Part shown: in pieces, positions 1-64,000 of the stretch
How the letters are laid out: each line of letters begins with the position of its first letter
Numbering within the stretch: position 1 is the stretch's first letter
Source: Branchiostoma floridae
Lineage: Eukaryota; Chordata; Leptocardii; Amphioxiformes; Branchiostomatidae
Length of the DNA stretch: 64,000 nt
Reading direction: 5' to 3'
Assembly (NCBI RefSeq): GCF_000003815.2
Contig: NW_023365777.1
Coordinates: 106,855-170,854, forward strand
Notes under the pieces: generated by a model
What the model was told of the DNA's origin: nothing
Databases searched by the model: none
What the model saw: only the letters and a program-made list of their open reading frames with translations
Translations under genes and position numbers: made by a program

Positions 1-111
1 CATAGTACTGTCGGAACATAGAACTGTCGGAACATAGTGCTGCTGTAACATAGTGCTGCTGTAACATAGTGCTACTTTAACATAGTGATGTTGGAACATA
101 GAGCTTTTGGA
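1..111. repeat. 18-bp minisatellite, about six copies
   Basis: Tandem units of about 18 bp built on 'acatagtgctgctgt' run from the window edge, with increasing divergence to the right. The array probably continues to the left of the window. It lies in an intron of the aminopeptidase gene, about 90 bp before the first visible exon. Confidence 0.8.
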
Positions 112-200
112 AATTAAGGGTTGTATCACCTCTGGACCTATAAGCGTTGACAATTATGATCTGTTTGTAATATGATAATTTTGTTGTTTTCTTGTTGCAG

Positions 201-1605
201 CTACAATTTCTCTGGACAACAACTCGCCAGAGTGGGTCAAGTTCAACACCAACCAAACAGGCTTCTACCGGGTGAACTATGACCCCGAGAACTGGGACGC
301 TCTCATTGGTCTGCTGCAGGAAAATCATGAGGTCTATCTTTGTTGTTGTTGTTGTTGTTTTGAAAATGGCATTTTTGTTTTCAGAGAGTCCTGGCATATT
401 AAATATTACATGTACATAAAGCATACACACACATACACACAAACACACAGACTCACACACACATTATAAGAAAATGAAAGAAAATTGATTACAGAACTCT
501 ACAAGTATGTAAAACACAATGATTTGTTGAGCGTGAAATGCCAACATCATTTGTGACAATTATATATATGCAAACGAGCATTAGTTGTCTTCTACTAACT
601 GTCTTTCTTCAATCTAACAGGCCCTTAACAGTGCTGACCGAGCTGGCTTACTAAATCGACGCTTTCTTCCTTGTCAGGTGAGTTAAATGTAGAGGTTTTA
701 AAATCGATGTGATATACTGGATAGAAAGGGAAATTTTGTCTTTCAATTTCTTTGTATGCAACCAAGTGAAATATCCTGCATTTTCTAAAGAAATGCTGCC
801 TTTCTAGGTTATAGGTTTTGGCAATCATGAAGTGAAAGATTATGCATTTTCCTGCCTTTTAGTTTAGGAGATGAATATTTGTCCGTGATTAATGTCATTG
901 GGCTGGTAAATGACTGAATTACGAAGTTCTTCATTCACAACCAGGGAATTAACATTAGTTCACCTTTATCCGTGGGGTATTACCTATATTCATTGTGTTG
1001 CTAAACAGGGTATCCAGGGATATCAAGTCGATGGACGGTAGTGTCAAATTGTACTATTCTCAAAATATAGCACTTTAAAACCATCATCTGTCAACTTGAT
1101 ATCCCTAAACACATTGGTCTTAAAAAGAACGGATAAAGGTTACCCAATGGATAAAGGTGAACTGGTGTTACATTACAGTCAATGTTTTGTTGACCGCCAG
1201 TCACCTTCCCCATGGAAATTTGTTGACAACAACACCGGGCTACAGCACAATGTGAACCAGTCAGTATTACCCTGAAGAAGGTGACAGATGATCACCAAAA
1301 TGTACTTCCTGGTTGTGAGTAAATAACTTTCAATGAATATTTGTATTTTTCCATTCAAACATTTCCTTTTTTACAGGGCTGGCCTCCTTGGGTTGGAAAA
1401 GTCTATGGAACTTGTAAAATATGTCAAGAAAGAAAGAGACTACGTACCCATAGCAACAGCATTAGGTGGACTGGGCTACATTGCAAAACTACTGGAGACA
1501 GAAAATGATGAAGACCTGTACAACAACATGAAGGTATGGACTTCGTATTCTTATTTGCATTCACCTTGATATTATTATCCCAATCACAACGTCATCTCTA
1601 TCAAT

Positions 1606-1636
<31 letters not shown>

Positions 1637-3247
1637 CCATCATTATCATCATGATCTTCATCATCTTCATCAATATCATCATTTTCACCATCATTATCAT
1701 CATCGTTTACTTATCTTCTTGATCTTTTCGTCCTGACGGACGCTCAGTTCCGATGGGCTCTGCAGTGTTCAACTAGTCCGGCTCTGCTCGTCATTATCAT
1801 CATTACCACTATCATCACCATTATCTTCTTCTTGTTCTTTTCGTCCTGACGGACGTTCAGTTCATCACCTTATGCAACCTTGCCCTCCTTGTTCACTGTC
1901 CGTAGAACTGTGTTGATTTGACTTCAGTTGTGTCCCATTTTCTACTGACAACTCCCCTTTTTCTGTCATTGTTCCTTTGATGTCAGTTTTGTCCTATTGT
2001 CTTCTGACAACTGCCCTTTTTCTGTTCTGGTTGATTTGACTTAATTGTGTCCCATTTTCTGCTGACAACTCCCCTTTTTCTGTCATTGTTCATTTGATGT
2101 CAGTTTTGTTTCATTGTCTATAGACTGACAACCCCCATTTTTCTGTCATTCAAAAATGACACTGTCATTCCAGTAGAGCACTATGGAACAGTCAAGGACT
2201 TGGAATAATGAATGTATCAGTATCATTACAACCAAATTAGATAAATATTGGTTTAGTGGGGCGGGAGTCCCACTTAACCGGTGTAATTTTGTTGTATTGA
2301 TACTGATATATATATCATTGTTCCAAGGAATCCTTGACTGTTCCATAGTGCTCTACTGGAACGTTACATTCTCTTCAGAATTGTATCCTTTGCATTATGA
2401 CCAAATAAGATTGGTTTAGTGGGGCAGTATCATAAATAAATGACAGAAAAGAGCAAGTATATTGTATCTGACATAATGATGAGATATAACGTCCTTGAAA
2501 AGAGGACAATGAGACAAGTTCAGTTCAGTTCAGTTCATCCTCTTGGAGGTGACACCTTCAAAAATGAAGGCAATTAGCTCAGTTCAACGGACAGTGAACA
2601 AGTAGGTCATGAAATGCAAAAGAACGGACAGGGCAATTTTTTGTTTGTTTGATTGTTTGTTTGATCTATTGTTTATTCATGAAAGCTCAAATTGGCCTGC
2701 AGGCCGCTTTTCATTCAGGTGACGGAAGAGGCAAGGGTCAGACAAAGTATATAACAGACATGCAGTTTACATCATTTATTAGTCCTCACAAGTCTGATAA
2801 ATCTATATTATACACAATTTTTACATACATGGTACAAAATACATAATAGTAAGATCTGCTACATGATTCCAGTCCGTTCATTTTGGTTGTTCCTGTTACT
2901 TTAAGAGTCTTTTAAAGGAAGCCAGAGTTGGAGCTGTGCGTATTTCTGGTGGTAGGCTGTTCCAGATGTTGGGTCACACAGTAGGCGATGGCTCTTTTGA
3001 AGGCTTTTTTGTCTCAACAAGCAACTTTCCATCCTAGATGAAGGGATGGGTCTTGATTTTTACCTTGCCATGTAATGCAGGTGACATGACCTTATGTGAA
3101 TGTACAGAACTTTCTGAACCCTGACAGATCAAATGTCTCATACTTCAGTTTTGTTCATGTTCTGGTTTCACAGTTGTTTATACTGGAACTGCTAGAGGAG
3201 ACCATTGGGGAGGTGGGCTGGGAGGACCAAGGAGACCAACTGACAAA
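201..3247 (+). CDS. M1 family (aminopeptidase N-like) metallopeptidase, 3'-side exons, partial and frameshifted
   Basis: Four exons are visible: 201-331, 621-677, 1377-1533 and 3174-3247. They match the C-terminal (ERAP1_C-like) half of M1 zinc aminopeptidases. Exon 1 reads WVKFNTNQTGFYRVNYD, the family hallmark that follows the catalytic domain. Exon 2 gives ADRAGLLN, exon 3 gives LVKYVKKERDYVPIATAL, and exon 4 gives a helical segment ending in GDQLTK. These enzymes remove N-terminal residues from peptides, usually as type II membrane ectoenzymes. The catalytic HExxH part would lie left of the window. Exon 2 has one surplus base near 657. Without it the exon would read on as DAFFLV and join exon 3 in phase; with it, exon 3 hits a stop. 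No exon for the last C-terminal part was found before the next gene. It is either a decayed or truncated paralogue, or carries a sequencing indel. All splice sites are GT-AG. Confidence 0.85.
957..1163. mobile_element. Short inverted-repeat element (MITE), family A
   Basis: The ends are inverted copies of 'agttcacctttatccg', and the inner parts also pair around a 'tatcaagtcgatgg'-type segment. A second copy of the same length and ends is at 49561-49769. No coding capacity. It sits in an aminopeptidase intron. Confidence 0.75.
1590..1700. repeat. (CAT/CAC)n microsatellite
   Basis: Imperfect 3-bp repeat of catcatcac type. It produces a spurious poly-His reading frame and is intronic. Confidence 0.85.
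1915..2145. repeat. About 60-bp degenerate tandem repeat, four copies
   Basis: Units share 'ttgatttgacttcagttgtg', then a cccattttct stretch, then 'ctgacaactccccttttt'. Alternate units differ in a 'gatgtcagttttgt' variant, so the array looks like a dimer that was duplicated. Just upstream, the phrase 'cttttcgtcctgacggacg' occurs twice (about 1722 and 1838). Intronic. Confidence 0.6.
2168..2361. mobile_element. Inverted-repeat element of 194 bp
   Basis: Arms of about 40 bp pair almost perfectly. The left arm starts 'ttccagtagagcactatgg' and the right arm ends with its reverse complement. This has the shape of a MITE. It contains no gene and lies in the long intron before the last visible aminopeptidase exon. 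Confidence 0.7.
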
Positions 3248-4170
3248 GTATGGAACTTCTTTATTTGATCTACGTATGTACTTCAAGACTGCTTAAAGGT
3301 CTATTACGTAAAATTTTGGCTCCAAAATTGAACATATTCTGGAGAGATGTACAGCCACTTTTTAGCATCTTGTTTTTTTTTCTATTTCTGGTGCTTGTAA
3401 ACTATACAAAGCAATTTGTACAAGATCTGCTAAGTTTCTGAAACTATGGTACATTGTATCTCAAATTAAACACTCCTATTCTTGACAACAACAAACTATA
3501 CACTGGTTTGAAAGATCACAGTTTTTAAACATGTTTGTATGGTGCAATGATACTTAGTAGTGTAGCCTCCCTCCCTAAATGTTAGTATGCAATTCTATGG
3601 TGTTGATCTCAGTTACGGTACCTATATGTAAAGAAATAGTAGAAAACTCTACTTTCTAGATAGTCCTAATGTTACCTAATGGGCAGACAGCAAGAAAATT
3701 GATTGGCTGACAAGTCTGCAAGCTCTATAATGACATTTTTGGCAGCAATACGCCCAGATTACCATATGATTTTTACTGATTTTGCATCTTCACAGGTCAT
3801 TTAGCCCCATTTAAGTATATTTTTGATGTAGTAAAAAATATGCTTGACAATTTTGATATCTGGCAACCATTTGGCAGTCAGAAATATGGCGGAACCTCAT
3901 AGACTGTTTGACGGGCATAATGAGGGTCTAAATGAGGGGTCCCGAATACACTTTATACTGAATTCAGAAGAACCAATTATGCATTACGCTGGAAGCAAGG
4001 AAGTACTTTGCAAGGAATATATAATGTGACTAAGATGGCTTTCCCTACGAATTGCTGTAAATAAAATTACTAGTAGGCTGACTATGCCTTACAGAAAAGG
4101 GGGCATGCAGACTGTCCATAATCACATTTGCTTTAAGTGGAATGGAGTACCACTGTGCATTAAAAAAAAT

Positions 4171-4211
4171 TTAAAGAACCCAACACACTTATAGTGTGTT
4201 GGGTTCTTTAA
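4171..4211. repeat. Perfect palindrome: 19-bp arms, 3-nt loop
   Basis: The left arm TTAAAGAACCCAACACACT (4171-4189) is followed by TAT and then its exact reverse complement (4193-4211). No transposon-like subterminal structure is evident around it. Confidence 0.9.
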
Positions 4212-6317
4212 TCACATTAAGTAGATTTGATCATATCTTTGGATGTAACAACTCTCAATAGATACATGCATAAAAGATTACTTTGTCATAGTGTTACAAA
4301 AGATAACTGAAACCCGCAATTAGCCCCACCTGATTGTACCATCATGATGTTGCCGATACTACAGATGTAAGATTTATTTTCTACTTTGTAGTTGGCTGTA
4401 CAAAAGTCAATGTTCATTTTGTTTCGTCAGTAAAGCTTTGGAATCCATTTTTTTAGAAAAGAGTAGGGGTGACCTGGTATGCTTGGCCAGAAAAATTTGC
4501 ATTGAGGCCGCATTGCATAAAAAAGCCTCCAGGTCATTGATGCTGTAATAATGCATGTATCCATCCATCCATCCACTTTGCCGCGTAAAGAGGGTTGTCT
4601 GGTAAGTATAATACTCCTGAGGGAGGATTCTTGAAGAACTGGACTCCCTATGTCTGGAGGATATGCATGATGAATGTGTTATTGTGTGTTGAGGTGATTG
4701 ATTTGATTGATAAGGTGCGGAGGCACATACCGAAAGTTGTGTCTCAACAAGAGTGGTGGGGTCCCGGGGACAGTGGGGGAAACTGCTCTGGAAAGTTGAC
4801 AAAAATGACAGGAGAAACTAATGATGGAAGTCAACAAAGAAATTATTTTAAGAAGAAATGGAAACATTTTCACTTTAATGCACAGTTAATTTGTCTTAGG
4901 CTCCGTTCAAAATCAAAACAGTTTCATCTGTTTCGTTCAGCCAAGCCAGATTAATTTGTGTGCATGCAACATTCCAAAACAGATTATAGCCTGGGGTCAC
5001 TCCAAACCACCCAATGGGGGTAGAAGTAGATGGAACAAAAAATCAAGAAGTATCCAAGAAAGAAAAAATGGACTTATGTTGACTTCTGTGCTCTTATCTT
5101 AGTCCCAGTTCATGATAGAAATATCAAAACAGTTTCATTTGTGACGGTCAGCCAAGTGGGATTAATTTTTGAGCATGCAATGCTCCAAAGCAGATTCTAA
5201 ATTAAAAGGATTCTTTTAACTACCTCTTGGGAGTGCATAAGAACAACTTGACTTATGTGTCCACTTAAGTGGTCTCTTAGATCATTTTTCCTATTGACAC
5301 AAGCATCAAGAATCCTGTCTATAATGGGCACCTGTCCACATAGAGCAGATTTTACTGGTCCCAATTTTGAGTGGTTACCTTTCTTACTCACTTCATTTAT
5401 TTATTCATGAGATTTACCACGTTTGTGGAAGATTTGACATAACTGGTGACTATCACCTTTTCAAGATGTCAACCCAGAGACCAAACTGTAAAGTTTGATC
5501 CACTCACACAGGGAAGGACCCCTACTCTTTTCAGTAAGTGTGGTGGTCTCTCTAACTTGACCTCCATTTAACATCCTGCGGCGAGGCATGTCCCCCAACC
5601 AAAGCTAGGTACTCATTTTCACATGATTATGAGTCAAGTGAGGATATTGTAAAGTGAATTTCCTAACTGCACAACACCTAACTGCACAACACCGGAACAT
5701 ATCAGAGGATTTGTCACTGATGCCACACCTTTTTCAGTTTCACCGAGTTTGCATACGTGACTGATGAACCTCTTCAACAACAACCACCCTGAGTTTGTCT
5801 AGCCTTAGTATCAGCCTGGAAAGTTTACCAGGTAAACTAACAAGGCTGGTACGTAGTCTAGAGTCAAACTAGTCTGAACTGGTTTGATCCCTCTGGACGT
5901 AATTTAGCCCCCTTCAATCATCCTCCAATCACAATAGATCTAGACTTCTGAACATTCTTCCAATCGAATAGTTCTGATCACGCCTGTGGATATATTCCGC
6001 GCGCTGACAAAAGTTCGGGGAGAGAGAGAGAGACAGGACGAAACGTCGAAGAGGCTAGGTCCAGTCCGAGACTTCGGTTCCATCTGAACCATAGTTTAGA
6101 AATAGTTAACGCCTCTATGGTTCTTCTATATCTTCTATAGTGTCAGCTTAGGCGTTAATGCTAGATATCATTGTAGACTCATACATCGTCATCACTTCTA
6201 ACGAGGTATGTTCTGTTCCTCCGGTCAACTTGTTCGGGTATATATAGAGCATTGGTGGGTTAACATTGTCATGATGTGTACTTAGAATATCTTTAGCAAC
6301 GGTCAGGTGTTGTGTAA

Positions 6318-7428
6318 AGCCCCGGTCACAAGAATCGTACGACGTCCTTGCGATGGCATATTCCGCACATCGTACGATGAGCGCAGTGAATCGCAGCTAA
6401 ATCGTAATCAAAATCAGCCATCGCAGAACATCAGATGATGTTCAAAACAGCGTACGATTTTTCACTTGTGTCACTTGTCTTCTGAATAGCCGCCTGACCG
6501 CTTTTGTGCTTCTTTAACCAACCAAATGTGGACCTAGCTGTTAAATACTTTCCTGTGATGTCTTTTACCGAACAAAAAAATCAAAAGAAACCATAACAAC
6601 ATGCGTTTTTACAAACATAGGATCAAATCAAGTACAAGCATGGTTATATCGGCCTTCTTGCCGGCTCTACGAGTCAGGCTTTTTCGAAAATCATAGTTTG
6701 CTTTTCTTGTGATGATATGCTATCAAGAAAAAATGCCATCAGACAAAAATCATATCATAAACATCATATCATAAGCCTGCCTTTCTGTTCGAGTTTTCCC
6801 TATGGTTACGGCTATGGTAAACTGACCCAAGACAGGCGATCGCGAGAGATGAGATCTGATCTAATTATGCACCCACGATCGAGTATGTAGCCATCAAACA
6901 AATGCATGCATCACCTGTGTGTGATACTGGATCTGCCACGTGGAAAACATTGCCTTAAAGGCAGGCTCTTCTACGGGCGCTTGTTCTCGGGTTGCTTCAG
7001 TGAACAGTTGTAACTGATATAGTTTCCTTTTTCGTCAACATCGACAATATCAGGGGAAACTAGAACCATGACCACATGCTAAAAATCTATGAATCTTTAA
7101 ATTCACCAGTAGAAAAAAAATGGCCGTAATGAAGTCTGCTATGGGGGCAATAAAAATCGTACGACGATGGAGAAACTTTGAACATGTTCAAAATCCATTT
7201 CAGCTCTATTTTCGTCATAGGAGGCTCCCCGATTTACTATGATTTACCTGCGATTGATGCAGGTACGCTCTTATGACCTCATCGTACGATGCGCTACGAT
7301 CTTTGTGACAACGGTTTTATATATTTAAACCATTGCTTCCGATTCTTCCCCGACTTACGACGTACTGCGCTTATACCAAGCATAAAACCTCCATCGCAGT
7401 CAATCGTACGATTCTTGTGACCGGGGCC
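6318..7428. mobile_element. PIF/Harbinger-like non-autonomous element
   Basis: The left end (a)GCCCCGGTCACAAGAATCG and the right end are inverted repeats of about 24 bp. The flanks show a TAA duplication (6315-6317 and 7429-7431). A 3-bp TWA duplication with G/C-rich termini is the PIF/Harbinger signature. The interior is rich in 'atcgtacga' motifs and has no long reading frame, so it must be mobilised in trans. Confidence 0.7.
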
Positions 7429-7931
7429 TAAGGAAGATGTCATTGTCAGAACAGACAGAAATGTCAGACAGTTGTGTGATAACAGATATACTTTGGAACC
7501 ACTAGAGCAACATATTTTTGACTACCTGTTGTATTCGTGCTTGTTGATTTCGGAATAAACGCCACAGTTAGTGTGCCATTGAGCCTCCGTCTGGTGAGAT
7601 TAAGTCTTACTGAGGTGACCCAGTGTGCTTGAATCGTTCAAATGCAGTCCCGTTCCTCGTCCCTAGACATTAGAACAATTATGTGCCCTGTGTCAGTTTC
7701 CCCCGCGACGTCTGCCCCGTAGTGAAAGTGCGGGTACATTCGTATCTAGACTTGAACGTTAACAAATCCTACCACTATGGGTAACTGAAGACCGTTACAC
7801 AAATAATTGTGAACACACATCAGGACAAACAAACATACGTACAGGAAACCGTAAACGATACCCCCATTTTCGCAGAGATAACTACTTTCTGGATGGGTCT
7901 CTAATGCCTTGTTTTATTGTTCCAGATCACC

Positions 7932-10900
7932 ATGTCCAGTGAGGTAGTCTTCGACTTTGACTATTTGACTCGTCTGGAGGACTCTTCCAGGAAACTGGAG
8001 TCCTCCCCGCAAGAACGATTCGAGATGATGTTGAAGGCCCAGAGGGAGGTAGACACCTACCTGGAGCAGCTGAACCTGGACCATCCCATGGGATGGGTGA
8101 TACCGCCTGAAGAAACACAGGTAAGTCTGGAAGGGTCTCAGGGATTTCCCTGTAGCTCAAGTGGTAGCAGCTTCACAGTTCAGCCCATAATTGGTTCAAC
8201 TACTAAACTCATCAGAAAAAGTTTCAGCTAATCGTATCTCTAATTTATTTTAATATAATATATCAGTTTTATTAAAAGTTTTGTGTTATATGTCATCAAA
8301 AAGCTTGCTTACTGCCCTTTACAATGATATCCCATCTTCCTAGCATGTGCACCAGGTTGCCACTTAATATTAAAGTGAGCATGTCATAAAAACAGTGCTG
8401 TCATTTTGCATGATTGTATGTCAAGTGTACCTTGAGAATGAACTGAACTATTGGTTCCTTTTCTTTTAAAACCCTAGGTGCAGTCAGATCTGGGCCAAGA
8501 CAAGCTGGTACAGTCGGGTCCGGGCCAGGCACAGTCGGGTCCGGGCCAGGCACAGTCGGGTCCGGGCCAGGCACAGTCGGGTCCGGGCCAGGCACAGTCG
8601 GGTCCGGGCCTGGCACAGTCGGGTCCGGGCCAGGCACAGTCGGGTCCGGGCCAGGCACAGTCGGGTCCGGGCCAGGCACAGTCGGGTCCGGGCCAGGCAC
8701 AGTCGGGTCCGGGCCAGGCACAGTCGGGTCCGGGCCAGGCACAGTCGGGTCCGGGCCAGGCACTATTGGACCAGGAACCTCATGAGACAGAGCCTCTCCC
8801 CATACCGGAACATGGCGTTGGTATAGGTAAGCATGCAAACAAAAAATGGATGAACACTACTTTATAAGCATTCGGCTGTGGCTTTTTTTAGGCATTTTTG
8901 TCCGGCTTTCCTTTTTTTGTCTGCTGACCACAAAGATGCACCACAACAAAAATGCCTGAAAACATGTAAAAAAAAAAAACACAGCCGGAGGCAAACCTGA
9001 GCTACAAGAGTAGACCAACTCATATTATACTAAGTGGTTGTCTTTTAATGTACTGTAGACCCTCAGAGTCTGGGAGTCGTACAACTTACATTATTGAGTG
9101 TTGTATCAATCGACTTCCTCTGACAGTGTTTCCACCAGTGTTGGTCTATTAGCTTATTTGTTTGTTTGTTTGTTTGTTAGGATGTGGCACACACGTTTTG
9201 TAATGAAGAGGTCGCTTGCCTATTCCCTCCCCAGACAAAGTGCTTCGAGACTTCAGCCGTATTGGCGATCAGATGGAACGAGAGGGTCACCCCGGTCACA
9301 TGGCGTATGTACCGGGTAACTCCACTGCCCCGGCCGCCATTGGAGACTTCTTAGCCGCCTCCTTTAATCCATACTCACGTAAGATCAGGGCGAGATTCTG
9401 CTTTGTTAAAGCTTAATGTAAAGCTTCGTTGAAGAGGTTCATCAGTCGCGTATGTTTAAGTTACTATCAATTTTCTTCGAACAATGACTGTTTATTAAAG
9501 GTAGAGAACGTACCTCCAAATTTTCGATGTCTGTCAGTACATCTTGGACGCGGAGAATGGTCTAGTCTCAATCTCGTGAGAGAATACGAGACTAGACCAG
9601 GCTTGATTAGATCATCTGCCCCCTCCCCCCGCCTCCTTGCGGAGAAAATTGATAGTAATGTAAAGCTTGGAAAGAAGGTACATGAATTATCCAATGTTTG
9701 ACGCAAAGAGGTGTACAAGGTTGAATTTCAATATTTCCGATTTCATTTGGAAGCATCACAATCTTTTAAGTCTAAGCCACTTTCTCTACAGGGGAATAGT
9801 TCTGAAGCAAAATAGCTGTGAAAGTAGATGCTTCAGCTACAAGACCAACTGACTTTGTTTTTTTCCATCTCCCTGAAATGGTAATGTTAGATTTCAGGGA
9901 CTGAAAGTAATTATTTTTATGTCAACGATAAGGTACAAAATTTGGCAATTTTGCACAGGATAAAAACCACCAATTTCAATGCAAAAACAACTGATGCTGT
10001 CAGAAAAACCTTGGATGGATCAGTTATGAGACTTTGAATATCAGTCATGTGTTGCACATGTCATTTACTCCTCTGCCATTCTCTCTGTTGCTCTAAAGTC
10101 AACGTCGCCTCCTGTCGAAGAGCAGTGAAAATGCAGCAGGTGATCGTGCAGTGGGTGGGACGGCTTTTCGGGTACCCTGACACCTGTGCCGGGAACCTGA
10201 CGTCAGGGGGTACTGTGGCTACCATGGTCGCCATGGCAACGGCCAGAGACAAGAAAGTGCCATCAAGTCAAGACTACCACAGGTGATATCTTAGAATACC
10301 ACAGGTGTCATTCTTAGAAATATCTGCGGCAAATGAAACTCCTCTGCCTGGTTAAACTCCCTCCCAATCTAATATGATACTGATTCTTATACCACAGCAA
10401 GATCTGATTGGAGATTACTTAAGTCCCTCTTGCAAACATCTTTGAAATGCAGATGTGGCCGTCCGGTGTTCTCTTTCCTGAGATCAGTTCTCCATAAGAG
10501 AAGGTCTCAGACTTTGGTGATTCTGCCATCCTCCATGCGACGGACGTGGCCTCAGGCAAGCCAGTGTGGTCTGCGTTGTCAGAAGGGTGAACACGGTTGG
10601 AATGCCAGCACCAGACAGCACTTCAGCATTGGTTTAACCTTTGCGCCAGGGACCGCTTTAAGGGAGCGACTCTCGGGCAACACAAGTGCAACATTAACTT
10701 GAGAGGGTCTGCATGCCTTTTTCCGTTAAGCGTTACGAGCCATTTTAATTCACCGTTAATCGTTACCGACCCGCTCTAATTTAACGTTAATCGTTATCGG
10801 TATATTCTTCGTGAAGCGTTATTGGTCGCTTTAATTTAACGTTAATCGTTATTTGTTATCCCAAATTCACCGTTAAGCGTTACCAAGAAATTCTTCGTAA

Positions 10901-13900
10901 CCCGTTATACACACGAAGTCTAATGCCAGATAGAACCCCTGAGAATGCAGGAAATGGTGTTTCAAAGGGTCCATATTTCAAAATTTCTCCGAGCCTCCCG
11001 GCCTTCGGCTCTGGACAGGGTAAAAAATGTTGCGGAAGCGTTGCCCTCAAAAACTTTATCACTCATACAGATTTCAGTGTCAAGCTTAGTTTCGGGCAAA
11101 AAGTACTCCTAGAATGCAAAAAAATGAGGTTTCTCCCTTGCGACGACTTGCGCCTTTGGCACTTATGACGACATTGCGAAAATATGTTAGGGGCGTGGGT
11201 TTTCCGGCACAATGAAACATTTTCTCTCTAAGAAAATGTTATATCTGATTTAGCTTCGTCTTACAGCAAAATCTATCCTTCGAAAGGCAGTAAATGGCGT
11301 TTCAGACGGTCCAGATTTTAAAATTTCCCCGTACTTATAATGCAACATCTCGTGCCTTCTGAGCTCGAATCGAAATGGTAAAATATGTCGGGGGCTCTGG
11401 GGGTGGAAGCCAAAGCTATAACCATGTGTAATTTGATGAAAATGTCAAAATCAACCTAGCTTAGTCGGTCGGCGAAATTTGCCGAAAAATGCAGGAAATA
11501 GCATTTAAGAGGGTCTTGATTTTAAAATTTTCGGGGGACCATACCCCCGGACCCCCCTGGGATGCGTCGCGCCTTCGGCGCTCCATGTGCCGAAACAATA
11601 GTTCAATCCCCCCATAAGAAATTTGCTGCCCCCGTCTCTGTGGCGGGCCGGGAACTCTAGATCTGCCTCCGTTAATTCACAGATGTCATGGACAATGTCC
11701 CTGTCATTCCTCCGGGTTCTGGGCACCTTTTGCTTCTCACAATGTCATTAGTCGGATATTTTCACCCATTGATATAACTACTCTAGCGCTGTATGAATAG
11801 GAATGCACGTCGATGTTACTTAAGTGTTATGCGTTGTTAGTAACTCCTTCTGAATTTACTGTTAAGCGTTACCGGGCCTCCTGAATTTACCGTTAAGCGT
11901 TACCGGGCCTCTGAATTCACCGTTAAGCGTTACCAAGACCCCCCCATGCAGGCCCTCACTTGAGGTTTATTCCAGCATGGCCGACATAGTTGGTGGTCGA
12001 TGGTAGGACTTGTGGGATTGTGGACCATACCACTTACAACATGGGTGGTAGTCTAAACCTACAAAAATGTGTAACTATAACATTGGGTGGTAGTCTAAAC
12101 CTAACTATAACATAGTGGCGTTATCCTTCGATGATATGCCCAGGATGTGACGAATACACTAACACCATACAGCAATAAAATGACTTTCTCTCCGATTCAC
12201 ACAAAATCAAAGTTTCAGAGTTAGGAGAATACAAGCTGGCCCAAGGGTGGTGGCCCAAACCAACTACAACCAACTATACAATCATATAAATGGTGTACCT
12301 GGATGTCTAACCTGCACCGACCTTTAATTGTCCCTTTTACTTTCCTTTCCTTTTCCTGCACCAGTCTTGGAAACATTACAACTGTATCTCATTTTAAGTC
12401 TTCATATTTCTCCTTCAAAAACAGGTGTGTGTTATACGTGAGTGAACTGACACACGATGGTGTCGCCAAATGTCTGTCCACCCTGGGCATGCGGGAGGCC
12501 GTGGTCAGAAAGGTGCCGGTGGAAGACCACTACAGAATGGACGTCAACTTGCTGCGCAAGTTCATTGAAAATGACGTGCAGGTTTGAAGCTTACAGGCAT
12601 GTTTGGTGAGGGATTTAGAAAGGTTCGCGTGGTGGAAAGGTCAGAGATGTACTTCAGGTCTGCCTAAACACCTCAATCTACCTCATATGACCTCAAACAA
12701 CTCTAATTTGCAATGTACATGGGGCAACAGCCTTGTGCGGTGACATGGATACATTGCTTGTAATTATAATTTTTTTTAAATTGCAGCAAGTCTAACTATT
12801 CACCAGTTTTCCACAGTTTCTGATCAGCCTCTGCTGTAAACGCCCGCTACAAGTGATAGAAATGTTGTTTACAAAGATAATTTTTAGCTCAAACGACCCT
12901 TTCTTTTGTTCCCAGAACAACCTGCTCCCGTTCCTCGTGGTGGCGACTACAGGGACGACCGACGTGGGCTCCGTGGATCCTGTTCCCGCCATTCGAGCCG
13001 TCGCCACACAGTACAACATGTGGCTGCACGTGGACGCCTGCTACGGAGGATTCTTCGTGCTCTGCAACTCCGCCAAACATCTGTTTGAAGGGGTGGAGAC
13101 AGCCGACTCCATTGCCGTGGATCCTCACAAGGGTACTTTCTGTCATTCATTTATTCATTCAACCTTCCATCTATCCATCTATCCATCCATCTCTCCCTCT
13201 CTCCATCCATCCATTCCTCCATCCATCCACCCTTCCAACCATTCCTTCTGAATCCTTCCTTCATTCATTAATATTCTTCATTCATTCACACAGGTCAAAT
13301 TTACTTGTCTCAGATTGATTGAATGATGAATTGGCATATCCTATTAGGTCTGTATGCGCCATTCGGAACCGGCCTAGTCCTCGTGCGAAATGGTGCCTCA
13401 CTGCGTGACTCCAACAACCGCCATCATGGAAGCTACATGCAAGACCAGAGGACCAACCCTGAAGACTGGAACCCCGAAGACTTGACGTTTGAGCAGAGTG
13501 CACATTTCAGGTAAAACCATGTTAAAAGCGCCTCTTGTGAATTAATGCTGTATTGCAGAAATGCATGCAGTACAAGTGACCGCTGTGTACATGTGCAGTA
13601 TTCGATGACTAATAAGGGCTTAATTTGCATAGTTTATTAGCAAAATCTATCATTGCAGTATTTCCTGTAATAGGACTTTGATAAATGTGACATTTGATAT
13701 AGGGCAAGTGAAACATTCACAGATAGCAATGATGCAAATAAGGTCTTAATTTGCATAACTAATACAACAAGTAAAGATGTCTAAGAAAGACACCTATAGG
13801 CGACGCATTTTAATGTTACTGACCCGCCCCGGGGTGTATATGGTGAGCTTGAGGGGTGGGGGTGGGGGGGTGGGGGTATCTGCGGGGTTGGTTCCTTAGG

Positions 13901-16900
13901 GGGGGGGGGCAAAGGTGGCCTTAAGGAGGGGCGAAAATATTCTGAATTTCTGATACTATTACACAAACAATTTTCTTATTATGACATTATTTTTGCGAGG
14001 TTATAGTCCGAATTGTCAGTCGATCGATCCTTCAATCGATTGCAACACGTGCAAACAAGATCTAAAACAGTACATGTACAAAACTTCAAGACTTGTATCA
14101 AGAACTTGCCATAACAATAATAGAGAGATTTAAAGCATTAGAAATTAAGGACTTAAATTGCTACTGCAAATGACGGCTTCAATCTTTATATGGCCTCATT
14201 CGGTCAATATTGACCATGGCAAAATCCTAATTGATATCAGCCCTACAGCGTCGACTGTGGCTAAAAGTCCTATAGTATACGAGCATTACATTCTCTGCCA
14301 CATAGGGCACATCTGTAAGCTGACTCAGGTGTTCTTTTAGCAGGATCCGCTTTTCTTCTGCCATACGCATCAGTCTGGTTTCTCCTGATTTCTCATAAAG
14401 AAGATAACCATAACAATAATGTAGAATTCCAAAGAATTAAAGATTAATAAGGACTATGTGACATTATCTGACTGGTTCGGTCCATAAGAAAACAGATTAT
14501 AGGATGCACAATATACATAATCTTCTGTCTTTCCTCAATATAAACGAGGGACAATTGATAATAAAAAGTGTAGATCATCTTCAACAGTATGTTTGTACAT
14601 AGTATTATTAGTACAGAGTAAAATATGGTTAATATAGTTCTGAGCCTTCGTAGTTTTCAGGTCACGCTTCCGCATACCAAATGCCAAGTGTTCTATTCCT
14701 AAAATAGCCTAGTTACCTAGTAACATAAACATCTGGTACAAATACTCTACACGCCTTTTATCTTATCTGTCTCAGTCTCTTCTTCCAGTGTCCGGCAAAG
14801 TAAAAAAAAAAATAGACTGGACATATTTTTTGAACGTGTTCGCCTTTTTCTTAGGCATTTTGGCATCAACAAAACTGGTACCTGTGAACTTTTTAATAAG
14901 GCTACCTATGAATGATCATGAATGTCTTATCATTATGCTACGGTCACATTTCCAAACCGGAAGTTACCGGAATAAAAAAAAAGCTACATTTATGAAGGAT
15001 AGACATCCAAATTAAAAAGTAAAGCTGTTTATGGTCGTTTATCAGTTCACAAATTATGGCCACTATTTATTTTCTTTGCATTTTGTGTGTTTTAGGCCCT
15101 CTACATACTTCTAATTTGTTCACGAGAGCTGCCCAATCGGACCCCGGGTTGGAACTGTAACCGTAAAACTACCCCCAGCTTGAGGAGCGAAAGTTGCCTG
15201 GTCGGTTCCCGTTTGGAAATGGGACCGTAACATTACCCTAATTATTTTTGAGGAGCTGTTGAAGATCTTGTTTGAGAGAGTTATTAATTCTTTTGGCAAA
15301 TTTCTTATCGAATATTGTGTTGACCCTTTCACCTCACCTAGTATTAGGCCACAGTAAGTAGCTATTGTGGATGACATCAGCGCGAATACAATGTTTTGAA
15401 TGGAATGAATGAGAGCCGACCTAAGTGACAAAAGTTTTACTCATTGCGGCGCCCCTTTGTAATCAGTCCATCTGCATAATTCATCTCAGTTCGGGTAACG
15501 ATGTTAGCCAGACCATGGCCACATGGGGTCGGCGTCATTGTCTTGGTGATTTCTTAGTAATCGGTGACATCCCTAATTGATCTGAGTCGAAATGTCGCCG
15601 TGCTAATCAATGCCAAAAACAACGGTTGGCGTATAATGCCCTATCTGGCCTATAGGCAAAGGAAAGGCACCGTACTCACCTGTATAATGCCCTATCTGGC
15701 CTATAGGCAAAGGAAAGGCACCGTACTCACCTGTATGATACCCTATCTGGCCTATAGGCAAAGAAAAGGCACCGTACTCACCTGTATAATGCCCTATCTG
15801 GCCTATAGGCAAAGGAAAGGCACCGTGCTTGCCTGTATAATGCCCTATCTGGCCTGTAGGCAAAGGAAAGGCACCGTACTCACCTGTATAATGCCCTATA
15901 TGGTCTATAGGCAAAGGTAAGGCACCGTACTCACCTGTATAATGCCCTATCTGGTCTGTAGGCAAAGAAAAGGCACTGTACTCTCCTGTATAATGCCCTA
16001 TATGGTTTAAAGGCAAAGGTAAGGCGCCATACTCACCTGTATAATGCCCTATATGGGTTATAGGCAAAGGTAAGGCACCGTACTCACCTGTATAATGCCC
16101 TATCTGGTCTATAGGCAAAGGAAAGGCACCGTAGTCACCTGTATAATGCCCTATCTGGTCTGTAGGCAAAGGAAAGGCGCCTTACTCACCTGTGCAATAT
16201 CTTACCTTATCTGTAGTCAAAAGAAACTGATATAGCTGTAACCTGTACGGTGCAAAAACTTTAGTTTCATTCGCACGTGCGCTCGCATTTATTAATAGTT
16301 TGGTGTTTTGTCAACGTCACATTTACAATGGCGGCACAATTGGTTGAAGAAGTGCCGAATAAACTATCCCATAATCATTAACATATAAATGATATTCTGT
16401 ATTTACCTCATGGTACTTTGTAGTCCCTTGCCGTGGTGCTGCCACTCTCCTGGCCACTGCCTCGTGATGTATATTATCATTACGTTAACGTTGCGTTGTT
16501 GGGAGGGAAGCCGCTGTCATGTCGTGAAATGACAAGTTTACAGACAATAAAACTAGAACACAATGCTTAATGACAAACTACTACAGTGTGTGTTCCGCGA
16601 TGAACTGTCGCTCCATCTCCTATTTTGATGAGAAAAACGGCCGGAAGTTGTCTGCGAGATCGAAAGGCTGTGCCGCACACTCTGCTGGAGCAGTCATACG
16701 TCACGGGTCAGAGGTCACGGGTATTTAAACATCAGGCGGATACATTCTAACGCCAACCCAAACAACCCTTTGTTTATTACCGACAGAACTCCGTATGTGG
16801 CCCGGCCGCTGGCACGGCAAGGTGCCACGGTCATTACAGCAGCGCATCTCGTGGCGTTATAATACATCGCAGACTTTTCGCTCTGAAATTTCTCGAGTTT

Positions 16901-19900
16901 TCGCGTAAGTCTTTCCTCTAAACCTTGTCGGACGATTTGAACACGCTTGTCCCTAGTTTCATCTTGCTGGCCAAGCCACCACGTATACGCCCCGTCGGCG
17001 GAAACCGCTTCCCGTTCAGCGGAGCCAGCGCGCTAAGATCCCGTAAACGTCGGCCCGTCCCCGGAGCTAGTCAGCCAGGTCTCCGTCGGATCATTCTTCG
17101 GTACCGGTCAATCACGTCCCCGTTCCGGTGTCTCCCTACAGAGCCCTTGCGAGGCCCCCAATATAGGACACAACTTTCGCGGTCTCAAGCCGGATTTCCT
17201 CCGAACTTGTTCGTACATACCCGGCGGCATTGCTTGGACAGTGCTTTGACAACGTACTCCCAGACCGTTGACTTCCTGACCCTTCTTGACCCGTCTTCAG
17301 CTTAGAGAGGCGAACATCCGGTCAACACCGATCAACTAGCCGAACCTTTCTTCAGTGACCGAACTCAACTCCACGGTGAGCTGCCATATTGTTGTATCTT
17401 GTTACAAACTTGTCCTTTCATGGATACTTCAACTGCGAACATTGCCATTGTAACAGTGGTGTTCAAGGACTGCTAAACCGAAGACGCCTAACGGCTTAAG
17501 CCTTTATGGCCGAACGGTTTGCACGTTCGATTTGTGATCCGGCTGCCCGGGTTTGGCACGGGTTCGAATCCCGGGAGTCGGGGTGTTGTTTCTTTCTGTT
17601 CTTACTCGCCCCTCTGGTTGTTTCACTGGTTCCCACGCCGGCCCTGTGATTAACAGGCTTGTATGTGCCACACAGGGATGTCGATCTCGGAGATTCGAGG
17701 ACGAATCTTGAAAAGAAAAGGGGGAGTAGTGTAACAGTGGTGTTCAAGGACTGCTAAACCGAAGACGCCTGACGGCTTAAGCCTTTATGGCCGAACGGTT
17801 TGCACGTTCGATTTGTGATCCGGCTGCCCGGGTTTGGCACGGGTTCGAATCCCGGGAGTCGGGGTGTTGTTTCTTTCTGTTCTTACTCGCCCCTCTGGTT
17901 GTTTCACCATTACCGGACACTCTTTTGTATGATTTCTAGACGACTCGCCCCAAGACTAACTCGCCCCAACTATTTACTACCAAGTCGCCCCAAGTTAGGG
18001 AGACCGGGAATACAGGATAGCCCTTGCTTTTGTGCTGTCTTTACACACATATATTCTGCCTGTAAATATTACTTTATATGCTAACAAAACCTCGTCGCTA
18101 AACTTCTTTTTTTGCTAGGTATTTAGCGGCGAATTCGGGATCTGCGGGCGGGCCCGGTCGGCATGTCGGCCCGCCCGCTTTATTGATAATTTTTGCCCGG
18201 ACTGGCAGCGCTTTTATGTCACTACAGTGGCAAGGTTTATTGAGAAATATAACAGAAGTATCTTATTATATGTAACATAGTTTCATAACAGCCTATGTGT
18301 ATTAATTTGAGATACTTGAGATTACAGTGAGCGGCGCACACCCCCGGGCCGACATGCAACATAAAATGATATACCCGCCAACGCCGGCTAGCGCCCCGGC
18401 GTTGATCGGGCGTTAAATAAAAGTGGCAAACCGGAGAGAATGTTAAAATTAGAGCGACGAGGGTTTGTTTATATGTAAAGTAATACCTAAAATTTAATTA
18501 TATGTGTGTAAAAGCAGTATAAAAGAAAAGGCTATCCTGTATTTCCCGGTCCCCGTAACTTGGGGCGACTTGGTAGTAAATAGTTGGGGCGAGTTAGTCT
18601 TGGGGCGAGTTGACCGGTTTCCTTTTGTATCCCGACTGAAGTCATTTGTTCGGCGTCGTACTACGACAGCCACAGGACAAGCAATTTGTCCTTATTTTGG
18701 GGCATCTAACGTAGACATTCAGTTTCATGGCGTGCCGGGCTGCACCATCCCAAAATATTACGCTAGTGTGCTTCCTATTCTGCAGCAAACCAGTCCTCAC
18801 ATTGTGTACGTAGAGCTAGGGCACAACGATACATATACGGCACAACGGGCTCCAGAAACCATAGCTCGTGATTTAGTAGCTTTGGCACGCAAAATCTCTG
18901 AAATCCATTCAGTTCGACAGGTGATTCTAGCTGAACCAATCTGGCGATTCAAATCCCCCTGTAACATGCCGGACTTCCACTCACGCATCCATGATTTCCG
19001 CCCCCTCGTCGACGCTACCCCATCCGTTCACAGATGGTACCACGCAAAGCTGTGGCAGAAAAACCCTAACTATTTCGTTTCAGATGGTATTTTTCTGAGC
19101 CATTCTCTTCAAATTGTTCCCAATTGAAGGCTTGTTTTGTTAACCTTTTTTTCAATTGCTTCAATCGCGAGTTGGCTTCACATTTGGTGTATTTGTAGCC
19201 CCGGACAGAAATGTTCCAGTCAACATGACGACGACCTTTGACTGTTTCAAAAGAAACATGGACTGGTTCGACTGACATGGACTTGCAAAATGGAGACAAA
19301 TGGCCGGATGCTGAGGATTCGAGTAACTAATCGCCTATGAGATTATGTATGAATTTCTCATCAGGTGAGTATGCCCGTTGTGCTGCTCTGGTTTTAGTCG
19401 ACTTAGTTATGTTTAGTTAAGTTAAGTAAAAGGTTATGTTGAACGGGACGACAACGACCTTGGTGATCGGACAGGAAACTTGCTGGGATTTATCCGGGGA
19501 TTCTTATGTCTGGCTCCCAGTCATTTGCTCTATTGTTTCAGCACATGGAAGGCGCGACGCATTCCAGGGGGGTCCGGGGGTATGCTTCCCGGGAAAAAAT
19601 TTTGAAATCAAGAACCTCTTAAATGCTATTTGGCAAATGCTATTTGCATTTTTGGCAAATTTTGCCGACCGACTAAGCTAGGTTGATTTTGACATTTTCA
19701 TTGAATTATGCATGATTATACCGTAGCTTTGGCTTCCACCCCCAGAGTCCCGACATATTTTTACCACGAGCTCGGAAGGCACGAGACGTTGCAATTTTAA
19801 AATCCGGGAAAATTTTAAAATCTGGACCGTCTGAAACGCCATTTACTATATTTTGAAGGACCGATTTTGCCGTAAGACGAAGCTAAATTAAATTAAATGA

Positions 19901-22900
19901 TATTCTATTAGAGAGAAAAGTTTTATTTTGTGCGTAAACCCAAGCCCCTAGCTAACATCTTTTCGCCATGTCGTCGTGAGCGCCAAAGGCGCAAGCCGTC
20001 GCAATGGAGGTCCGGAGAAACCACATTTTCTGCATTCTAGGAAAACTTTTTGCCCGAAAGTAAGCTATGTTTGACACTGAAATCTGCATGACTATTGAGT
20101 GATAAAGTTTTGAGGGCGATGCTTCCGCAACATGTTTTACCATGTTCAGTGCCGAAGGCCGGGAGGCTCGGAGAAATTTTGAAATCTGGACCCTTTGAAA
20201 CGCCATTTCCCTGTATTTTCAGGGGTTCTATCTGGCATTTGACTTCGTGTGTATAGTATAACCTGATTACGAAGAATTTCTTGGTAACGCTTAACGGTGA
20301 AATCGGGATAACAAATAACGATTAACGTTGGATTAAAACGACCAATAACGCTTCACGAATAATATACCGATAACGATTAACGTTGAATTAGAGCGGGTCG
20401 GTAACGATTAACGGTGAATTGAAATGGTTCGTAACGCTTAACGGAAAAAGGCATGCAGACCCTCTTGCGTCCTTGTCTAAGACTTCTGCGATGCCCACTC
20501 AACAGTCCTGTCATGTATATTGTTATGGTTTATAACATTGCGTGCGTGCGTGTGTGTGTGTGTGTGTGTCTTCTCCCTCGATCCATTTACAGGCTGACCA
20601 TACTTAACAAGAGCAATGATGACGATGTCCACTTGGACTCCACAACACCGCCACGCCACACACTATGACTCATCTTTCTTTATTTGTGATATCTCAACAT
20701 CAGCTCCTACAACATATCTTTAATAGCTGTGACGAGCACCCAAATAAACGTACAACGACGATGACAAAGTTATGGGTGACTTTGGAATAAACCAAAGCAT
20801 CAGTATCAGTATATTCGTTTTGTATATGAAACGGGCGATGTCATTTTTGCGTTCTCTCTCGATCCCAACAGACTAACCATACAGGACAAGACCGACAACG
20901 ACGAGATGTACCTGACGAAACAGTTCCGTCACAAAGTCAGTCGAGTCCTTCCACTGCAAGTCGCTGAGACGAGCAGTATCGCTTGAGGAGCCGGAATAGA
21001 CGTCTATGCACCATTTAAAGTCGGGAAGGAGCTACACATCACCCAGAACCGCACCGTCCACAGAAGGAAGACAACGAGAGGGCCTAAGGAATGCCAGAAC
21101 AGTAGCAGATCTGGAGCAGCAAATCGATTTCACTGCCACAACCACAGAAAACCTAAAACTAGTTAGACAATTCACGGGCTGGTTTTGGCTGATTTATACC
21201 ATGAATATGTACATGTATATAGCGACGACGGACCTAATCAAACCGGAGGTGTATGTACTAATGAAGAAAACCAACATAAGAATATGCAGAAGTGGCCATC
21301 GCTGGGAGGAGCCAGAATATACATTTGTGCGGCTTGAAAATTCTGAACAGAGGGGAGCCACACAACATCCAGAACAGCGCCATCTACAGAAGGAGGGCAA
21401 CATGAGGGAAGTAGAGGCCAGTAGCAGAGCCAAGACGTACAGCCGATAGATTGCGATCATACTTGTACATGTATAGATAACCTGACATGACACCAGTAAT
21501 AGAATTCACTGATTGACTGATTGATTGACTGTTTATATCACGAATATGTATTTTAGTGTATACATTGTAGTAGTTGATTTTATATGTATATGAATGGACC
21601 GTAGATGAAATAACCGTTGTTTTGTGGTGTGACAAGACCTGTCTGTTTCATACGCCAAAATGTGACCACGAGATATAATGTATTTGTATGACAGAGAGTC
21701 AGAGAGTATAGTTCAGAAGAGAAAGAGAGATCCTCAGCCAAGAACGAGGTTAGCGAAGCCAGCATTACTAGTATATAGTAACGTCAAACCATCTTAACAG
21801 TCTCCCGTGCCCAGTGTACGGAAAACCTTGTCTCTGCGTCCTTCCTTTATTCTAGCTATGCTAGTCTTCAAAGCAGAATCTAAACAACTTGAAACCCATT
21901 GGTTTCATGGCTTGTTTGAAACATGTGACTTATTAACTTTTCAAAATCAGGCTTTACGTAACCTGTATCTATATAGCCGGTATAACCCGGTATAACCGTC
22001 CTTCGGCGTAACACACCAGCTTCAATTCCAAACGACAACCACCTGAAAGCACGACAAAGCAAACTTTTTATACTTCATAGAAAGATATCGACAAAAATCT
22101 GTGACACATTGGTCTTCATTATTTTTTTGACCTCGTGAAGCATATTATCCCACCTTGTAAAAGCAAAGCTCAGAAGATATTGGCAAAAGTTGTGCTATAT
22201 TGGTCTTGTCTTCTTTAAAACATCTTATTTTTCTACCACTCAAAATCAGGCTCTCTACGACTCCGAACGATAACCACTTGACAGCATTTCATTCTATATT
22301 GTAAAAAGCACAGGCTTATAGAAGACATAACGGCAAAAAGCTGGGATATATTGGTTGCCATTGAAAATTCATAAAGCATGTGAAACATCGTAATAATCTG
22401 TGTGTACGGCTTATGATATGCAAGGAGCGCAGTCATTCCCAGCTATGTGAAAAGACCGTTCCCTTAAATCATTAATCCTGAAAACAAAGAATGCCTCAAC
22501 AAAGAAAAATAACAGCTAGAATAGTCTCCAATGACCACTGTATGGACGACACCCCTGCGGTTTAGCCAAAAATCAATTCCCAAGGGAATGCATTCGTGGA
22601 ATTTTCAAAATTCTTTCAAAGCGATCGTAATACTGTAGAAAATGCCTCCGCCCCTGAGGCGTCGCCAAAAATGCAATAATTCATCTAAGTGGTGAGCATA
22701 GTAGTTGCTCTTTGCGAAATTTGTCACTGCATAAGTCCTTTGCATAACTGAAATGTTTAAAGGAAGTATGAGGTCTCAGAACTCTTGTTTTGCTTGTGTG
22801 CTGAGTATGAAGGTTTCTTATTGTTACACAGAGCCCCGAGGGTGTGGCTGCCCCTTCAGCTGTACGGAGTCGCGACTTTCCGAGATGCGCTCCAAGAGAA

Positions 22901-23851
22901 ACTGGAACTGGCTAAGTACCTGTACCTCCGACTGAAATGTAAGTATCTCAACCTAACTTCGCATCAATGTCAATCATTCCCTAGAAACCGTTGTGAAGCA
23001 ACCACTCACTCGCGGCTCTTGCAACCAAATTGGAATATTACTGCCTTTGAGGTAGCAGAGCACAGTATCTATCCGCGAACCCTGGGGTCTATGATGCGGG
23101 TACATAAAATAGTAAGGATAAACTTGTTGAAGGAGAGGTAACAAGCCTTATTTAAGGGGCAGTCAGATATAACCTGTGCTGCATGGTCACGGAAGGTGTA
23201 CGGTTTCGTATAGTGATTTGTGCGTTTTTCATAACATTCGTACGTTTTGGCATGGTGATTTATGCTTTTTTCATAAAATTAGTGTGAATCTGTGCAAGGA
23301 GCTTTGATCTGTGCAAATGCTTAGGCACCCCTGTAATTGCGTCAACTTTCGATTTGATTGTCATTGTGCGGAGACTAACAGTAAATGTCAGTTGTTGTCA
23401 GACGAATTTTAGTACGGTACTGACAGTAAAAGAAGAGTGAAAAGAAGCATATCAAGTACTTGGCAGTAATGCTTCAGTAAGGCAGTAACAGCTAATTTAC
23501 TGAAAATAAACTGAAACCATACTGTTAGTAAATTGATCAGTATATTTTCAGTACTGACGGTTTGCTAACTCCACAGGCCAACCACATATACAAGTTGCGG
23601 AGCCAGTTCTGTCCACCGTCCTCTTCCGTATTCCCGGCGTGAGCGACAACATCAACCGCAGCCTGCTGGAGGAGATCAGTGCCGACGGACGATTCTTCGT
23701 CTCCACCACGACAGTGAAAGGCACGCTGTACCTGCGAGCCTGTATCTTCTGCTACAGGACCCACCGACAACACCTGGACGTCTTCATCAACAAAGTGAAG
23801 AAAGCCATTGTCAAGATGGAATTGGAATGGGAGTTTTGTTATGCGGGGTGA
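7932..23851 (+). CDS. Group II pyridoxal-phosphate-dependent decarboxylase (594 aa)
   Basis: Nine exons in consistent phase: 7932-8120, 8478-8826, 9235-9378, 10099-10282, 12425-12581, 12916-13132, 13348-13510, 22832-22938, 23577-23851. The start ATG is the first after an acceptor at 7925. The fold is that of the glutamate/aromatic amino-acid decarboxylase superfamily. Visible hallmarks are GNLTSGGTVA near residue 260, the PLP-stacking His299 in SELTHDG, TTGTTDVGSVDP near 352, the PLP-nitrogen Asp381 in LHVDACYGG, and the Schiff-base Lys413 in DPHKG. All are intact, so the protein is probably an active decarboxylase of an acidic or aromatic amino acid; I cannot name the substrate. The active-site Lys is followed by GLYAPFGTG, unlike the NPHKW or NPHKM context of ordinary animal AADC/HDC/GAD. 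This recalls decarboxylases common in bacteria. Residues 75-158 are a repeat-built linker. Intron 7 is 9.3 kb and full of transposons. Confidence 0.9.
8511..8762 (+). repeat. Coding minisatellite: 12 x 21 bp encoding QSGPGQA
   Basis: Twelve in-frame 21-bp units lie inside exon 2 of the decarboxylase. Eleven encode QSGPGQA and the fifth encodes QSGPGLA. Near-identity at the DNA level points to recent unequal exchange. The translated region should be an extended, disordered Gly/Pro/Gln linker between the N-terminal helices and the catalytic domain. The opposite strand is also open, as expected for a 21-bp period. Confidence 0.95.
9558..9599. repeat. Short hairpin in decarboxylase intron 3
   Basis: TGGTCTAGTCTC is followed by a spacer and then GAGACTAGACCA, giving a 12-bp perfect stem. 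Confidence 0.7.
10395..10640 (-). mobile_element. LINE reverse-transcriptase 3' remnant
   Basis: Read on the minus strand in two frames, the segment gives GHVRRMEDGRITK and then GRPHLHFKDVCKRDL. These are the conserved C-terminal phrases that follow the reverse-transcriptase domain in many animal non-LTR retrotransposons. Stops and a frame change show it is dead. It lies in decarboxylase intron 4, just left of the element at 10703. Confidence 0.7.
10703..11957. mobile_element. 1255-bp DNA element with subterminal repeat arrays, 6-bp target duplication
   Basis: The termini are inverted: GAGGGTCTGCATG on the left and its near-complement on the right (GAGGGCCTGCATG read inward). Both sides are flanked by ACTTGA (10697-10702 and 11958-11963). 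Next to each end are clusters of about 30-bp units carrying 'accgttaagcgttacc' or 'aacgttaatcgttat', probably transposase-binding arrays. No long ORF. An inverted, incomplete copy is at about 19535-20464 in the same gene. Superfamily not assigned. Confidence 0.75.
13150..13290. repeat. (ATCC)n / (ATTC)n low-complexity tract
   Basis: Imperfect tccatccatcca and ttcattcattca runs directly after the donor site of decarboxylase exon 6. Spurious reading frames here are repeat artefacts. Confidence 0.85.
13853..13876 (+). other. G-quadruplex-capable run
   Basis: Four consecutive runs of four to seven G are separated by single T residues. A further run of ten G follows at about 13900. It lies at the start of the 9.3 kb intron 7. 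Confidence 0.6.
14937..15235. mobile_element. Probable inverted-repeat element, about 300 bp
   Basis: The left 'ctacggtcacatttccaaac' and the right 'gtttggaaatgggaccgtaa' are inverted with a few mismatches, and related 'ggaactgtaaccgtaaaac' text is inside. Ends are approximate and no target duplication was found. Confidence 0.5.
15631..16195. repeat. 51-bp minisatellite, about 11 copies
   Basis: Units of 51 bp built on 'tataatgccctatctggc' and 'ggcaaaggaaaggcaccg'. The period is divisible by three, so one frame on each strand stays open for more than 100 codons. No splice or start context supports coding. It lies in decarboxylase intron 7. Confidence 0.9.
17449..17906 (+). mobile_element. 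Miniature LTR retrotransposon (TRIM-like) with tRNA-like LTRs
   Basis: Two direct repeats of 177 bp (17449-17625 and 17730-17906) start with TG and end with CA. They differ at one position (17490 A versus 17771 G). The 104-bp interior begins one base after the first LTR with a primer-binding-site-like TGGTTCCCACGCC. It ends in a polypurine tract (about 17711-17729) abutting the second LTR. CCAT flanks both ends (17445-17448 and 17907-17910). Each LTR carries a tRNA-like segment: an A box around 'tggccgaacgg' and a B box GGTTCGAATCC (about 17505-17580). Transcription by RNA polymerase III is therefore possible. It encodes no protein and interrupts the SGNH ORF. Confidence 0.8.
17931..18621. 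mobile_element. Mutator-like non-autonomous element, about 115-bp terminal inverted repeats
   Basis: The left arm (about 17931-18050) and right arm (about 18500-18621) are long inverted repeats containing three 'cgccccaa' motifs. The 9-bp duplication CTTTTGTAT flanks them (17922-17930 and 18622-18630). Long terminal repeats with a 9-bp duplication are characteristic of Mutator-type elements. The centre is G/C-rich with no ORF. It sits inside the SGNH frame just after the GHSFV block. Confidence 0.7.
19535..20464. mobile_element. Inverted, truncated copy of the 10703-11957 element
   Basis: The right end at 20464 is the reverse complement of the 10703 terminus, followed inward by the same 'aacgcttaacgg' subterminal array. 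Similarity runs leftward to about 19535 ('ctattgtttcagcacatgg') and then stops, so the other terminus is missing. The two copies face each other about 7.5 kb apart within one gene. Confidence 0.7.
20582..20984 (+). other. Duplicated exon-like segments, function unknown
   Basis: Two stretches start after acceptor-like sites with near-identical openings: LTILNKSNDDD at about 20594 and LTIQDKTDNDE at about 20871. The second reads on for about 37 codons to a stop at 20982-20984. They look like alternative or duplicated terminal exons, but I recognise no family and see no upstream exon. They lie inside the decarboxylase intron. A further imperfect duplication ('ccagaaccgcacc', 'ccagaacagcgcc') follows at 21040-21440. 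Confidence 0.25.
22028..22385. repeat. Three degenerate tandem copies, about 110-190 bp apart
   Basis: The phrases 'gatatcgacaaaaatctg', 'gatattggcaaaagttgtg' and 'gacataacggcaaaaagctg' are each followed by a 'atattggt'-type segment and preceded by an 'aaagca' motif, which shows diverged copies of one unit. Confidence 0.5.
23203..23333. mobile_element. Solo arm of the CAGGGGTGCC inverted-repeat element
   Basis: Ends in 'gtgcaaatgcttaggcaccc', followed by CTG, the terminus of the full element at 62264-62896, with diverged 'cataacattcgtacg' text inside. Only one arm is present. It lies in decarboxylase intron 8. Confidence 0.7.
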
Positions 23852-24240
23852 AGCTTCGTAAAGATTCATTGTAAGACCAAACGGCATGCACAAGGAGGTT
23901 CAGAATTCTTAGTACGCAGCATAGGGTGTTGTGGGTAATGGAGTACTAGTATGTCAAAGGTGAAGTCCCAAAATAGGTGAAGTGTCAAAATATCAACAGA
24001 TATGTGGCGGAAAATATTGAATGTATATTTTTGCAACCTTCATGCCGTTATTATGAGTTCTATGAATTTGGTATTGGCTGGGCTGGCACCTTTGGTGATG
24101 CTTGCAATAGTGCCATCTACTGGTTATCCTTAGTATTGCATGAGACTGAAATACATGATCGTGCCAAGGACGATATAACGTCCTTGATCGTGCACACATG
24201 CTACAAATCTGACATGTTCAGGTTGGACTTCCTTGGTGAA

Positions 24241-24250
24241 AATAAATAAA
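24241..24250 (+). terminator. Candidate polyadenylation signal, decarboxylase
   Basis: Overlapping AATAAA hexamers (aataaataaa) lie about 390 bp after the decarboxylase stop codon. Confidence 0.5.
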
Positions 24251-24639
24251 GCTTTTACTACAGCTTTACGTTTACATTTACAGTTGTATTCAGCTCTTTT
24301 TGCATTATGGTTTAATAGGGCATTTAAAAAAAACAGTTTCTTCCACACCCAATATCATATCCCTTCAACGATGTATCTCAAAGGTCTGACCGTCTCCAAA
24401 ACCATATTGCTTGAGTAACTGCTTTTTGGTCTAAGTTCATGATAGCACAACAGTTTCCATTATATTGAATGAATGAAGACCTTTATTACGCTCTCTAACA
24501 AGCTAAGTACAGGTCAAGGTGAATAGAATACAGTTCCTAGTGTGTTTATAAATACAATTGTCGTAAGGATGTGATATACTAGTAACTAAGACTACGATCT
24601 CAAGTATGCACAGGTTCAACTTCTATAAACTGACAGAGT

Positions 24640-24950
24640 CGTTAAATAAATAAACAAACACGTATACGCGCATGCATAGTGTAACGTTAACTGTTAGACA
24701 CGCACGCACACATTCGCACGAGCGCATGCCTGCCCCGTTGGCCGTTAGTGCGTGCACAAAGAAGTCATTGGTGTGCGTTGTGTGTTTGTATATGCTACTG
24801 TGACATACACACAACCTTAAACGTTACACTCGAACAGATAACGTGCCGGCAAGGAAGGCCGACACACAGACACATAGCCGTAGTAACAGATACGCGCACG
24901 CACACGCACACACACGCACACCGTGACACGGACACATGAGGCACGAGTAC
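24640..24950. repeat. CA-rich simple repeats
   Basis: Imperfect 'cacgcacaca' runs with an alternating purine-pyrimidine character. Reading frames here are artefacts. Confidence 0.6.
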
Positions 24951-26240
24951 AACGACCCGGTTGACCATTGAATTGGGCGCAGTGGGCGCGTCACACGTGG
25001 GTTCAACAACAAAAGAAATCCCCCCAGCTCTGTTCTTCAGTCCTTTGTGTTTGTGATTTTCTAGTGGCGATCAGAATATGAATCGTTCTGGTTATGGTAA
25101 TTCAATTATCCGCGGAGGCTTCGTTGCGCCCGAGGTGACACGAACAAAGCCGAAGCTGATTTTCGCGGCATTGAGCCAACCGTAACCCGATCCACCTGCT
25201 GCCGGACCATGTCATAAAATAGCCGTTAAAATAGAAAGGTAATATTTGCAAGCAAATACAGAATGTTACCTTCACATGGTTTAGTCTAGCATTTCTACCT
25301 GGAAGGGTAAACTGATTAAGTTGCAGAAGTTGACACAGGATAAGTCAAGACATGCAAGAATAAATTTTGATAATTTTTTATCTGTAACGTTATACATCTT
25401 GAATAATGAACACAACGTCCAATATTGTTCCAAACAGGGTTTCTCACCATCATCTCATCACAGCCCCATAGCTACAAGCCACAGGGGCAGTCTGTCCAAA
25501 AAGGTTTTCCATTTCTGACGGTCGTCAACAGGGTTTACTCGACGACATTTAGCGTGTCGTCTGCGGGAGCGTCAGGGCCTATGATTTTTTTCGGCTTGGG
25601 GGAGGTCCAGGGAGAAATTTCTTGGCTTGCGGAGGGAGAGCCATGGCAAAAACTGGTTTCCTTCAACAATATGTATTCAAATTAAAAAAAAAAAGATAGA
25701 GCTTCGAATCACTCGGGAAATTCATAATCTCTGACTTGGTGCAGGACGCGCGCCGCGAAGTTCAGTTGGTAACATAAGAATAAGTTCAATTTTGCGCTTT
25801 CCGTCATTGTTGACGAACAAACTCGGCGCGTAAGTATAGACAAATTTTGCAAAAATCTCTAAAAAATCAGCGAATGTTTGCGGACGGTGCAGACTTAGGT
25901 GATAATTCCTAACGCCCGCCGGCGGCGAGAGAGAAGCGAGAAGCGACTGGTCGAACCTGGTCGACGCCCCTCCCCCTACTGTTCTGGTCAGTCGCATCGT
26001 GCTAGCGCCGATGTTTTTGTTGTAATTTTCCCGGCCCGGATTAACTGTCAGTTGTTGCTACCATAGAAGGAAAAAAAATCGAACAATATGTGAAATTAAA
26101 TAAGGTACTTTCAAAATAGTATGGTACTTTCAAAATAGTCTCCGGTAAGCCGATCGGACCTCACATGCTTGCGCTCTATACGGGGGCGGGGCCCTACATG
26201 AAATTAAACGTGACAAATAGGTTTGCTTTTGATTCTTTAA

Positions 26241-26390
26241 TTAGGGGGGGACACTATTTTGCAAAAATGCAGTTTTTGATGAAATACGCAGCTAGAAATA
26301 TGGAGACGGTCCATCTGAATATGAAAATGTAAAAATTTTGAAAATCATTGATTGCTAACCCCCCTGTACATACCCCCTGAAGTTTTTAAG
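26241..26390. mobile_element. Repeat block, inverted partner of 28838-28985
   Basis: Begins with a G run ('aggggggga') and ends 'gtacataccccctgaag'. The same sequence occurs reversed at 28838-28985, including the inner 'atatggaga' segment. It is either an inverted pair of one short family or the two ends of a 2.7 kb element. Confidence 0.6.
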
Positions 26391-27499
26391 TTGACAATGT
26401 TCTGAACTAGTATAACGCTATACTACCAAACATGCTTAATGCCTTAGAAATTGTACTTTGGCATCCTTGGCAGAATATTTGACTTCAGGAGAGATCATTG
26501 TGGATATATGAACCTCAAAATGTATTTTCCATGCAAATATGGACTGTTCCAAGTCACCCCCATGGCAAAATGGGATGATCCAAACTCAAAATTGGACGAA
26601 ACGGGCTACAGGTATATCATAGAATGGGCAAAACCTGTGGTCACATAGAATTCTATGACTTAGATTCTGTTCTTTGTGATTGCTCTACACATTTTGATAT
26701 CATGTACTGTATTTTAAACTAGGGGCTGTGTATCAGTACGGTGTACCGGTACAAAACAGGTTTTTCGTATTGTACCGGTACCGGTCCGGAAAAAACGGAC
26801 CTGAAAAATGTGGTGGACAGGATGTTGGACCTATTGGAAAATGAACAGATTATATGACCAGGCATTGACATGTTTTGAGGCTTACCTGTACGTCGAAGAA
26901 ATAACAAGAGTGTAGTATAGTATAGTATAGTCTATAGTCATTCCTACCAATTTTTACACTCAATCACAGCGGCAGTTAGCCTTGTAGGATTTTAAAACGC
27001 CAGTGGTACTAAAATACTCTGCAAAGTAGACATCTTTGTAGCGAAATGGACCATCGTTTTGAGTATCACCACAAGTTTTTACATACTGAATCAGGTTCAG
27101 GTCCGGACCTCTGGACCTGAACCGGACCTGCATGAACCTGAATTTTCTGTACCGTACCACCCCTCTTAGGCATACATATAACTTATGTTTTATCCTATCA
27201 AGAAATAAATACCGTTTATGCATGAAAGTTGTGTTCCAACAAAAAAATTCAGGTTGTGAAAATTAAAATTACGACTTACGTTGCGCCAACCAAAATGCAT
27301 TTTCAAGTGTGCAAGTGGGTATTTCGAGCACTGTAAAATGCTGCAGGTATAGGATGCAGCCTTCGGGTTTATCTCTAAGGAGAGGTTTCAGCAGACAAGG
27401 AAAGAAAAAGTCTGTAGTGCCATTGTTCAAATGGTAGACACAATTACCAATCTGAAGTTACAAAGATACTGAAAAAGAAAAGAAAACCTGGATCGTTTA

Positions 27500-27701
27500 G
27501 ACAGTACAGTATAGAAGTCAGGAAAGGAGGCATGATACCAGAGATTCTGATAGCTTGGGAAATGAAGAGGAGCTTAAGAAGCAAGGACTCAATGAGAAAG
27601 AGATTGCAAACATTGCTGTTGATTGGAAGAGAGACAAAGACTTACAAACCCTAAAAATCCAAGATGGATCTTTCACATCAGCTACAGAAGTTGATATGTA
27701 A
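27500..27701 (+). other. Possible exon, charged reading frame with splice donor
   Basis: A Lys/Glu-rich open frame includes NEEELKKQGLNEKEIANIAV. It runs into a consensus donor (GTAAGT at 27698) two bases into a codon. The upstream border is unclear and no family is recognised. It lies between the inverted repeat blocks at 26241 and 28838, so it could belong to a transposon. Confidence 0.25.
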
Positions 27702-27902
27702 GTGTAAAAGCTAGCCCAACTCAAGAACACAGCACTGTCGCTGCCGATAACAACAGAAAACCCATCTGTGGTCAACCTAAAATTGTACTTGAACGATGTT
27801 ACACCATTGACACCATCTGCAATGAGTGTAAATTTGACTATGGTTCTTTTGATTCTGTTGTAAATAGATGTACCAATAAAACATTGTTGAAATTCAGTAT
27901 CG

Positions 27903-28345
27903 CAGGCATCTTGGGGCTCGAAATACTACCTGCTTATGCAGGTAAAATTGCAGCTGTGCAGGTATTTCTGGTGTCTACCTGCTACCTAACCTGCACTGGT
28001 CCATGTACTGAGTATATACAGGTTAGTGCAGATAAACTTGGAGCTGTGCAAGTAAACTGTCTACCAGCACCTAACCTGCACTAGTCCCAAATACTAGGTT
28101 TTAGACAATAAACGTCATATGATGTAGGGGCACGAGGATTGTTATTAGCTGCATTGAATGTTACCACTACCACCTATCTAAGTAATATTCTGAAAAGAAA
28201 AAAAATGGTTCCTAAAGAATTCTAGTATGATCTATGCTTCTTAAATTCAGAGTGGTGCAGGTAAAATTTGTCTGGTGCAGGCTATTTTCAATGTTAACTG
28301 CACTGGTGAAAATGCAGAAAAAGTATTTCGAGCCTTGGATATAGT
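27903..28345. mobile_element. hAT-like MITE, family B, copy 1
   Basis: The termini 'ggggctcgaaatact' and inverted 'agtatttcgagcc' match the element at 43595-43952. Subterminal 'acctgc' and 'gcaggt' motifs are repeated at both ends. The target duplication is not clear for this copy. Confidence 0.65.
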
Positions 28346-28837
28346 ATGTACATGTACAAGGGGAGAGTTTAGGAATCAGTCAACTGTTGCTTTTCTGTCC
28401 ATACTTCACGACGCACATACAGAAACACTGGTTTTAAGCTTGGCAAAAAAACTGTGATTTTGTTACCTTGAAACAATGTTTCTTTTTGAAGTTGCCCAAT
28501 GTACTTAGCATTGAGTTTCTGAAAATTTTACCACTATTCTTGTGAAGCTAAAGACACTTCGTAATTGATGTGGGTACTCTTTATTATTCTCAGCACTTGT
28601 CGAATTACTACCCTACCGTGACCTCCTTGTTTTGGGCCAAATAATGGAAATTCGCCCCAAGACTTGTTGCCCTGTTGCCATGGCAACCAAGAATATTAAG
28701 CCAAAACCTGATAGAATGGTATCTTGGAGTGTAATGTATCATTTAATCACACAAAATGTGCAAAAAGAACTGAAGTAATGTAGTCAGTGCTTGCAGACCT
28801 TAGCAAAGTCACACAAGTACATGGCGAGGGGGGTATC

Positions 28838-28985
28838 CAAACTTCAGGGGGTATGTACAGGGGGGTTAGAGTTTTACAATTGCCTAAATTCTGTGATTTC
28901 TGTGTTTAGATAGATCATCTCCATATTTTAAAATGCGTATTACAAAAAGTTGGTACTAATGTCCCCCCCTACTTTAATTGACTGC
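28838..28985. mobile_element. Repeat block, inverted partner of 26241-26390
   Basis: Begins 'cttcagggggtatgtac' and ends in a C run. It is the reverse-complement counterpart of the block 2.5 kb to the left. Confidence 0.6.
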
Positions 28986-30831
28986 TTATAAAATATGGAC
29001 CGAATCTACCGGTGTCATCATGTTGCACCAAATGTGGGCTGACCGTCTATGAAAATTAAGATGTCAAAGATATTTCCCAAAAGGTAGGCAGAGATTTGTT
29101 GATGTTGGCGGTGTTGTTTTTTTGATGATTTTCTTAGTCGGACCATCGCAAACAGTACATTCAGCCCCTTTCCCCGTGAAAACATCAGCTAGCTTGTGCT
29201 AGATACAGCCTCACATGAGACAAGAAGTACATACAGTCACAATTTTATTGTCAAATATTATAGAATTGAATTCTCGTTTCTGTCTACTTGAATTAGACTA
29301 ACTTCTGAAGAGAGCAAAATTTAAACAAGCGTACCAAGTTACGGCACACTGCGTAGCACAAAATCGGAAGGTACATTGAATTTCACAAAAACGTCTCACA
29401 GAGTTTGCCGCTTGTACTACGCAGCGCGAAGGGTTCTCCTCAGCATGCTCAGTCACACTTTTTGCCTTGCCGCGGTAGCGGCGTGGCCTTGTGGACACTA
29501 TTTTCTTGGTTGGATGGTTGGATGCATCAATGGTTCAAACAATGTTAACCCAGCCCTTCCAAAGGCCCCTCCGAAGTCCCTTCCCAGTTCTCTTTCTCGT
29601 GGACAAACTTACGGCTTAGGCGACCAACAGTACATCCCCGTCAAGATTTATACCTCCGTTTTACGTATTTGATAACAGTTGTGGTCGGTACTGAAAGCCT
29701 CTTAACATCTGGTTACATCGAATGAATGAAGCGTTGTATGGTGATATTTCAGATCCATTGTAGTAAAATATTATCAAGTGAATTATCTTACATAACAACT
29801 TGCATTAGCTATTCATAAAGATGAAATAAATGCCTAATCAGACCAATGCATTGTATGTGAATATATAAGTAGGCAATGACGTCATTAAAACGTCTCAAGA
29901 ACGTATGACCGCAGCAAAACGCTAACTTGAGTTCAGTAGAATGCGAGCTCAAAGCGTTACACGAAAAGTCGTAATAAATAATATTTGCGGGTCACTATTT
30001 ACATTTTAAATACTAACCCAAGTCCTGTCGCAAGCAATAATTGTTTGTTTGCAATGCATTTTCTGTATGCGACGCATTTTCAGAACGCGTGCCTGCTATC
30101 GGTGAGAAACTCCAGTTAGAGACCTCAGGCCTGTGGTACGTACTAAATTTTCTAGTCTTCATTATATATCCTTTCTTTAAAGTTATCGGGAATTCAGAAG
30201 GAAAATTTAACGTCTTAGAATATGTAAGATAAAATTCTACCTACTCAGTATGTCAAACTCCTAGTTCTATCGTAGTGGTTCCACAAATTATCGTTTTTAT
30301 TCGGTGTTTTTGTTGTGGCCAGTCATCATCTTCCGTAGATGACTTTGCTTTGTGCATTGTCGGAAATTTTTGTTACCTTGATGGTACTTCCCTGACACTA
30401 TAGGTTAACACATTATTGAGAAGTGTAATAAATGACACTGTGGTTTGTCCGGCTGTAAACATAATTTCATAAATTTCATAAAACCGAAAAGACGAAGTGA
30501 AACAAAACCGCCCCCCTCCCCAGTCTTTCTATTTACATGCGTGTCTTAGTTTCTTGCTTACCAACTAACGTTTGCCAATCTTTAAGTGTCTTCTCGGGAC
30601 TGTTTGTTGTAATGCCTTCATTTTGGTCACAATGACAAAAAAATTAAAGCTGTCGGTGGAGGAGGGTAGCAGATCCCCTCTACCACAAATTGTGAAGAAT
30701 GTAATGAAATTTAGGGTGCTACCCTTCAGTCATATGTTTAGAAACACCTAGTATTCTATCAATCAAAAATGCATACGCTCATTCCGTTGGTTTTAATGTT
30801 GACACAAGAAATTTAACTAATTGTTCAATCT

Positions 30832-31770
30832 TACCATAGTACATATACCTGAACTGCAGTCATTCATATAGTACCCTCTCAACTTACCACAGTACCTCAA
30901 ATTGTGCATGCAGTACCCACTCAGCTCACCACAGTACCTGGACTCCTGCTGTGCATGCAGTACCCACTCAGCTGACCGCAGTACCTGGACTTTAGCTGTG
31001 CATGCAGTACCCACTCAGCTCACCACAGTACCTGGACTCCTGCTGTGCATGCAGTACCCACTCAGCTGACTGCAGTACCTGGACTCCTGCTGTGCATGCA
31101 GTACCCACTCAGCTGACCGCAGTACCTGGACTCTAGCTGTGCATGCAGTACCCACTCAGCTGACCACAGTACCTGGACTCCAGCCACGCATGCAGTACCC
31201 ACTCAGCTGACCACAGTACCTGGACTCCAGCCATGCATGCAATACCCACTCAGCTGACCACAGTACCTGGACTCCAGCCACGCATGCAGTACCCACTCAG
31301 CTGACCACAGTACCTGGACTCCAGCCATGCATGCAATACCCACTCAGCTGACCACAGTACCTGGACTCCTGCCATACATACATTACCCACTCAGCTGACC
31401 ACAGTACCTGGACTCCAGCCATGCATGCAGTACCCACTCAGCTGACCACAGTACCTGGACTCCTGCTGTGCATACGGTACCCATTCAGCTGACCACAATA
31501 CCTGGACTCCTGCCGTGTATGCGGTACTAACTCAGCTGACCACAGTACCTGGACTCCTGCTGTGCATGCAGTACCCACTCAGCTGACCACAGTACCTGGA
31601 CTCCTGCCGTGTATGCGGTACTAACTCAGCTGGCCACAATACCTGGACTCCTGCTGTGCATGCAGTACCCACTCATCTGGCCACAATACCTGGACGCCTG
31701 CTGTGCATGCTGTACCCTCTCAGCTGACCAAAGTACCTGAACTCCTGCTAACCATACAGTACTCACTGAG
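30832..31770. repeat. 47-bp minisatellite, about 20 copies
   Basis: Units contain 'cagtacctggactcc', then a variable pyrimidine segment, then 'gcatgcagtacccactcagc'. Higher-order alternation of variants (for example two paired units near 31180-31380) suggests block duplication. The two ends of the array are more diverged than the middle. Confidence 0.95.
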
Positions 31771-34261
31771 CTATCCTTTCACAGAAATGAAATAAATTAA
31801 AATTGTTACTGTATATCCTTGAAATAAGGTCTAATTATTTCATATTTATTAGTTGTCGAGGGTCAGAAAATGCAACATCATATTTTAAGACACCTACATA
31901 TATTTACAACAAGATTAACAGACCAATACAAGGCTTTGGCTACCATAATACGTATTTAGCAGACAAGCAAATTATCCCTACTGCACGCCAACGCACAACA
32001 TTTTGCCTTGCCGGGCTTGAAGTGCCGACCCGCTTTTTCCTGACGATATTCCTAGCACGCGGCAAGGCACAGCTTTTTTGAAAAGATTTCTTGTTACGTT
32101 TTCTATGAACTAGGTGGGTAGGTAGGTAGGTAGGTATGAACCACATACCCAGTGTGAAATCGAAGGTTACACATATCCTGTTTATGTCGCAGAAATTATA
32201 AGAGCGCAGCGCGATCGCCGTCTAGTGGGAAGGGGGCCTTACAAACTACTGTAAATCGCACAAATTCACAGAAACAGCTGATTAGCGTAATCGCTAAAAT
32301 TGCCACAAATCTATTATATTCGTTGACGTCCCGCAGTTGCCGGGCACTCTCAGAGCAGAAATTGATATGGCTACCCTTGCACACTGCAAGTGATCTTCAC
32401 AGTACGCAGCACATCTCCGCTATGCTTCCTGTCACAGTCAATCTGTGTAAATTCATTCATATTTTGAACGGCTCAATCATTTTTTGTTAGAGTCCGCAAT
32501 TCATATTTCATAAATTTCTTTTATCTTTAGCAAACAATTTTGATTTACGTTTGATGTACATAGTTTGTTTATGCCCTCATTATCAATACGTGCCGCAGTC
32601 GGCACACTTCAAACCCGTCCGCCTGTCAATCATGCAAACTTCAAGGGGTTAGGTTTCTGCTACACTAAACTTTCCGCGGCGTTGGCTTATGCTGATTTGT
32701 GCCTGGGGTTTTGTGCTATGCCGACCACTCCCACCGTGTATAAAGCTGTAACGGTTAAGTATATTAATTGTAATTCACCCAGACTTCGTTTCCGTGCTCC
32801 ACTTGCTTGCTGGGGACCAACGCAGCGCTGTGGTAACTTACATGATGAACAACAAGGTGAACGGAATGACCGTGACCTAACATGGGGAGGGCGTTCCACG
32901 CTGCAGTTAATCTTGTTTGTTCAGGTCAGTTTAATAGCGAAATAAACTCATCAAGTCCATTGTTTGTGTTTCACATACCTTTATGTCTCAGGCGTAAAAC
33001 TTTGAGTTTGCATGACGATCGTTATGCATGTTTTTTTTCTTATGTAACAGCCGGCAACACGCAGTGACCTTGCGTCTAACGTAGTCATGTGTTGTTTTTT
33101 TTTTGCTCAAATGTTCTTGTTGACCAAAAAATCGGTTAACTACAACCGTGACACCAATCCGTGTTTCATTTAGAGGACAGCTCTATGTATGAACTTGAAA
33201 AACGAACAGGTCTCGCTACATTTTTATGCCAGTTACTTATCTGTTATCATGTCAGGAGACATCCAACGAAATCCCCACGTTACCACATACACGTAACGTT
33301 ACCACTGTCAGTTGTCGGCCTGTCTGAGAAAATTGCACTAGTGCTCTGAATGCGCTTGTTCACCAAATTATCGCGTGAGTACGCACGAGTGCTGGCGTAC
33401 TACACATCGTGTGTGTTCTCGATTCTACGTAACTCAAACACAACATAGAATCTGAACAATGTTTGGATGGCTCAGAGTTAAACTGGCTTGTGCAGGTTGC
33501 AAAACAATAGCTTAAACAAAATCAAGAAAAGTATCGAAACAAATACTTAGATCTGACTCGATTAGACCTTAACCGAGACACATTATACTTTGGGGGCATT
33601 AAATTTCATTCTGCGTGCGCTCAATTTCATTGTAGTATTTCTACCTTCTTTTGAAGTGTATACTAGTATGCAAAAGGTGCCGACATGCGGCAAAATAAAG
33701 TCAAAGCCCTGTGAATTTCTTGATCTTTTATTACTTATTGGTAAAATGAATTCTACAAATCATTTAGAGGACGGCTTCTGCCTCAATTCAGGCTGTCTAA
33801 AGCAAGATGAAGTCACCATTTGGCGGGCGGACACTTCCGTGTTGCGTAGCGGCGGTCGTTGACCTCGTTCGAATACCATGTTCCATAACTCCCGGGCGGG
33901 TTCCATAGCTACCGGCCGTTGACCTCGGGGTTCTAACGTTCTATGGGGGCTCGAAAGTTCGATTTTGTGTTAAAATTGTTAGTTTTTTCACCCTTTTTTG
34001 CCCCATAAAATCATTTTTTTGTATCTTTGGGGGACCAAATGACCAAGGTGCAGTGTCTTATGTGCAGACCTACCAGCTTGCTGAATTACGAGATATTCCA
34101 AGGTCTAGTTTTGGAGATATCCATGTTTTTTATTTGTGCGGAAAAGAAGAAGAAGAAACAAAGCAAAAACAGTATGTACCTTCTGTGAAGGTAACATAAA
34201 AATCAAAGCAAGGGATACAAACAAACAGATTAAAGCACTAAGTACACGGTATAATACTAAG

Positions 34262-34474
34262 TACTGTAAATGCAGAAATGTTTGCGGTGGACTAATGTTC
34301 GCGGTTTTCGCGGTGACCACTTCACCGCGAACTTAAGACCACCGCGAACATTTTTTCTGTTATGGTATTAGACTGCAGTCTATGGTGTTGCCGCGAACTT
34401 AAAACCACCTCGAAAAGTCCTTCTCTCCACCACCGCGAAATTAAATCCCCGCGAACTTAAATGCATTTACGGTA
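34262..34474. mobile_element. MITE family C, copy 1 (TA-flanked)
   Basis: The inverted ends TACTGTAAATGCA and TGCATTTACGGTA frame a body rich in 'accgcgaac' and 'gttcgcggt' motifs. A second copy of 212 bp is at 54798-55009. Confidence 0.8.
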
Positions 34475-34789
34475 ATAACTGAACATAATGTAATCAAGAA
34501 GCAACGAAAAAACAAACCAAGAGTAAATAGTTTGCTTCTCTATGAGGTTGTTTTTCATACGTTACCAAGCCGAAAACGTAAATAGATATCTTCTCAACAG
34601 ATCTCCAAGATCATTGCCATCATTACATTCCATTTACTTTAACCGTCAAAGTGTAGCTAAAGGGCACCGATTCATACCATTTTATTTGCGTAAAAAGAAG
34701 GAATAAATCATTCTTCTTCTCAACGATTTGAGACGACAACGCCAGACGTCACGTGATTGTTTCAGAAACGAGCCCTGATTGGACACATC

Positions 34790-34917
34790 AAGTCGGATTT
34801 GCATAATCTCGGAGACATCGTTTATTCCACGTGAAGCCAACGCCGTGAGTGGACACGTTCACAGCCCTTCGTCTCATTGCCTAGGGAGAGCCACTTGTTC
34901 CCAAGAACTTTCACCAG
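34790..34917 (+). promoter_or_regulatory. Probable 5' untranslated exon and promoter of the zinc-finger gene
   Basis: A donor site (cag|gtaaga at 34917/34918) ends a stretch with no useful ORF. Upstream are CCAAT-type ATTGG, a CACGTGA E-box and ACGTCACG at about 34745-34785. The next matching acceptor on this strand with a downstream ATG is at 36794, just before the zinc-finger start. The link is an inference from spacing and splice signals. Confidence 0.4.
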
Positions 34918-35315
34918 GTAAGACAGTTGCTTTTGATTCTGAAGTCCTTGTCTGGTCGCGGTATATTCTGGTAAAAGTGATGTGCCAACTCATTGCTTCG
35001 TTATATAAGCTCCACCGCCGTGACAGAAGAGTTTTGTTTTAGTACAAGAAATTCGATGGGCCATTGTTATGTAAAAGTTCATGTAACCGGTATGCCAAAA
35101 TATTACCAATGAGATGGGGTATAATCAGATTATAAGTCAAAGTGTAGGAAATATAGCTGGAAGGAATACGCTGGAAGGGTTCTCCAAGCAATCTGGCTTT
35201 TGTAGGCTTTATAAGATAGCGGCTAGTAGAAGTGGCTGCAGTTTTTGTTCGTGTTGCATCCCTCCAGATCAGACAAACAAAAAATCCCGGCCACTGTTTG
35301 CTCTCCGCTGACATG

Positions 35316-35428
35316 TAATCTCCAAGCAGATTCGCCACCGCGAATTATCCTCCTCTGCCGGCTAATTCCTTCCCCAGCTTTAATATGTTACTGTTTTAAT
35401 GCCACCTGAGGAATCTGCTTGGAGATTA
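35316..35428. mobile_element. MITE family D, copy 1
   Basis: TAATCTCCAAGCAGATTC on the left is matched by its exact inverse on the right. This gives 113 bp with TA at both ends, as in Tc1/mariner-type miniatures. Confidence 0.8.
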
Positions 35429-36035
35429 GCTGACATGCACCGAACAGAACCCCTGCTTGGAGAAAACAGAGAATACAAAGGTTCCTTTACAAAGGCTTTC
35501 CCCCTCTTTCAACCTCCTTGGTGAAACCAAGCAACACAAAGCCGTTGTCTGAAGTATGCCGGAGGTCCCACTGTCCCGATGCAAATCACTTCCCTTGCTG
35601 TAATTTTCAACCGTTTTGACTTTTGTTATGCAACGGAATTCGGGAATACACATCATCTCAAACAGATGTAGGGTCTGGTTATGGCTTCTCAGAATGTTTT
35701 TTTATGGGTAACTCTATATAATATAGAAAAGAAACTAAGTAGGTAAGATGATTTGTAGGAGTGAACACTACATGTTGAGTACCAATTATTGCAGGAATTT
35801 CGAGTGGTGCTGAAGCGAAGACTTGTAATCCATGGTGGTACTGCAACCTTGAACAGATGTGTAATAGACTGGCATTTGCCTAACTCAAAGTTGATAGAAA
35901 TTCGCGGCGACCAGAAGGTGTCAGAATCTCGGTTTCCATCGATGCAGACAAGCTATTTTCTTTCCAACTGATTCCTCGTAAACGCTCCGTTCCTGACGTT
36001 GTCTGACACACCACCGACGCCATTTTGACACCTCC

Positions 36036-36146
36036 TAATCTCCAAGCAGATCCTATGGTGGGCCCGTTTTACTCCCTTTGGCCAGCTATACTCCTTGGCC
36101 AGCTTTGAGACTATATTATGGCACCATGGAATCTGCTTGGAGATTA
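36036..36146. mobile_element. MITE family D, copy 2
   Basis: Same TAATCTCCAAGCAGAT ends as the copy at 35316, 111 bp long. Relatives with 'tctccaagcag' ends are at 44446 and 46904. Confidence 0.8.
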
Positions 36147-36638
36147 CTCACTCACGCAATTAGTTAGGCAAAAATGAAGCACCAGTCCAAGGCTGCAGTA
36201 CCATTAGTTTGTTAGTCGGCGCATCGATATAGGTTGCATTCTCTGATATAAATACAGTAGAAGTCAGTAAATGGCACATTGCAACGAATGACCGCACACA
36301 TCTGTTAATTGGACGGAATCCCCAAATCCCAAACCGGTGCAGTTCAGCTGGATAACTCTGCATTGCTGCACCGCCCGGATAATTGCACGACATACGCTGG
36401 CAAATGGGGTAATGCGGCTTCTAAAGTTGTACCCAACAACACCATATTATATCAACTCTTAAAAGTTATGTCATCTACTTACGTCGTACACTTTTTCCTG
36501 ACATCCATCAGGCCGAGTATCATCCTCCGTAATAACCGCTGCTTCAATACCTACGCTGTCTCAATGCCGGTGTTAGCAAGCGAAAGTATTGAGCCAGCGG
36601 TCGCTACGGAGGACGGTACTCACGCTAGACATATTATA

Positions 36639-36708
36639 CGGTCTCACACCGGTGAGCAAGCCATACAGGTGTGAGCAGTGTAGCAAGCAGTTCAGTAACC
36701 CATTACAC
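36639..36708 (+). pseudogene. Frameshifted C2H2 finger remnant
   Basis: The frame reads through SHTGE and, after one surplus base (near 36657), continues as a finger start with the EQCSKQFS consensus before a stop. It is closely similar to fingers of the downstream gene, so it is probably a leftover of tandem finger duplication. Confidence 0.6.
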
Positions 36709-36812
36709 TAAAACGTGAATCTGTCAGTGTATGCTGGGAACAATTTATTTCTGGTAGAATCTCTAATGCATAATTTCCGTCATTTTTCTGCAGTGTCGAG
36801 GACCTAATCGTC

Positions 36813-38150
36813 ATGGCAACCAACGCTGTAGCTCACCTGAGACAAGAGGATAGGGACGGTCGTGATAAGGATCTTCCCTGTACTAACAAGTGTAGCACGT
36901 GTGACAAGCAATTTCGTTGCCGTAGTGCATTGGTGAAACACCTGCGCACTCACACTGGCGAGAAACCCTACAGGTGTGAGGAGTGCAACAAACAGTTCAG
37001 TCAGCTGAGTAATCTGAAGAGCCATATAAGGTATCACACCGGTGAGAAGCCATACAGGTGTGAGCAGTGTAGCAAGCAGTTCAGTGACCCGAGTTCTCTG
37101 AAGAAGCATATTAGGACTCACACTGGTGAGAAGCCGTACAGATGTGAGGAGTGTAGCAAACAGTTCAGTGTGCTGAGTTCTCTGAAGAGTCATATGAGGA
37201 CTCATACTGGAGAAAAACCATATCGTTGTGAAAAGTGCAGCAGGCACTTTGGTCAGCTGTGTAGACTGAAGAAGCACATGAGGACTCATACCGGAGAGAA
37301 ACCCTACCGTTGCGAGGAGTGCAGCAGACAATTTAGTGAGCTGGGTAATCTGAAGAAGCATATGGGGACTCATACTGGAGAAAAACATTATGCTTGTGAG
37401 GAGTGCAGCAGGCAGTTCAGTAATCTGAGTAATCTGGAGACTCATATGCGGACTCACACTGGAGAAAAACCTTACAGCTGTGAGCAGTGTAGCAAACAGT
37501 TCAGTCAGCTGAGTGCTCTTAAGACTCATATTAGGACTCACACCGGTGAGAAGCCGTACAGGTGCGATCAGTGCAGCAAACAGTTCAGTCAGATGAATTC
37601 TCTGCAAAAGCATATTAGGACTCACACGGGAGAAAAACCATACACGTGTGAGCAGTGCAGCAGGCAGTTCAGTGAGCGGGGTTCTCTGAAGAAGCATATG
37701 AGGATTCACACTGGAGAGAAACCTTATAGGTGTGAGCAGTGCAGCAAGCAGTTTAGGAATCTGGGACATCTAAAGAACCATATGAGGACTCACACTGGTG
37801 AGAAGCCTTACAGGTGTGAGGAGTGCGGCAGACAGTTCAGTGAGTCGGGTTCTCTGAAGACGCATATGAAGACTCATACTGGAGAGAAACCTTATAAGTG
37901 TGAGCAGTGCAGCAAACAGTTCAGTCAGCTGGGTCATATGAAGACTCATATGAGGACTCACACCGGTGAAAAACCTTACAAGTGCGAGGAGTGCAGCAGG
38001 CAGTTCTGTGAGCTGGGTCAGCTGAAGAGTCATATGAGGACTCACACCGGTGAGATACCTTATTCGTGTAAAGTATGCGGTCGGGGGTTCCGTCACAAAG
38101 GTAATCTGAACGTTCACATGCGAACCCACGGGAATGGAAGCCCCCAGTAA
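36813..38150 (+). CDS. C2H2 zinc-finger protein, 15 fingers (445 aa)
   Basis: The uninterrupted coding exon starts at the ATG after an acceptor at 36794. A 26-residue polar leader is followed by fifteen C2H2 fingers from Cys27 to near the C-terminus. They follow C-x2-C-x12-H-x3-H spacing and are joined by TGEKPY linkers; linker variants are TGEKHY after finger 6 and TGEIPY before finger 15. There is no KRAB, BTB or other effector domain. Finger 15 (CKVCGRGFRHKG) differs most from the array. It is expected to be a nuclear, sequence-specific DNA-binding protein. The fingers differ mainly at helix positions that contact bases, as in the rapidly expanding poly-zinc-finger families of amphioxus. 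An upstream non-coding exon (34790-34917) may supply the promoter. The target genes cannot be inferred. Confidence 0.9.
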   Translation: MATNAVAHLRQEDRDGRDKDLPCTNKCSTCDKQFRCRSALVKHLRTHTGEKPYRCEECNKQFSQLSNLKSHIRYHTGEKPYRCEQCSKQFSDPSSLKKHIRTHTGEKPYRCEECSKQFSVLSSLKSHMRTHTGEKPYRCEKCSRHFGQLCRLKKHMRTHTGEKPYRCEECSRQFSELGNLKKHMGTHTGEKHYACEECSRQFSNLSNLETHMRTHTGEKPYSCEQCSKQFSQLSALKTHIRTHTGEKPYRCDQCSKQFSQMNSLQKHIRTHTGEKPYTCEQCSRQFSERGSLKKHMRIHTGEKPYRCEQCSKQFRNLGHLKNHMRTHTGEKPYRCEECGRQFSESGSLKTHMKTHTGEKPYKCEQCSKQFSQLGHMKTHMRTHTGEKPYKCEECSRQFCELGQLKSHMRTHTGEIPYSCKVCGRGFRHKGNLNVHMRTHGNGSPQ

Positions 38151-39086
38151 CCTGTGTAAAGGTACATGTAACATGCAGCTTCGGTAAAACAGAGGAGAAA
38201 CGTTTGCACGTGTAAGTTTGACACTACAGCAAGTTTTGTGCTTCTTTGATGACTGTGGACTTTTTAAAGAAAGACAGTTAAGTTTTCTTATGATGTAACT
38301 GCGTTTACTCTAGAAATGTGAAGACTAAAACTCCAATTTGGTGTTTGAGTTGAATTTCAAGAATAGTCACGCTGTTATCATTTGGAAGATGACTGTTAAA
38401 AAATTACCGAATTTTGATTTTCAAAATCGTGTGACATTTCATTCTTCTTTCATTTTTCTATTGTATTGAAGACTAGACTATTTCTCGTAGTAATGCATTC
38501 ATATAGTTCTGTATTATAATTGAAAAGAATTTTTGTCCAACGCACGTATTAGCTACATTTTAATGGAGAATGTTAATAATGACGATGATCACATAACATT
38601 TAACAGGATCCTACGTAGAAGACTAGATGGGATATAAGAATTGTGGCGTAATCATAGTTAAAATTGTACCGTACTGTAGTTTATAAAATGCTGGTATCAT
38701 GTAGCCGTAGCTGGGTGGTTAGAAGAAGAGTATATAGTAGACATTTAGATATGAGTGTGCGTATAACACAACTGCATGGTATAGAACTGTTTAAAGGAAG
38801 GAGACATTGTCTTGAAAATTGAACCTCATCGTATGAGATTGTTGAAAGCTTTTGTATCTGCCGCTCTAGCTTCAGTTGTAAATTCGAAAGTACTGTAGTG
38901 TACATTGATTACACCTTTCTATATGTACATATGGTTCAAAGTGTAGAATTAGAATTCCTCTTGAGATTTTGTAAATATATCGTACTTTAGATATTTGCCA
39001 TTCACCATTGTTGAAATTAGCCTTACTAACGACATGTTACTGATATGATGTGATGTACGTTCAACAAATATCATTATATCTCCAAC

Positions 39087-39092
39087 AATAAA
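39087..39092 (+). terminator. Candidate polyadenylation signal, zinc-finger gene
   Basis: AATAAA lies about 940 bp after the stop codon, with an A/T-rich 3' untranslated region in between. Confidence 0.5.
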
Positions 39093-39273
39093 GCAACATG
39101 CCTAATTTATAGCTTAATAGACGGTTTATTGGTAAGTTTTGATGACAGTGTCAGCAGATGTAGAACAAAAATCATATTAGAATAATTAATTTGAATTCAC
39201 CATCTTTTCTTACCACATTACGCATGCATTTTGGAAATATCAATGTTTTATCCATTTTCAGAGGTAAAACATT

Positions 39274-41090
39274 GAAGTAATTTTTAGCACTCAATTTGCT
39301 TTCTGCCTACACGCCACGGGTTTTACTATGAAATTCAAGTGTTGAAATTAACGCACACTTTGTTTAAGATTCTGGAAGTTCATCGTATGGGGTCACTTTG
39401 TGCTTACCGAAGGGTCAGCTTACCGGTTACCCCAGGCGAACCTTCATTCGCTTTCGAGCCTTGTAGAAAAGTAAGGAAGTAATTTTTAGTACTCAAATTG
39501 CTTTCTGCCTACTCGTCACGGGTTTTACTGTCACACTCAAGTGATAAAAGTAACGCACACTTTGTTTAAGATTCTGGAAGTTCCATCGTATGGGGTCGCT
39601 TTGCGGTTACCGAAGGGTTCACTGAGCGGTTACCCCAGGTCAACCTTCATTCGCTTTCGAGCCTTGTAGAAAAGTAAGGAAGTAATTTTTAGCACTCAAA
39701 TACTTTTCTAACTTCTCAACACGGGTTTCACTATGGAATTCAAGTGATCGAAGTAACGCACACTTTGTTTAAGATTCTGGAAGTTCCATCGTATGGGGTC
39801 GCTTTGCGGTTACCGAAGGGTCAGCTTAGCGGTTACCCCAGGCGAACCTTCATTCGCTTTCGAGCCTTGTAGTAAAGTAACAAAGTAATTTTTTTGTATT
39901 TAAATTGCTTTCTGCCTACTCGCCACGGGTTTTACTATTATTATTATATAAAATTCAAGTGATAAAAGTTACGCACACTGTGTTGAGTATGGTTGTATAG
40001 GTCACTTGGTACAATATTGTAATCCGCAAACCGATTTAAAATATCGTGCTTTGTTGCCGAGATATTCTCGAATGTAGGGTCCCCTGAAGTAACCGCTAGC
40101 GAAACCTTCGGTACCCGCTAGGCGAACCCTTACATTCGAACTTCCGGAAGCTTTAACTATCTTTCCGGGGGTTAACTTGGTATGGTTGGATAGGTCCCAG
40201 CTAAGCTGACCCTTCAGTATATCATAGTAAAACCATTGGGCAGAAGGTAGAAAGTTATTTGAGTACCCAAAATTACTTTGTAACTTTTCTACATACGAAT
40301 GAAGGCTCACCTGGGGGGTAACCGGTAACCGCTATGCGAACCCTTCGGTTTACCACAAAAAAGCGATGCCTTACTATCGGACTTCCCAAATGTTAAACAA
40401 AGTGTGCGTTACTTTCAACACTTGAATATCATAGTAAAAACCGTGGGCAGAAGGTAGAAAGTTATTTGAGTACCCAAAATTACTTTGTAACTTTTCTACA
40501 TACGAATGAAGTCTCACCTGGGGGGTAACCGCTAAGCGAACCCTTCGGTAACCGTAAAAAAGCGACCTCTTACGATCGGACTTCCCAAATGTTTAACAAA
40601 GTGTGCGTTACTTTCAACACTTGAATATCATAGTAAAGCCATAGGGCAGAAGGTAGAAAGTTATTTGAGTACCCAAAATTACTTTGTAACTTTTCTACAT
40701 ACGAATGAAGTCTCACCTGGGGGTTACCGCTAACCGCTATGTGAACCCTTCGGTTACCACAAAAAAGCGACCTCTTACGATCGGACTTCCCAAATGTTAA
40801 ACAAAGTGTGCATTACTTTCAACACTTGAATATCATAGTAAAACCATTGGGCAAAACGTAGAAAGTTATTTGAGTACCCAAAATTACTTTGTACCTTTTC
40901 TACATACGAATGAAGGCTCACGCTGGGGGTTACCGCTAACCGCTAAGCGAACCCTTCAGTAGCCGCAAAAAAGCGATCTCTTACGATCGGACTTCCCAAA
41001 TGTTAAACAAAGTGTGCGTTACTTTCAACACTTGAATATCATACTATGATATTCTTAGTAAAACCATAGGGCAGAAGGTAGAAAGTTATT
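39274..41090. repeat. Foldback-like locus: inverted arrays of a ~203-bp repeat
   Basis: Left arm: about 3.5 direct copies with unit starts near 39274, 39476, 39679 and 39881, each containing 'taacgcacactttgttt' and 'ggttaccccaggcgaacc'. Right arm (about 40200-41090): about four copies in the opposite orientation with a period of 199-207 bp. A ~200-bp unique-looking centre separates them. The arms are tandem arrays that are mutually inverted, as in foldback transposons. No ORF. Confidence 0.75.
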
Positions 41091-41947
41091 TTGCAAGGGT
41101 CTGGCACGTTAAATCTAATGGCTATGTACACTGTACATTATCACTTTAATGCAGGCAGATCCTCGTTATCAGCGTCATCAATGTACAGTTAGGTAAATAC
41201 AATTGCCTCCTATGGTACATTTTCTTCATGCAAGAAATTAGTAGTTTTTAGGCCATACCTTGGGCCAATTTTCACGGTCGTCTCTTTTTCAAAACTGACG
41301 GAAATTGATGAGCTGGATCTCATAACCAAAGCTGTACAACAAGACCAATAAAAAATATTAGTTTATGACACTCTTACGGTTTACATTTGCTGGAGACACG
41401 ATTGAATAGAGACGCCACCATGCGGCTAATTGAAGTACTGCAACCAATGGTTTATGTACATGGTTACAGTACCTCAAGCTGAGCTAAAAATCACAGAGAC
41501 AAAAGATGGTATGTCATTTTAGACACAGAAAATTATCTTTTAAATCGACAGTCGCTAAACCCCTGTACCTGTACGTATACCCGGTGTACTGTATACCTGT
41601 ACCTAAAATTTGTTTAGGTACACAGCTTTAGTGGCCGTGCCATGTCCGTCGTTTGTTTTGGCACAAAGAAAAGGCACAAGTACGGCAAGAAATTTTTCCA
41701 ATGAGAGAATGGCAGTTATCCATTTGACCTAAGAGAGAATGGCTGCATGTCTGTTATAGAATTGTTCTTTGTGTTTTGATTTTGCATTTGTACATTTTGT
41801 TGATAGGCAGGGCCATGGGATCGGTCTGTTAAGTGGTAAGGAATTACCAGGCACAGCATTAAAGGTGTAAAAAAATCATAAAAATGTATATGAATAATCT
41901 GTCCATATGATTAACAAAGTATGTCACAGCATATTTAAAAAAAGAGT

Positions 41948-42129
41948 TACAGTCAAACCTGTATTAGGGGCCACCTCTACAGAGGGGCCACCTGTCCATA
42001 GAGGCCACTTGTTGTCTGTCCCTTGGGTATTTTATCTACAAGTTGCCACCTCTATACAGAGGCCACCTGTCTATAGTGGCCAAATTTGTCCGGTCCCTTG
42101 AGTGGCCGCTATAGACAGGTTTGACTGTA
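41948..42129. mobile_element. MITE family E (TACAGTCAAACCTGT ends)
   Basis: The inverted ends TACAGTCAAACCTGT and ACAGGTTTGACTGTA frame repeated 'ggccacctgt' and 'atagagg' motifs. Diverged relatives are at 46470-46535, 56402-56630 and 59032-59156. Confidence 0.75.
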
Positions 42130-42220
42130 TATGAATCAGTAAGATTAATTGCTATTATATTAAAAAGCATGATAACACTAAAATGATATAAGCATGTTGG
42201 GTATACAAGCGACAAAGGAA

Positions 42221-42226
42221 TTTATT
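42221..42226 (-). terminator. Candidate polyadenylation signal for CPQ
   Basis: AATAAA on the minus strand, about 780 bp beyond the stop codon. Other, weaker sites cannot be excluded. Confidence 0.3.
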
Positions 42227-42719
42227 TTCCTTCTGAACTACTTTGCATAGATTCAAGGCAATTTTTTAACAATACATGTACCTCCATGGTTGACCCAGTC
42301 AATCATGGCAATATCTACAATACAATATTATCTCAGTCATTCTAAAATGGCAATAAAACATTGTGTATATAGAGTCCATTTCAAGTCACCGTGAGGGTTG
42401 CCATTGTCATCATTTACAACCGACTGTTTTCAATTCTTTTCACTTACACTGTATATGTCTAGGAGATTTTATACTTTGGAAATATTTTTAATGCCATTTC
42501 AACTGCCATCTGTTGAAAAAATCGAAGCTTTGAGTGCATTTATAAGATCAACATTGCTATGGGATATGAAGGAACCTGCATGGTCTTTGCTCGCACTATA
42601 ACAGAATAGTCCTTCTCCTAAGTGTGGTGTACTCTAATAATGTAGCAGCCAATACGTAGTCCAGCTCCTTTTTCTTCAAATACTTAAAGTACCAGGATAT
42701 ACATGTAACATCAACTCTG

Positions 42720-42867
42720 ATGATTCCACGGAGTGCCATAATACTGCCACATTAAAAAAAAAGAACAGTGTTATATAAGTATCTTAAGTGTTAATTACCC
42801 CAGGATTGCTGACAATGTATTGGTACATCTTTTTCTCATGTGGCAGTATTATGGTATCGGGTGGAAT
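42720..42867. mobile_element. Inverted-repeat element, about 148 bp
   Basis: 'gccataatactgccacat' on the left is mirrored by 'atgtggcagtattatgg' on the right. It lies just downstream of the carboxypeptidase Q gene. Confidence 0.6.
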
Positions 42868-43008
42868 TATGAGAGTTAATGCTACATGATCATTACATGT
42901 AACATATTTTCCCTGCCATACGGACTTTAGAATTTACTAGCAACAGATTTTAAAAGAAACAGATGCTACAAATATGGGGCCAGCTGTTGTAACCTATAAC
43001 TAGCGTCG

Positions 43009-46000
43009 TTAGTGCCGGGGAAGCATATCTTCCATATCAGCGACCACGTACGCTGTAACGGCCCACACAGCTGAGCAGAGGTCCATGGCACGGGGGTCCT
43101 GTACCGACATGGTGTCACCTGGGGAACAGAGATGATATTTGTATTTATTCACAATAAAAATGATATTGCAACACAGTTAAACATAGAATGAATAAGAGCG
43201 AAAAGACTCTTTTTTTCACAACCTTTAAGTTTCGATGACTGTCACCTTCCTTAGAATTGACATGAGGAAAGGGAAAATCAGTTGCGGAGACGTCGATGGA
43301 AATACAGCAATGGTTGTGAAAGAAAAGTCTTGATTTAGTGATATACCAACTTAAAGAAACTACTCATGGATAAAGAGACAAAGACAACAATAGCAAATTA
43401 GATTCCACTAAGAGAGATTCCGACTAATTGTGCTTTGTTGTGCTAGTCTCTAATCAACCTACCCACATGCTAAGAATGATCAACATCTGTCAAATTTCTC
43501 GACTTATTCCATGTTGGCAGAGGAAGAAAGGAGACTACAAACATGCTGGCATGCAGAAGAAAGATGATTGATTAGAAGAAAACAAAAACAATATCAGGGC
43601 TCAAAATACTTTTTTCTGCATACCTGCACTGGTGCAGGTAACATTGAAAATTACCTGCACCAGACAATTTTTACCTGCATCACTTTAAATTTAGGAAACC
43701 ATATAGATCATACTAAAATTATTCAGCAACCATAGCTATTTTTTTTATACCTTTATACTATATAATATGTTATAGGTGGCAACAGTCAATACAGCTGATA
43801 ACAATCCATAGACACCTACATCATAGGACATTCATGTATAAAACCCAGTACATGGACCAGTGCAGGTTAGGTGCAGTAGACACCAGAAATACCTGCACAG
43901 CTCCAATTTTACCTGTACTAACCTGCATATGCAGGTGGTATTCTGAGCCCTGAATATGTATTTCCTGGAGGGAAATATAATGAGCAGATGAAGACAAACT
44001 CCTCACCATCAGAATGGTGGAACCAGAAGTATCTCTCGTTCTGGTTGGCCAGACTTCCCCCAGGAACACCATCGCTGATCCAGAAGGACACATCCCCGCC
44101 CTCCGCGTGGTCCAGCAGCTGGGAGGCGTTGATGGGCTTCAGCAGGGACAGGACTTCTGACATGATGGACTTGGCATTGGAACTGCCTGGAGGAGATAAT
44201 GATAATAATGGGTTTTTATTTGATACTTGTAGTTGTACAGATGTAGCAGGGCCCTAAGGTTTCATATTACTAGTATATTACTTTACTGGGATATCTAAAA
44301 TTAGACATTGACAAATTGTCAAAAATAGCAAATCAGATAATTTAGTGAAGGACTTATTCTAGCTAGAGCCTATTACAAAATCACAACTTAGCTTATTCAA
44401 TTAGTAACCAGTTTCGAGTAGTTCACAATAAAAGTCAGTAACATGTATTCTCCAAGCAGAAATTAGCCTCTGGCTTGTGATTTGACATCTTTGCATTCTT
44501 GACAGGTGGTCTACTTTGTCAGCCATTGCATGCATCCAAAATGTCTTTTTTTTTACTGGGGGACAATAAGAAAACCTTACAAAGTAAGGTGCCTAACAAA
44601 ATGGCTAAAAAAACATTAAAAACAAGCTGGAGGCTAACCTCTACTTGGAGACTAACTGAATTGGTTTTTACTTGAGCATGTCAAAGGTCACTGTCATTGT
44701 ATGTAGCCTACTTTTGGGTCGCAAAACAAAATGGCTGACCTGTAAACATGATCCCTGTTGGTGTGAAGGTTCCAATGTCAGACTCCATCACAAGGTCATA
44801 ATTACTAATGTTGGACTGGAAAAGAAAAGGAAACAGAAGATGAAACTGTCAGAGACTTATCATGACATAATATTTGTATATATGATAAGCATTTTTCCCA
44901 GTAAAGAAATATTACATTCTGTCAACCAACGAAATATTGAACTCCCATTGGGCATGGATGCCCCTTTACTAACCTTGTGCTTCTGGTAGTACTGGTAAGA
45001 CCCCACCAGACCCTCCTCCTACAGTAAGGAAGTACAGCACATTATTCCAAATACATTTGTTTGAGATGGACTTCATAAAAATAAGTCAAAAGGGTTTGAA
45101 AGACAAGAGGAAATTGTAACCCAGCCTAACATAATGATGCTTCTCACACTTCTTCTGGTCTGGCCCAATTAGAGATTGTGTAACCCAGGCTGTTTTGTCT
45201 ACTAGATTATATTTTTAAAAGAAGTGAATAATAGCCCTTCATCATTGAAAAGGTTACCTCAGCCGTCCATAACACTGCCCGCAGTGTTCGTCTGGGTCGG
45301 AGTCCAAGCTGACGTATCAGAGACAAAGCCTGCAACAGAAAGTCATGACAACCGAATCATAAAATTATTATTTATTGAATTATTATTCATTGGGCTCTGC
45401 CTTCCAATTCCCTGGCCAAAACACGACACATTTACCTTTCAACAGTTTGAGCATTTAAAAACAGCAATCTAATTCATATTGAAAGTGAGCATTTTGAAAT
45501 ACAAAGAAAATACAACTTCAGAGTTCTCCTCTTCCTACCTGCCAAGATATGAAGGCACCCCCACCATCATCCATGGCTCCCTGGCCCACATCCCAGCTAT
45601 CAAGGTGACCACTCACTAGCACCACCTGTTGATAAATACAAGAACTGCAACATTTTAACATTGTACAGAAAGAAATTACATTTGTCTCTGAAAGATTGTT
45701 TCAGGACGATGATGAAGTGTTACACTTTACTAAAATAGAACCATGGAATGCAACACTTTATGGGAAAATATACACAACAATATTTTTACCTGTTCAGGAT
45801 GTTCCCTTCCCTTGATCTCAGCCACAGTGTTCCTGGACTTTGCGTCTGGCAGATTCCTGGCTTCCATGTTCAGATGAAGAACAATCTTTGTTCCTGACAC
45901 AAACAAGGATGGCATTAGTGAGAGTTGGTAGTCAACACTTACAGGATTTTGCTTTATTAGATAAAGATGCTATTTGGTCAATTTTGCAGAGTAGCTTCAA

Positions 46001-49000
46001 TTTGCAACATTGAGAATTTTAAAAATCCTTTACTTTAGAATTTTGCAGAAAGATAGAAAGCTGAGACACTGAAAGGAAATCAAAGTAGGGACAAATGAAA
46101 TCAGCAAAGGAAGAAAATGTTCCATCAAACATAATAGCTGGTCATCATTAAATCATGTTATTCGTGAAAAATCATTCATTATCATATCTACTGATTTTTT
46201 TGTCATTGTTTACAGTGTATATCCGAAAAAATCATGTCTAATCCTGGTGTTAAAGAGAAAAGAGTGGCTGGTGGGACAGTGCTGGCACCTTCCGAAACCC
46301 TCCGTTTAAATGGCTGCTGCTGGGCAACATGTAGTTGCCGCTGTCAATCAATTAATGTTGTTGATTGGGGTATGAATGCCCCTTGGGACCAATAGTGATT
46401 GCTCGTTGGGTAAGACAGTTGCCTAGCAGAGTGTCTGACTGTGTAAGTCATTGCTTTAATGTGACTTATAATTAGAGCCAGTAGAGGTGGTTGGCTGTAG
46501 CAGGTGGTTGCTCAGCCTGAGGTTTGACTGTATCACATTTATGATACATACTGTAACACTATATTCAAACAATCTGCATGAGATATACCACACCTCTGGC
46601 TGCCATCCGAGAGAACATCTCAGCGTCCTCCACAGCGATACATGCTGTCGGCACCTTTGTTGTGTTGCCCTTGTAGTCCTGCAGGGAAATCCAGCATGTT
46701 GTAGCCATGTTACCTTTACAAACTTAGCACTTGTCAATAGATTGTCTTGCCGTGACAAAAAAGTTAATACGAGGAAGAGATGAATGATTGTCATTCTCGC
46801 CTAGGACTGTTTAGCCTGAGGGCCTAAGCAAATTATGGCTTACATGGCAGCCCGTCCAACTTTCATTGGCCTTCTCTGCAGGGAAGCGCCATTTGAATAC
46901 TCTGTAAGCAGAGGTTAGGGTCTGGCTGTTTTTTTTACATTTTTTTTTAGGCGAGACATCAAGAAAAGGGTACGAAAGGGAGAGGCCAATAAAAACGCCT
47001 AAAAAAAGTTTAAAAAAAAAGCCAGAGCCTAACTTCTGCTTGGGGTGCACCATTTCAACATTTGACTACTTTAGCCCAAACTGATGACCCCTTACCTGCC
47101 ACCCAGTGTGAGGGCTGTGAATGGAGAAGGAGGCCACAGATCGGATCAGTGATGCCACGCCCCCAACCTTAGCTGCCTCATCAGCGCCATAGTCTCTGTA
47201 CGCCACTGATACGCCATAGTTCACATACCCCTGGTCATAGATAATGATCTTTCCCTTTGCCTGTACAAAGTAGAAACATAGTGTGATTATGATATATATC
47301 AGTCTGTCTATCACGAATAAATACGCTGTTCTCCAACTCAAAAAGTGTTGAGTGGTACAGACTTCTGACAATAATTGACCCTTGACTGACACCACACGTA
47401 CAGAAACTCGTGTGACAGTACACGTGTCTCAGAGAGAGGGCCAGAGACTGTCAGACAGTCAATATTGATTAAAAAAGTTTAATTATTTTGAGTCCAGTTT
47501 TGAGTTAAAGTATTTCTTCATAATGTTTTTCACTGACTTTCATGATACACCTGTCTATAGTTGATACATGTATTCTATACAATTTGGTCCCAAACACTTG
47601 TTTTATAAGTCCAAATAATATATTGTTTTAAAAATTACCCTTACCTCACTGGCACGGGAATGTAGCTCATCAAATGAATGAACAACGAGCGCTTCTGCCT
47701 TTATTCCTGAAACATACAGAGTGACGTCTGATTGTTTCTTTTCATTTGATTACAGAACTCTTCACAAATGTATGCCCAATTCATCATTCTTTTTAGAATG
47801 AGTCATTCTACACTGTATCCTTTCCCCTTTAACAGAGTATTACATGTCTGACCCTGTGAACTGTTGGTAGGAACAACATCATACATGTAGGTTTACATGA
47901 TATGAAGGTTCATCTTTTACTGGTATGGAATACATTGTTGTGTATGTATTGTTTTTGTTTTCATATGCCATATAAAGAATATTCAGAGAACATATTGAAG
48001 AGATAGAAATGTAGTCACGTCATTACCTCCAAAAGGTGTACCCACGCTGCTCCCTAAACCCATGATTGACACTTTGTACAGACGAGGCTCCAACATGGTG
48101 CAGTTTTCCCTCCCTCGGACCCAGTGGGGAACCTTGAGAAACAAACGATTTATTCATTTACTCATTGGAAAAATATAAACAGTTTTAACTGTTGATCTTA
48201 TGTATGATGCATCATGAATTTACTTTCCCATAAAATCTAAGTTCAATTTAAGTAGTGCCGATTTCAATGACTCAGAACAAAACAATTTTTAATCAGCTAA
48301 GTAATTTGTTACTTGACATTGTATTCTTCCTAATTCTACCAGTATGTTTTTCTTACCATAACTTCTTCTCCGTGCACATTTTCAAGACCATCAGCTTCCA
48401 TGGCCTTCAGCATGTAATCTTGAAGGTAAGAAAAAGTGGTTGAAAATATGACACACAATCAGACTTATTATTCACTGTAGTGCATTTGTATCATAAGAGG
48501 AAATAGATACAAGGATGTTTTCTTCTAGCTATAGCCCATACTACCACTCCAACTTGAAGTATAGAAGAGGTGTATACATTTCAGGGATAAACAAGCCCAC
48601 TAGCCCCATAGCCCCGGGCAAGTGGAAATGCCAATCGGGCAAGTGCATGTCCTTCCCCACTTGCCCGATCGGACAAGTTAGCTTTTCTCCATTGAGTGAG
48701 ATTTTGATGTACTTGCTACTTTTCAAAGTCATGACATCAAGCATTGATTAACACAGAAAATAGAGCCAATAACAAAAATTCCATTGAAGGCCATGAATAT
48801 ACATAGAAAAATGTCATTTAGATTTCGGGCAAGTGAAAAGTTGGTTCGGGCAAGTAAATTTTTTAAGTACTTGCCCGATAGGACAAGTCAATTTTAGAAA
48901 ACTTGTCCAACCCTGCATTTGTAGCCCATACTCCCCCTCTCAACTTCCTGGTGTACTCCATGAAATGTTTGCCATGATTCTATTTTGCATTTTTTTGCAG

Positions 49001-51092
49001 CAACTTCTCCTATATGAATTCATACAAAAATAACTGCATTTACAGTATCTAGGATGGCACCCAGGCTAGTCAGACATGCGTCCACTTACCTATAGCATTT
49101 TCCAAGTTCTGTGAACCGGCAATTCTGCTTCCAAACGTGTCCACAAACTCCGCCAGCCTGTTGTAGGACTGGTTCTGGGCCTTCCCGTGAACAGACAGGT
49201 TGATGATGTCATCAGCAACACCTAAGTATATCAGAATACGAACAAATTCAATATTGATGATGATTTGAAAGATGATACTATAAGAGTATATGAAACTAGA
49301 GTATTTACTGTACCAAACACACAGATTAATCATCAGTATCCAGGGCTGTCTTCAGCCTTGAATATAATCTGTTCCAATATAAAATTGTTTGGGAGCTAAC
49401 ATGTTGTTAATTTTCCTTGTTAAGTCTGTCATTTTGAGCAAAATGCATTTTCATCAACTTTAATTAAAGTCTTTTCCCATCTTATCAAGCAAATTTCAGT
49501 CTTGAGATGGATGGATGGACGCATTATGGAGACAGCTGTCAGAAACACTAAAGTAACGATAGTTCACCTTTATCTGCGGGCTAGCCTATATCCATTGTTT
49601 TCTAATAGGGGGTCTATCAAGTTGACGCATGATGTTAAATTAAAACGGATTTTTTTAAAAAAATGGAGTTTGCAGTTTGCAATCACCGTCCATCGACTTG
49701 ACTTTTATAAATACACTGTTTTGAAAACAACGGATACAGGTAACAGTACCCTACGGATAAAGGTGAACTATCATTATATCCAGATTACATCAGAAGGATT
49801 TTATCCCGCATCTTAAGCTTAGATATGAAATTACATTGATTTGTGAATGAAACCTCAGATAGCGCTATTGTAACACAGTGCTGCCCAATGGTCCAACCTC
49901 TTGGCGTAGTGCAAGGCGGCATTGGGTTTGTGAGCTGNNNNNNNNNNNNNNNNNNNNNNNNNNNNNNNNNNNNNNNNNNNNNNNNNNNNNNNNNNNNNNN
50001 NNNNNNNNNNNNNNNNNNNNNNNNNNNNNNNNNNNNNTGGCCTGGGTTTGGCTCGGGTTCGAATCCTGGGAGTTTGGAGAATGTTTCTACTCTCCCCTTG
50101 TGTTTCAGTGGTTCCCACACCTAACCCTGTGAGTAACAGGCTGAAGATGTGCCCCACAGTGGGATGATCATGAGCTGGTAGCCTGGGTTTGGCACGGGTT
50201 CGATTCCCAAGAGCCAGGAGACTGTATTTACTCGCCTCTTGTGTTTCACTATTCTAAGTAAGGAGTAGAAAAAGAAAGAAACAATATCCTCACTCCTCGA
50301 ATTCGAACCTGTGCCGAATCCAGGCCGCCAGATCACAAACCCAGCAACGCAAACCGCTACGCTACAAAAGGCTGACAGCCATTTTGCATAGTCGTTTGGC
50401 GGTACTTGAACCCCCACTGTTACATGGGGAACTGAGGAGACTATTTCTACTTCCCCTTTGTATTTCACTATGGACAAGGTACCTACTTTTGTATCCTGCA
50501 ATCTCATCTCTGATCCTTGATGGGACAGGAGGAAGACTGGGCAACCCCAAAACACCTGGAATTCATAATTATTGCTCACATGTTATAAAGAGGATCACCA
50601 ATCTCAGAACACATGTGCAAGGTCAAAGTTGAAAGCCCTAACTTGTAAATAGTTCTTGTCTCTACCAATTGCTTTATTATACATGCCCATAAATATACAC
50701 ATGATCAGTCCCAGTGCAATCCATGATTATCTGATCATTGTAAGAGGGATGCTGTTGTCATCATCATCGTTCGGCTGCAGCGCAGGCGACTGCAAGCCTT
50801 CTAAAGTTCCGCCTATCAGCAGCGAGCTGGCGAAGCTGCCTGGGGGTGATCTGGCCATAAAAAGGTAATAAATATGCTTTGCAATGATATAACGCTATAA
50901 CACAATGAAACAGGATATCAAAAGGAACAACAGAGATATGGTGAACTGAAATCGAGATTCCAAACCGTTGTGCTGTGATCAAAGACGAATCTCCCTACTC
51001 CCTACCACCCTTTGTTCAACAACAAACTGGCCAGAAATGTATTCACCTGATAAGTATGCGAGTAGCGCCAGCATCAACATTGCAACAGGCAT
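43009..51092 (-). CDS. CPQ: Carboxypeptidase Q (plasma glutamate carboxypeptidase), M28 family, 443 aa
   Basis: Fourteen minus-strand exons, all in phase: 51092-51047, 49221-49090, 48418-48357, 48132-48027, 47706-47645, 47260-47096, 46678-46594, 45893-45790, 45625-45539, 45329-45258, 45018-44974, 44815-44740, 44186-44007, 43118-43009. The first exon encodes a hydrophobic signal peptide (MPVAMLMLALLAYLSG), so the enzyme enters the secretory or lysosomal route. The fold is an M28 di-zinc peptidase with a protease-associated insert. Metal and catalytic sites are intact: His261 in SGHLDSWD, Asp273 in AMDDGGG, Glu307-Glu308 in WTAEEEG, Asp335 in VMESD and the His404-His405 pair. In the last motif the vertebrate HHSHGDT is HHSDGDT here. 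CPQ removes C-terminal residues from small peptides, including dipeptides, and is tied to thyroglobulin processing in vertebrates. The length is close to the human enzyme. Several MITEs and an LTR element sit in its introns. Confidence 0.95.
43595..43952. mobile_element. hAT-like MITE, family B, copy 2 (358 bp)
   Basis: CAGGGCTCAAAATACT on the left is inverted as GTATTCTGAGCCCTG on the right. AATAT flanks both ends (43590-43594 and 43953-43957). Clustered 'acctgca' motifs lie near both ends. It is in the last intron of CPQ. Confidence 0.8.
44446..44654. mobile_element. MITE family D relative
   Basis: 'tattctccaagcagaaa' and the inverse 'ctacttggagacta' end the element. 'ttagcctctggctt' is mirrored inside. 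It lies in a CPQ intron. Confidence 0.6.
46904..47043. mobile_element. MITE family D relative, A-rich core
   Basis: 'gtaagcagaggttagggtc' is mirrored by 'gagcctaacttctgcttgg', with poly-T and poly-A runs in the middle. It lies within a CPQ intron. Confidence 0.6.
48582..48915. mobile_element. hAT-like element with CAGGG ends (334 bp)
   Basis: Left CAGGGATAAACAAG and right CTTGTCCAACCCTG are imperfect inverted ends. Flanking CATTT is duplicated (48577-48581 and 48916-48920). The interior carries several 'gggcaagt' and 'acttgcccgat' motifs in both orientations. It lies in CPQ intron 2. Confidence 0.75.
49561..49769. mobile_element. MITE family A, copy 2
   Basis: 'agttcacctttatctgcgg' is mirrored by 'cggataaaggtgaact'. 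The inner 'tatcaagttgacg' segment matches the copy at 957-1163. It lies in CPQ intron 1. Confidence 0.75.
49869..50248 (+). mobile_element. Second tRNA-LTR miniature retrotransposon, interrupted by an assembly gap
   Basis: The first LTR starts TGTAACACAG at 49869 and ends in TTTCA at 50107. It is followed by the same primer-binding-site-like TGGTTCCCACACC and an interior with 'taaccctgtgagtaacagg', homologous to the element at 17449. The second LTR is represented by its 3' part only and ends in TTTCA at 50248. CTAT flanks both ends (49865-49868 and 50249-50252). The A and B boxes (ggttcgaatcc) are recognisable. A 100-N gap falls inside the first LTR. Confidence 0.7.
49938..50037. other. Assembly gap (100 N)
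   Basis: A run of exactly 100 N, the usual placeholder for a gap of unknown size. It lies inside the LTR of the retroelement, where repeated sequence would hinder assembly. Confidence 1.
50253..50424 (-). mobile_element. Diverged solo LTR of the tRNA-LTR family
   Basis: On the minus strand it starts TGTAACAGTGG like the 17449 LTR, then has 'tagcgtagcggtttgcg' (A-box-like) and 'ggttcgaattc' (B box). The 3' end is not clean. To its right another LTR-like end ('cccctttgtatttca') appears at about 50452-50467, which suggests insertion of one copy into another. Confidence 0.55.
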
Positions 51093-52069
51093 GGTTCCCA
51101 ACAAAACGTTGACCTCTTACCCTGTGTACTACAGGAAATCTAAAACAACAGTCACACCAGGTACATGTGACTGGGTCAGCTGAGAAGCAGAGTTCACTTC
51201 GCGCCAGTCAGCTGACAGCCAAACTAGCCAATCACAGAGCTCCGCACGATAGCTCCATTCACATCCTGAACATGTCTGGCTAGCGTCCATTCTAGGGGTT
51301 TTGAGTATCACGTATCAGGTGGTTACTAAAAGTTCAAAGGGATATGTTACTAAAAATACCTAAAAATTTCTATGACACATATCATCCTTAAATTTTCCTA
51401 GCAAGCCTTTGGGCGATATAAGTTGAAAATCTTCAAATGTCGTTAATAGCAGATATTGTGAACCCTCCTAGTGAGACTTCAAGTACTCCAGAACCTGGGC
51501 AATGTCCAAGCAATGTTTAGTAGCAGGCAACCAAATATGGACATAAACCAGACCAAGTGCAACCTATATGACACAACTATTTTCAGCATCATTTCTATCC
51601 AAAGAGGAATGTTACTGATAAAAAAATAGATTTCAGATGTCGAATCTTAAGTGATTTCAATATTTATTGATGTTATGTTGAGAATTATCTGTAATATCTC
51701 GGTACAGTGAAAACAAATTTACCCCTGATGGAATGGTACATCCCGGCTGGGATTTTCCACCACGTGAGGAGGCGGGCCCATAAAACTCTTTGACTAGTCG
51801 ACTGGAAAAGTACTTTATTCCCACACGACTCGGAAATCGTTAGCAAGGTATCCTTTTGAAAGGTAAGTCTTAAACCTACAAAACTCGTTCCGAATAGTTT
51901 TACAGAGGTGCATTTAAATCTAACGGTACACCGGCTTGTAGTTTTACCTCTCGGTGTTCTTGTTGGCCAGTGGTTGCAACACCGTCGGCTCAAGTTACAA
52001 GTCCGACCGGGCCAGGGCAGGGGGGATGTTTCACTCTTTCTAGTGTTTCACAACTGGTAAAGGCTTGGC

Positions 52070-52135
52070 CACAGAGCGACTGTTGTATTTGAAGAGCATA
52101 CAACTGCTCTACAATAGTTGTCAACAGTCGCTCTG
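52070..52135. repeat. Hairpin with 15-bp arms
   Basis: ACAGAGCGACTGTTG (52070-52084) is exactly inverted at 52121-52135, with a 36-nt loop that itself contains pairing 'gagca' and 'tgctc' segments. Confidence 0.8.
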
Positions 52136-52574
52136 TACGTGTATGTGGCTTTTGACGGCTCAACTCGTGTAAGCCAGGCTACAACACGTTTTACTTTTAG
52201 TGTTTTTGAACGCAATTCACAACATGTGCTTGTCATGCCGTGACCAACACTTTCACCGCAACTTGAGTAAAGAAGAGTAACGTTAGAGATCTTCGGTTAG
52301 GTAGGAGTCTCGCTCCAGTTAAAAACCGCTCCTCTTGAACTCAGTCCGATCAAGTGCGGGCCGCACTGGGATCGCTGACCCGTTTATAGCTTAAACTTGA
52401 CCGCCGGCGAAGTCGGAACTGTCCACTGGCATGACCAGGTGCTTCGCCTAAAACCCGCAAACACCGACTCACCAAAGAAATTTACGAGTACAAATGCCTC
52501 TTGATCCCCCACAAATATTTAGACTTTCACTGTGGAATTTTCTAACAATGGCCTGGTTCATACACTGCCAAACC

Positions 52575-52735
52575 GTTCATGTCAAACGGCTGACAGCCTT
52601 TTGGTGGAATCGGTTGCGTGCTGGGTTTGTGAGCTGGCGGCCCGGGATCGTCGCGGGTTCGAATCCCTGGAGTCAGGATATTTGTATAACGTTACATTGT
52701 TTCTGTCTGTTTCTAGTCCCTTCTTGTTTTAATTT
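52575..52735 (+). mobile_element. Solo LTR or SINE-like fragment with tRNA boxes
   Basis: 'gacagccttttggtggaatc', 'gggtttgtgagctggcgg' and 'cgggttcgaatccctgg' follow the same order as in the LTRs at 49869 and 50253. It then runs into a pyrimidine-rich tail. No second LTR, PBS or target duplication is visible. Confidence 0.55.
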
Positions 52736-53716
52736 ACTGCTGTGTCACATTGTACAATCCCTCCTCACTCCCCCCCCCCCCCCCCCATAACCCAGTATGC
52801 GAACACGCCCACCATGGCCCCACACGACCCCAATGATAATCCCAGCAGGGGTTTTAGAGGAGTTACAGGGGTTTTTTTTTTTTATTGGCATAGTTCAGTT
52901 CTTGAAACTGTTACGACTTTCACCCAAAAGATGGCTATATCACCGCAAGGAATGTCAGACAAAGGCTCCATTTCATCCTAATAGTAATATAATTTTAAAC
53001 TTTAAGTAGGCCATTTCCCCCAATCTGTACCCCTGCTATGCCACAAATCTCTGCCCCAGTTTTACTTAATTGGAATGCCCCACAGGGCCATATGTCTCCC
53101 TCTGGGTACAATGTGACCACACTGACTGATTACCATCTTTCAGAGAACAGATGCATGGAGAGTCTGACTTGAATCTAGGTCACGAGTGACCCATGCCAGT
53201 GATGATGATCCCTTTTCTTATCATGGCTCACAAAGAAGGATCAAGAAAAAGATAAACTGCAACACGTTGAAAGAAAATAGCCAGAGGGGATATGGGACAG
53301 ATGAGACATCGTAAAATTGTTTCTAACTGACCTGTCCTTCACACCCAAATTCTTAAGGTCAATCAAATTCTTGACTCCATAGTCATAAAAAGAGCGCAAA
53401 GGGCCAAAGCCTACAGTTTTTGTTTAGTTTTAACATGAATTTTAACCACAAGTGTCTGTCTGTCTGCTCTTAATCTTATCTCCTTGATAATCACCCTGCT
53501 ATGTTGTACAGCATGACTTGCATATCAAGTTGGACTTGCTGGTGGAGGCAACACTGTTGTTGGCTCTCTGCCAGTGAAATACATCCCAAACAAGTTGCTG
53601 CAACTGTAAGATTGAAGGTCAGGTTAGGCATGACATGTTTCAAAGTAGCCAGTGGTTGTGCAATGCTGCTTTATTATGGCTTACATTTTCTTAATAATAC
53701 CTCAATGAAAAGGTAT

Positions 53717-54063
53717 TACCTCCATGAAAAATGGAGGTATAGTTTTTCCTGTGTCTGTGTGTGTGTGTCTGTCTGTAACCTGATATTTGTGGTCAGCATA
53801 ACATTAGAACCTCTGGATGGATTGGAATGATATTTGGTATGTGGGTAGGGCTTGGAAAGATGGAGGTCAAGGTGGATTTTGGGCCCCCTTGTGTGTGACC
53901 CTGGTACTGTTGTAGAACTTTGATTTTTTGTATCTTTTGAGCTGGACATGCTATGGTCTTCATTTTTGGTGGCAGATAGCTTGTGTCATGTAAAGATGAA
54001 GTTATGTATGTTTGGGCCCCCTAGCAGCTTGCATTTGCATAATCAGAATATTTCATGGAGGTA
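53717..54063. mobile_element. Inverted-ended element, 347 bp
   Basis: TACCTCCATGAAA at the left is inverted as TTTCATGGAGGTA at the right. A gtgtgtgtctgtctg run is inside. No ORF with support. Confidence 0.6.
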
Positions 54064-54303
54064 GGAGGTCTCCCAACTCTTGTTGGCCAAGCACAGATAT
54101 GTAGTGTATGGTACAGAATATTTGTTATAATCTGTTGTTCTTTAACCATAACAATGGAGGTGACTAGTACAGGTGATACTACTTTTGAAAGCCACCATAA
54201 GAACAGAGAACAGAGAAATTATGATAAAGAGTGAATGGAAACTATAGTTTTGTTGAAATAACTTTTGTTGTGTTTGTTTCATTTCAGTTATCATACAGTA
54301 GTG

Positions 54304-55006
54304 ATGGGTCATCCATGGGGAGGCAGAGATGCAGTCATGGCTCATCTTCGGCAGTGTGCGGTGAATCAGGTCAACGACCCAGGGTTGCACATCATGGGGT
54401 TGCACAACAAGAAGCTGGACAACCAAGAGTCCACTCAGGTATGTTCAACAGTTTTTAGTAGTCCGTCTCATACCAAAAGTCTCTGATTATTTAGTTTACT
54501 ATCTAAACTTATAACTAGACAGTATGTCATGTCAGCTTTGTTTAGAAGCCCATGTTGAAAACTGTTGTAAAATCTGTCATAGGCACATAAATTTTCTTCA
54601 ATTTTGTATTATGAAGTTTATATTTTTGGACAGACAAGGTAAGATTTTTTTTCATCCTAATTAAGAAAATTTCTATCCCATGTGGAGACGCTGGTGTCTG
54701 AGGATGAACTGAACTGAACTATCCCAGGACAGATCCTGGAGACAGCACTGCAGTGATTATGACATCTCCTGTATGCTTGTTGTTTCATATCTTCCATTAC
54801 TGTAAATGCAGAAATGTTCGCGGTGGATTAATATTCGCGGTTTTCGCGGCGACCACGTCACCGCGAACTTAAATCCACCGCGAACATTTTTCTATAATGG
54901 TATTAGACTGCAGTCAATGTTGTTACCGCGAACTTAAATCCACCGCGAAAAGTCATTTTTCCCGCTACTGCGAAATTAGATCCCCGCAAACTTAAATGCA
55001 TTTACA

Positions 55007-55042
<36 letters not shown>

Positions 55043-58000
55043 TGATTTGTGTTACACACATATGAATATACACTGTTACATTAGAATCATTGTTAAGTCA
55101 GTCACAGGAAATGTGTGTCTTGCTTTAGGTTTGATTCCAAAAATGGTATATGTTTTTAATCTACATGTTTACTGGAGATTGAAACAAGCCAAACAATACG
55201 TCCAGTTCTCCAAGTATCCTATTACACCAGTTCCAATTTACAAGCTGGACACTGCAATATTCATGTAACTCCAGATTCACAATGAACTCCTCAACTGATT
55301 ATTTTCTTGGGGATGAATGGGGAAGTCACCCATTACTTCTTACTGCAACCTTCTAACTGAAATCTGTATACCTTTTTGTTACTGTAGGAGGACACCTGTT
55401 CCGACCCCAAATCCCAGACCAACAGGGATTCCTCCAGACAGCCCGGCTCCATCATCTCAAGGCAGACAGTAGGCAATAACCACACTGCACAGCTGACTAC
55501 AGAGATGCTGATGGAAATCTTCCTGTATCTGGATTATGAAGACTTGTTGACATGCCAACATGTGTGCAAAAGATGGCAGGTAAATAGAGTGTGTGTACTT
55601 TTCTATTTTTCTCTCATGTATCTCTCTGTGGCACCGAATGGCAGCTCGCTTCAGAGTCCAGACACTTGCGACAGTTGTTAATTGAGGTCAACTGAGTGGC
55701 GCCAAATGGCAGCTTGCTCCAGACACTTGCGACAGTTGTATTGAGGTCAACTGAGTAAAGCAGAATGGCAGCTAGCTCCAGACACTTGCGACAGTCATAT
55801 TGAGGTCACCTGAGTACTGTCAAATGGCTGCCGAATGGCAGCACTCCAGACCCTTGCGATTTAGCCCCGCCTAATTGTAAGCTCCTCGCAATTCAGCCCC
55901 TGGCTGCAAAGAGAGAGTAGTCGGCCAACACAATGACAATAACAATAACAATATCATGTACGACCCACGGCATGGTGACAGCAATCATTTATGTCAAAGA
56001 CTTGCAAATCTCCAGTTAACGGATGTATCGACACCCTTTTGTTCCAGGCGGTCCTGTGTGAAGGGTTCTTCTGGAAGTGCCTGACTTTCTTCAGCTTCAG
56101 TTTCCGAGAGGAAGACGAGGGATCGACCTCGGGGTCACTGACGGAGTGGAGAACCGCCTGGAACGACGAGCCAAACTTCTTCTTTGGCATTCAGGCTGCT
56201 GTGCCCAAGGGAGCAGTATTCACCAAGCTTCCACAGAGATGGAGAAATGGTGAGTGTGTTCAGCTATCTGTTTTAGACAATTTGGCACACTTCCATGTCT
56301 GCAGATGCCTTCTCCTTAATCGCTAATTATATTGCAGCTTTGGTCAAACTTATATTAGTGTCATTCACCGCCACTTCATCAGGACCAACTGGGCATTGAT
56401 GTACAGTCAAGTCTGTACAAGGGCTCTCCTCTGTATAAGGACCACCTAGCCATTGTGACCACTTTTTGGTGATTTTTCCTTGTTAACACATTAGAACTAA
56501 GAATTCTCTCTTACGTATCTCAGTGGCGCCAAATGGCAGTTCGCTCCAGACACTTGCGACAGTTCAAGACATAGAACAGATTTTATCAGTCCCTTCAGTG
56601 GTCGTCTTGGGTAGATTTGACTTTGCCCTCATAACAAAGACATACAAAATGTAGTCACCATCAGTTATGAATTCTATTACCATAAGTCCTACTTGTGTTA
56701 GACTTGAGCATTCTTGTTTATGACTTGTGTCAAATTCATGTGTTCCTACTGTATTCAGGCATCCTGTGCCCATCATCAGAGGACATCAAAGATGAAATTC
56801 AGGACTACCAGCACTTCTACCGAGCTGTCCACGCCCTCTCCAACATCCACTCCTCCATACAGAGACTCAACCTCTTCTACTGTGAGTTTAAAGAATGAAT
56901 AACTGATTTATCATAGTCGCCATGATAATAAGGCTGGATTGTATGTAGTTGCGTGGACTCATTCCACAGCTAACCGACATCTATCGCATCACAGTCATCC
57001 CTCAGTAAGACATCTGGAGCCGCTTTTATTCAGCCTGTCGGCCAGATTATGAGGCTGGATTGTGGTATGACTTGCAGTATTAAAATCGGTCACTGAGACT
57101 TATATGAGGGATCTTAAGTCATTGAAATATCAGTCATGACTACTAAATACAAAAGAATAATCTAAAGACCTTATACATTTTCCATAAGCTAGGTACCAGC
57201 CTCTATAGTTACCACTCTTCCCCCTGCAACCACGAATGGGAGGGCCAGTGGTAACTATGGAGGCTGGTAACCAGGCTACACTTTCAATTTATCCAAAGAG
57301 CAAAAACAAAATTTTCCCATCTGTGAAGGTAAACATGATAATCAGTGTTTGGGTTTTTTTCCAGCTGGTTCGACAGAGTTTGGGTGGAAGAACAGAGGTA
57401 GAAGTGCCATAGACACCTGCCTGTTCCCATGGCATCATGACGGACTTCCTACAGCAGAGGAGTTACTGGAAACTTTCCACATCAACCCTCTTCTCAGGGT
57501 GGGTAGATAGACTTTTCCGGAAACCCCAAACTCAACAATGTTAAGGCATAGCTAGACTTTTCCGGAAACCCCAAACTCAACAATGTTGATGTTCAGACTA
57601 TGAGCTCTCTTCACTTTTTATTCTTGTAAACAAATAGAACTGTTAGATGATAATATGTATTACTAATATTTTGACAGCATAATTTATCAGGAACCCATTT
57701 TTGTATGACTGTATTTTTCATTATAGAAAAGTTTCATTTGTGTTGACTGAGTTTCAGACTATGAACTCTCTTGAATCTTGTACGTTTTAGAACGATTAGA
57801 TGGATGATCAGTACATTGCCATATTTTTAGAATAGCATTATGCAATCTAACTCACCAGGACCCTTTTGTTTGATGACAAAGGGATTTTCCACAGCTAATA
57901 TTACATCTGTAATAGTCCACACCACAGCAGTAGTAAATGAGTTCAAGAAACAAATGATAGTGTAGTATTTGTCTTATAAGTGTACACACATATAAGTGAT

Positions 58001-58810
58001 ACTGAAAAGTTTGTGTTCTTTTACTTCAGGATTCTGTGAAGTATGAGAAGAAGAAGGGAGACTTTGGAGGATATAACCAGCTGTCTCACATCTTCAGCTC
58101 GCGCTCCTACAGTGGGGAAGTCATGATGTTCTACGACTCTGTACAGAGGCTTCTCTGCCCAAGGAATGAGTACATTCAGGTAAGATTTCAACAAGCATCT
58201 AACTTTGCAGTAAAATGTTGCCCTGAAATATAGCAATTTTTGCTCCAGACTATAAGGGTATGTACTGTACCTTCCGACTGATCAAGACAAAGTCACTGTG
58301 GTTACCTTTCTACCAAAGCACTGCGCAGCACTATTAACAGCATATGCTGTGTTGTGAGAATGTATTTTATACAAAATGTCTTTCCCTCTGCGGATTGAGT
58401 TGTCAGCCATTTTGTACTCTATATTATCGGCATTTTCGTTAGACCATTAAAAAACTTGGGAAATTTGCACAATCCCTATCAACACTGGAAATGTGACAAA
58501 ACATACAAATATATTGAAAATAAGTGAGGAATATCAATTTGAATGGATATTTTTAATTCAGAATACTTTGAGTTTGACGCTAAAATTATACAAAACGTAC
58601 CTTTAACATGGGATTAGCCAGGCCTATATTGTATGTGTGGTTTCATGGACAGTGACAAGCCTTGTAGGCCTTAACATCTGGTTCTATGTCATCCTCCAGG
58701 TGTGTGTGAATGTGAGAGACCCCACCCACATGCAGTGTCCATCCCCAGTGTTCATCCTGGCCTTCCTGTCACCAGGGTGGGTGGGCGGAGTCATGACTGG
58801 ACTCTGGTAG
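54304..58810 (+). CDS. F-box domain protein (348 aa)
   Basis: Seven exons in phase: 54304-54438, 55388-55579, 56048-56249, 56759-56881, 57365-57498, 58030-58179, 58700-58810 (stop TAG). The ATG at 54304 is the first good start after an acceptor at 54287. An upstream coding exon cannot be excluded. Residues about 80-122 form an F-box: TTEMLMEIFLYLDYEDLLTC, then HVCKRWQ, with the FWKCL closing motif across the exon junction. This links the protein to SKP1 and a cullin-1 ubiquitin ligase. A 45-residue polar N-terminus and an acidic Ser-rich spacer come before it. The 220-residue C-terminal part should be the substrate-binding module. It contains a WRTAWND segment, RLNLFY and a Trp/Gly-rich end (GWVGGVMTGLW), but no WD40, LRR or Kelch repeats. 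I do not recognise its subfamily. Confidence 0.8.
54798..55009. mobile_element. MITE family C, copy 2
   Basis: TACTGTAAATGCA and TGCATTTACAGTA ends with the same 'accgcgaac' body as 34262-34474. A (TA)n microsatellite follows directly at 55008-55040, grown from the flanking TA. It lies in F-box intron 1. Confidence 0.85.
55628..55860. repeat. About 58-bp tandem repeat, four copies
   Basis: Units contain 'aatggcagctcgct', 'ccagacacttgcgacagt' and 'attgaggtcaactgag'. They lie in F-box intron 2. A single related unit occurs at 56518-56566 in the next intron. Confidence 0.75.
56402..56630. mobile_element. MITE family E relative carrying an inserted satellite unit
   Basis: Begins 'gtacagtcaagtctgta' and ends 'gggtagatttgact', the diverged inverted ends of family E. 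Its middle holds one copy of the 55628 repeat unit (56518-56566). Confidence 0.45.
57194..57269. mobile_element. 76-bp near-palindrome
   Basis: TACCAGCCTCTATAGTTACC is mirrored on the right with one or two mismatches around a short pyrimidine-rich centre. It lies in F-box intron 4. Confidence 0.7.
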
Positions 58811-59031
58811 TCTGTCTCCTGTCATCGCTTACTAACTAGCCATCAACAGTTTAGGTTTCATAGTGAAATCCTGACCAAACCTGTACTGTAATTACTTGCC
58901 TTGGTTATTTCCATTAATTGCAATTGTTTTCTAAGAAAACTTTGATAGAAAGGCAGGATAGCTGCAGTTAAAAGGCCAATATGTATGATACCCAAAGTTG
59001 TGCAAGGAATAGTCTAGAATGGGTAGAAATA

Positions 59032-59156
59032 CAGTCAAATCTGCTCATGGGAATGAAAATAAATTATTTAGACAGATGGTCTAAGGCACCACCAAAAAGG
59101 AGTCACATTGGACAAGTGGTCCCCATGTAGAGGTGGTCAGTTGTACAGGTTTGACT
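59032..59156. mobile_element. Diverged MITE family E copy
   Basis: 'tacagtcaaatctg' at the left and 'gtacaggtttgact' at the right are inverted ends. 'gtagaggtggtc' lies inside, in the F-box 3' untranslated or downstream region. Confidence 0.55.
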
Positions 59157-59894
59157 TTCTAGTATGTTTTTCCGATCATGTCTTCTGTGGATTTTATGTT
59201 GTACATTGATCCACAATGTATATACTTTGTGCAAACAGATGATACATAATATTATGTAAAATGCATAAATCTCATATATACACAGTTAGTGGTATAACCA
59301 CACAATTCCTAGACTTTTTTTTGCCAAATGTGAAATTTTGACAGGTTGAACAATGAGTATGTGCAACTATCAAAAGAAAGTAGTCAAAGTGAAAATTGTG
59401 AATTTTTATACAGCTGTGCTTGATAATCTTTTGTGAAGTCTGGATTATGCTGCAATAATACAAGCTTAGGGAAAGCTGTCAGCTAGTACAGATTTACGTG
59501 AAAATCATGATCTTGGTGTTCCTGAATATTGTTGGACAACATTGTGGTTGTTTCCCTACAAACATACCAGTCTATAGTAAGAACACTAATGATTGGTAAT
59601 AATTGACTATTGAGTGTAATATATTTTGTTTGATCTTGATACTGTAACAAATATGAGAGTATAGAGATTCAAGACTTTGTTATATGAATTTGTTTATTTG
59701 AAACTTAAATGTAACATGAGGTGTATTTGAAACTTAATGTATACTTAATGTAACATGAGGTGTTTGACCAGTATTTGGTATTCATTTATATAGCCACAAA
59801 GTACCATACTCAATGATTGTATAACAATCTCATGAAACCATTATGACTTGACTACTAAGTAAAATGTGCTATTAAAATACCTATTGTACATCAA

Positions 59895-59900
59895 AATAAA
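59895..59900 (+). terminator. Candidate polyadenylation signal, F-box gene
   Basis: AATAAA followed by a TG-rich stretch, about 1.1 kb after the stop codon. Confidence 0.45.
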
Positions 59901-60512
59901 GATGATATTGTTATGAATTGATTATTGTCTCTCTTCTTGTGTACAATGGTCCTTTGACTACCTGTTTGCACAAACAACTAGTACTACACAAAGCTAACAG
60001 GAAGGTTTGTGTAACTTGTCCTGTATGAGAGAAATACCCATCAAGTTATGTTCCAAGACTGGTAGAACGTTAGTGCCACATGTTCCTGAAGTTGTCTAAT
60101 TTCTTTTTATAGGCAAAAGACAAAATTATAAGCAAAAGTCACTCACAACTGGCAGCTAATGCCAAAATGTGCCAAACATTTGCAAAATGGCAAACATCCT
60201 GATATCACTACATTACAAATCTGTAACTTAAATCATTGTAAACTTACATTGGTATTAATTTGGTGCCAACACTGATTTTCAATAAAGATACTTTCTATCA
60301 TAGCTGAGAATGTGACACTCTGGGCTCAGCCATTTTTTTCCTCACATGAGATCACATGCCGTACGTCACAAAGTTGCCCCAATTTCCGAGCCAAATTTGG
60401 TGTAGTCTATTGAGATACCTGTTCTTAATACCTATCATACCCTGGTACCATTACAATTAACCCCTAACAACATATAATAAACATTGGTACTGGCAAAACC
60501 ATACTCCACTTG

Positions 60513-60518
60513 TTTATT
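60513..60518 (-). terminator. Candidate polyadenylation signal, SLIRP-like gene
   Basis: AATAAA on the minus strand, about 120 bp beyond the stop codon. Confidence 0.45.
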
Positions 60519-60638
60519 TCAGTTAACATATACTAGTAGTACATCCCTGTTGGGCATAACAGTAACTACAGGAAATTCTGTTACATGTTGTATTATCTGA
60601 CATGAAGAGTTCTAACTAAGTTGATGCAGGCTTCCTTT

Positions 60639-63600
60639 CTACTGCATGGAGTTTTGGTTGGCCATCCCTCTTCTGAACTGATCCGAGTTATTCGCGTTCA
60701 CCTCTTTCCTTTGCACCACCATCTGAAAGAACAGGAATATAAATGTAGAACGAAAGAAATATTGATTTTCAAACAGTTTGAAGTTAGGTCTAGGAAAAAA
60801 AATGTTTCCGATTACCCAACCGACCCTAATAAAAACCAACCGGCCTTAGCCCTTTTTTAGGTCCATCAGTGGCAATGGATATAAAATTCTCTATTTGACA
60901 ACTGAGTGTTGAGATTTAGATTGCAAAACAAACTTGTTTCATGTTCTCTTAATATGTTTATTTGTTTGACTCAGGCCCATGGCCCATAAGAAAACAGTCA
61001 CAGTACATAGGTTAAAAGACTACACTTACAACTAATTAACTATTATTTACATAGTGTCGCCAGAATGTGCTTAAGCGAAAGCCGTCCGAGTGGACAAGCA
61101 ATCGGATGATGTCATTGTCAGACGATAGCAAGCGTATAACAAATGCATGGGTGACCTTGCGACGCCTTGCGTCAAACAATTCTTAAGAGATTAGTGCTTT
61201 GAACAGCTGGTTTTAAGAATGCATAGTAGCTTGTGCAATCTGGGCGCAATGTATATTTTTAGAATCACAATATGACATTGAAAATATCCATGTTTAAGGA
61301 CAAAACTATGTATTTGACAGCCTATTCTGAGAGAGGCAGTACAACACAAACAAAAGCAAAAGGCACTGTAAGAACCTGCTAGGCTTATTGAAGGAAGAGG
61401 GGACTAGGACCATTGCAGTCAGAAAGAAAGAAAACTACGGGAAGCTCGCGATGAACTGGATTAAGTGGAGAGAGTTGAAGAAAGACTGATTGCAGCCGCA
61501 GTGTCCAGACCACTGCAGCAGCTGAACACAGTGGACTACTGGTACAACTACCATTCACAAACAAGAATACCTTGCTTCCCTCCAGAAGGTGTGTATCCCT
61601 CCCCAAGGCATTGTTCATGCCTTCTTCTGTCCGGTACTGTACAATAGCATAATTCTTGTGGAAGCCAGTGTCTTTATTCTGGAAACAATAGTGATAAGCT
61701 CTTACTGTTAGATTATCACAGTTGAAGCTTTCTGTCTTGCAATAGTAATCTAAAAAAGATGTCATAATACTACACTATTCTAGCTTGAGGATTCAGTATT
61801 CTAAACAAAAAATGAAGGGTAGGAGGGACGCCACAGATCTGGAGCAATTTGACTTTTTACTGGAATACAGCGGAATACATATAGAAGGGCGAAATTTACC
61901 ATAACATAGTTCATTAGTTGTATCGATCGCATTGCAAGTTGCTATATTTTGGTATAATGTATATTATGACAGGCCTGGGAACAACAAATCAGTAGAAAAT
62001 GCCGGACAATGGCGGCAGGATATATACCAGGTCCTCCCAGTATTTTCTAGTTATTTTTGTTTTGTTCCCAGGGTCATATGTACATCATTTCATGTTTATC
62101 CCAAAATATTTTCCTGTGATGTTTAGTTACCAAAGCCAGTACGTCCTGTTGTATTTCAACAAATAGGCAAATAGAGGCAATAGATGCAAGTAGAGGTGTC
62201 AATTATGTGCATAACAAGCATTTGCAGTTCTGGTCTTGACTGCACTCACTTCATATACTTGAACAGGGGTGCCTAAGCATTTGCACGATCCCTATGAAAT
62301 TCGTACGAATATTATGTGATACACACGAATCACTATGCGAAAACGCACGAATATTATGAAATTCGCACGAATCACTATGCGAAATCGTACGAATTTTATG
62401 AAATTCGCACGAATCACTATGTGACACACACGAGCCTTATGTGATTTGCACGATCCTTATGCGAAATTGCGCAACCACTGGCGGGGTCACGTGACAAACG
62501 GAGCGGGATTTTCAAGATGGCGGCTTCGCCGCTTCGGCGACTGAAAATACGATGTAACACGCCGAAATGAAGCTAAACAGTAGCTCACAGGCTATCAAAT
62601 ACATCTTTGCGACGGTAAATGTCCATTCCATGCCTTGAAATATAAATATCTCGGGTAGAAACGCTCAAAATCATGCCTCCTCCCGGCCGCCGTTTTTGCA
62701 TAAGGATCGTGCAAATCACATAAGGCTCGTGTGTGTCACATAGTGATTCGTGCGAATTTCATAAAATTCGTACGATTTCGCATAGTGATTCGTGCGAATT
62801 TCATAATATTCGTGCGTTTTCGCATAGTGATTCGTGTGTATCACATAATATTCGTACGAATTTCATAGGGTTCGTGCAAATGCTTAGGCACCCCTGTTGA
62901 AGTTCATAGGCCCTGTGAGAATTTGGTCACATGCCACCGACTGCTCCCCACTGTCAACGGACAGGAACGGACTACCATGTCTGCACTCTCGGACTTGCCT
63001 TGGCTTATCTCTAAATGGTAAGCTTTTGTGCGGTTTTCACCAATATCTTCATGAGAAATTTACCAACACTTTGACACAAATCACTAGTTCTTACCATTTT
63101 GAGAACTTTATCTATGTCGTCGTAAGATTAAATTCTCACAGGAGTCTGCCATAGGACCATGCTCTTTACATTTACGGGCTTATTGAAAATTACACTGACT
63201 CACCCATGGTAATCTAACTTTCTTCACGGACCCAAATTGTGTAAAGTATTCCTTCAGTTCCTCTGTAACAAAAAATCAAATGTTTTTACTGCATATTCAC
63301 GCATGAGTAATGCAAAGACACATGGCTGTAATTTGTGTAAACCACAGATATATTTTGAGGCGTGGAAATATATCAAGAGTTATTATCATATTCATGCTGT
63401 AATGAAATTCTCATTTAGCAGCTTATGACACCAAAAAAAAAAAACACCAAAGGACTTTTGAAACCCCGTCAAAGAAAATTTTCTACTTAAAGATGGGGAG
63501 GGGGGCATGGCAACACGTGAATCTATATACCGTAATTTCATTGAAGATCACAGGTAAATCATACCATCTACATTCACAAAACTCATACAGAAGAATCAGC

Positions 63601-63710
63601 ATTAGTTGCTCTAACAGACAGAAAGGAAACCAGGCGCCCATACTTTGTCCGACGGTCCATGCGACTCTTCCAACAAAGAGCTGAAGATTTCTCGCGGTAG
63701 CGGAAGCCAT
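60639..63710 (-). CDS. SLIRP: SLIRP-like RNA-binding protein (single RRM, 105 aa)
   Basis: Four minus-strand exons in phase: 63710-63644, 63262-63204, 61678-61571, 60722-60639. The product is almost entirely one RRM. RNP2 is LFVGRV (residues 11-16), followed by a helix with LKEYFTQFGSV. RNP1 is in TGFHKNYAIVQY, and a second helix contains EEGMNNALG. The GFH phrase after the loop, the short length (109 aa in human) and the basic, Asn/Gln-rich tail match SLIRP, the mitochondrial partner of LRPPRC that stabilises mitochondrial mRNAs. The N-terminus MASATARNL is short and could act as a weak targeting sequence. Orthology rests on recognised sequence phrases only. Intron 2 (1.5 kb) carries the large inverted-repeat element at 62264. 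The promoter is shared with the gene starting at 63966. Confidence 0.85.
62264..62896. mobile_element. 633-bp element with ~200-bp terminal inverted repeats and CAGGGG ends
   Basis: CAGGGGTGCCTAAGC begins both arms. They pair almost perfectly for about 200 bp and consist of short alternating phrases such as 'cgcacgaatcactatg'. TTGAA flanks the element (62259-62263 and 62897-62901). The centre is G/C-rich without an ORF. CAGGG termini with a 5-bp duplication fit a hAT-type element. A solo arm is at 23203-23333. Confidence 0.8.
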
Positions 63711-63965
63711 GTTTCTTCAACCTTCAAAGGTCAATGCTTTCAGATCATACCACTATGCTATGGGTATATGAAATATTAGATGAAATCCAATATTGATCAA
63801 TGTATATTTTTGGCAACAATAATGTACTTTACATTTAAATCTATAAGGATAATAGTAGAAAAAATGATATTTTATCCACCGTTATAATAGATGAAGATTT
63901 TTACAAATATATTTCCACCCACATTCTCCCCGTATTTGATTTGGTTTGGTCCATCATATGAGAAA
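63711..63965. promoter_or_regulatory. Shared divergent promoter region
   Basis: Only 255 bp separate the SLIRP-like ATG (minus strand) from the ATG at 63966 (plus strand), so both genes must be driven from this A/T-rich interval or its edges. I see no convincing TATA box. The right start lies in 'aaaatggcggcg', typical of housekeeping 5' ends. Confidence 0.6.
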
Positions 63966-64000
63966 ATGGCGGCGCCGTATGGATCCGTGCAGAGAGATGA
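63966..64000 (+). CDS. Start of a divergent gene (11 codons visible)
   Basis: ATG in strong context opens a frame reading MAAPYGSVQRD to the window edge. In vertebrates SLIRP is paired head to head with ALKBH1, whose N-terminus also starts with an Ala-rich MAA..GSV phrase, so this could be ALKBH1. Eleven codons are too few to be sure. Confidence 0.35.
   Translation, partial: MAAPYGSVQRD

Follow-up and report, generated by a model that had tools for sequence, protein, structure and literature searches.

The closest described systems to the amphioxus element analyzed here are the TRIMs of the Helenus (TRIMp3) kind, which were defined by Kojima in 2024 (PMC10886601) and whose hosts include coelacanth, sturgeon, zebrafish and bivalves, the last being animals in which TRIMs are also reported in PMC6934838. 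According to the main text of the former paper, Helenus elements are TRIMs with tRNA-like A and B boxes in their LTRs, a polypurine tract (PPT) and solo LTRs, and their animal members have a primer binding site (PBS) that can pair with a tRNA 3′ end and 4-bp target-site duplications, all of which are also features of the amphioxus family. Transcription of Helenus by RNA polymerase III (Pol III) is likewise inferred in that paper, and the mobilization of the animal members is attributed there to Gypsy elements. The zebrafish Helenus element LTR-11_DR forms tandem arrays that are comparable to the ladders of LTRs in amphioxus, and a tRNA-Glu primer, as used by the amphioxus family, is given for bivalves but not for vertebrates. 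Hairpins, palindromes, TTTT and tRNA capture are not mentioned in the main text of that paper, whereas the amphioxus family has captured primer tRNAs as well as a palindrome in front of the A box, and the names Branchiostoma, amphioxus and lancelet are absent from its main text and Table 1.

The plant TRIM Cassandra also combines miniature size with a Pol III promoter in its LTRs, but that promoter is derived from 5S rRNA (type 1), whereas the predicted promoter of the amphioxus family is tRNA-like (type 2). Cassandra forms LTR-I-LTR-I-LTR ladders (PMC7215508), as does the amphioxus family, and the ends of its RNA both fall within the 5S portions of its LTRs, so that the transcript carries 18-nt repeated ends (PMC10886601). 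Ajax, a nemertean TRIM covered in the same paper, has the TRIMp3 design in common with the amphioxus family but is 5S-derived and has 5-bp duplications. tRNA-derived SINEs resemble the amphioxus family in being short and non-coding and in having A and B boxes, but they have no LTRs, PBS or PPT and are moved by LINE machinery.

The element under study occupies positions 17449–17906 of the window, by which we mean the whole 64,000-nt stretch of Branchiostoma floridae DNA that was analyzed. At 458 bp it lies within the size range of TRIMs (<1000 bp), and it has no coding capacity. A preliminary description of the window had proposed a miniature LTR retrotransposon with a tRNA-type Pol III promoter in each LTR, and the structural features on which it relied are all present. 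Two 177-bp direct repeats with TG...CA ends form the 5′ LTR (17449–17625, plus strand, TGTAACAG...TTTCA) and the 3′ LTR (17730–17906, plus strand) and differ by one mismatch (A at 17490, G at 17771). Identical CCAT target-site duplications, of the 4-bp length typical of the family, flank the element at 17445–17448 and 17907–17910. The 104-bp internal region (17626–17729) has stop codons in the three forward frames and contains, on the same strand, the PBS TGGTTCCCACGCCGG (17627–17641), which starts one base past the 5′ LTR and pairs, as judged by eye, with the 3′ end of tRNA-Glu with one G-U pair, and the PPT GAAAAGAAAAGGGGGAG (17710–17726), which ends three bases ahead of the 3′ LTR. The PPT was identical in 11 of the 12 aligned rows holding that part, most of which are copies inside one larger repeat, and had one base changed in the remaining row, L059. 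In the 5′ LTR a palindrome, GGCTTAAGCC (17493–17502), is followed by TTTA and an A box, TGGCCGAACGG (17507–17517), that fits the TRGCY/YGG rule of the Helenus box A, and then by a B box, GGTTCGAATCC (17561–17571), the boxes being those of a predicted type 2 Pol III promoter. The palindrome (17774–17783), A box (17788–17798) and B box (17842–17852) recur on the same strand in the 3′ LTR, each offset by 281 nt. When the tRNA-like part of the LTR was examined with tRNA models, as the preliminary description had proposed, it did not prove to be a complete tRNA, as ARAGORN found none in the whole 64,000-nt window and no Rfam model matched at E ≤ 1 between positions 16500 and 19000; the possibility that the LTR represents a whole tRNA gene was rejected on that basis.

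A search of the genome (513 Mb in 431 contigs) with the whole element, which scored 40 of 1055 candidates, produced 45 near-full-length matches, made up of the window copy plus another 44 at 96–99% identity, as well as one weak LTR match; five pairs of matches overlap within ladders. Since 45 near-full-length matches exist in the same genome, the element is not a chance arrangement. Shorter patterns confirmed a family of hundreds of copies: a 24-mer from U5 occurred at 606 sites, the 27-mer surrounding the B box had 384 matches (≤2 mismatches) and a 34-mer from the internal region had 279 (≤3 mismatches), with zero matches to the reversed control of each. Positions were taken for the first 100 matches of each pattern. 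The 90 loci that were fetched represent 83 distinct clusters once same-flank duplicates were removed. Loci L001–L040 were picked by similarity to the window copy, L041–L070 were taken from the B-box pattern in listed order (six exact matches, then contig order), and L071–L090 were hand-picked from the B-box list for odd spacings or as singles. Several LTR types were distinguished: type A is that of the window, type B differs in its last 9–11 bp, type C differs in U3 and the A box, and types D to G, each from one or few copies, differ in U3 and over portions of the tRNA-like sequence.

The copies have the insertion signature of an LTR element. Both termini were available in 62 clusters, of which 52 had an exact 4-bp target duplication, one a 5-bp duplication and nine none, and merging of clusters with similar flanks gave 4-bp duplications in 50 of 58. 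By comparison, pairing the left and right flanks of different copies produced duplications in 43 of 3782 combinations (1.1%), and the 4- to 5-bp duplications anticipated in the preliminary description were thereby borne out. Among the nine clusters without a duplication are three LTRs fused to tRNA (L073, L074 and L079), in which the insert does not end at the LTR. LTR-pair mismatches in 41 same-type two-LTR copies, a set mostly chosen by likeness to the window copy and not an unbiased age profile, numbered 0 (19 copies), 1 (13), 3 (7), 4 (1) or 6 (1), in keeping with the expected identity between LTRs. Taken together, these copies constitute a mobile, non-coding two-LTR family with a tRNA-Glu PBS, a purine tract and integrase-type 4-bp duplications.

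Some copies have more than two LTRs. Three-LTR ladders (LTR-I-LTR-I-LTR) are present at L008, L015, L018, L033 and L038, and a mixed ladder at L048, all with the duplication at their outer ends. In L008 and L033 the two outer LTRs match exactly and the one between them differs; in L048 the outer LTRs are 2 mismatches apart and the middle LTR is 22–23 from them; all LTRs of L015 are identical; and LTR2 and LTR3 are the closest pair in L018 and L038, which is not predicted by ladder retrotransposition. Some ladders therefore look, from their sequences, as though they were retrotransposed whole, the pattern in L008, L033 and L048 being as expected, and others do not. Elsewhere, three 3′-end motifs at C2:2906306, 2906454 and 2906602 have a spacing of 148 bp and may form a tandem array of some shortened derivative. 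A further set of eight copies (L044, L051, L054, L055, L059, L066, L069 and L081) is mosaic, with a 5′ LTR ~82% and a 3′ LTR ~98% like the window LTR. Because these eight and the solo LTR L063 have their flanks and a TTCC duplication in common, they represent one insertion that multiplied inside a larger repeat, and the view that they contradict LTR replication was rejected. The mosaic insertion itself has a type C 5′ LTR and a type B 3′ LTR, which is unexpected from a single LTR retrotransposition, and conversion or recombination therefore probably took place before multiplication.

The type C LTR matched the tRNA-Sec model over the whole tRNA-like segment with 25.7 bits and an E value of 0.3, which is below threshold, and a putative tRNA origin of the segment rests on this match together with the A and B boxes. 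Immediately ahead of the T run and A box, six U3 types have six different 9–12-nt palindromes (GGCTTAAGCC, AGCTCTTGAGCT, AGCTCTGAGCT, GCACTAGTGC, GCTCTAGAGC and GCCTGTCAGGC), whereas an arm of at least 4 arose at the palindrome position in 1.4–2.2% of shuffled segments. These six were hand-picked from ten U3 representatives, the others being L050 and L083, which repeat palindromes already used, L088, whose palindrome is shortened, and L072, which is without the family U3 at that place. Types E and G have the same surroundings, and their palindrome interiors differ by paired changes. Of the 71 distinct U3 segments, 63 have a best-scoring palindrome that abuts a T run of at least 3, under a score that favored palindromes with T after them, six have a palindrome with no directly adjoining T run and two have no palindrome. 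Runs of at least four Ts are restricted to one place per LTR in the 46 two-LTR copies, except L034, and are absent from 25 of the 46, which weakens the idea that a T4 terminator is essential. Together, the palindrome and the T run suggest a short R region or a Pol III terminator; the former is proposed by analogy with the 18-nt repeated ends of Cassandra RNA, whose short terminal redundancy is a possible parallel. A diverged solo LTR of type F at L079:1925–2101 has the palindrome GCCTGTCAGGC-TTTT and A and B boxes, and lies ~280 bp from an LTR-tRNA fusion.

Such fusions were found at L073, L074 and L079, in which an LTR end and the PBS are followed by the unbroken reverse complement of tRNA-Glu(CTC), including CCA, with 5′ junctions at about nt 7, 8 and 10 of the tRNA, respectively. 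ARAGORN called tRNA-Glu(CTC) at the PBS in L073 and L079 and no tRNA in L074, and the Rfam tRNA scores were 51.2 (L073), 43.2 (L079) and 39.8 bits (L074). The L073 composite is flanked by AAGT duplications and the LTR and tRNA of L079 by GATA duplications, provided that a single A is assigned to the insert; the corresponding segment of L074 lies within an LTR of another type and has no duplication. Genome-wide, an LTR end with the PBS and tRNA sequence past nucleotide 58 (≤2 mismatches) was found at 53 places (control 0), of which 31 reach about nt 10 with ≤3 mismatches allowed. A stricter pattern, with exact family U5, LTR end and tRNA past nt 58, matched 16 loci (control 0), 14 of them among the 31 by list comparison, and up to 37 of the 53 places may therefore belong to other LTR families or diverged copies. 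Matches to a tRNA-Glu(CTC) 35-mer numbered 72 in the genome, with 31 directly following the LTR-end/PBS motif and 41 following none of the 53 sites. One of the 41, C11:6146664, adjoins C11:6146696, one of the five PBS sites described below, which is probably a diverged LTR-tRNA fusion. On the minus strand of L082, from ~2139 on, a diverged LTR is followed by TGGTTGCCACACCAGATATCGAACCC, perhaps a decayed fusion, in which ARAGORN called no tRNA.

In retroviruses, plus-strand synthesis is believed to halt at a methylated A58 in the primer, although this is not considered the sole stop, and copying of the primer beyond the stop would hinder completion (PMC1785368). Against this background, the amphioxus fusions look like primer tRNA that was copied past the usual stop. 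No reports of genomic fusions between LTRs and primer tRNAs were found in the literature consulted, which included parts of PMC1785368, PMC7472051 and PMC3832253. Our proposal, made tentatively and with its prospects placed a little below even, is that reverse transcriptase regularly copies tRNA-Glu past nt 58 and close to the tRNA 5′ end, that the LTR-tRNA cDNAs integrate (in L073 within a composite), and that palindrome and T run covary as a unit by which a short R and the 3′ end of a Pol III-made retrotransposon RNA are set.

A rather unlikely alternative is that genomic tRNA-Glu genes recombined with the PBS at the DNA level to give the fusions, or that one old capture was copied along with the element. 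It gains some credit from the fact that the sequence was read at only three of the 16 strict loci and that these three show no misincorporation at tRNA position 58. However, their tRNA junctions all differ, they include two LTR types (C, A and C in L073, L074 and L079), the distances from the PBS to the internal region vary (C10 +72 and C6 +41, by arithmetic on match positions), and the join falls exactly at the LTR end plus one base plus CCA. CCA is not known to be encoded in animal nuclear tRNA genes, and its presence at the join counts against recombination with them. Copying of the primer remains our preferred explanation of the fusions.

The nature of the family as a whole can also be read in other ways. 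The preliminary description had warned that the element could be mistaken for a dimeric tRNA-SINE. Such an element, or a tRNA-SINE that happened to be duplicated in tandem, with LINE machinery moving it, would be compatible with the A and B boxes in each unit and with the existence of single-unit copies. Those single units are solo LTRs, however, five of which (L041, L058, L084, L085 and L088) have 4-bp duplications, the solo LTR L086 having none, and neither the long duplications nor the variable, tailed 3′ ends that would characterize a SINE were encountered: the copies read end at fixed TG...CA termini, with no tail beyond CA where a duplication flanks the copy. Together with the purine tract, the PBS that in some copies is followed by copied primer tRNA, and the target duplications reported above, this led us to reject a SINE for the sampled copies and to regard it as scarcely credible for the family. 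The LTR grammar preferred in the preliminary description is thus upheld. It is improbable, but less so, that RNA polymerase II transcribes this TRIM, with the tRNA-like segment carried along as a passenger. In favor of this, the segment falls short of a complete tRNA, 25 of the 46 copies lack the T4 that precedes the A box, and one copy each of type D (L082) and type G (L060) has a changed B box; against this, the B box GGTTCGANTCC and an A-box-like segment have been kept in the otherwise diverged U3 types A, C, E and F, and the longer T runs are confined to a single place per LTR with the one exception noted.

We are therefore highly confident that the element is a TRIM of the Helenus (TRIMp3) kind, with a proposed replication by way of Pol III and Gypsy proteins; A and B boxes in both LTRs, two LTRs around a non-coding interior, a PBS to a tRNA 3′ end, a PPT and 4-bp duplications are the traits by which Helenus is recognized. 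In such a cycle, Pol III would start at the A and B boxes of the 5′ LTR, and the RNA would be packaged and copied by the proteins of an autonomous LTR retrotransposon, likely a Gypsy element in view of the 4-bp duplication and Kojima's PBS comparisons. tRNA-Glu(CTC) would prime the first strand at the PBS and the purine tract the second, and a retroviral-type integrase would insert the product. The enzyme may sometimes copy the primer beyond nt 58, nearly to the tRNA 5′ end, yielding LTR-tRNA fusions, and the palindrome and T run in the 3′ LTR could provide a short terminal redundancy (R) and the RNA 3′ end, similar to Cassandra.

A search for an autonomous Gypsy relative that shares the PBS, as recommended in the preliminary description, identified none. 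PBS sites followed by neither a TRIM nor an exact tRNA were found at five places (control 1). One of them, a site on C17 known from its pattern match, lies 2268 bp upstream, on the same strand, of an integrase zinc domain; a simple density estimate puts the chance of this coincidence at ~0.004, and the site could belong to a Gypsy element with the same primer. TRIM-like 3′ ends outside a TRIM context occurred at five places and one place in two genome searches, which established no shared 3′ end, and one of the five, C1:14693692, is a TRIM already in the fetched set. When the first 100 of 359 3′-end matches, a set that includes TRIMs, and 54 listed matches to the internal 34-mer were compared with integrase domains, there was one coincidence on the test side and two in the mirror-image control, which speaks against a partner signal at the 3′ end. 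The latter were at C2:15178593 and C3:1662581, where integrase domains follow the 18-nt 3′-end motif at the nearly equal distances of 2807 and 2813 bp, respectively. A candidate partner on C4, in which an integrase domain precedes an exact copy of the internal 34-mer by 976 bp, was dropped; it probably represents a TRIM next to a Gypsy copy, since the sole 3′ end not preceded by a TRIM lies elsewhere. The 3′ part of the internal region can be read in translation as RDVDLGDSRTNL, which may resemble the C-termini of Gypsy pol.

The preliminary description could not say whether such an element had been described before. The kind is known as Helenus, including from chordates, but amphioxus is not named in the main text of PMC10886601, and a literature search by title and start of abstract, with most subscription journals and Repbase outside its scope, found no report of an amphioxus TRIM or Helenus element. 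The family is a firmly supported new Helenus member, probably the first from a cephalochordate, and extends the TRIMs with a tRNA-type Pol III promoter beyond the fishes, invertebrates, fungi and one plant for which they have been listed so far. What goes beyond the main text of Kojima 2024 are the primer-tRNA fusions and the covarying palindrome. The family is young and abundant in a chromosome-scale genome. Its fusions identify the primer directly, beyond complementarity alone, and record the reach of reverse transcription into the primer. If they do reflect primer copying, they would account for part of the “tRNA-Glu genes” called by scanners (31 of 72 matches). Retrotransposon products probably raise the tRNA gene counts in this genome. 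The covarying palindrome offers a testable idea on an old puzzle, namely how a Pol III transcript could gain the repeated ends needed in LTR replication.

Other features were observed in the course of the analysis. A hairpin at L076:424–519 matched the mir-929 model with 33.2 bits, under the 56-bit gathering score of that model. In the window, open frames at 12225–13251, which contain VDACYGG and VDPHKG, were judged by eye to resemble exons of a gene like those for aromatic amino acid decarboxylases, and a 458-aa open frame at 36774–38150 has ~13 repeats that were recognized by eye as C2H2 zinc fingers.
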